From Ulva prolifera (taxonomy: Eukaryota > Chlorophyta > Ulvophyceae > Ulvales > Ulvaceae), in assembly GCA_023078555.1 (NCBI GenBank), contig CM041202.1:1043022-1107021 (forward strand): a stretch of DNA of 64,000 nt, given 5' to 3'. Positions 1-64,000 of this stretch are shown here, piece after piece. The notes beneath the pieces are model-generated. The model did no database searches, was not told where the DNA came from, and worked only from the letters and a program-made list of their open reading frames with translations. Position 1 is the first letter of the stretch. Each line of letters starts with the position of its first letter. The position numbers and the translations under genes are program-made.

Positions 1-336
1 CCCGTCTGTGGGCCAACAGTGGGTACAGACGCCAACAGTGGGTACAGACGCAGGGGCCCTGCACACCACCCCGCCCACCCGCAAACCCATACCCGCAACC
101 CCCAAAGCCCAGCCCAGCCAGCCCAAACTCCCCGGTTGCGCCTCAATGGCGGGCCACACGCAGACGCACGGGTAAGACAGCGGCGAATCGCGGTACGCCA
201 GAACCGCCACTACCACAAAGCGGACGAGGCTGCGAGCGCACGCAGCGACGACCGCCCATCGGGCAGCCAAGGCGGACGCGCAGCGCCGCTCAAGCCGGGT
301 GGTGCGTACATGGTCTGCGTTACCAGTGCGCAGAAG

Positions 337-339
<3 letters not shown>

Positions 340-367
<28 letters not shown>

Positions 368-397
368 GTATATATGTATACGGCCTCTGTCCTTTGT

Positions 398-443
<46 letters not shown>

Positions 444-444
444 G

Positions 445-521
<77 letters not shown>

Positions 522-544
522 ATATATATATATATATATATATA

Positions 545-575
<31 letters not shown>
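340..575. repeat. (TA)n microsatellite
   Basis: Nearly pure TA dinucleotide repeat with scattered G or C interruptions, broken near 380-400 by a unique segment. The long apparent reading frames (Tyr-Ile repeats) are artefacts of the repeat. The 400-575 part is flanked by inverted copies of a roughly 20-bp sequence. Confidence 0.95.
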
Positions 576-579
<4 letters not shown>

Positions 580-640
580 ACAAAGGACAGAGGCCGGGCA
601 GCGAGCCGTCGCCAGGAATACACACGCAAATCCACTCACG
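380..640. repeat. Repeat family with CTCTGTCCTTTGT tail, two ends facing across a TA tract
   Basis: GGCCTCTGTCCTTTGTGAC at about 382-400 is repeated in inverse orientation at about 577-597, where it continues into about 40 bp more (GGGCAGCGAGCCGTCGCCAG and beyond). Related copies appear near 59560-59620, 61488-61512 and 61675-61757. The conserved end TTTGTAAC or TTTGTGAC next to TA repeats suggests the 3' end of a retroelement. Family identity is unknown. Confidence 0.6.
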
Positions 641-1011
641 CAGTCATGGCACTAGGCCGGGCACGAGCACGTACCACAGCTCGGCCGGTGCATATACTTT
701 TAAGCTATATATACTTCTGCGCACTGGTAACATATATACACCACACGCAATATACTGCGTGTGGTGTACTAGTAGATCACACGTCCTTGGCAACAGGCCA
801 AAGCGAGCGATGCAAGAATGTATCACTACTGCAGAGCATGTTGTGGATTCCACATGGTATTACCACGTGTCTCCCATGCTGCTGCAACAGCGCAGCGCGA
901 TAAGTGCTCTCCATGGATGATCGGTGTTACTAATGATGGAGTACAAGGACAGAGCACGCGAGGCAGGTAGCACCTCAGGCCCCAAACATGGGCACCACAC
1001 ACCCACGCCAT
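641..1011. other. No gene recognised
   Basis: Unique-looking sequence between the TA/tail repeat and the poly-G tract. It holds a short inverted motif, GCAATATACTGCGTGTGGTGT, split around 745-770, but no supported reading frame or RNA gene. Confidence 0.5.
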
Positions 1012-1036
1012 GGGGGGGGGGGGGGGGGGGGGGGGG
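1012..1036. repeat. Poly-G tract (25 nt)
   Basis: Uninterrupted run of G. It lies at one edge of the G/T-rich dispersed repeat that follows. Run length may be unreliable in assembly. Confidence 0.95.
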
Positions 1037-1397
1037 CTTGGGGCTAGGGCGGCCCCCGGCAGTCGGGCGGCCATGACGCGTATGGGCGGCCTTAGGCAGC
1101 AGTGTGTTGGGTTTGGCCCTGTAGTACGGCGGCGGGCGTTGTGGTGTTGGTGGTTGTGCACCATCATGATGTTGTGTGTCGGCCGTGGGGTCTGTGCGTG
1201 CGTGTGTGGGTTTGGGTTTGTGCACATGGGTGTGTGGGTGTGTGCTTTGCGGTCTGCGGATCTGTGTCTTTTGCTGCGCCGGTGATGGGGTTTTTTTTTG
1301 GGCGTGGTGGGTTTCGCGTGCGTGGGTGTCTGTGTGTTTGCTTCGTCTGTTTGCTTCTTTCGCGGTGCTGCCCGCCTTGCTGCCTTTGTCCTTGTAA
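1037..1397 (+). repeat. Dispersed G/T-rich repeat ending in TTTGTCCTTGTAAC
   Basis: This roughly 360-bp segment recurs in inverted orientation at about 47911-48200; shared stretches include CAGTGTGTTGGG, GCGGCGGGCGTTGTGGTGTTGG and GGTGCTRCCCGCCTTGC. It ends CTTTGTCCTTGTAAC. Shorter tail-only relatives are at 22451-22491, 37662-37705, 41226-41280, 42653-42697, 50372-50416 and 51209-51252. A retroelement 3' region is likely, but no coding part was found. All frames here are compositional artefacts. Confidence 0.7.
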
Positions 1398-2555
1398 CAC
1401 ACCCACGCCACCATCAAAACGCAACACAGACCAATGCACCCACGCAACCGCAGACATCAGCACCCGCCCCGGTCGCAGCAATACACATGATGATCTGTGC
1501 ACACATGCCTGACGCCTGTACACGCCTTTACTCTGCGTGTATCCTTGACTAGGGCACAACGTGCAAAGCAAGCAGCATCGGCGCCAAAATCGTGCCACCG
1601 GGCAAACACCCACGTCCGGACCGATGGCCAGCACGGGTCCGGACCCTCCGGCATTCAATAGAATGTGTTACGCAGTTCGCTTTCTGCGGCATAGCCCATG
1701 GGGGAACAGCTATCCGGAGATGTATGCAGATGTTGTCCGAGTCGGAACGGAAGATCTCTGTGAACTCAAAACTGTGGGCGGCAGGTGTGGCCTGCTGGGG
1801 TGTGGGCATATGTCCGGATCCGCACCTTCCGTGCACTGCCTGAGGAGCCACTGTTGGCTGTACGCGACATCACATGCTGCGGCTCCAAGACGCTCCGGCT
1901 TGACGCTGTCAAGGCCTGGACAGCACATTATCCTTGCTGGCATTTGACGAGCTCCGATGGCATCAGATTTCGGAACTGTGGACTAGTTGTCCGCGGCGCT
2001 CTGCGGTGTCCGCAATCGCGGGCAGTATCGTCTCCCAACAGACTGTGAAGCCTAAGAGGCGACAGGTTTCATCGAGATAGTGCCCGTTAAAGTGCTGTTC
2101 ATGCAAGGACAGGCGAGCCGTCGCCAGGGGCTTGAAAATTCGCACCCAGAACGATCACTAAATCTGCGACGGGCTACGTCGACATCTCGTGTACTCCATT
2201 TGCGACCACCAGACACGAACTGACTGGATTTATATGGAGTGAACTCGAAGATCTGAATGCGCGGAGGCTGATCATTGATGTTGGCACCTCGGACTCCAGA
2301 CTGGAAGCACTTGCAGGTACGCCCTAAAGATGTGAGCGAAAACGTTTGAGCGCATACTGGATTTGTTAATCGGCATGTGTACTGCAGCGCCACAGGGGTC
2401 TGTGATGCCGTTCACAAAACCGCTGGTCACAAGGCGCTTAAGCCACTTTGGTGCACAGTTTCGCGTGTGATCCTGAACGTGATTCAACCATGCTATTGCC
2501 TATGTTGAGCTGATGTCCTTCTGTCAAAAAAATTCATTAGCCTGCTCCTGTCAGA
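1398..2555. other. No gene recognised
   Basis: Mixed-composition DNA with only short overlapping frames on both strands. No splice-supported exons, RNA genes or repeats with a second copy in the window were recognised. Confidence 0.45.
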
Positions 2556-2559
2556 TCTT

Positions 2560-3046
2560 CTGTATTGGCTCGCATGAGTGCGTGAGGCTTTCGCGCAAAG
2601 TGGTCGAGGGATGTGCAGATGGCGAGATCTTAGCTCCAGTGTCGCTATCACAAATTCTTTGGAGTCCTGTACCCCAAAGATAGAACAGGGAAACGGGGAA
2701 GGGCAGCTTTTCTTGACCGGTTTATCGTCTACATCTCGGCCAACAGGTGTGTCCCACCTCTGCGATCGACGACATCACTGCTTGATCACTTGGGACCTCG
2801 ATGGCAAGTTCATCGTGCGAAGAACGTCTGTATTGCCAAGAGTTGGCGTGCGCACCATATCTGCTCGCCGCTGCTGTCGCGCCTTACAGCTCAACCCGGC
2901 ACGCCATGGGTTGCATTGCAAGCTCGTGATCAGGTACATTGAGCACGACTCAAACTAGCAGGAAAACTTCACTATGGGGTGATCGATCAGGGCGTGACCC
3001 CGTCGGTGTGCCTCGTTGTCCGTATTGTGTAAGGCAGTTACAACCA
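2560..3046 (+). repeat. Degenerate dispersed element, copy 1 (pair with 49060-49480)
   Basis: Shares an ordered series of matches with 49060-49480: GACGACATCACTGCT, TTGGGACCTCG, a TTGCATTGCAAGCT/TTACGTTGCAAGCT block, GTGATCAGGT, and GTGCCTCGTTG at the end. Translated fragments agree in places (CKLVIR; VPRC near the 3' end), so the ancestor may have been coding. Reading frames are now broken. It lies immediately upstream of the truncated reverse-transcriptase element. Confidence 0.55.
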
Positions 3047-3114
3047 GCTACTTAGCCTGTCTTGCAGCCTGTCTTGGAGCGCTACTTAGCCTGTCTTGCA
3101 GCCTGTCTTGGAGC
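3047..3114 (+). repeat. 34-bp tandem duplication at retroelement 5' junction
   Basis: Two adjacent copies of a 34-bp unit (3047-3080 and 3081-3114), each beginning GCTACTTAGCCT and containing GTCTTGCAGCCTGTCTTGG. GCTACTTAGCCT is also present at 4961-4972 and 5237-5248, at the 3' junctions of the two following element copies. It is therefore the duplicated target site. Confidence 0.85.
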
Positions 3115-4844
3115 CTGTCTTGGAGCGCGTCGACGCGTCAGGCGCCGGCGCACCTGTGGTGGCGTACCTTGACGACATCAGCATTGCGGGCGACCTCGCG
3201 GCTGGAGCTGCCGTGTTCCGGCGGCTGTGCGTGGAAGCTGACGGGGTGCGCAGCATTGGGCTTGAGGTGAACCCTGCAAAATGCGGCGTCCACAGCGCCG
3301 ACGCCGAGGCGGCGGCCGCCGTGGCCGCAGAGCTCGGCATTCGGGATCTGCACGCGGGCTTCAAGGCTGTCGGCACGCCGCTGGGCACCCCGGAGTACGT
3401 CGCCGAGGTGCTGGACGCGCGGGCGCGCGAGGTCGAGGGCCTCGTCGAGACCCTCGTGCGCATCCCGCTCTCAGTGCAGGCGCAGTTCCTCCTGCTGCGT
3501 GTGTCCCTGAGTGTGCGCATGACGCACCTGATGCGGACGGTGCCGTATGCCGTGCTCGAGCCGCACATGCGCAGGGCGGAGGCCGCTGTGTGGCGCGGTG
3601 CCGCCGCAATCCTGTGCCTGCCGCCGGAGGTTGCGGAGGCTGCTGCCGCGTCTGACAACTCGGCCACTGACGCTGAGACGCGGCGGCTTGCTTACCGGCT
3701 GATGTCCCCTGTCAGGCATGGCGGGCTCGGACTGACGATGCTGGTGGACAGCGTCGCTGACGCGGCTTTCCTGTCGGGGGCCGGCACGGCCGAGCGCAAC
3801 CTCGCCGGCTGCCCGGACCTGCTCCGCCCCCTCCGCGGCCACAGCCGGGGCAGTCTGTTGCAGCGCTGGCAGGGCTTGTTCGACGAGCTGCATGAGCTGC
3901 TGGGGTGGGAGGCGGATGCCCGTGACCTGCCGGACGAGTTCGTCTCGGGCAAGCTGCTAGCGGCCCAGCGCGAGGTGGGGCGCGCGGTCGCGGACCATGC
4001 GGCCTCACTCGTGCTACAGGGCATCGACCTCGACACGCCGGCCGGCAGGCGGGAAGCGGCGTGGCTCAGGAGCGCTTCGGGGGGGCCTGCAGGCGCCTTC
4101 CTCTCCGCTCTGCCGGGCGGCGTTCTCACCATGGGCGACGACATGTTTGTCCTGGCGGTGTGGCACCGCCTGCGATTCCGCGTCCCGACGGACGTCCCCC
4201 CCCCTCCGTGCAAATGCAGTGCAGGTGTTGCCGCCGAACCAGACCACGCCATGGTCTGCAAGAAGGTGGCAAAGGAGACCCAGATGCGCCATGATAACCT
4301 GGCTCGTGCCTTGCGCCTGGTCGCCTCTTACGCCGGACTGCAGTCTGCCCTGGAGCCGCTCTACCGTGCCCTCGCGAGGGGCGCGGGTGTTGCGCTGAAT
4401 CGCCGCGGGGACGTCGTCGTGGTCATGCCGCGCCTGGAGATGGCGGCCGTGGACGTCGTGGTCACGCATGCGCCGGCGGCCTCATACGTGGCCGCTGCGG
4501 CGCGGGAGACGGGTGCGACGGCGGAGCGGGCGGAGGACAGGAAGCGGGACCGCTTCCGGCGGGACGTGCCTGACCATGCCGCGTTCCGGTTTGTTCCGTT
4601 TGCGGTCGAATCGTGTGGCTTCATGGGCAAGGCTGCCGTGAGGTTCGTCGGTCAGTTGGGGGATGTGGCCGCTGCCAGTGGGCGCATCTCCAAAGGCGCG
4701 TTTGTCCAGTGGGCGCTGCGGGTGTTGTCGGTGTCATTGCAGCGCGGCAATGCGGATATGTATCGGAAGTCTGGGCTTGTCATCTCTCGGGAGCAAGGGT
4801 TGCGGTATGATGCGGGTCTGGAGGACGCGATCCTGCCGGACTGA
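3093..4844 (+). pseudogene. 5'-truncated non-LTR-type reverse transcriptase ORF (copy 1)
   Basis: The open frame of about 580 codons keeps only the C-terminal part of a retroelement polyprotein. Near its start is YLDD followed by ISIAGD (3165-3182), the catalytic box of reverse transcriptase motif C. The preceding palm and finger motifs are missing, so the copy is 5' truncated and no natural start exists. Around residues 370-400 is a Cys-x-Cys...His-x-x-x-Cys...Arg-His pattern resembling the zinc knuckle of algal LINE-like proteins. The last 130 residues (AAVDVVVTHA, KRDRF, FVPFAVESCG) look like a PD-(D/E)XK-type nuclease fold. The ORF ends in TGA and is followed by the 3' tail seen throughout the window. 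Base composition is far more GC-rich than its surroundings. GCTACTTAGCCT flanks it on both sides. Two more copies differ by few bases, implying recent activity. Confidence 0.85.
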
Positions 4845-4960
4845 GTTGTGAGTGCGGTTGTAGTGTTCGTGTGTGTGTGTGTGAGTGTATGTTGCAGTTG
4901 ATTCGGATGAGATTCGGTTTCAGTGTTTGTTTTCTCCCGTTCACTCTTTTGTAAACGATG
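4845..4960 (+). repeat. 3' tail of reverse-transcriptase element (tail family 1), copy 1
   Basis: Follows the TGA directly: GTTGTGAGTGCGGTTG, a short TG stretch, then TTGATTCGGATGAGATTCGG, CAGTGTTTGTTTTCTCCCG and TTCACTCTTTTGTAAA. The same string follows the other two element copies and recurs as solo short insertions. The target duplication begins at 4961. Confidence 0.9.
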
Positions 4961-4972
4961 GCTACTTAGCCT

Positions 4973-5236
4973 CCAAAGGCGCGTTTGTCCAGTGGGCGCT
5001 GCGGGTGTTGTCGGTGTCATTGCAGCGCGGCGATGCGGATATGTATCGGAGGTCTGGGCTTGTCATCTCTCGGGCGCAAGGGTTGCGGTATGATGCGGGT
5101 CTGGAGGACGCGATCTTGCCGGGCTGAGTTGTGAGTGCGGTTGTAGTGTTCGTGTGTGTGTGAGTGTATGTTGCAGTTGATTCGGATGAGATTCGGTTTC
5201 AGTGTTTGTTTTCTCCCGTTCACTCTTTTGTACAAT
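4973..5236 (+). pseudogene. Second, severely 5'-truncated copy of the reverse-transcriptase element
   Basis: Starts CCAAAGGCGCGTTTG, matching about 4690 in copy 1. It encodes only the last roughly 46 residues (KGAFVQWALRVLS to DAILPG, stop at 5125-5127) and then the 3' tail ending TTTTGTA. It is flanked by GCTACTTAGCCT at 4961-4972 and 5237-5248, the same target word used by copy 1. It differs from copy 1 at a few positions (GDADMYRR instead of GNADMYRK). Confidence 0.9.
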
Positions 5237-5248
5237 GCTACTTAGCCT

Positions 5249-5594
5249 CCTAGGCCAGGCAGCTGCCCCATGCCGTCTTTCACCACACTCTCTCTGAGTT
5301 GCAAGGGCAGTGTTCTTAACATACGCAGCTAGCGCCGCAGTACAGCTTTGCGCAGGTCTGCTTGATGTAGCCTTATGCTCTGGCTGCCAACGTGCCAGTC
5401 GCGCTAGGTGAACATCTGTGGGACAACAGGGGCCAGTGTGCCCAGGGCAGCTCCGAGAACGCATGCATGTTCTCTGTGGCTGGCACGATACGCCTGTTCT
5501 TCGAACTGGAATAGTTGTAAGTCCCCGTAGAGCAAGTTGTCGGATCTGGTGGCAGCTGAATTGATAGACCACCGGAAACTGTTCATCGTCTGTA
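5249..5594. other. No gene recognised
   Basis: Unique sequence after the retroelement pair. No supported ORF, RNA gene or internal repeat. Confidence 0.5.
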
Positions 5595-5599
5595 CCTAC

Positions 5600-5770
5600 C
5601 CCCGCCCTTATTTCGCCCTTGGAAAGTGACATGTCGCCCTTACTGTCGCCCTTAGATTTCGCCCTTATTTAGGGTGGCACTTTTTGAAGCCTAATTAAGG
5701 GCGGCATGACTCTACACAAGGGCGGCACTAAGGGAGGCCCTTCTTTGCCATTGTATTAAGGGCGACTTGC
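5600..5770. repeat. Cluster of direct and inverted CGCCCTT motifs
   Basis: CGCCCTT occurs five times between about 5603 and 5666. Its complement AAGGGCG (or AAGGGAG) then occurs about four times between 5697 and 5764. The arrangement resembles the terminal regions of a small inverted-repeat element. Similar CGCCCTT/AAGGGCG pairs occur near 9768-9830 and 46828-46852. Element class is not identifiable. Confidence 0.5.
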
Positions 5771-8103
5771 CTTTATAGCTCTGTGCTAACGGATGGCTTT
5801 GTAATGGCGGATCCGCTCTACCCGCAAGGGCGGGGAGCATCCGCCGAAAAAAAAAAATGTGTGATCACACCGCCGGCCGATGCCATGTGACTGCACGATA
5901 CGTACGTCAACGGCATTGACCGGCGGTGTGTCGAATATGCGATGTTGTGCAGCCACATAATGATGACACGGGGTGATGCTCAACTGTGACAATTGGTGTC
6001 TACTGGACACCAACGCACAGTTCACTGCTGCGAGACAGTGCACCTAACGCACAGCCTCGTTCCCCGCGGCACGCTGCATCGTCCAGGGGCAACTGGCCTG
6101 TTCTATCCGGCACAAAGCAAAAGATACAGAAACAGCTTGATCAGTGCGCTGCTCATGGGACGACGGCTGCTCATGGACTCGGTTCGGTTTCGATGCAGAC
6201 GAGTATCCTGCTCCGCTTGTGGTGCCTGAAAGGTTAGCCTGCATTTAGGCAATAAAGTCAGTGTGCATCTGTCAGATGTTTAACGCCTTGGAAAGGGTCT
6301 GCACGTGTGAAATTAGCGTACGTTGCAGGCGCTGCTAGGAATCAGTACACGGTACAGCACCAATAGACTGCTATTAGGCAGATATCATCAACCAATGATT
6401 TCACCACGGAAGAATGTCGCCTGGTCAGGCAAACCGTGTGTAATCGGCGAACATGTCGACATACGGTCAGTGCAACAGGATCAAACGACAGCGGAAACGC
6501 ATAAAGACGACGGCCCGTACCAGACGAGCCGAATAGTACGTTTCGTGCTTTGGTCAGTTTTCGTGAAGTTTCTAGTGTCGATGGAATCGGTGACCTGTGA
6601 AGCATTGGCATTTCAATACTCGCAAAACACCTTGACACTTCACCACAGCTAGTCTACACGAAACACTGTATACAATATTAAACTTAGTATCCGGTAATGA
6701 GAGCATGCGTGGTGAGTGTGCGTGTCCATTTTTGATGGAGACATGCAGCCGACGAGTTACGTTGTTGCATGCTGACAACGACAGAGGCATGCTGGGAGAT
6801 ACAAGATCAGCAGAAACATAGCATGTGCCATTCATTACGTGGTTACTCTGTCGGCTACGGGGCTATGATTGACGGCGATGATGTTTGACTTCCGACGAAA
6901 CCATCAGCGTGAAACTTCATCCCACGATTGGCAGCTACTAAAAACATGGATCACAACCGATGCGCAGTTTGATATGAGTTGCTAGTAATCACAACTCAGG
7001 ATGCTGAGAGACCGTGTGGAACTCGGGCAGTTCTTTAACATCGAAAGGTCATGTGCGCTTTTGCGCCGCAACATTGCACGGATCTGCGTCAATCTGTTAC
7101 ACGTAGGAATCATACCTTTCTCTGTTGTTTTCTGGCTGAAGATTGGCTGCCTAGGCAGCAGCCAAGCGGTCGTGTTGCTGCTGCTAACAAACGTGTAAGT
7201 TCGCACGGACAACGAGCCCTACACCTACAGTGCGCCACATTGTACTTGCTTATCAACGAAGTGTAAACAAGTGACATGAGTACCGAAGCCGTATAGACAT
7301 GGTCGCTGCGCATGAAACGGCGGGAACCGGCCCTGCAGAACGTATACCGCAGGCATAAGAATACTTGCCATCACTGCGCACATGCGATGACCACGATGTC
7401 AGTGTTGGTACACGTCAGCGCTGATAAGAGTTTCTTCTGCGCAGTACAAAGTTGTCTGCACGCTGCAGCGATGAGTAGCTGGGACAGAGCGGAGTATGCA
7501 TGCGTATGTGGCCACCAGGGCAGCCAACGTGACAACGGTGAGACACATGACAGACGGGCCTCGCAGCAGGCATTGAACCACATAGGTATCATCCGGCAGC
7601 CCCATCAGAGCGACACTGCCCATAAATGCTTAACAATCCAGTGTCATGATGTTGCAACGCAAATTCACAGGAACACATTGAGGCCTAGGATGTGGCCACA
7701 AAGTCTTCGTCACAACTATGCACTGCACATTAGCTTAACATCCATATTGGCCCTACCAAAGGCATGACATGGAGCAGTGAGCCGGTCTTGCATGCGATCA
7801 GGATTGGAGTCAACCAGTGCCTTATGCATTAAAGATTGGGCTTTTTAGGCTTGAGGAGGTTTAATCAGTCCCATCATGACCAAGCACTGATGCGGCTGGG
7901 CAGGGGTGGCCGCATACAGTGTTGAGGGCACAGATCTGAGGAGACTCCTCGAGGAGACTCCGTCCACGCCAGACGCAACAACACTGCGCTGAGCGATTCT
8001 CACAGTGCTGCGGGATTCTGTGTTGGCATACCCTCTGCCTTCACACGCAGTGCAGAGGGCGTGGCACCGAACATGCTCACATTGGGGGCAGCAGCGCTGC
8101 AAC
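5771..8103. other. No gene recognised
   Basis: About 2.3 kb of balanced-composition sequence with no frame over 151 codons, no cysteine-module exons and no second copy in the window. The short frames overlap one another on both strands and show no coding signature I can defend. Confidence 0.45.
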
Positions 8104-8930
8104 GAGGCTGATAAGTAGTGTGAAGCATCTCTGCTGGCCAGAATACCAGCGGCTGCATGTGATCATATCACTGACATCCACAGGAGGGCTATCTCAGCAC
8201 ACCGACAGGCACGAGCACTGGCATCACCAGCCCAGCCATACTCGTGGCCAGTTAGCGTGACAGCCCATTTGCAAAGAGGCTGGTAAATCGTGTGAAGCAT
8301 CTCTGCTGGCCAGAATACCAGCGGCTGCATTTGATCACATCACTGACATCCACAGGAGGGCTATCTCAGCACACCGACAGGCACGAGCACTGGCGTCACC
8401 AGCTCAGTCATACTCGTGGCCAGTTAGCGTGACAGCCCATTTGCAAAGAGGCTAGTAAATCGTGTGAAGCATCTCTGCTGGCCAGAATACCAGCGGCTGC
8501 ATTTGATCATATCACTGACATCCACAGGAGGGCTATCTCAGCACACCGACAGGCACGAGCACTGGCGTCACCAGCTCAGTCATACTCGTGGCCAGTTAGC
8601 GTGACAGCCCATTTGCAAAGAGGCTGGTAAATCGTGTGAAGCATCTCTGCTGGCCAGAATACCAGCGGCTGCATTTGATCACATCACTGACATCCACAGG
8701 AGGGCTATCTCAGCACACCGACAGGCACGAGCACTGGCGTCACCAGCTCAGTCATACTCGTGGCCAGTTAGCGTGATAGCCCATTTGCAAAGAGGCTGGT
8801 TAGTAGTGTGAAGCATCTCTGCTGGCCAGAATACCAGCGGCTGCATGTGATCATATCACTGACATCCACAGGAGGGCTATCCCAGCACACCGACAGGCAC
8901 GAGCACTGGCATCACCAGCCCGGCCGTCCT
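8104..8930. repeat. 172-bp tandem satellite, about 4.8 units
   Basis: Units start at 8104, 8276, 8448, 8620 and 8792, an exact 172-bp period, each beginning GAGGCTGRTAA or a variant. Each unit contains GCTGGCCAGAATACCAGC, GATCAYATCACTGACATCC and GGCCAGTTAGCGTGACAG. The three internal units are almost identical; the first and last share private variants (TTAGTAGTG or TAAGTAGTG start, GCATGTGATCATATC), as expected for array edges. No frame runs through the array, so it is a short satellite rather than a protein repeat. Confidence 0.95.
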
Positions 8931-9650
8931 CGTGCCCTGCCGGTGTTTCCATAACCACATGGCCAGGGGCACTGACCTCCAAAGCGGCCGGAGTGGCACT
9001 TTCATTTAGTACCAAGAGCACAGGCATCACTTGCAGTAAGCAGTGTCGTAAGAAGTCTGCAACTGTCCGTAGCCGTAGACACTCGCGCCTGTGGTTCATA
9101 CAGTTTCCAAAGTCGCCTTTGCAGATTGGTGAAGCATGATGTGCCCGAGCTTCCAAATATCTATGTAGCAGCGATGGTTTGCCCTGCTCGTCCCTGAACA
9201 CCGTTGCAGCCGTACATTGCCGATTTTCACATACATATTATTTGCGCTGTAGAATCAGATCGTGGCGCGATCTGTGCGTGTGGGGCCTGTTCATAGACCA
9301 GATGCTGCCGTAGCCCGCTTCGCGATGGCGCATGATGAGCTCCGCTAGAGACAACACGTCATAAATCTTTGAACAAATTGGTAAACATGTTCACAGTAGG
9401 CTTACTTTTGTATCACCGACGGATTAGCTTCTAGCGGTGACACGCAGCCGTCCTAAGCTCTTCCCAAGTATGTCCTCAGGCTGATTGACTTCCAGACCAG
9501 CCGCGAGTATCCAGAGCCCAAGTTAAGCCTGAAAGTAACCAAATAAGTTCCCGTGAAAGGATATACACCCTTTGATCGCGCTGTTCGTGAGTATCGTAGC
9601 AGCGCTGGCCGACCGAGTCATCCTCGAAGACAGGCACAGTGCAACTGCGT
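8931..9650. other. No gene recognised
   Basis: A minus-strand frame of 116 codons (8851-9201) runs partly out of the satellite. It has no recognisable motif and I do not support it as a gene. Confidence 0.4.
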
Positions 9651-9654
9651 CCGT

Positions 9655-9805
9655 AGACCACAACGAACCGGACAAAGCATATCATGCGTCAATATCATAT
9701 TGAACATGGTCATTTCGGTTGAAATCACATCAAAAGGCGACTGTTTCTGCTCCGACCTATCCGCCCTTGAAAGGCCCGCCCTTGTCACATGAGCCAGCAC
9801 GTGTA
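9655..9805 (-). repeat. Dispersed repeat, inverted copy at about 46806-46955
   Basis: On the minus strand the block reads CATGTGACAAGGGCG, then CGGAGCAGAAACAGTCGCC, TTTTGATGT, and CATGATATGCTTTGTC-like sequence. The same order occurs on the plus strand at 46806-46955. It carries CGCCCTT motifs like the cluster at 5.6 kb. No coding function is evident. Confidence 0.6.
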
Positions 9806-11175
9806 CAGACGTCATGTGCAAGGGCGGACACAGTGTGCCTGGCACATTCCCGGAAGCCCAAACTCGGGAACTGTGCATGGCACCTATTGCTGGACCGTTC
9901 GGTCATTGTTCCTCTTCTAAAGTACACGAGTGCAGTCACCGAGGCAAGTAGCACCGCACAGCGGCACGCCATGCCACAGTTACCCCACCGGTGCCACCAA
10001 GCGCTGCACCAACTCAAACCTAGAGCCCTGTAGCCACTCTGGAAAACCCACACAACACCACCCCCATGCAGACCACTTGCACCCCCACGCACGCATGCCG
10101 CCGAACGTCCACACCCACCCACACCCACCCACACGCATTCCCCGAACACAGCTACTACCGCTCCCGGCGGCGTCGTTCAGACACGCCCAGATCCTGCCCG
10201 CTACGAAGGCTGCATAACGCCTGATGTCCAGTGCTCGCCAAATACAGGTTGCTACTCCAAACACCAACCCACGTGGAGTACCCCACGGGTCCGTCGGTTG
10301 CTCTCGTGCTACCTGCCCCATCATGTCGGCTGGGATCCCATGCAGTGTGTCAAAAGGATGGACACGTTCGCGCAACACACTGCAGTGCCCTAGCCACTCA
10401 CTGCCCACCCCCGTCGCATTGTGGCCCAATGGCCACTACGCTTCCCTGCCGCACCCTGTTCCGAGCCCGCACATGCAACCCGTCCGGACAAGGCTCTCCC
10501 GACCACGCCACTCCCGGGCCGGTGCGGGGCACAGCAGCCTCCGTCCGCCCACAGCCCGACATGGGCTGTACAGCCCAGTGGCTCGCACCAAGTGGTGCTA
10601 TCTTGGCGAAGAGGCCTGACTGGCGCTGCAGGACAGACGGGCAAGCCTCGTGTCACTCACGACGTGCACGGCTGCTGCGGTGGGCTTGCGAGCAGCAGGC
10701 TGGGCAGCGACCCTCACATCTGCTGCTCCGAAAGCTACAGCAGTCAACCAAAAACGGCCGCAAGGTCTGATGCATTAGCAGCCTTGGCTTGTGGGCCTGA
10801 CACCTGGCCATCTCGGCGGAGCCACATCTGCATCCATCCATGCGTCGGTGGCAGTCGTCCTGCCATCGTCCGTGCAATTTGCAAGCTACAGTGCCACATC
10901 TGCGCCGACGCACGCAGCAAAACATCTGCAGGGGACACTGTCTCAATAGCAACAGCAAGAGGCAGCCTGCATGCATGCAACCACGTGCAACCCTCAGGAC
11001 TTGCGACATGATCTGGTTGCATCCATGATGTGCCTGTCTGCACTTTGTGTCGTAGATGCAGTGGATAGATGGTTGATGCCAAGCAGCATGATAAAAACCA
11101 GGCCTCACGGTGCTAGCCAACTTGGCAGGCCAAACTGGATGGTGCCCCATGTGCGGCATGCATATGTACATGTCG
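9806..11175. other. No gene recognised; several unsupported minus-strand frames
   Basis: A C-rich stretch near 10030-10160 resembles the flanks of the TTGTAAC repeat families. Two overlapping minus-strand frames (about 205 and 112 codons, 10653-11270) have no recognisable domain and run into the hammerhead element, which argues against the longer one being a gene. Confidence 0.4.
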
Positions 11176-11187
11176 ATGTCACAGTGA
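11176..11187 (+). repeat. Target-site duplication, left copy (ATGTCACAGTGA)
   Basis: 12-bp direct repeat, repeated exactly at 11304-11315, bracketing the hammerhead-bearing element. Confidence 0.85.
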
Positions 11188-11303
11188 ACTAACTGAGGTA
11201 GAAAGTTCACTGGTTGATGCTGTATTACATGAACATCACGGAGCGGCATAACATGTTTCGGCCTTGCCAAAGGGCCTCATCAGACGCCTACGTGGGCCAA
11301 GCA
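11188..11303 (-). mobile_element. Short hammerhead-ribozyme retroelement, copy 1 (116 bp)
   Basis: Begins ACTAACTGAGGTAGAAAG on the plus strand and is about 95% alike over 107 bp to the element at 61188. Each has its own unrelated flanking duplication (12 bp here, 23 bp there), so these are independent insertions. On the ribozyme strand both share the same 3' end (ending CCTCAGTTAGT) but differ at the 5' end, the pattern left by target-primed reverse transcription. No protein is encoded, so it must move in trans. Penelope-like elements and retrozymes are the known groups that carry type I hammerheads; which one applies here is open. Confidence 0.8.
11237..11294 (-). ncRNA. Type I hammerhead ribozyme, copy 1
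   Basis: Reading the minus strand, stem I is CACG + GGCGU pairing with AUGCC + CGUG, with an internal loop UA/GCUC. The core is CUGAUGA (11277-11283). Stem II is GGCC/GGCC closing loop CUUUGGCAA. Then GAA, the self-complementary ACAUGU as a minimal stem III, and U as the cleavage-site nucleotide before AUGCC. All invariant core bases (C3 U4 G5 A6, G8 A9, G12 A13 A14, A15.1-U16.1, H17) are present. Stem III is so short that cleavage in a dimer, as known for newt and retrozyme hammerheads, is likely. Confidence 0.8.
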
Positions 11304-11315
11304 ATGTCACAGTGA
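11304..11315 (+). repeat. Target-site duplication, right copy (ATGTCACAGTGA)
   Basis: Exact repeat of 11176-11187. Confidence 0.85.
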
Positions 11316-11456
11316 GCAAACAGAAATGTTACCATGCATGCACATGTGCAGAGCTGCCGTGGGATGTGTGTTTGGGAACCTCGCTCTTCCCTGAGATGAC
11401 TTGAGCTCGCATCAGGTGTCTGTGGGCGCCGTGGCTGGGCATGGGTTATGACTGTT

Positions 11457-11501
11457 CAGTGATAAGACAGCAATACGACTTCAAGAGAGGTCTTATCACT
11501 G
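11457..11501. repeat. 12-bp inverted repeat (stem-loop)
   Basis: CAGTGATAAGAC (11457-11468) and GTCTTATCACTG (11490-11501) are perfect complements separated by 21 nt. No T-run follows, and there is no evidence for a terminator or RNA gene. Confidence 0.7.
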
Positions 11502-13278
11502 GACTGTCACATGGGTGCATGCGTGCGCATGCATGAACATATCTGAAGCGCATATATCGGAGTCATGATCGGAACTAGTTGATTGGGAAGCTTGGCCCAT
11601 CCGGACTGCATTCATGATCATCAGGACTGTAGGAGCATGAGGTTGGATGTGTGCATGGAGGTTTAAGTTACCGCAGTTTACTAGTAGTACTAGATCATAT
11701 GTTCATGATGGGAGTGGTACCGATTGCATACTATGTAGTACTTGTGTCCACTCACCCCTCTCAGCTACATGTGCATTGTTTACTGCATGTTGAAATGTGG
11801 GCAATTCAAGCACACATATACATCTGTGTGGAGTGCATGCCAAGAGCTGCAATGTACACAAAAAGTGATCTGAAGTGGCATGGCTGGAGTTGATTTGTTT
11901 TGCTTGTCGAAACCATTGTTACAAGGATAGAGGCGAACAAACGAGTATCGCCGTTAGGACAGTGTACAATCAAAGCATCAGTCTTTATAAAACACCCAAG
12001 CCATGGTTAGCATCCCACGGAAGCAACACATCAGGACACCTGCAACATGCATAGCGCACCAGTACAGGTGCACAAACAACAATTTCCCCAACATGGCCAC
12101 CATGTCCGCTAATGCGCCTTCCAACAAATCCGCACTTGGTACACAAATTCACCCAATTGGAAGTGTGTCCCGTTACTAAGAGTTCCTAGTACGCCGACGT
12201 AATACTCAGAGGGCCGAAACCCCCAGATTCAAAGCCCTGACCCAAACAAATACAAAACGCGGCAGATGCACACAGCCATGCCCACCCTGCGCCACGCCTT
12301 GTTGTGCTAGGGTTATACATGCCTTGGCACACTGCCACTGACTACAATTCAGTCACAATGCACCTGACAACCCCCCGACCTGTGCCATTGCCCACACTCA
12401 GGCTGACCATATCCCGCCCAACTCAGCAGACTCTCTGCATGCCGCCATGCCCAGATGTCATGCAATAGGGCGAGGATCATGATCTGTATCCAGAGCAAAA
12501 CCTTGTCAAGGTCGGACGTAACAGTTTAGGGAAAGGACAGGAGGAGTTTGTCGCCACAATCCTCCGGGACTGCGCACACAGTCAGGTCCGGATTACCGAT
12601 GGGTGCACAGACCGTATCTGCGTCACACTTTGCCAGGCTCGAACATGTAACAGTGACCGCACATTCGGCACCATCACCGACAGTGACCTGCACAGCACGT
12701 GGGACTGGTCGAGTGTCAATGGGGCATAGGTTATAGAGCCATGACGGTGAACCTTAAAAATTGTGGACATTTGCACATAGTCAAGTCAGAGGAGTTGATG
12801 TATTCAAACATGCGCCATCATATGGGCCCATGGAAATGCCACAACAATCGTGCGGTGCAGATCAGTGCATCGACAAACAACAACAAGTACGCAGAAGCAG
12901 AAGCATCACACCGTATAGCCTGCAAAGTTGGAAACGCCTTGGCTGCTGCATGGGCAATCGCCTTCTGCATACCAGAGCCTCTGCTGAGCGACGTTAAGGG
13001 GTAATACACACATGTCACGTGCATTTCAACAGGACCAGCTTGACTCATGCTACATCCATGTCTGCTCTAGCCAGCATGTCCTGTAGGTGAAATGCCGTGT
13101 GACCTGTCCCTCAAGAGGTGAGAGGAACATGTAAGCCTTCAAGGGCTATGTCCAGGACATCATACAAATAGCTCAAATTCATGTCCATACGATCGTGACG
13201 TGCAAAATCACGGTGAGTTTCCCCCCGGGAGCTGCAATGGCAGTGCATGGGAGGTACACTGAAAGGTCAGTGTGAAAC
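11502..13278. other. No gene recognised
   Basis: About 1.8 kb downstream of the putative copy A terminus. Only short overlapping frames; no repeat partner in the window. Confidence 0.4.
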
Positions 13279-21872
<8,594 letters not shown>

Positions 21873-22024
21873 CCTTCTTCTCCGATATCAGCCTGCACAT
21901 GTCGGCCGCTCGTCAACCTCTTCCCGAACTTGTGGTGGCTGGCGATGCTACCACCTGCGTGAGGATGCAGAGGCTGGACAGGGTGTGGCTGGAGGTGATC
22001 ATGTGGCACAGGGACAAGGGTGAT

Positions 22025-22450
22025 GGGTAGGTCGCACTGCAGAAACGGTGTTGAAACAGTGTTGCACAACAACAGAACCACTGCGACAGCACGCGCAAGT
22101 CACAAACAGTGACGGGTGGCCTAGAGTTTGGGGGCTGGGTTTCGGGGGTTCGGGTGTACAGGTGAGTGGGGTGGTGCGCGGGTGGGGGGCAGCTGATGGG
22201 CGGGGTGGCCACGGGAGGCCATGGGTTTTGCTGGAAGAGGCTGGGGCCTCCCGGGGTTTGTTGAGGGCCCCGCAACCGTGCGTCTCTGTGCAGCTGCATG
22301 CAGGTGTCTCTGTGTATTTGGAATTACAACTGTGCTGCGTGGACATCCAGGGCTCTGGGGCCAGGCGGTGGGGCGGGTGGCAAGTGGGCATGGGCTTGTG
22401 AGTGTGATTGTGGGTGTGGCGTATGGCCATGGGGGCCTGTACATCTGTGT
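22025..22450 (+). repeat. G/T-rich low-complexity region related to TTGTAAC repeats
   Basis: G-rich on the plus strand (GGGGGCTGGGTTTCGGGGG and similar). It runs up to the inverted tail at 22451-22491 (GTTACAAGGACAAACC, then GGTGGCACCACGGGCAAC). No gene supported. Confidence 0.45.
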
Positions 22451-22685
22451 TACAAGGACAAACCAAGGCAGGTGGCACCACGGGCAACAACCATGGAGAC
22501 CTCGAGGACCACTGGAAACCTCGAGGACCACTGAGCTCACACACAAACATCCAGCACCGTCCGTCGCAACGCACACTCCATCGTCGCAACGCACACCACA
22601 GTCCACCACACGTCAACACCCACCCTGGCCGCAGCCACATACACCTCAATCAGGCAAGATCGGGGATCCAGGCCCACAACAACAA

Positions 22686-22760
22686 AAACAGTACAAAAGA
22701 GTAGACGGGAGAAGACAAACACAGAAAAAGAATCGCATCCGAAACAATAGCAACACACAA
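22686..22760 (-). repeat. Solo copy of tail family 1
   Basis: CAAAAGAGTAGACGGGAGAA then GACAAACACAGAAAAAGAAT and CGCATCCGAAACAA: an inverted, diverged copy of the reverse-transcriptase element 3' tail. Confidence 0.75.
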
Positions 22761-22789
22761 TAACACTACGCAGGCCCACAACAACTAAA

Positions 22790-24455
22790 CAAAAACTCGA
22801 GCGACAACACCCACCACTGCCACACCCCAGACGGCCTGACTGCATGGAGAGGGCCGCGGAGATTTGAGGTCCTGAACGACACCTCTCCTCGCCCGCATGT
22901 GCAGTGCAGGGTGTGCACGTGCCCGGGGGAATCATGGACGCAACGTCACATTGTGGCGAAAAAAGGTCTTGATGCGGTGCAGCAGACGGGCAATTGCGCG
23001 TCACAGGTGAACAGACATAGCAGATGTGGCCCGGCTTTACTCAAGTTCGTGTGCACACATGCGACCGGACGTGCTTGCGAGAATGCACATGGCGTACGTA
23101 GCAGCTACGACGTCGCGAACGCCCTGCGACGCGTCGCGAGGCGGCCGCGACGGGAGTCACGACACCTAACCCGCGCACGACATGTACGTCGACGGCATGC
23201 CAACCCACAAGAGACGATCAGCACGCTGCCAGAACTTTTGCGCGCTCGCGCTGGAACAGGGGTGATACCGGGGAACGTAGTCGTCACCGGAGTGAAAGAT
23301 TCGGGCAGACCACATGCCGCCTCCCCGCTGCGGACTGACACGCGAGCTGGGCAGCAAGCGCATACGCAGTGCGCACCGGCGCCGGTAAAGGGGTACACAG
23401 GACGCAGCTAGCATAGGCAAGTAGCATTAGGAGGTTGGAGACACAGAGCTGAGACACAGTACTGAGACACGCAAAAAAGAAGACCTTTAAATCTCTCACT
23501 CTTTCGTAGACGGAACTGGCATCGGTGTTGGTGGCAGGCGGCTGGCCAAGGGATGTGGATGTGGCGGAGTTCCAACGACAATACAACAGACTGAACCGGA
23601 GAAGACAAACACCATGGAAGAACGACGTCCGATAAAACAGCAACATACACAAAATCACACCACAACCGCGCCAACACCTCGAGGTGATCAGCCCAGGAAG
23701 ATCGCGTCACCCAATCGAAGGAGGCGGCGCAGCAACCTTGCATCTGCGGTCACGCGCGATCGCGATCATAGGCAGGGGCGATTGATTGCTGTACACCGCC
23801 TCGTACACCGGAATCAAGCCAAAGATGTGTATTTACACTCGTAAACGATCAACCTTGAGTGCCAGGCATCCGCGGGCACTGGCCGGCCCGGCCCGGGGGA
23901 AAACATGGCCATCTGGCCATCCGGCAGGGAGCACGCGCGTTGCCACCAATGAGAGTAGAGGTTGGAAGCGCACGGTTGTATCAGGATCCTTGGCTGTACA
24001 CTGCGGTTTCTGCAGTCGTGGCTTGGGCTGTTGTTGCACGATTCCGTGAACACAGGCAGCACGAGGTGTCGAGTCCGGGGCGCCTCCGTGGCCACACCAG
24101 ATTAAGCGGATTTATGGCAAGCTGGTCGTGCGGGGTGAACAGATCGGCTGTTGATCAAGCACACATCACATCATGGTGTACTGTACAGGCAGTCTGCCTT
24201 TTATGTGTTCGCTTCAGACCGATGTCGAAGGTGCTTTCGATGCCGACGTCACCAGCTGCGCAGCCCGGAATGTCCCGATATGTCCAAGCGGCTGCTGTCC
24301 AGGCATAATGCGCACGTTGCCTGATGACAACGATGCTTTTGGAACCACATGATCGGAGACCACATACGAATGATGAAATTGACGGTCCAGCATGCCGCGT
24401 AATCTATTGATATTGAGCCTCAAAATTCCAACTGCCCGTGCACTTGATACTGTAG
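22790..24455. other. No gene recognised; GC-rich island 23040-23400
   Basis: A 170-codon plus-strand frame (22899-23411) sits in a GC- and CpG-rich stretch. It has no recognisable domain and is Arg-rich as expected from composition. A possible diverged tail fragment (CTCACTCTTTCGTAGACGG) is at 23494-23512. Confidence 0.35.
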
Positions 24456-24460
24456 TTTTA

Positions 24461-24497
24461 CCAAAGAGTGAACGGAAGAAGACAAACACCAAAATTG
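24461..24497 (-). repeat. Solo copy of tail family 1
   Basis: CCAAAGAGTGAACGGAAGAA then GACAAACACCAAAA, the inverted tail of the reverse-transcriptase element. Only about 37 bp long. Confidence 0.7.
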
Positions 24498-24965
24498 TAA
24501 GTACTTCATTATGAAGTACGTGGCACATGTTGTCGCAGGCAGCCGCAACTTGCACCTCGGCCATCACCGACGTCGCGTCGCGTCGCTTCGACGTCTCGTC
24601 GACGTCGCGTCGTATACATTGCTGCACGCTGCAGCTGCGCTGTGCAGTGTGGCTGCGACTTTCACGAGCACCAAGGCGACGAGGCTTTGTTGCTGTGTCT
24701 GCACGATGACTCGGAAGAGATTCTTGTGCTGTGTCTGAATACAGCCGTGTGGTCTTTCGTGGCATGTACCAAAACAAGTCAAAGATTCCCATCGCGCCTT
24801 GGCTTCGTCTTCCCTTTGTGTCGAGGCCCCATCTTGTAGACGTGCCGATCCCATGACGCGCTAATGACTATTTCATTAATTGTATGTACGTGCATGTGGG
24901 CCACAGGTACTCCACATGTGCCCCAAGACGTTGACTCGATTTGAGTGCTTTGCATTTACAAAAGA

Positions 24966-25040
24966 CTTTACAAAAGAGTGAACGGGAGAAAAAAAACACC
25001 GAAACCGAATCTCATTCGAATCAACATCAACATACCCTCA
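24966..25040 (-). repeat. Solo copy of tail family 1
   Basis: TTTACAAAAGAGTGAACGGG, then AACACCGAAACCGAATCTCA and TTCGAATCAACATCAACA. A good match to the tail after 4845 in inverted orientation. Confidence 0.85.
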
Positions 25041-25234
25041 CACATTTGAGTGCTAAATCGGCCTTACCGTGGCCTGCACTGACTTCCCACATAGCCATTC
25101 TTTTGTACCCTTCCCACATAGCCCTGAGTCAGATTGTTCTTTCCTCGCAACGTCGCGGCGGACCTCGCATGGTCTCTGTTTTGCCTTACTACGAGGCATA
25201 AAGCGTTTGTGTGTGGCCTCTGCGGCTGTGTTGC

Positions 25235-25258
25235 GATCGACCCCTGCAGGGGTCGATC
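25235..25258. repeat. 24-bp perfect palindrome
   Basis: GATCGACCCCTG followed by its exact complement CAGGGGTCGATC. It overlaps by four bases (GATC) the larger palindrome that follows. Confidence 0.95.
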
Positions 25259-25318
25259 ACGCACGTCTCGAAGCACTCACCATCAGCTGATGGTGAGTGC
25301 TTCGAGACGTGCGTGATC
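25255..25318. repeat. 64-bp perfect palindrome
   Basis: The left arm starts GATCACGCACGTCTCG and ends CACCATCAG; the right arm is its exact reverse complement with no spacer (centre CATCAG/CTGATG, 25286/25287). A degenerate third arm (TGTTTCGAGATGTGCGCACA) follows at about 25324. Possible cruciform or footprint of a hairpin-forming element. Confidence 0.97.
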
Positions 25319-26280
25319 AGCAAGTGTTTCGAGATGTGCGCACATGATCGTGACGTGTACAAAATTGCCACAGGGGTGCGTCTTGAGCGTGCGTCGTGCT
25401 GGCATAAAACTTACAAAAGAGTGACGGGCTGGTAAGTCGTGACAGCCATTGCAGGATGATGCGGCCAGAAAATTAGCCGCTTGTACATAATTCTTGCATT
25501 ACTGCTCGCACAATGTGCTGCGGGCGTGGTGCGTACGTATACAGCCAAATGACATCTTGCACTGACTTCTGCACTCTTTTGTGAACCAGATCTTGCACTT
25601 GCGCGTCAGACATGCGCTGTGTCGTTGCTGCAGCCGCACATGTGCCTTGCTTTGTGATACAAGAATAAATGCGGCGAGGTAGGCAGCACCGTAAAAGAAG
25701 CCAGCAGAGGAAGCACAGACCCACACACCCACTTTGTTGAGGCCGCGAAGCGGCTGTGCTTTGTGAAACGTCAGATTTTGTCATATATGGTACAGAAGTG
25801 TGATGTAAAAAAGAGTAAACGGGGGAGATTTCTTCGAAGTGCCACAAAACTCTGGTGTCCTGTGATGTGTCTGTCAACTTGTCGTTTACTCTAGAGCTGC
25901 TTGTGCAACACATTAGTTCCAACACACCCGACGGGTACGGACTAGACTATACTACGACCGACCGCACACAAAAGCACGCAGACTGACACAAATAATATCT
26001 TCCGTATCTTCAAGCTACGCATGTCACAGAAGAGACAGTGCACAGAAGAGTATTCAGATCCAAATGGGCCCTTACACACTTGAGCACATGTGATGTACAT
26101 CATATATAACCATCACACCCAAAACAAATCTGCTTTAAAGCAGATTATTTACTCATTTTGTCAGACTGCAAAGTTGAGTCATTGAACTCAGACAAGTGTG
26201 CATGCCGTGAATGCTGCAAATGTTGCAAGTGCTGCAACATGTCATGGACAAATAGGGGATGGACGAGACGATAGATGGAC
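25319..26280. other. No gene; short tail fragments
   Basis: Contains fragments of tail family 1 at about 25408-25430 and 25803-25830, and of the TTGTAAC family at about 25655-25720. No reading frame is supported. Confidence 0.4.
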
Positions 26281-26284
26281 AGAT

Positions 26285-27060
26285 AAATAGACAAGCGACA
26301 AGCCCCCCTTCGGGGCGCTCTTACGCCTTGATGCTCGAAGCTTAAGCATGACGCTTATTCCTGGCGGGGCGCTGCAGCCAGCGTGGCCAGAGGTGCAGCG
26401 CGGATGCGGCGCTCTGCTGCTCGAAGCGTGATGCCTGAACCTCGATGCAATTTGTTTATGTTGCTCGGTAAATATGATGTATGATATGTAATTAGAATAT
26501 GTGATGCCTCTGTCGAGCCTGAAGCGGCCGCATCCGTAGCGGAGCGCTGCTGAAAGCCGCGTGGCCAGAGGTGTGGTGAAAGTGAGTCAGCATATGGAAG
26601 CTTCTGATTACGTATGGTGTTGGAGTGTACTCGAAGTATCGAGTCAGGGCCAAATAGGCCTGGATACTCTAGAGGACTCTAGATACATTGTGCGAACCAT
26701 GTGTGCTATGGAGCACAACACAAGCCAGGCAGTAAGCCTGGTGTGCGGAACATATATCAAGGCGCGGTTGCGCTGGTGTTGTATACTCTTTCTCTTGCTC
26801 CGTACGGAGCATGTTATATATCGATGTTACACGTGTAACATCGATATTATCAACAAGGTGCAGCGCGGCTTCGCCGCTCGATTCCGCTGCAAGGGAACGG
26901 CACGAACGCGAAGCGACCGACGCCGCGGAGTTTTTGGAAACACAGGCACAGATACGAAGCTGACGCCGAAGCTCCGAGGCGGAGCGAGGCCGGAATGGAG
27001 CAGCCGCCGGACAATCGATACATACATTAATGTCGCTGAATATTATACTTTAGATACAGG
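26285..27060. other. Organelle-like island of GC-rich hairpins in AT-rich DNA
   Basis: Short GC clusters with small palindromes (CCCCCCTTCGGGGCG, GCTCCGTACGGAGC at 26798-26811, GCGCGGCTTCGCCGCTCG, CCGAAGCTCCGAGGCGGAGC) are separated by AT-rich spacers. A perfect 30-bp palindrome is at 26818-26847. The style is typical of intergenic DNA in green-algal plastid or mitochondrial genomes and unlike the rest of the window. A transferred organelle fragment is an inference; no organelle gene was recognised. Confidence 0.4.
26818..26847. repeat. 30-bp perfect palindrome
   Basis: ATATCGATGTTACAC followed by GTGTAACATCGATAT with no spacer. Confidence 0.95.
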
Positions 27061-28185
27061 TCGCTACATGTTATCCTTTAGATAGACGATGAAAGGGTTT
27101 TACTATTCCTTACGAGGAGACCCACAATTGCAATATGCACAGCCTTAGGGTATTGTAAAACACACCACCGAAACATGCAAGTAAGCACAACTGTTGTAAA
27201 GGCCAAGTCTGTCTGCTCAAAAGCACACATTTTCCAGATATGCAGGCACCAATTGTGGATACATGTGTTTATATTGTAGGCAAGTGCCCTGCTAGCATGT
27301 AAAGTAAATCTGAATGTACTGAGCCGTATCCTATTGGACATTGACAACTCCGAGTTACCGGGACCACATATGCCGAAGGGGTAAACCACCAGGAAGCCCC
27401 CTCTCAGACTACCGTACGTAACTCAAAGGGCCTCCTCATGTACTAAGCGAGATGGTCACAAACGAAAATCCCCCAAAGCGCACGCAGAATCGAACCCACG
27501 CCCTCCTGAAATGGTAGCTTTTAATCCGTCCTCAACCCATTGGACCCATGTGCTAGACAAAAGTATAACAAAGATATCAGAGGCGACTCATACCTCAGAG
27601 TGCCAGCCTGTACCACGTCACAGCTGTGCACATGAGCTGCATGCATACATCTACATGTGAATAAGTCCACATGCCCAAAAAGTGGCACCCGCATCTCTCA
27701 GCGTGTATAATCTCACATACCAATCCCATGTAGCATGCCACGTTATGCCACAGCCTTTTGGCAGTGCGAAGAGCCAGCACAGTACGTGACATGTCATGCA
27801 TGTGTAGCATGCATACCCCTGGACGGCGCTTGCGCATGCCAAGGGTGCATCGTCAATAACCATGCCGGCCAAGCTACGCCTGCGTCTCCATGCAGCACGG
27901 CATTGCTGCATTGGATTGACAGAAGATGATACATGCGAAATCCCAATGCCCGCAGAAGATTGCAAGATCTCGCGAGATGCTGCACCGTGATCTGTACAGA
28001 TATCAACGTTAACGAGCAGCGTGATTCCATAATTCCACAGAGCTATCAGTAGCCAGGACAACGCAAAGCAGAGACGGGCCTAGGCACGTATATTCCAAGT
28101 GTTTTGTTGTGATCGATACAATTACCTTGGGTCGATTGGGGCGCTTCTGTTCTAGTCATTCCACTGTGTGCAGCATTGTAATCAA
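27061..28185. other. No gene recognised
   Basis: No frame with recognisable features. A degenerate tRNA-like segment near 27462-27552 (minus strand, GGTTCGATTC) fails to form a T stem and is not called. Confidence 0.4.
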
Positions 28186-28205
28186 GACAGGGGTATACCC
28201 CTGTC
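28186..28205. repeat. 20-bp perfect palindrome
   Basis: GACAGGGGTA followed by TACCCCTGTC. Confidence 0.9.
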
Positions 28206-28249
28206 TTTCTCTCCTGTCGTTTTCTGTGTGTTCGCTAGGGTGCCCAGCT

Positions 28250-28620
28250 CCCTACGCTACCCAATCAGTCAACAACAACACACCAACATCGCCCATGGTG
28301 AGTCGGCCACATGGCAGTGTGGAGAGAAAGGCTCCCGCTGGTCCGCCCGGCGAGCTCCGTATCCTCGATACTTCCAGCCAGTTGGCCGACATGTCAAGGT
28401 CAAGGGCCCGACATGCCCGCGAACTCCATCTCGTGCATGTCGTCGAACACCAGCTATCAGCGCTGCTACATGCCGCCCCGACTGGTTCCGCAGACAGGGC
28501 GAAGCACTTCCGGCGGGCCGGCAAGGTTGCGCTCTGCCATGCCGGCCGCAGATGCGTAAGTTGCACTGTCGATGCATTCTTCCAGCTGCAGCATCTCCGG
28601 GCAAAGTATCATGAAAGCGG
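28250..28620 (-). pseudogene. Reverse-transcriptase element relic (middle part)
   Basis: Minus-strand translation keeps GGPAGAFLSTLPCGRLTMGD and the upstream LDLDMSANWLEVSRIRSSP, matching GGPAGAFLSALPGGVLTMGD and IDLDTPAGRREAAWLRSAS of the 3.1-4.8 kb element. The frame is shifted and interrupted elsewhere, so this is an old degraded copy, clearly more diverged than the copies at 3-5 and 43.5 kb. Confidence 0.75.
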
Positions 28621-29609
28621 GAGCTAAGGGAACATGATTTACAGTGTGGGGAGTGACCAGTCACGATATCACAATGGTAATGGATATCACACTTGTCATG
28701 ACAGCGGGAGCTCAGTGAAGACAATAATGTTCACCTGCTACAATCTACCTGTATGCAATCAACATACCCAACTGCCACATGCCATATATGACTCTCTGCA
28801 CAGACCTAATCAGACCTATGCATGCACATGCATGCCATGCACACAGTGCATTGGACTACACAGCAACTTCGCACGACACCAAGCCCGCCATGGAAAAGGT
28901 GAGCCAACAATCGACAAGCCATATTCATCAGGGCATCCATACCTGCATCCGTGTCCGCAACTCGGATTGAATGTTTCCGTTGGTTGTAAACTCCGCGGGC
29001 GCCAAGGACAAGACACTAGGACATGATACTAGTAGGATGCTACATGCTGCAGAAGCACCGCGTGATCTAAGCTGCGCACATGCGGCGCAAGCCAATCAAA
29101 CAACACCGCCCGCATCCACAGCGGCATGCAACCACTTAGTGACACGAGCAGCAAGCTTGCTCATCTCAGCTAGCTCATCTTAAGATGAAATGAGCCTGCA
29201 GTGAGAGCGTGATTCGCACAAGGGTCTCAACAAGGCCCTCAACCGCTCTCGCGCGCTGTGAGAAGCAGAGGCTCCTGAGGTGCAAGCGTGTCGTAGCTGT
29301 GATTACGCGAGTGCAGCAGGTCACACGCATTTGGCTGTGACTCTGCGTACAGTTCCCGCCATTGATGCTGCGTACCGTAGGTCAGCGCTAGCTGTCAAGT
29401 GCACAGAATAAAGGACGTAGCTGTCAAGTCCAGGTCATCTTTGCCTGGAAATTGACAGATTAGAATGCTTTGCTGTGTTTGTCTGTGTACTGACTACAGC
29501 AGAAATCAGCGTGCTGAGCGTAATACGTGGTGCAGGATTCTGTACAGTATGATAATTGATCATAGCAGCGAACAAAGCTCATATTTCCACACGCACGCGT
29601 GTCTCGAGA

Positions 29610-29700
29610 TGATCACCTTGGCGACGTACCCCGGAGTGCCCAGTGCTATGCCAACGCCCTTGAAGCCGTTTTTAGTCGGGAGAGCAGTGCCCTATATTGG
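29610..29700 (-). pseudogene. Reverse-transcriptase element relic (upstream part)
   Basis: Minus-strand NGFKGVGIALGTPGYVAKVI matches HAGFKAVGTPLGTPEYVAEV of the 3.1-kb element. It lies in the same orientation and order as the relic at 28250-28620, so both are probably pieces of one copy separated by about 600 bp of inserted sequence. Confidence 0.6.
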
Positions 29701-29764
29701 CCTCGAGCGTGTAGCTGTCCTTGTGGTGAGGGCCCTGCGTAAGTCTAGCATCTTCCCTTACTGA

Positions 29765-31100
29765 GCATACATAAATTGGGGCTTGCACGCCCCATTGAAG
29801 GGCACATACTGCCTATGACTTGCCAAAAGCAGTACCTTCAAAGACTCTGCTACAGCATCACATCCGCAGTTGTTACAAATTGGATTACAAAGTAGTAAAG
29901 GGAGTCATGTCTGTGATTGCACTCGGGGCGTGCACTTGTGGAATGCACTTGTGAACTTTCGCAGGACACAGCTGTAGCTACATCATGATCATAAGTGTAG
30001 GTAATCAGTGTAATCAGGGCGATATATCGTTCATCTGTATAGATGAACATTTGAGCATAGCTAACGTGCACCTATAGCTAGATGTACACCTGGGATAACA
30101 ATTGTTCCACTATCAGTATTGATTAATCAACACACGTCTGCGTGTGCATCATCTGTTGTATCCTGTAAAAACAAGAGAGCAGTATTTTGTTGCAATGATC
30201 ACACCACCCACGTCTCACCTGTTTTGTATCCGAATTCGTCAGATGGATCCCAATTCAAGGATTTAGTGGCACGTGCACGGAAGAACGTAAGTACAGTACC
30301 AAAACAGCGTCAATGTTGTGTACTGGACTGGGAGTATCACTTCTTCAGGTTGGTGTTTCTGTTCAATGCAATTACAATTCACTCACAAAACGATTCAGAA
30401 ATTACCGTCCTGTTGTCATTGCCACCGGCTTGCTACGGATAGTGAGCATGCACATACAGCCAACACCGAACGTAAAACCTGTCACCAAGAATTAAAACGG
30501 GCATGATTCGCATGCCACACGCTGCATCAAAGAGGAGAGGACATACAGAAACAAAGCACGAATCAGTTCGAAAGAAAAGTGCATCACTGCTACAAAAATC
30601 AGTACAGGCACAAGCACTCTACAACCCGGCCAACTCCGGCCGGCGCAGCACATCACACCACCCCTCAAACATGCATCACCCCTCTGCCTGCGCCGAGGAT
30701 GTGTGCCAACAATCTACCTCCATTGGTGCAATGGACGTCTTGAAGCACGGCCCAGATGCGCCTCTCATCTCTCGGCTCACATGTGTCGCCACTGGCTGCA
30801 TCAATGGCTGCATGAGCAGTTGCGCGGGACATGTCAAACCTCAGCAGACCCAAGAAGCCCTGCCAGCCACCTTCCATGTGCCTCTGGCTTGCAGCAAGCA
30901 GCACCATTGCCAGTGTTGGAACCTGCAAGCAGTGCTGGTACATATGCCGACAAACAACCAGACGTGAACGGCACATGAAGTACTGCGTGCATGAGGCTGC
31001 TGACCCCACGATACAGACATTCCGATGCATAGTTCAATGGTTGGGGCTCGATGGTATTTCAGCGAACGAACAGTACATGCACATTGCAATCATAGGGCGT
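29765..31100. other. No gene recognised
   Basis: Overlapping frames of 119-154 codons at 30503-31190 (plus) and 30665-31030 (minus) show no domain or splice support. Confidence 0.4.
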
Positions 31101-31281
31101 TCACTGCTTCAAGGACTCCCATCGACCGAGCTTGACTCCATAGCGTGCAACACATATGACTGCAGAAAAAGCGCTGCATGGGACCCATGACAGCAGGGGC
31201 GCGGCTGCACACACAGTGGTGTGCCCGCAATTGAACCACATGGCAGCCTCAGCAAGGGCAGTCCAGGTGGCCTCGTACCTG

Positions 31282-31614
31282 CTAAACACATTCAGCCGTG
31301 CAGCGGCAGCAAGGGCCATTGAATTCCACAGCTGGGTTCAGCACAGAAGGCTGAGTTTTACAGCTACAGCCCCCTGCGCCGTTGCACAACTCCGGAGCAT
31401 AGTTGCGCTGGTCATTACACTTCAGCCGGCACAGCAGGTTGCAGGTCACAGCTCCACAGGTGGCCTGGCCCGGGCTGCCTACCGCCTCAGCACATCCGCG
31501 GAAGCCCAACTCAGGGGCACAAGAGGGGCACTCGCTGATGCATCTGTCACACACTCCAGCAGCGTTGCAGAAGCAGTTCCCGCCATTGATGCTGCAGCTA
31601 GCACCTTCATCAGC
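31282..31614 (-). CDS. Copy B exon 10 (C-terminal)
   Basis: Acceptor TTTGCAG, phase 0, ends TAG at 31282-31284. The product (ADEGASCSINGGNCFCNAAG ... RGCAE ... CRLKCND ... FNGPCCRC) aligns with the last exon of copy C, including the RGCAE, LCRLKC and GPCC-C motifs and near-identical end point. Confidence 0.85.
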   Translation of the reverse strand, partial: ADEGASCSINGGNCFCNAAGVCDRCISECPSCAPELGFRGCAEAVGSPGQATCGAVTCNLLCRLKCNDQRNYAPELCNGAGGCSCKTQPSVLNPAVEFNGPCCRCTAECV

Positions 31615-34600
31615 CTGCAAACAGTTCCCCGTCGACCAGATCCTCCACCTCTCCCACTGACTGTTGACCAGCAGCGATTCCCGCACATCACTGGACGCTG
31701 TCAGGCAGCATTACGGGTGAAAGCAAAGGAGCAGTCGACCCTGAGTTTGGATACGTGGCGAATCCATTGTTGGAGTACATCACACATATGCGGGACACAA
31801 GTCATCTCGTGTTGCATGGAAGCGTGGGCTGAGGATTACACGCGTCGCAGCCTTACCCCGACACCAGATTTTGCTCACGTGTGGGGGCCGAAGAGAGGGG
31901 GGATGATGCCGAGCTGGTGATGACATTGGCTTCCGGATTTTGGGCGCAGATTTCGTGCATAGCAAGGATGAAGAACGCACCACACAAGCGTCACCCTCAC
32001 ACTTTTGACACTCTTCGCACCCGCCTGCACAAAGCCCACAATTTGCTACTGTCCGCATCTGAGATTGACAACTTTGTTTCACAGGCACAGAGTTGTAAAG
32101 CCACCGAGCCCGTTCTGGCCAGGCCTATCTTACCACTGTTACCACTATGCATCCATTGGCAGTCGCAGTTCGTTGGCTCAGATAACAGGCACTACGCTAG
32201 TGTGGGCCTAAAACATTGTATATTGCACAATGTTAAGCATCAAGGGGGGGACAGCTCATGAATCTAAAACCGCGTTTGAATGTACAGTTTTAGTATACCA
32301 ACGGTCATGCCTGAAGATCAACTGCCAGCGGCCGCACAAAGCTGCTTGCCTGCTGCTGTTGTACCACCAATGCAGCAGCAATACATGGAAATTGCCAGGA
32401 AAACCAACAAAGGCCCCACAGCAAAGGCTGGCCCAGGGATCACACCTACGCATTGGTTGTTGACACAGTCTGCACACTCTGGGCACTGCCCTGCCTGTTC
32501 GTCTGAGGTAACGTCACATGCCCCGGTGGCCACATTGCACTCCGATGTGCCACAGGCTCCGGGTGCCAAATCACAGGGGTTGGGTGTGACAGGAGTCGCG
32601 ACACAGCCGCTGGCGTCCGCAGATGTGTCTGGTGCACACGACGCCGTGGCACACGCGCCAAACCCGCCGGGCGGGGCGAACCCATTGTTTGGGTCCCTGA
32701 AGGCAAGACTTCTTTGGTGACGTCGGGAATGCCAATTGAGCAATGGCGTGCCAGCACCACAATCTGTCTGCTGCAATGAATAGACTGAAAGCAGCGGGTG
32801 CACCAGAGTGACGCCGCCTGGCCCCACTACCTAGAGCAACTCCAAATAGTCCGACTCCGGCTTTTGGATTACAGCCCTAGTAGAACTGCAGAGCGACCCT
32901 GACACTGCTGCGCACATGCTGTTGACGCTGTGACCGTGGCACACTTTCGTGGCCCCAGTACTGCATGAGGAGCAAGATGGCAGCAAGGGTCATGGAGGCC
33001 GGTGGATCATGACCACCACAAACGCCAAGGTTTCAAGAATGCATGGGCGAGAGACATGTCTACAATGTCTCGCGTATGGTAATATCCTTCAGGTCCGCTG
33101 TGCTATTCCTGTGCCACCCGACTCTGGGCTGCTTCTGATTGCAGCCGTTTTTGGTTAAATCAGATGTATTGAAATATGCAAGGCTGAGTGGCACCAACCC
33201 GTGTAGGTCAGCAGCGTATACACGTGCAGCATAAGCTCCACGGCAAGCAGCATGGGGCACCGCGCAGTGCAGCGGGTGTATGAGGCGTGAGGTGCGCACA
33301 GGCAGAAGGCGTCGCTCGGGCTGTACATGCACTCCCCAAGATCGCTGCAAGTGGCGATTTGGCAAGGCCTGCCGGCAATGCAGCTGCTGGGGTCGGGGGT
33401 CAGTGAGCAGCCAGACCCTTCTATCCCGGTGCCCGTGCTCCCTGCAGGCAGCAGACCAAGGCTGCATGTCACCACTCCACAGTCCGTCACCAGGCCTTCA
33501 GTGCAGAACGCGTTTGCTGCCGCGGTGTCTGCCACGCTGCAGCCGTCAGCATCGGCCGATGCGGCCGAGGGGTCGCAAGCCGGCTGGGCGCAGACTTCAT
33601 ACTTGGCCCTGAATGGTGGCATCACATTGGCATCACGCGCACACATGCATTCAGGCATGTCCGCCTGAGAGGAGCGTAGCCGTGGTTGGCATGGGAAGCG
33701 CGCAACTTGAGCCGACTTGCATGGGTGCATGCCACACCGGCATGCATTTGCTCATGACTGCGTGTGTACCAATAGAAACGCCTCACTCTGAGACTGGCCT
33801 CCTCAGCCACGCAGGTGGCAGAAAGTTGGAACACGCTCACCTGAACCACATACTGACTGAGTGGCAGGGACGCAGTGGTGACAGTCAGGCCCTGGGTGCC
33901 ACCGAAACTAGAGAATCTAGAGCAAATGCAGATGAAATGCCCCGAGCTGACTTCAACAAACGTCCACGGTCATGGACGCACAAACGGACTCCGGAATCAT
34001 ATACAGTATGGGATTCAAAGGGTTTCAGGAACGAATGGCCACAGCTGTAGGTGTATACTCCCAGAGCAGACCACACCACTGAAGTCCAAGTAGCCCTGTA
34101 TGAGTGTCACAAGGAAGGGCCACAGGCAGGGTCCATATGTGCCTTGCTACAGACTGTCGCGCTCTACGTTGTCATGGCGGGATGCCCGTGACGTAATGAA
34201 TTCAATAAAGTTGAGAGATGCCTGTCTCTGTGTCATTTCTGCTGACCCGTGTAAAGGGAACGGTCACCGCAGAGGCTGTGGCACACCACAGTGCATGTGC
34301 ACTGACAGTAACAGCCCTTGTCCCGCATGCCTCTATAGCATGGCATCTCGATACAGCCTGACAGGTACGTTTGAAGGGGTCACATGAGTTAGCGCATTAG
34401 GAGGGAAACATACTCGCATACACTGTCCACTTTCCTGAACCCACACCCCGTGACAGCGTCCACATCCCCGGCACTGATGCCCTGCGCGGCAGGGTTGCTG
34501 CCCGCCAGGCAAATGTCCTCCGTGCAAGCCTTGCCATCATTACACAGAGAATTTGTTGGCGTAAAGATGCACTTGCCGGTGTTGACCTCGCAGGTGCCGA

Positions 34601-37600
34601 CGTCGCAGGAGAAGTCACTGACACACTGTGCGTCAAATTCGGGTCCGGAGTTGATGAAGCAGCCTCCGCCGGCAGCCAGCGGCGCAAGGTTGCACTTGCC
34701 TTCGCCACAATCCATGGGTGCTGGGCACGCGGCATCCGCCTCAGCGGCAGGGCGGAGGCTGCAGCCGTCGGGCTGGACCGTGCCTTCTCCATACCCGGTG
34801 ACACCATCAGCGCCGACGCACAGAGCGGCTGCACACTCTCCGTACTTGGCCCTGCATTCCCCGATCACAGACGTGATCTTGAGCATCAATGCCTCTGTGC
34901 CGCAGCGAGGCAGCATAGCTGCATTTTGGATCACATCGACTTGGGAGGCACAGCATGCATGCCAGGGCCCGGGTGCACCTTCAGGTCGACGTGTCGAGTG
35001 GTGCTTCGGGGACACTGTGGCTGCAGCTTGGCAATGCAGTGATTTGTGGGATCGCCGGAGGCACCGTCAACGACAGCCAATTATTCAATGCTGCTGTCGC
35101 CTCACTACAGAGCTCTGCACGGATGTAGCTACATAAACAGGCATTACGGACGCTGAGGAGCTCAAGCTTGTTGGCATAAGCATGCAGCACAGGCACGCGT
35201 GTGCACATCTCTGTGACCATGCTGCTGTTGTCCGATATGGCATGCTGTCACCAGAACTGGAACGTAGCCTTGTGCGTGGACATATGCATGCCACCACAGG
35301 CCACATGCCACTGCTGGAAGTGTGTCACCTCTGCAAAGGCATCACCGCTGGATTGAGGAAGTATCGCACGCGCAGAAGCCCGTTACTCCGTCATTCGACA
35401 CCTCTGTGTTGACGCAGCCGGTGCCAGGGGCGGCGAGAGGGCTCCCGGCGATACACTGCGACACAGCGCATTCCGGGACGGCTGGGCAGCCTGGGCCATT
35501 GGCGGTGTCAAAGAAGCAACCGTTTGCATCTGGGACCGGGCCCCCCCCGACTGTTGCTGCAACGCTGGGAAGGGCAATGCAAGAATCTCCAGAGCATGAG
35601 AATCCATCGCTGCACACAGAGCCAATCCTTCAGATTCGGGTGTGAGAGTTTCGGCGTGCAAACTCATGTATAACTGGGCGTGTTGCAAATCAGCTGGGGT
35701 GTATACGTAGCAATGATATCACAGGTTGGGGAGGGGGGGGCTCGCCCAAGGGCACCGCCGGGCACCGTACGTACACATGCATGTATACATGCCGCTTGCA
35801 TCCACGTTCGCGAACAGGTGCACCGATCGCGAATAGCCATCAGCCATGGACACTGGCATCTGAACTGAGAAGAGCACCCCGGTGCTCAAACCCTCCTCTC
35901 ACAAGGACAGGAACTCCAGTGAAGACGCACTCACAGCTAGCGCCAGCAACGTCTGTCGCCTTGTAACCGCAGCCAGAGCCATCAGCGAGTACATCGGTAT
36001 CCAGCACCCCAACGGTGGCGGGTTCCTGGTCGGCGACGCAGACGTCCCCGGTGCATGCGATGTTGTCGTTGCAGAGGCTGCTGTCCGGAGTGCCCGTGCA
36101 CTCGCCGTTGGCGTCGCAGGTGTCGCCGGCGGTGCAGGTAAAGGCGTCGATGCAGGCCTCGCCTCCTGGCAGCGTGGGCTGCAGCCACAGTGCTACTTCT
36201 ACATTGATGATGCCATCACAAGAGACTGGCCATGGCAGCCTCGAAAAACCGCAGCAGTGACAAGGACGTGTTGGCACAGAGCAACCAGCAGGCAGCTAGA
36301 CTTGTTACCTACTATAGCTGGCACCTACCTGTAGTACTTTCAGCTCCCCACAGGATGTACAGTGACTTGATCATGTAGTGTATCCATACAGAATTGTGGC
36401 CTTCCTATGCCGGTGCCGAGCTTGTGTGGGGAAGCGGGTCGTACCGTCACAAGGTACGGGCCACACATCTCGCAGAGCTGGTTCGTCGAGGAGAAGCACG
36501 ACGTGGGCACATTCGGCAGCGGCACGCCGGTGGAACCCCTCCTGAATGTACCATCATGCACGTACACACAGATCGGCGCGCCCGTGCACGATCCGTACGG
36601 GATTGGCAGGCCCACGAATGGGGCACCAGGGACGACGCCTTCGACCCTGTTGTTGCCACATTCGCCTGAGCACTCACCGTCGGGGCCTGCCGCGCTCCAC
36701 GTGATGAACGAGATCGCCTCAAATGGCTACACGCACACACGGCCGTGTCAGCCGACTGGCCTTATCTTTGAAAACATTGATGCAGGTGCTCCACACATCC
36801 TCGTGTGGCCCTGACCATGCTGTGCTGCGGATTGAGGCAGCAGGTCCTGGGGGCTGGCTGCCTTCGGTAGCCATGCCAGAGATGACCCCAGCGTTAGGGA
36901 GATTGACACCATTAGATTGGATGCAAGATCTACAGTTCTTGTGGGATCAATAAAGACACACAATATCTACTGGCTAGTTATTTATTCGTTGAAAGGAGTT
37001 CAGCAAACAACTGCAAGACCTCAGGCAGGCTGCGCATCTGAGAAGCGGCCATGAGTGTGCCTACGGCGGCCCGGGGTGCGGGCGCATTTGTCAGCTGTAA
37101 GGTCCAGCGCTGCCTGCGAAGAAGCTGTGCAGTAACTCCCGCCTTGGAACAGCAAGTACTTGTTCGAAGAAGACATTACACGATGAAACTGCTGGGTCAC
37201 GGGGACGACGTGCTCCGTGCAATTGGTTCATCGCCACAGCAGGGCGCTTGTCCAAATTCAGCACACCGCAGAAGTATGGGTCGTGGTGGCTGGCGTGCGT
37301 CGCATACGGTCAATCGCATTCCAACGCAGCCTGCAGTGTGCCATGGTGCCATGACCTGTACATGTATGCACGCAAGCCGCTGGTTTTACTGCTAGATTGG
37401 GGCGCAACGGGGAGCAGCATGTGGCACGCGGCAGACGAGGATGCTCGGTGGATCGCAGCTACGGCAGCTCTGGTAGTGGCCGTACCTTGATGCACTGGGA
37501 GATGCCGACCACCCAGTCAGATCCAGGAGCGCCCTGGGTCAGAATGGTCTGACCAGTCGGACTATCAAAGCAGTTGCCGGGGCACAGCCCGCCATTGTCT

Positions 37601-38126
37601 GTAATGACCTTGCTGGGCTTGCCATTGCAACCTCCTGTGCACGGGTGTTGCTGTCAGTGTGTGTCACAAGGATAAAGGTGGCAAGGCGGGCAGCACCGCG
37701 CTGCTGTGAGTGTGCCATGCCACACTTCTCCTGCAGGTGATCATGCATGTGCATAACCACGTATATACTCTGAGAATATACACTGAGTTTGATTTTGATT
37801 TTCTGCGGGTAGGTCACACCACGAATGTACACCACACACCACAACTTTGTGCTTGACCAATTGCATGTATGATCCTTGCAAAGATGAGGGACCCTGGGTG
37901 AACAGGGTTGCTTGAGGATATGTGATCAGCATGGTCAGAGGTGCAAAATTGCACATGGCATTGCACGTGCAGGCCTGCTATCTCCAGATACATACTGTCC
38001 AATCACAGTGCAAATTACAGCCTGCTATCTCCAGATACATACTGTCCAATCACAGTGCAAATTACAGCCCCCAGCGCACCTGCACCTTGAGCCACCTCCC
38101 CAAGAGTGAGGAGAGAGAGAGAGGGA

Positions 38127-38168
<42 letters not shown>

Positions 38169-38408
38169 GGGCATGGACAGACTGAAATATCATCCGGGAG
38201 CGACTTGATGTTGATTCGGATGAGATTCGGTTTCAGTGTTTGTTTTCTGCCGTTCACTCTTTTGTAAAAATATCCGGGAGCGACTGCTGAGGTGTTCCTG
38301 GACAACCCACCAGCTATGGTACACACCTAAGTTCGCCTGAGCAGCGGCATCGCGGCTGGAGGTTGCCAGCAGGAACGCCACCAGCACCGTCGCATGCGAT
38401 GCATGCAT
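31282..38408 (-). CDS. Copy B: secreted cysteine-rich multidomain protein (10 exons, 791 aa)
   Basis: Second paralogue and the most compact. Exons in transcription order: 38327-38408, 37486-37634, 36445-36726, 35931-36178, 35370-35609, 34414-34851, 33300-33608, 32446-32696, 31981-32024, 31282-31614; the total of 2376 nt includes a TAG stop, with no internal stop. The product has a signal peptide (MHASHATVLVAFLLATSSRD, cleavage near AAA-Q), two conserved N-terminal modules, then cysteine-rich modules including LCNDGKACTEDIC, a pattern seen in many extracellular Cys-rich repeats. No membrane anchor or enzyme motif is visible. It lacks the two modules encoded by exons 7 and 8 of copy C. Intron 1 carries a tail-family-1 insertion and a (GA)n tract. 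An extracellular or cell-surface structural role is an inference; I do not recognise the family. Confidence 0.8.
31981..32024 (-). CDS. Copy B exon 9, 44-nt micro-exon
   Basis: Encodes GCEECQKCEGDACV. Acceptor TGTGCAG, donor GTGCGT; enters phase 1, leaves phase 0. The copy C equivalent is also exactly 44 nt (GCNECQFCIGGVCE), which confirms such a small exon. Confidence 0.85.
32446..32696 (-). CDS. Copy B exon 8
   Basis: 251 nt. DPNNGFAPPGGFGAC, CGTSECNVATGACDVTSDE, CPECADCVNNQCV. Close to copy C exon 10. Acceptor TTCAG, donor GTGTGA; phase 2 in, 1 out. Confidence 0.85.
33300..33608 (-). CDS. Copy B exon 7
   Basis: 309-nt phase 2-2 module: KYEVCAQPACDPSAASADAD, CGVVTCSLG, GSGCSLTPDPSSC, CQIATC. 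Orthologous in position and sequence to copy C exon 9. Acceptor ATTCAG, donor GTGCGC. Confidence 0.85.
34414..34851 (-). CDS. Copy B exon 6
   Basis: 438-nt phase 2-2 exon, a double module: KYGECAAALCVGADGVTGYG, DGCSLRPA, CGEGKCNL, then CNDGKACTEDICLAGSNP and TGCGFRKVDSVC. Matches copy C exon 6. Acceptor TGCAG, donor GTATGT. Confidence 0.9.
35370..35609 (-). CDS. Copy B exon 5
   Basis: 240-nt phase 2-2 module: DGFSCSGDSCIALPSVAATV, NGCFFDTANGPGCPAVPEC, CVNTEVS. Acceptor GTGCAG, donor GTGCGA. Confidence 0.85.
35931..36178 (-). CDS. Copy B exon 4
   Basis: 248 nt, phase 0 in and 2 out, same length as copy C. PTLPGGEACIDAFTCTAGDT, LCNDNIACTGDVCVADQEP, GSGCGYKATDVAG. Acceptor CTGCAG, donor GTGCGT. 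Confidence 0.9.
36445..36726 (-). CDS. Copy B exon 3
   Basis: 282 nt, phase 0-0. Conserved AISFITW, CTGAPICVYVHDGTFRRGST, CFSSTNQLCEMCGPYLVT. Acceptor GTGTAG, donor GTACGA. Confidence 0.9.
37486..37634 (-). CDS. Copy B exon 2
   Basis: 149 nt. GGCNGKPSKVITDNGGLCPG, NCFDSPTGQ, GAPGSDWVVGISQCIK. Acceptor GTGCACAG, donor GTACGG. Confidence 0.9.
37662..37705 (-). repeat. TTGTAAC-family tail fragment in copy B intron 1
   Basis: GTGTCACAAGGATAAAGGTG then GCAAGGCGGGCAGCACCGCG, the inverted end of the G/T-rich repeat at 1037-1397. Confidence 0.6.
37974..38068. repeat. 47-bp tandem duplication in copy B intron 1
   Basis: Two adjacent identical units (start 37974 and 38021), each CCTGCTATCTCCAGATACAT then ACTGTCCAATCACAGTGCAA and ATTACAG. 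Confidence 0.95.
38108..38166. repeat. (GA)n microsatellite
   Basis: Purine tract of GA repeats with a few GGGAG interruptions, in copy B intron 1. Confidence 0.95.
38192..38285 (+). mobile_element. 66-bp tail-family-1 insertion with 14-bp target duplication
   Basis: ATCCGGGAGCGACT at 38192-38205 and 38272-38285 brackets 66 bp of the reverse-transcriptase element tail (GATTCGGATGAGATTCGG ... CGTTCACTCTTTTGTAAA). It lies in intron 1 of copy B, antisense to the gene. Confidence 0.9.
38327..38408 (-). CDS. Copy B exon 1, signal peptide
   Basis: Start at 38406-38408: MHASHATVLVAFLLATSSRD then AAAQANL. A longer upstream frame is open, but this Met is chosen because copies A and C start at the same place. 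Donor AG/GTGTGTACC. Confidence 0.8.
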
Positions 38409-40940
38409 GATTCTGTCCCTCCGCATTGATACGCTCGTCAGCCTGCACATTTGGCCTGCTGAGAAGTGAAATGTCCCGAAAGCATTCCTGGTGGATGGTA
38501 GTGCAGCCACGTGCAAGAGTGCATACGATACGGACGGGCATCATGCTGAACTGGGTCACAATTACCTGCTCTTCAACTTTAGGACAAAGTTGGAGGGGCA
38601 GGTAGCACTGGGACATCGCACAAGAACACCATGGCAACGCCACCGTCATCGACGGACGCAGAGTTTCGGCGGACGCTGAGTCACTGCTGGAAATCGTGAA
38701 AACGTCCACAGCTTTCGTAGACAGCAAGGCCAGCATAAATCTTGAACATGGGTGGACCTGGCGAGGGTATGCCCGTTGACCAGAAGACTCTTCTGAGAAG
38801 AGTCTTCTACAACACCTGGCGTGGGTTGAAGAAAACATGTGCACATCCGCGATACTGGTCTTCCCCCGTTCACTCCTTCGTAGACTGTTGTGCACATGTT
38901 CGCGGTCGGGGTATTCTATGTTTTCGAGGTCAATTTGCTCGACGCTTAGCAAATAACAAAGTGTGGCCACGCTCTGCTGAAGTTCATGCATGCCAAGAGT
39001 CTGCAGTGTGTCAACGTGTCGATGACGCTTTCGTGCACGTTGTGTAGCTGTAGAGTGCCTGTGGCTGTGTCAGTGTTTGTGTACATGTGTGAGACTATTG
39101 GTGCGGAAGAGATTATTTTGCTGTGTCTTTCGTGCATCGCTTCTCGGGCATGCATATGGCGCTTCACGGCGCAAGCTCTGGGCCTTCGCCGGCCACGACC
39201 TCGCAGGATCAATATGCAGGAGGCCGGGGCCCCGCGGGGGTCAATTCGGAAGATGTACTCGACTTAGGCATGGACGTGTTCGATCACACTTGTGTATGGC
39301 GGCGCATGCAGGACGCCATGTGGTTCGTGCGTCGTGCGCCCGCGGGTGGGGTAATATGTGTTCGCGCGGCGTGAGCAGTCGCCATCGGAACGAAGGAGCT
39401 GGGCAGACGGTCGTTTGGTGACCATGTCTCCGATACAACGGACACAACATTTTTAACAGTGAATGGGTGTGAGAAAACAGAACCGATAAATAGAAGACAT
39501 AGCAAAGAGAACGGATAAAACTGGTGTTTTACAAAACGGATAAAACTCGGAAGTGTCCCGAAAGAGATCCGGAACTACACCGTGACTGCCACCCTACAGC
39601 AGCACCGCAAGCGCAAACACTCAAGACAGACACAGCCGCACATAGCGTCGCAGACATTTACATAGCCCACAATGCAACTTCCACACGCGTTGAGTCTTCC
39701 ATAATACAAGCATCACTCCATGAACATGTTCATGCATGAGCGATACTGCCTTGAAACCGGTACCAGTGGCAGCCAATGCGGCGCGAATGGAGCATGCTGC
39801 CGCCACCCTTGGGTCGCTCTACGTGCAGGTCAAGCGCGATTGCCTTCAGCCCCTGCTGACAATGTTTCCTACCCGCGATATGACACGAACTCTTTGGATG
39901 TGCTTGCGATGCTTGCTGGTTTCGCAGTGCTGTCCGCCTCGATCGCCGCCTAGGCCTCTATCCACGAAACACATGTGTTCGGCTACACGAACCGACCTGA
40001 ATGTCCGGCAGCCCCACCTTGCAAGGCTAAGCAAGCATCGCTGCCTCTCAGGACGCGGACCCTGTCGGCCACCGCATATGGAAAATGGCAAGGGCGAGAA
40101 ACGGCATCGGTAGCGCACGATTTGTGACACCCTCAAGGGCGGCTTCTCCTGGGGCCGTGGTACGGGCTGTCCTTCGCCAATTGCGCCGACACTGGCTATG
40201 AGAGGTGTCAAGTATTACGGGAGGCCGCGTCGTATGTGCAAATCGAAAGTTGAAGGCGAACGAGTGCCGAGCTATAGTCAGTTGTAGCGTGATCAGGTAC
40301 TTGGCAATCGATGGCAAGATATCTACAAATATGTGTAAGATCGATGGTCCTCAGGAGCCCAGATCAACACAGGCGTGCTCGTGTAGAGTGCTCTGCTCGA
40401 ACACGTCGACGCCTATATACTCCACCACTACCGACGACCCCTTCAAAATGAAGATGTTCGCCAGCCGTGCGTCCACACCAGATCTCCAACATGTGCCCCT
40501 CCCGCTAAGTCTGCGTCACAGAAGAAAGACGGGTCGAGACGAGCTTGAGACAGCAGTGAGTTCTCATCCTAATCAGCGGCTGGCATATTAAATTGTCGAT
40601 GCACATGATAAGCGTCACTGCTGGTCGCGCAATGCCGTGACGTCCAACCATGTAACACCGGTTTCTCGAGATATCACATGCTCGAGCTGCTGCCGGAGTC
40701 ATCTGCTTCGCGTTGCATAACATATGCACATGTAACACCTGGATTGCAAAAGAGCGAACGGGAGAAGACACGCACATGTAAAACATGTAGCACGATCCTT
40801 GATGCACGGGGCGACAAACGGCGCTGAACAAACAAAGCGCAATGCGTACTCACGACAGACGTTTCACAGGTCTCTGCACATTAAATACTGTGTAAACGAA
40901 GCAAGCTTGCATGGATCAGTTCACAATAGAGCGAACGTGT
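38409..40940. other. No gene recognised upstream of copy B
   Basis: Presumed to include the copy B promoter but no motif can be defended. Small tail-family-1 fragments at about 38862-38884 and 40745-40775. Confidence 0.35.
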
Positions 40941-40945
40941 GAGGA

Positions 40946-41051
40946 CAAGACGCTCCGTTGGGGTTCACAAAAGAGTGAACGAGAGAAAACAAACACTGAA
41001 ACCGAATCTCATCCGAATCAACTGCAACACACAAGACGCTCCGTTGGGGTT
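40946..41051 (-). mobile_element. 64-bp tail-family-1 insertion with 21-bp target duplication
   Basis: A 21-bp repeat starting ACAAGACGCTCCG (40946-40966 and 41031-41051) brackets CACAAAAGAGTGAACGAGAG, AACACTGAAACCGAATCTCA and TCCGAATCAACTGCAACAC. The right repeat abuts a further tail copy in the opposite orientation. Confidence 0.9.
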
Positions 41052-41158
41052 GATTCGGATGAGAGTCGGTGTTGGTGTTGTCTTCTTTTGTTCACTCTTT
41101 TGCAAAGTCGGATGAGATTCGTTTTCCGGCATTTGTCCTCTCGTTCACTGTTTTTTAA
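41052..41158 (+). repeat. Two tandem tail-family-1 fragments
   Basis: GATTCGGATGAGAGTCGG ... TTCACTCTTTTGCAAA (to 41106), then GGATGAGATTCGTTTTCCGG ... TTCACTGTTTTTTAAA. Both in the sense orientation, more diverged than the other copies. Confidence 0.75.
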
Positions 41159-41225
41159 AACCACCAAGCTCCGGAACCGCTTGCTCTGCCACATCCGCTG
41201 CACTGGCCCAGGGTTGATTAATACT

Positions 41226-41510
41226 ATTGCACAGGGACGACGGCGGAGCGGCCGGTGGCACCGCCAGGGCAACGAACAAGCACACCAACAGTGCATCCAT
41301 AACATCAGATGCCAACCCACACCACGGCGCCGTAGCACAGCATGCCAGACGCTCACCGAACACGCAAACGCACACACACTCGCCCACTGTTTTGTAAGAC
41401 TCGCCCACTCAGTCCCACACCCACACTGTGGCACTCTCACACCACCCCTCCCAACTGCACAAGCGCCACAGACACGGAACCCTGGGCCAACACACACGTT
41501 TGACTCCGCC
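41226..41510 (-). repeat. C/A-rich repeat of the TTGTAAC family, inverted
   Basis: Starts GCGGAGCGGCCGGTGGCACC then GCCAGGGCAACGAACAAGCA, matching the complement of 50372-50416. The C/A-rich body mirrors the G/T-rich copies. Confidence 0.55.
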
Positions 41511-41655
41511 AGCCCCGCGCGGTGGCCCGGAATTGCAGCCCAGTGGCCTTCCAGCTCCTGCAGTCTATAGCTAATCTAGTATTCATCTCCTGCTAGTGGT
41601 ACGCAGATTAAGGGCAGCCCCAGTGCGGAACATTAACCCAGGAGCGCCGTGTTGG

Positions 41656-41720
41656 ATTACAAAAAGAGTGAACGGTAGAGGACAGACACCAAACCTGAAG
41701 CTCATCCGTTACCGTTCAGA
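41656..41720 (-). repeat. Solo copy of tail family 1
   Basis: ACAAAAAGAGTGAACGGTAG, GACAGACACCAAACCTGAAG, CTCATCCG. Diverged inverted tail. Confidence 0.65.
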
Positions 41721-41892
41721 ACGCCTAGGCCTAATTCGAAGCACACCCAAGCACAGAACCTGCGACAGCGCGCCTAGGCCGCGGGCGGGAGCCGGCGCCC
41801 TGGCACGGCCCAAAGACACCCGCAACTTACGGTGAGCGGCGCCCGGAAGAGCAGCCGCGCGCCAGATCTACGGGACGGCGAGACTAGGGAGT

Positions 41893-42360
41893 TCAAGGAT
41901 GCATCACACAGCCCACCGCCCCGCCCGGACGGTCAGTGAGCGGCGACATGTCATTGCACGGTACTGTCAACCGCGTCAAATTTGCCTTGCCGCAAGCGGG
42001 CCGCTTGTCGTGTCGACAGAGGGGCAGTATCATGATCTTGGCGGGCCACAGCACTGCAGAGCAGCGGGGAGGTATCGCGCATGTGCATCGAGTGTTCGAT
42101 GTGCCGTCATTCGGAATCAGCGCCGGCACCCAATGCTGGGCCAACTTGAATGCGTCCATACGTCTCACGTGACAGAAGGACCAGGGGGCCTCAGTGTATA
42201 CCCCGGCACCAGAGCTGCCATACTTGAGGCACTTGCTCCGTTCAGCTGTATTTGCAGCGGCGCCGTCACACAACGCCACGGCGCAGACGTTGTTGGCTGC
42301 AAGAGGGAGGGAGATACGCACGCCGCCGATCACTGGCGCGCCCGGAAACAACGCATGCAT
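41893..42360 (-). CDS. Hypothetical ORF of 155 codons
   Basis: Open minus-strand frame with a CAVALCDGAAANTAERSKC segment faintly like the Cys modules of the family, in a locally GC-rich region between copies B and C. It has no splice or homology support and an equally long frame exists on the other strand, so it may be chance. Confidence 0.2.
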   Translation of the reverse strand: MHALFPGAPVIGGVRISLPLAANNVCAVALCDGAAANTAERSKCLKYGSSGAGVYTEAPWSFCHVRRMDAFKLAQHWVPALIPNDGTSNTRCTCAIPPRCSAVLWPAKIMILPLCRHDKRPACGKANLTRLTVPCNDMSPLTDRPGGAVGCVMHP

Positions 42361-42439
42361 GTCGCCACGCTGCGCCCATGTCAGGCTTGGGGAGGGCGGC
42401 CCGTAGGGGCTCTCTGCTCTGCAGAGGCTGCTCTGTGAT

Positions 42440-43365
42440 GCAGGGCTTGGAAGAACCCGCCGGCGCCTTTGGGGTACTACCCTATATAGTATGCATCATG
42501 ATTCGGATCAGCCATTCATGATGGGGACCGGCCAGAGCCGTGTGCGGTGTATATATGAGTCTGTCATGCTGTGCTGGGAAATCACAGTGGGCCTCAATGT
42601 GAGCTGGCCTATGCTGTCATGGCTGCTGTGGTTAAGACATCGTGTGCCTTAATCGTTGCCCTGGTGGTGCTACGGGCCAGCGACTTTGTCCGTGAAACAC
42701 ACACATCCACATACACGCCCCCCCACACACAACAGTGCTGTATCACCTAACCCCCGCAAACACCCACCACCCCACGGCATGGCACCATTCCCCACGAGGC
42801 ACACGCAAGGCACACGCAAGGCACAGGCCCAGTTTGCAAGCTTGCCCTCCTGAACACTTGGCTGCAACATGGAAAACACACTGCAAAGGCCATGCAATAC
42901 CGTGTGCTACACATCTGCAGCCGCTTCCACAGCCATGCTATAGCTATGGCTAACTAGTTTGATTTGGTGGACACCGGTGTCGGAGTGGCGTTTCAAACAG
43001 GCTGAACATGGAGCGCTCACTCATGACGATGGTGGTGACATGGACACCGGAGTCGCGAGCTGATGCGGTAGTACTGCTTGTCTCTCCGGCCGAGTTTTTT
43101 CATGACCTTGTAACACAGGCTCAGCGCCACCGTTCGATACTCCTGAGCGCCTGATCAAAAAGACGTTCATGCGCCCTTTGTCAGCACGACATTGTTCGCA
43201 GGACATGCAGAGCTTCGTCCGATCTGAGCTGCGATGCAATGTGAACTTGACCCTTCTGCGGATACACGCTGGCTGAAGATTCGGCGGGGTCGCCAGTTGT
43301 CCTGCGGGGTCGTTGCGTACGAGCTGCGTCTGCGTGCATGCTGGATGTTGGTGCAGTTGTCACAA
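42440..43365. other. No gene recognised
   Basis: Contains a TTGTAAC-family tail relative at 42653-42697 (GTTGCCCTGGTGGTGC ... GACTTTGTCCGTGAAAC). Confidence 0.4.
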
Positions 43366-43470
43366 AAGGCTTTACAAAAGAGGCTTCACAAAAGAGTGAA
43401 CGGGAGAAAACAAACACCACAAACGTATCTCATCCGAATCAACAGCAACATAAACACGATCACACGACAA
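43366..43470 (-). repeat. Tail-family-1 copy next to retroelement copy 3
   Basis: TTTACAAAAGAGGCTTCACA, AAAGAGTGAACGGGAGAAAA, CTCATCCGAATCAACAGCAA. Inverted relative to the element copy that starts ten bases later. Confidence 0.85.
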
Positions 43471-43471
43471 A

Positions 43472-44171
43472 CTTGATGCAGTGGCGAAGGAGACCCAGAT
43501 GCGCCATGATAACTCGGCTCGTGCCTTGCGCCTGGTCGCCTCTTACGCCGGACTGCAGTCTGCCCTGGAGCTCTACCGTGCCCTCGCGAGGGGCGCGGGT
43601 GTTGAGCTGAATCGCCGCGGGGACGTCGTCGTGGTCATGCCGCGCCTGGAGATGGCGGCCGTGGACGTCGTGGTCACACATGCGCCGGCGGCCTCATACT
43701 TGGCCGCTGCGGCGCGGGAGACGGGTGCGACGGCGGAGCGGGCGGAGGACAGGAAGCGGGACCGCTTCCGGCGGGACGTGCCTGACCATGCCGCGTTCCG
43801 GTTTGTTCCGTTTGCGGTCGAATCGTGTGGCTTCATGGGCAAGGCTGCCGTGAGGTTCGTCGGTCAGTTGGCGGATGTGGCCGCTGCCAGTGGGCGCATC
43901 TCCAAAGGCGCTTTTGTCCAGTGGGCGCTGCGGGTGTTGTCGGTGTCATTGCAGCGTGGCAATGCGGATATGTATCGGAAGTCTGGGCTTGTCATCTCTC
44001 GGGAGCAGGGGTTGCGGTATGATGCGGGCCTGGAGGACGCGATCCTGCCGGACTGAGTTGTGAGTGTGGTTGTTGTGTTCGTGTGAGTGTGTTTTGATGT
44101 TGATGCGGATGAGATTCGGTTTCAGTGTTTGTTTTCTCCCATTCACTCTTTTGTAATATCTTGATGCAGTG
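43472..44171 (+). mobile_element. Retroelement copy 3 with 12-bp target duplication
   Basis: CTTGATGCAGTG at 43472-43483 and 44160-44171 brackets a 5'-truncated copy ending TTTTGTAATAT. Includes the ORF fragment and the complete tail seen after 4845. Confidence 0.95.
43484..44056 (+). pseudogene. C-terminal fragment of reverse-transcriptase element ORF (copy 3)
   Basis: About 190 codons, nearly identical to the end of copy 1 (from AKETQMRHDN to EDAILPD, TGA). It holds the Arg-His end of the zinc-knuckle-like motif and the whole nuclease-like region (VDVVVTHA, KRDRF, FVPFAVESCG). One codon is deleted (ELYRA for EPLYRA) and a few residues differ (SYLAAA for SYVAAA). Very low divergence implies recent transposition. 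Confidence 0.9.
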
Positions 44172-44402
44172 CTTCGAGTCGTTCGCGGCGCCGATGGTGA
44201 CGATATGCCTAGTCAGCGCCGCTTATGTGGAATGCGAGGTTCCAGTTAACTCAATCAACCAGACATTCGCGATTCGCGCAAGCCGCACGGCGCTGGGGAT
44301 GGTTCTCTTGCGGGTTGCGGCGAACCTCCGCGACGTGTGCTAGCTGCGATCGACAAAGCAGGAGGCCACGTGGTGGCAACTGCTACAGGTTGCAGGTTAT
44401 CT

Positions 44403-44475
44403 TGACCATGCGCATAAATTACAAAAGAGTGAACGGGAGAAAACAAACACTGAAACCGAATCTGACCATGCGCAT
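44403..44475 (-). mobile_element. 47-bp tail-family-1 insertion with 13-bp target duplication
   Basis: TGACCATGCGCAT at 44403-44415 and 44463-44475 brackets TTACAAAAGAGTGAACGGGA, AACAAACACTGAAACCGAAT. One of the shortest retro-insertions in the window. Confidence 0.92.
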
Positions 44476-44479
44476 CGAT

Positions 44480-46800
44480 ACTATCTTGGCCAGTGTGCCG
44501 CTTCTGGCTACGCGCGTCTCCAAGCGGTCTCCACAGGCCGAAGGGGCTACACAGCACTCGCTGTAGAAGCGGATCTTATGCTGGGTGCACGTTGATGACA
44601 AAAACATGTTGTGTGCACATTCAAGTTGCGCCCGTGCACTGCTCTGTTGTGAACACACATCGGCACCGTGACGCTAACTGCCAGAGGCAAGTTCCAACAT
44701 GAGTAGCCATGAATCCTCGTGATGATGTCACAGCTGCACGAGGTTGTGCAATGTATCCCAAAGTCACGATTTTTCTCATTCACATAGAGATCATAATCAT
44801 GACTGCTGTATCGATTCCTTAATGCACAGTATTACGTAAGCTTGCTGAGGACATCTTGGGCACCGGTGTTGGACAGAAGCGCCTCTACACTCGCGTGCGA
44901 TTCAAGCAAGGCGAGTGATAGTACAGATTACAAAATTCAGGGTGTGTTCCTCGCCGCATTGCTGTGTCTAAATAACTGTCCTGCTGTCCACAGCACCACT
45001 AGTGCACCAAGCTGTACAAGTGCTCAAAGATGATTTGGCCCCAGCACTGCAGCAAACCATGACCACCTAGTCATCATTTGGACATGCCTGCAACATTGCA
45101 ACATATCGATGCATGTGACGAAAGAGAAAAAAATCATCCTTTAGATGATCCTGTGTGATCAGCATGCCAGAATGGCTTGACTGTGAGCTCTGGGTGCACA
45201 TTGCGCTCTGACTTTGCCAGTGAGCCTGCAAATAATAATTGCACACCATGCATGACATGTCACGCCGCGCCCCATGATGCACGATCACGTCGATACCGCG
45301 GTAGTATCTCGACTGCGGCAGCCACGACAGCAAGCGATATCGATAGTACGATACGAGCGCGAGTTCCTGGCCTATTTTACGCCGATTGTGGAGCTGGTCG
45401 TGTGTGCTCCATCGACTTATGCCAGAGCCGGTTGCAATCTCGGTGCATCCTACAGTGCTATTCGTAGATCAAAGAGATTGGTGTAGGACCATGTTGAGGT
45501 AACATTTCGGACACTGCCGGCATTGACGATTCAAGAGTCCGTACGTAGGAGTGCACGCTGCATTGCGGCTAACGCTTCCTGGTCACTGCCGCTCAAAGTG
45601 CAGTTACCATGTGCTACGTGTGCCGCTGCCGCATACATAATCATACGGCATCCATGAGTACGTTGGTACATACGTGGCATCCTCTGTCAAGACATTCGCG
45701 AGTCACTCTAGACCGGAACTCGTGCTCTGCGGATCCCTTTCGTGCGCGCGCTGTCTGTGCATTGGGCGAGTCTGCAGACGTGGATTTGTCTCGGCAATCC
45801 ACATCTTGCTTCTATTTACATTACCAGAGTCTCTCTCATCATGTGACTCTGTTTGATACGGTGAGATCGCGACAGAATGGCAACTAAGACCTGACCACCA
45901 GCCCTGGACGTTGGACAGTGCCGGGCCTACGCAAATTCGTCGGCTTCGTGGAGCTAAACTTGAAGTTTACTCAAAATTCTCAATGTGTTTATGGTCGTCA
46001 CATGTCCAGGAGGTGGCCCAACATGCTGGACACCGGCATCTGAGAACCACGAAGTACAGCTGTATGCGCATAACCGAAGCCGCACATCTCAGTACGTACA
46101 TGTACAAGAGTGTCTCTCAATTCTGGTGGCCTGAACATGTATGCGTGCACCATGAACACCTCAGCCATAAATCTATATCCCGACAGCTGTGCAGCCGCTT
46201 ATGCCAGTAGCTATCCAGTGGTTCCTCTTCTATGCACTTGTCAACTTGGTACTTCAAAATGCGTGTGACAAAATTTCATATTAACTTGCTGCATTGACGA
46301 TTGCAGCAACGGTTTCACAGGCCTTGTGTTTAGAGTAGCATGTGTGCATGTCGAAGCAGCGTTGTCTTGTGCAACCAGGTTCGAATCCCTGCGGATGTGA
46401 GTCAACTCAGTCTGGCATGTATGCGGGACATGCATGCTGTAGAATTATTATCGTGGCTGAGTGGGGTCGGTGACATTGTGGGCTGGGTGGCTACCCTGCC
46501 TACTCTACCTACCTGTGGTTATTAAACGCCAGCCACTTAAGCTTGAAGTATCAAATCTGAATTCGCTTCAGGACCGCGGACATGTACTAGTAGTGGACAT
46601 GTAGTGGCGGACATTGAAACATTGAAACGCGTCGTCCGCCGAAAGGTGAACACAGCGGGCCAGATTTAGATCTGCTCTAGAGCAGACTGGGTGGAAAGCA
46701 TGAAGCGGAATGTTGTGGGTGTCAGAGTCGGGTGTGTTAGGGTGGTGCCACTTGGGCTGCATGTGCCTTGGCAATTATGCATTTCCGTGGGGTGGGGGCC
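44480..46800. other. No gene recognised
   Basis: Several frames of 60-99 codons without motifs. A tRNA-like T-arm (GGTTCGAATCC) at about 46378-46388 lacks a matching acceptor and anticodon arm and is not called. Confidence 0.4.
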
Positions 46801-46805
46801 CCGTC

Positions 46806-46955
46806 TGCACACATGCTGGCTCATGTGACAAGGGCGCCTGTCAAGGGCGGACCGCACGGAGCAGAAACAGTCGCCTTTTGATGTAGTTTGAGTCAAAATG
46901 CCTATGTTCAACATGTTTCATGCGCATGATATGCTTTATCTGGTTCATTCTGTCT
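46806..46955 (+). repeat. Dispersed repeat, inverted partner of 9655-9805
   Basis: CATGTGACAAGGGCG, CGGAGCAGAAACAGTCGCC, TTTTGATGT, CATGATATGCTTTATCTGG in the same order as the complement of 9655-9805. Confidence 0.6.
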
Positions 46956-46966
46956 GCATGCATGCA

Positions 46967-46968
46967 TG

Positions 46969-47032
<64 letters not shown>

Positions 47033-47420
47033 CCTGCCTGCCTGCCTGCCTCCCTGCCTGCCTCCCTCCCTGCCTCCCTCCCTGCCTCCCTCCCTGCCTC
47101 CCTCCCTGCATCCCTCCCTGCCTCCCTCCCTGCCTCCCTCGCTGCCTCCCTCCCTGCCTCCCTCCCTCCCTCCCTCCCTCCCTGCCTGCCTCCCTGCCTG
47201 CCTCCCTGCCTGCCTCCCTGCCTGCCTCCCTGCCTCCCTGCCTGCCTCCCTGCCTCCCTCCCTGCCTCCCTCCCTGCCTGCCTCCCTCCCTGCCTCCCTG
47301 CCTGCCTCCCTGCCTGCCTCCCTCCCTGCCTCCCTCCCTCCCTCCCTGCCTCCCTCCCTGCCTCCCTCCCTCCCTGCCTCCCTGCCTCCCTGCCTCTCTC
47401 TCTGTGTCTCTCTCTGTGTG
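46967..47420. repeat. (CCTG)n / (CCTC)n microsatellite
   Basis: About 450 bp of TGCC and TCCC tetranucleotides with irregular alternation, fading into TCTCTG repeats. Pro-Cys-Leu and Gly-Arg frames here are repeat artefacts. Confidence 0.97.
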
Positions 47421-47910
47421 TTACAAGGACAAAGGCAGTTATGGTCACTCAGACGGTGGTGTTGAATAAACACCGGTGCCCGTAGGCACGTAACACTTGG
47501 AGGCACTACCCCTTGGGTATCTCTGGAACAACTGAGGGCCATAGGCCTGTCACCTATGGGGGTCACAGTCTGGAACTTGAATCCTCACCAGCCGCGATGG
47601 AGCCCACCCCCGCCGGGATGCAAGCACCGAGAGACGCAGCCCGGCGCGCCACACGCTCCGCACCTGCACAAAAAATGGGCCCGGGCGGGCGGGGAACTGA
47701 GCTAAAGAAGAGCTATTAGCTGCACAGTACAAACCTCTCTTCCGTGAACAGCTCCAGTCTGCTCCCGCCTATATGCTCAGCGTGCCACGAGCTCATAGCT
47801 GATCTCGACAGCAGTCATGAGCACCTCTGGCCACGCCTACTGCTGGTACAGCATGCGTCCGTCTCCATGACCCACCATAATCACGATTATATAACACATA
47901 ATCCACGCAA

Positions 47911-48200
47911 GGCGGGTAGCACCGCGAAAGGAGTAAGGATACAAAGCAAACACCAAGACACCCACGCACATCTCATCCATCACCGGCGCAGCAAGCGACA
48001 CAGATCCGCAGACCGCCAAGCACACACCCACACACCAGCACACACACGCACAGACCCCACGGCCCACACAGAACAACACAATCGCCAACACCACAACGCC
48101 TGCCGCCGTACGACAGGGCCGCGCCCAACACACTGTTGCCTGAGGCCGCCTATCATGGCCGCCCGATCCCCCAGGGGCCGCCCTAGCCCCAAACCCCACC
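47911..48200 (-). repeat. Inverted copy of the G/T-rich dispersed repeat
   Basis: Complement matches 1037-1397 along its length (AAGGCGGGTAGCACCGCGAA; CAACACCACAACGCCTGCCG; CCCAACACACTGTTGCCTGA; GGCCGCCCTAGCCCCAA). Confidence 0.8.
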
Positions 48201-48429
48201 CCCACCCCCCGAGCGACAACACACCACACCACGCCAGCCCGGCACATCGCCGCGCAGCCTCGCCGGCCCACGCCGCACCGCACCCAGGACAATGCATCGC
48301 CCAAGCCGACTCCGCAATCCCTACACATGCCAAAGAAGGCACCCCGCACGCCCATCGGACCTGGACCAGCTGGAGGTAAAGGCTATCGGTTGGTGGCGTC
48401 ACACGGGCGGGGCTCCCGAGGGGCACCCC

Positions 48430-48584
48430 ACCTCTATCTGTGTGCCTCTCTATGTGTGTCACTCTCTGTGTGTGTCTCTCTCTGTCTCTCTGTGTTTGCC
48501 TATGTGTGTCTGTGTGTGTCTGTGTGTGTCTGTGTTAGTCTGTGTGTGTCTGTGTGTGTCTTCTCCCGTAGCTCTTTTGTAAAC
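48430..48584. repeat. (TGTGTC)n region ending in a tail-family-1 fragment
   Basis: Degenerate CTGTGTGTGTCT repeats, then CTTCTCCCGTAGCTCTTTTGTAAAC. Confidence 0.7.
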
Positions 48585-49055
48585 TGATGTCGGTAGCTCG
48601 GAGTTAGAGGTGGGGGCCCTTTGGGCACGCCTGACAGGTGCAAGCGGAAAAGGGGGTCAACCACTCCCGCTACATAGTGGGCCCACCTACGGCGCGCAAG
48701 TTCGGCTGCGATTTTGACTGTTTGGGGAAAACTTCGGCCCTATTGTCTATGTTGAATGGGCATTTGTAGTATGTCATCTTGCGTTTGGGGAGTCTCCCCA
48801 TCGCAAACCCGGGTTTTGTAGATTTACCGCGCTTTTCCCCAAACGAGGGTCGTTCATGCCCAAACGTGTGACATTGCATCGAGAACACACAGCACACTGA
48901 AAATATGCGTAATACTCACCGGGTTATGAAATATTGCTTCTGTCACATTTGTGGGTAGCATTCGGCAAGCGAGGTACTATCCCATGGCGCGCTAGCTGAT
49001 CGGGCTGACAGATAGTTCGCATCGCCTCGCATTAGCGTGTCAGGCATTCGCGCAT
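48585..49055. other. No gene recognised
   Basis: No supported ORF, RNA gene or repeat partner. Confidence 0.4.
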
Positions 49056-49059
49056 AGTG

Positions 49060-49480
49060 GCATGGCATGCGCCGATAGCTTGATGTCAGCTCCGCTGTCA
49101 CATATTCGATTTTCTACAAGCCGTATGTATCTGAGAAATGGAGGAAGGATTGATCGGCCGATTTATTGGCTTAATGTCAGCCAACATTCGTGTTCCACTA
49201 ACGCGATTGACGACATCACTGCTGGGGCAATTGGGACCTCGCAGGCAACAGCGCTTTATATTGCGAAGAATACCTGGACTGTCAAGACCGGCGTGTGCAC
49301 CATCTTTGATCGCTGCGCGCTGCGGCCTCTGTCCGTAAACCTAGGGCGCCATGATTTACGTTGCAAGCTGGTGATCAGGTGCAGTGAGCAAGTCTCACAC
49401 TGAAAATGTACCCCAAGGCTATGATCTGTCTGTGCGTGACGCCATCCGCGTGCCTCGTTGCCCGGCATGTGACAGTGCTA
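49060..49480 (+). repeat. Degenerate dispersed element, copy 2 (pair with 2560-3046)
   Basis: Ordered matches to the 2.6-3.0 kb segment (GACGACATCACTGCT, TTGGGACCTCG, CGTTGCAAGCTGGTGATCAG, GTGCCTCGTTG). Translation gives HDLRCKLVIRC and, in a second frame, VRDAIRVPRCPACDS, which suggests a decayed transposon ORF with a zinc-ribbon-like CPxC. Confidence 0.55.
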
Positions 49481-49659
49481 GTTGCGCCTACATGATTAGC
49501 CTCGTGGTCCTTACCATCCTAGAGCATACTTTCTCCAACTCAAGCACAAGGACCTGGGATAGTACATGTCCAGGATACGCCGTTGTGCAGCGCGGGGCAG
49601 GTCAGCTTGATGTGGCTCTTGCAACTGGCTGCCATCGTCCCCGTTCTACTTAGAGAGGC

Positions 49660-51920
49660 TACCATACTAAAACTGTACCCGGGGCGGCCCCGAGGTCATG
49701 CACTACGTTTTAAGCAGGCAGGGTACACCTGCTCCTAAAACTGAAACACGCTAAAGTGATGCACAGCACATCACGCTGTCGGGTCTGGTGGCAGCTGAGT
49801 TGATGCACAGCTGGCAATTCTTCAGGTATTTATGATGTGTAGAGTCGTTCAGGGCAGACCCAGTGTGCCTTACACAACCGCTGCAAGACCATCCTCGAGT
49901 GAGCTCAGGATCTGTGCATGACAGGTGGTGGCTGGCGGTGGCTTGAAAGTCGATCGTTGTTCCGCATCTAGACTACATGTGTACAGTGTGGGAGGCAACT
50001 AGCACAGCGCAGCAGCATGCATATGGCATACCAGAGAGACACCACTGGTGCCACCAAGCGTTACACCAACTCGAATACAAGGCACCATGGTGCAATGCCG
50101 CGCCATAGCCACTATGGTCATGATCAGCCCGCACGACACTCCCACGCAGACCGCATGCATCCGACGCACACATGCCACCGCACAGCCGCACACCAATGTA
50201 GAGACGACGGGCCCGATCATATGTAACAATTTCGACTATTCAGCTCTAATTTCTGGTTGGCAGCCCTGGAAATGCTGCAAAGCGTCCCGACACTGCCGCA
50301 CACGCCCACACGAGTTCGACATGGGGCGTATCATGTCTTGCATGCACTGGGGGTGTGGGTGTGCTTGTTCATTGCCCTGGCGGTGCTTCAGGCCGCTCCG
50401 ACTTTGTCCTTGTAAGACAAACCATTGTGGGCTGGCGGGGCTGGTCTGTGCGTGGGTCCGGGGCGTGTGGACTGGGGGGTATACGTAATGGCTGTGTGTT
50501 TCAAGTACAGGTTCGGAGTGGCCGTTAGCACCGCCATGGCAACGAACAAGCACAAAAACGGCTCAACGTACGAACGTCTGGATATAATCACGAACATTGC
50601 CACACACGCCCGAAACCAACACCCAATAACAGCATGTGCACGTAAACAGCTCCCGACCACAGCATGACCGGAATTCACCCAACACGCACCGACATACCCG
50701 CCCCCGCTCCAGCCTCAAACACAAGCAGCCCCGAGCCGTCACGCAATACGACCCCGGGACCGCGGCGGCCCAACACGCGAGTCCCCCCTTCCGCCATCGT
50801 TCCCACCTCCATTCCCGAGTTTGATCAGGCTGACCCCGAGTGGCAGGGCAACACCGCACCGCCGTCATCCACCCGCCTGCCCAGGCCAATGCCTGCCCAA
50901 GCCGCGGCACCCATGAGACGTGTCCGGGTGCTGCATCATGTCAAGGAGGCGGCGCGCATCGGTCAGCAAGGCACCTGAGCCTGCGCCTAACAGTTGGCGA
51001 ACGAGGGAGAGGTGGGGGTGTGGCAGGCAGCTCGGCAATTTGGCCGGCTGGGCAGAGTGGGTGGGGCGGGGGGGTGCGTGGGTGAGTGTAGGTGCGTGTG
51101 CGTATGCAGGCGCCTGGCTGGCATGGGTGTGGGGCCTTCTTGCTGTGCTCGGAAGGCGTGATCTGGTCTGGCGTCGGTCGGCTGTGGTCAGTGGATGTGA
51201 TGTGTTTGTGCGTTGCCCTGGCGGAGCAGGCAACCACCCTGTCTTTCCCTTGAGACACACACCCATACTTATCCCCCACACACACAGCTGCTACCGTTCT
51301 TGGGCGCCTGCGGGGTTGCCCAGCTGGACCCATATCTTCACATTGCCAGTCATGTGCGCTGTGGTACTGCACTTGTCACGAAAAGGCAGGGTATAGGTAC
51401 CACTTGTCACCAACATGCAGGGCAGAGGTGTGTACAGCATTTGCGACATTTCAGAAGAACTTGCTGAAGTAGGTGCAGACATTACAGTTGTTTCCAGTCA
51501 AAAACTTTGTCCATTGCTGCTCAAATGAACAGAGATGCAAGATGCATCATCTGCATTCACACCGTGGACACCGACAAAAACAGTCTACTTCCATCAGACG
51601 AGAACTTTCACCAATCAACTTGTTCGGCTGGATGTGCAAGGTACAAGCGTAATCACGGTCGCTCATTCACGGCCATTCAGACGGCTGTGGATAGGGCAGT
51701 GTATACACAAAAAAAAAACCTTGGGGCATTGGCCAGTCATCCCTATCTGAGCATTGGATGCAACTAGAAGATGTAATCAGTACTGGATTTGTTAATCGTT
51801 GGGCCCTAGGTGCGCACTGTGGGCTGCAGCGGCAACATCAGCAGGCCCGACGACACCAACTGCCCAAGACCCCACAACCCCACCCCCAGCAATTCTCTTT
51901 CATCCAGCGGCTCCTCTCCT
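49660..51920. other. No gene recognised; TTGTAAC-family fragments
   Basis: Holds repeat ends at 50372-50416 and 51209-51252 (plus) and 50521-50556 (minus), all with CCTGGCGGTGC or CACCGCCATGGCAACGAACA cores. The long frames at 50.6-51.4 kb are in skewed GC-rich DNA and are not supported. Confidence 0.4.
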
Positions 51921-51925
51921 GTGCC

Positions 51926-60912
<8,987 letters not shown>

Positions 60913-61164
60913 GGTCTCTCTCTGTTGCTCTGCACATGTTGGCAGCTGTCATGGTGCAGAAAACAGCAGTAATGAATGGCCAGACACATATTCGCAAACA
61001 CAGCAAGAGGACCTCTTCTGCAACAGGGGTCGAGTCCTTCCTGGCCTCTGGACCTGCTGCCAGATGTACACATCCTGGATTTCGTCTGGCAAAGTCTCAA
61101 TGGACACCGTTCATGTCACGACTGCGAGAACGGGTGTGGGTACCCCATAGCACACATTGTCCTT

Positions 61165-61187
61165 GTCACATGTACAACAAGTAACTG
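61165..61187 (+). repeat. 23-bp target-site duplication, left copy
   Basis: Begins GTCACATGTACAACAAG; repeated exactly at 61380-61402. Confidence 0.9.
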
Positions 61188-61379
61188 TACTAACTGAGGT
61201 AGAAAGTTCACTGGTTGATGCTGTATTACATGAACATCACGGACCGGCATAACATGCATGTTTCGGCCTTGCTAAAGGGCCTCATCAGACGCCTACGTGA
61301 GACACCGAACCAGCTCGCAAGTTCCCTAATATGCAATCCTCTAGAGCGAGACCGACCGAGACTGGAAGAGAAGAGACGT
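61188..61379 (-). mobile_element. Short hammerhead-ribozyme retroelement, copy 2 (192 bp)
   Basis: Bracketed by a perfect 23-bp direct repeat. The first 112 bp match the element at 11188-11303. It extends about 80 bp further at the end that is 5' on the ribozyme strand, so copy 1 may be a 5'-truncated version. No reading frame. It lies about 280 bp upstream of the copy C start codon, with the ribozyme in the same orientation as the gene, so it could sit in the promoter or 5' leader. Confidence 0.85.
61238..61299 (-). ncRNA. Type I hammerhead ribozyme, copy 2
   Basis: On the minus strand: stem I CACG + GGCGU with AUGCC + CGUG (internal loop UA/GGUC), core CUGAUGA, stem II GGCC/GGCC with loop CUUUAGCAA, GAA, stem III from self-complementary ACAUGCAUGU, and U before AUGCC as cleavage site. 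Differences from copy 1 are confined to loop II, the stem I internal loop and a 4-nt insertion that keeps stem III palindromic, which is what constraint on the RNA fold predicts. Confidence 0.85.
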
Positions 61380-61402
61380 GTCACATGTACAACAAGTAAC
61401 TG
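61380..61402 (+). repeat. 23-bp target-site duplication, right copy
   Basis: Exact repeat of 61165-61187. Confidence 0.9.
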
Positions 61403-61484
61403 GCCACAGTGCACATGATCATGCATGCTCGAATAAATACAAGGGCTTTGTCTCTGTACACGGGCTTTGTCTCTGTACATGCAT

Positions 61485-61760
61485 GGGCTGCGGCCTCTGT
61501 CCTTTGTAACTATGGGCTGCGTGGTTAATGACTACCTGCTTCCTTGTGAAGCAGGATAACTGCGTTTTCTCTGATCAAGCACTGCATCCTTGCACTGGAT
61601 CCTAGGAACATCGCGCGACTGTATCTGCCGGTATAGTGGCCATATCACTGGATTGCCTCACACGTACGACACTGGTGAATGAGTGAGTGGATCTGCGAGT
61701 GGATTCCGAGAGTTGGCTCGGGACCCTGGCCGCTGTACATGTCCTTTGTAACTACATACA
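61485..61760 (-). repeat. CTCTGTCCTTTGTAAC family fragments
   Basis: GCGGCCTCTGTCCTTTGTAA at 61488-61508. At 61675-61757, a longer relative (GATCTGCGAGTGGATTCCGA ... GCCGCTGTACATGTCCTTTG, then TAAC) resembles the complement of 577-640. Confidence 0.6.
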
Positions 61761-62145
61761 CATCGCAGTAGGTGGTGGGGCTGCAGGTGAAGGTGTGCAC
61801 ATGTAGGAGAATAACGGTGCCGTGAAAACGCGCGGTTTGGCATTTGGCGTTGAACGATGCAATAGGAGCTACGAAGACGGTCATGCACAAGAGTGATTTG
61901 AAGAAGGCAAACAACAATAGCTACGAAGACGCATCACGATTCATGACAGACATATTGGCCGACGGCGCTCATGCACGAGAGTTCGTCGTTCAGGCGGCCG
62001 AGGGATTCGCGCGCACGTAAGGGGAACTTGCCCTCGGCCGCGGGGTAAGATGTGCTCCTCGTGCGTTCCTCGTCGCCGCTGGATCGCACGTGCTGGCTGC
62101 AAGACTTGCCGCGGCGATGAGGCGAGTTTTGCCATTAAAGAGCAA
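61761..62145. other. No gene recognised
   Basis: No supported frame or RNA gene. Confidence 0.4.
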
Positions 62146-62147
62146 GA

Positions 62148-62240
62148 TTTACAAAAGAGTGAACGGGAGAAGACACACACCAAAACCGAATCTCATCCGA
62201 ATGAACAACAAGATACACACGATCACACTACACCCACCCC
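62148..62240 (-). repeat. Tail-family-1 copy, long form
   Basis: TTTACAAAAGAGTGAACGGG, CCAAAACCGAATCTCATCCG, continuing into AAGATACACACGATCACACT. Extends further into the element 3' UTR than most solo copies. Confidence 0.85.
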
Positions 62241-62582
62241 CACACCTCATGATGAACTCCAGGACTGTCGACTCAGACAGTAAACGAAAGAGATTAGTGT
62301 GCGCTGCATGTCCGTGCCCGAAACCTCTTTCGTGACAAGTAACTACAGAAGAGCAAACTGGTATAAACAGTATCAGCGTGTACGACACCCGCTTCCAGAC
62401 ATCGATGGTGGCGGCCACTGGCAGCCATACAGCCGACCCCAATAAATCTGCAGCAGCCCACAAGTCCACGCCCTTTGTCTGGCAACACACGCACCCCTCC
62501 GCTCAACTGTCGGGTTTCGAGTGTGAGCAACGCGCAAAATGACATGCGCACGGGGGTGAGATTCGTCTGCGGTGCCACAGTG

Positions 62583-62628
62583 TTTGTGTTTTCTCCCGTT
62601 CACTCTTTTGTGAACACTCTTTCGTAAA
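62583..62628 (+). repeat. Tail-family-1 fragment
   Basis: TTTTCTCCCGTTCACTCTTT then TGTGAACACTCTTTCGTAAA, with a small internal duplication of the end. Confidence 0.7.
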
Positions 62629-62671
62629 TACATGCGCACGCGCCTGCGTCAGTGTTGATCATCATGATGAC

Positions 62672-62790
62672 AAAAGAATCACATCCGAAACAACAGCAAC
62701 ACACACACGATGTTTCCAAAAGATTGAAGATTAAAACCCAAACCGAATCTCATCCGATACAATAACACGATGATACCACAACCGCGGCCA
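62672..62790 (-). repeat. Diverged tail-family-1 fragments
   Basis: ACAAAAGAATCACATCCGAA, then a second piece CCAAAAGATTGAAGATTAAA followed by CCGAATCTCATCCGATACAA. Confidence 0.55.
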
Positions 62791-63662
62791 CACCTCAGTC
62801 CGGCAGGTCCGCGTGCGACATCGAGCACAACGTACGTGAAATGGTATCGGGAGCGCACGAATGTGGATTTTTGATTTGTACAAAAGCGCACGAATGTTGT
62901 AAGCGAAGGTATGCCAATAAGCTATGTCTTCTTTCGCCGGAATATGGGCTGCGCTTGAACTGTTGCGTCACCGCAGCCAAAAATCGGTCTCGAGAACGGG
63001 ACGCTTCCACGCGCGCTTACGGATCTGGTGAAGCGTTGCCACCGATCGAGCAGTCGCACTAGCACCGGGCAAGATGATCAATTCTTGACCAGCAGAAACA
63101 GAGCATAAACAGCTTGATCACCCACTGCAAGCACACTGACGTATATACAAGATCCACCCGGTACCGATCACAACTGTGCCGTACGTTCTACGCCGACATG
63201 AAGTACTTGAGCCCCCATTCTCGCGTTGAGTCGATGTGTTCGTTGTTCGTGCGCGACGTTCACGCAGCCTGACGCAGTTGAGAGAGTATATTGACGATGC
63301 GCATGGTAGGCGTCACGGTCGGTCGCGCGAATCGCACTGCGACACAGTGACGCGCAGCCGCGTAATACTTTGTGCACGTGCTTGAAAAGCCATCGGATCC
63401 CAGGCACATACACCAGCCTCAGGCTGCTCCGTGCTGTTCCCATGTGCTCTACTAGTAGTGTGCCACACACCTTGGGCAGACATCCAGCAGATGTGCGAGT
63501 ACATACACACCTGGGTGCGTGCCGCAGGTGGATGAACGCTGCCAGCGAATTCTTCAGCATGGATCAGAGTCAAAGATCCGGCCATGAGATATCTTTCACA
63601 GGCTCGTCGAGGAAAAAATGTTGTACAAGTTCGAACCAAACTTGTGTGCACGCATTGCTACG

Positions 63663-63796
63663 ATCTGTGGCCGCTTTCTGGCCACATGTGGCCACATGTT
63701 GTCAGGTGTTCTACAAAAGAGGGAACGGGAGAAAACAAACACTGAAACCGAATCTGTGGCCGCTTTCTGGCCACATGTGGCCACATGTTGTCAGGT
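63663..63796 (-). mobile_element. 44-bp tail-family-1 insertion with 45-bp target duplication
   Basis: A 45-bp direct repeat (63663-63707 and 63752-63796, starting ATCTGTGGCCGCTTTCTGG) brackets only 44 bp: GTTCTACAAAAGAGGGAACG, GGAGAAAACAAACACTGAAA, CCGA. The duplication is as long as the insert. Another tail copy follows directly at about 63800-63850. Confidence 0.93.
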
Positions 63797-64000
63797 CAAT
63801 TGACAAAAGAGTGAACGGAAGAAGACATCTTTACAAACACCAAAACCAGTACATGATGTATGTGGGTGAGCAATGGAAGGTGCGCCACACCCCCTGGCTG
63901 TGACCCGATAGCTTGCAGCCACACTGTCAGGCTTAACTAGTTGAGAGGCAGGTCTTGGTTGCATGCCACACCATGAAACACTGCGGTGACTTGAACATTT

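Follow-up and report, generated by a model that had tools for sequence, protein, structure and literature searches.

A putative Chlamys-like Penelope-like element with a type I hammerhead motif near its 3' end in Ulva prolifera

Introduction

The type I hammerhead ribozyme consists of three helices, is open via stem I, and is recognized by the core bases C3 U4 G5 A6 N7 G8 A9 and G12 A13 A14, together with the A15.1-U16.1 pair and H17. Penelope-like elements (PLEs) of the endonuclease-first kind are said, in the abstract by Craig and colleagues, to be without canonical hammerheads. To our knowledge no hammerhead is known in any of them, and in the literature searched on PLEs and hammerheads no title or abstract opening reports one.

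Hammerheads are otherwise already known from PLEs (PMC7761336, PMC11167929), and their role there was called unknown in a 2020 review (PMC7761336). In PAc, a Poseidon element of Anolis, reverse transcription starts from two adjacent internal sites downstream of the hammerhead, and uncut RNA is the main substrate in vitro (PMC11167929). The hammerhead as a 3'-terminal fold is likewise known from Terminons (PMC6431247).

The element of Ulva prolifera reported here compares with these systems as follows. It resembles Naiad and Chlamys in the position of a GIY-YIG domain before the reverse transcriptase (RT) motifs, a CxC triplet in the linker, the lack of cysteine in the first 125 amino acids (compatible with the CCHH-less Chlamys type) and the presence of some inverted and tandem tail pieces, and is unlike them in having a type I hammerhead core near its 3' end, canonical hammerheads being reported as absent from such elements. 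With PAc it shares the location of the hammerhead a short way before reverse transcription begins (85-92 nt there by our own arithmetic, 63 nt here) and more than one 3' end form, whereas in PAc RT precedes GIY-YIG, copies stand in tandem with pseudo-LTRs, the hammerhead overlaps the start of the ORF (it follows the ORF here) and the 3' ends lie 30-40 bp apart (4 bases here) (PMC11167929). Unlike canonical PLEs, its long copies, whose 5' end is uncertain, have no second 5' hammerhead or pseudo-LTR that could be seen. Terminons (PMC6431247) are alike in a hammerhead forming the 3'-terminal fold with a short tail directly after it and in mostly 5'-truncated copies, and unlike in having no PLE endonuclease and in attaching to telomeric repeats, as opposed to the endonuclease, dispersed sites and target duplications found here. 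Finally, plant and animal retrozymes also bear a hammerhead on a small mobile sequence, but they occur in tandem or flanked by LTRs, as units with a defined length (PMC7229834, PMC7761336), in contrast with the single, variably truncated copies of Ulva.

Results

The window (the whole 64-kb stretch of DNA analysed, from a genome of 88.9 Mb in 44 contigs) contains two inserts on its minus strand, both interpreted below as 5'-truncated copies of the 3' end of a PLE. The first, of 191 bp (61188..61378), lies between perfect target-site duplications of 24 bp (61164..61187 and 61379..61402), and includes a type I hammerhead motif (61237..61300, minus strand) and a tail running from the hammerhead to the common 3' end (61188..61236, minus strand, ...CTCAGTTAGTA), where reverse transcription would start. 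The second, of 116 bp (11188..11303), has the same 3' end, a hammerhead motif at 11237..11294 (minus strand) and target-site duplications of 12 bp (11176..11187 and 11304..11315). A preliminary description had presented the first insert as a mobile element of 192 bp with 23-bp repeats; the flanked insert stands with sizes corrected by one base each, and so do its mobility and its target-site duplications; it is one of many dispersed copies in the genome. Outside the element, the neighbouring gene, called copy C, has its first ORF segment (63 aa) at 60721..60912 on the minus strand, so that its ATG at 60912 is about 275 bp downstream of the 3' end of the insert, in good agreement with the shared strand and the distance of about 280 bp given before.

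All the hammerhead features named in that description can be read from the sequence. On the minus strand, the window insert has CUGAUGA, GAA, the A15.1-U16.1 pair and H17 in the core, a stem II of GGCC/GGCC, a two-part stem I (GGCGU/AUGCC and UCACG/CGUGA) and a stem III made by the palindrome ACAUGCAUGU, 4 bases longer than in the other 21 aligned forms; stem III counts 3 bp in the window copy and 2 bp in the main form. Cleavage of the window copy is predicted between 61251 (U17) and 61250 (A1.1). The core pattern occurs twice in the 64-kb window, at 61261-61288 and 11256-11283 on the minus strand, and never in 100 shuffles, and a model trained on the family recovers the same two places only (96.8 and 93.5 bits), a scan that shows only the absence of a third, as both window hammerheads belong to its training set. 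Support from Rfam, to which the preliminary description had looked, did not materialize: no hammerhead model matches the window at gathering thresholds, and lax settings on 601 bases give Hammerhead_HH9 at best (16.8 bits, E 0.3, against a gathering threshold of 52). The window copies carry the type I hammerhead sequence motif, for which a curated-model score above gathering is not required, but they fail that formal test. Among collections of viral contigs and genome contigs searched for relatives, 90 and 69 pattern matches were obtained and none confirmed, the exact core pattern having no match in the viral contigs.

A search with the window insert gives at least 41 matches in the genome (the best 40 of 211 candidates having been scored). 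In 30 loci that were cut out, there is one common 3' end, and the similarity stops variably upstream, after ~200 to ~1700 nt or at the locus edge. The insert forms the 3' terminus of a colinear series of 5'-truncated copies that reaches 4.46 kb, its longest members being L031 (4461 nt, contig 3), L033 (4262 nt, contig 1) and L032 (3859 nt, contig 8), measured from where L031 diverges upstream from the contig-5 copy, a point that may not be the true 5' end. Over 55 copies read letter by letter, a nonrandom set (26 are the best insert matches and 20 were picked from tails with 2-3 mismatches) in which L002/L003 and also L017-L019 share identical flanks, BLAST lengths range from 34 to 4461 nt up to the common 3' end. 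Judged from these alignments, the 191-bp insert represents the broken-off 3' end of a selfish element 4.4 kb or more in length, and the lengths of 116 to 192 bp earlier ascribed to a stand-alone non-autonomous family are 5' truncations of one autonomous element. A long form of the 3' end, CAGTTAGTA, is recognized in 32 of the 55 copies, and one shorter by four bases in several others (including L015, L025, L043, L046 and L065).

Genome-wide, the tail pattern is found at 87 places and the hammerhead pattern at 72 (each with up to 3 mismatches; 0 for the reversed controls). Since even the closest pair among the 87 tail places is separated by 3.4 kb, there is no head-to-tail array of units; the tandem copies anticipated earlier are lacking, none being seen among the copies, and the boundary expected to recur in other copies is common at the 3' side and at no 5' side. 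Each long copy has one hammerhead, and neither a second one nor a pseudo-LTR was seen at its 5' side, whose true end is uncertain. Recent activity is apparent from L026 and L029, identical over 956 nt at separate sites with distinct duplications.

Several loci have other features of their own. L017, L018 and L019 lie on contig 7 near 54 kb, 6.305 Mb and 6.495 Mb of 6.52 Mb, and represent a duplication, possibly subtelomeric, since their flanks are identical and two of the copies are close to both contig ends. L036 has a nuclear-type (eukaryotic) SSU rRNA fragment (1485-1970) and L037 a bacterial-type one (near 1500), presumably plastid-derived, each embedded in other sequence, and L035 shows Ty3/gypsy polyprotein-like frames (~1950-5600) a few kb upstream of the PLE copy.

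The long copies have an open frame of 1022-1028 aa, whose start is overlapped by a second frame opening with a proline-rich stretch. A GIY-YIG domain is detected by Pfam at aa 118-200 in all three long copies (E 3.8e-8, above the Pfam cut-off), and RT-like motifs follow in the order LPK..RPLV (654), FDVKNMFTELP (731), AMGGYISP (822) and YVDD (860), over aa 654-863, which we take to be the motif order of PLE reverse transcriptases. Neither a strict nor a looser motif-order pattern, both composed after the protein was seen, is matched in 20000 shuffles. Pfam RT models do not match the protein even at E 10, and PDB sequence searches returned no useful match and no solved RT, so that RT is assigned here by the motifs typical of the family. 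With RT placed by motif only, the order is endonuclease first; a CxC triplet (CSC at 470) lies between the two parts, and the first 125 aa are free of cysteine. An endonuclease ahead of the RT, with a CxC between them and without a CCHH motif, is the arrangement reported for the Chlamys type by Craig and colleagues in 2021. The link to Penelope-like elements suggested from the insert finds support in the GIY-YIG domain of the long copies, their RT part being placed by motifs. A genome search with the GIY-YIG family identifies 4 places (6 of 6 candidates scored), all of them copies of the element (C1, C8, C3 and C5, the last a partial match in a broken copy), and all four (L038, L039, L040 and L046) have a hammerhead at their 3' end, 63 nt before the common terminus, which ties the hammerhead to the autonomous element; in the C5 copy stem II is mispaired.

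The ends of the copies are informative about insertion. Target-site duplications of net score 9 or more are present in 19 of the 55 copies, compared with 0.09% of mismatched flank pairs; the one of L031 is a match to its own inverted tail piece, leaving 18, and copies below this score may reflect age, a 5'-end deletion or a misplaced 5' end. The target after the 3' end starts with CA in 45/55 copies. Extra tail pieces occur in 4 of the 55 (20 copies having only 40 nt downstream to inspect), L031 with an inverted tail at the 5' end and an inverted piece beyond the 3' end, and L033, L079 and L083 with a second direct tail. The element shows the habits of PLEs, i.e., 5' truncation, a fixed 3' tail, target duplications and inverted or tandem tail pieces. 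As insertions down to 38 nt bear target duplications (L091, without hammerhead, has one of ~11 bp), these signatures point to target-primed reverse transcription that starts at the tail and yields complex ends like those of PLEs. The element protein would nick the DNA and begin reverse transcription at the tail, and synthesis would frequently halt early, giving very short inserts.

In each of eight divergent copies compared, the hammerhead exceeds the 280-354 nt upstream in conservation (88-97% versus 74-92%); 86 of 88 catalytic cells are retained, both misses being in L067. The downstream tail is 81-98% conserved in seven of the eight (L061 has no tail), about as much as the hammerhead, so the conservation is not specific to the ribozyme. 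In an alignment of 22 of the 30 distinct hammerhead stretches (L054, L079, L081, L082, L085, L088, L090 and L096 were dropped as 5'-truncated or internally broken), 93.8% of cells pair, versus 26-44% with partners slid. One pair is altered on both sides, in 2 of the 22 sequences, and most covariation measures are not above shuffles; at one position of stem I, where 20 sequences have G-C, L053 and an old minus-strand copy in L065 show A-U. In a family this recent, covariation is too weak to prove the structure. The old L065 hammerhead, near 2683 on the minus strand, differs in stem I and has a GUC cleavage site, which points to a diverged subfamily.

By predicted energies, the hammerhead fold lies above the minimum by 2.3 kcal/mol for the main form, 1.8 for the 116-bp copy and 3.8 for the window insert, with folding z-scores of -0.54 and -0.06 (63 and 94 of 200 shuffles fold at least equally well). 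Since stem III is only 2-3 bp, cleavage may need the element protein or a dimer, and dimeric cleavage is reported for minimal PLE hammerheads (PMC7761336). Two copies co-fold at -46.1 versus -38.0 for two single folds, the predicted co-fold itself being no hammerhead.

The predicted cut lies 63 nt before the common 3' end, so that cutting would separate the body from the priming tail, and copies starting at A1.1 are expected if the cut 3' fragment served as template. Such a start is found in two of the 55 copies, L083 and, with a poor alignment, L080; a further four start within 7 nt of the site (L086, L087, L094 and L097). A pattern across the cut is present at 92 places, 48 of them exact (up to 3 mismatches; reversed control 0), with at least 3 of the four letters just upstream of the cut matching in all 92, and a pattern beginning 6 nt below the cut at 113 places or more. 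The 92 places that run through the site imply that the RNAs behind most copies were uncut there. A hammerhead-core match lies within 150 bp upstream of 46 of the 87 tail places and is absent there from 41; among 17 of the latter read by letter, eight keep at least part of the core, stem I-truncated or mutated (L081, L082, L085, L088, L090, L092, L093 and L096), and nine begin below it. Early truncation in or near the hammerhead may be due to stalling of reverse transcription there.

Discussion

The insert is very probably a 5'-truncated copy of a Chlamys-like endonuclease-first PLE, placed by the insertion mode of such an element. The view raised in the preliminary description, of a non-autonomous hammerhead family, here read as a stand-alone retroelement similar to a retrozyme or a SINE, can draw on the many copies shorter than 200 nt, on the 41 tail places with no core match close upstream, and on the existence of animal type I retrozymes, whose target duplications, if any, exceed 4 bp (PMC7229834). 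Against it, the copies have no common 5' end and range from 34 to 4461 nt (in the 55 read, 36 of the 87 tail copies being outside that set), the short copies are colinear with long ones encoding protein, and even the closest tails form no head-to-tail units; the simple form of this view is refuted, and what is left of it appears extremely improbable. As no tandem array was seen, nor a second hammerhead at the 5' side of the long copies, the element is by structure no retrozyme, and a Terminon was rejected on the presence of the endonuclease and on target flanks that do not look like telomeric repeats.

What the hammerhead does is less clear. We tentatively propose, with somewhat less than even confidence, a role of cleavage that is not a step of insertion: the hammerhead would cut some transcripts between body and tail, the cut RNAs being lost as templates, or readthrough RNA being freed, and the uncut RNAs would be those inserted. 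That cutting is not an insertion step agrees with PAc, where hammerhead mutants still inserted. The hammerhead could instead be a structured relic, a fold kept for recognition by a protein or as a mark of the priming end after cleavage was lost, in line with the uncut templates of the 92 cut-spanning places, the greater stability of alternative folds, the equal conservation of tail and hammerhead, and the anole PLE, in which hammerhead mutations left insertion unaffected and cleavage was protein-dependent (PMC11167929). However, the catalytic cells kept in divergent copies include the C3, G8 and A15.1-U16.1 positions, and we consider a relic rather unlikely. An action on the neighbouring gene, with the insert cleaving its 5' leader, would suit its strand and its distance from the ATG, but the insert is one among many dispersed copies, and we consider such an action very unlikely.

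If endonuclease-first PLEs do lack canonical hammerheads, the combination found here is new. We give an even chance to its being the first endonuclease-first (Chlamys-like) PLE with a canonical hammerhead, set in the fashion of Terminons directly before the start of reverse transcription. In that case, the partnership of hammerheads and PLEs either predates the split of endonuclease-first and endonuclease-last elements or was regained, and the hammerhead belongs with the end of the RNA where priming occurs and not with paired terminal repeats, which bears on how long ago hammerheads and telomerase-like reverse transcriptases became linked. With a single hammerhead seen, 63 nt ahead of the priming end, and dozens of short inserts that record the copied RNAs, the element makes it possible to address directly whether cleavage promotes, impedes or has no bearing on retrotransposition.

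The window has further features of interest. Frames at 3096-4844, with a YLDD motif, and 43481-44056 have near-identical C-terminal ends and probably belong to another retroelement, not a PLE. Between 18000 and 61000 on the minus strand, cysteine-rich frames recur with phrases such as ADGVTGYGEGTV..DGC, probably representing an intron-split family of secreted proteins. Finally, about 1.7 kb of near-pure TG/CA microsatellite at 13800-15500 fits the strong skew at 12-16 kb.
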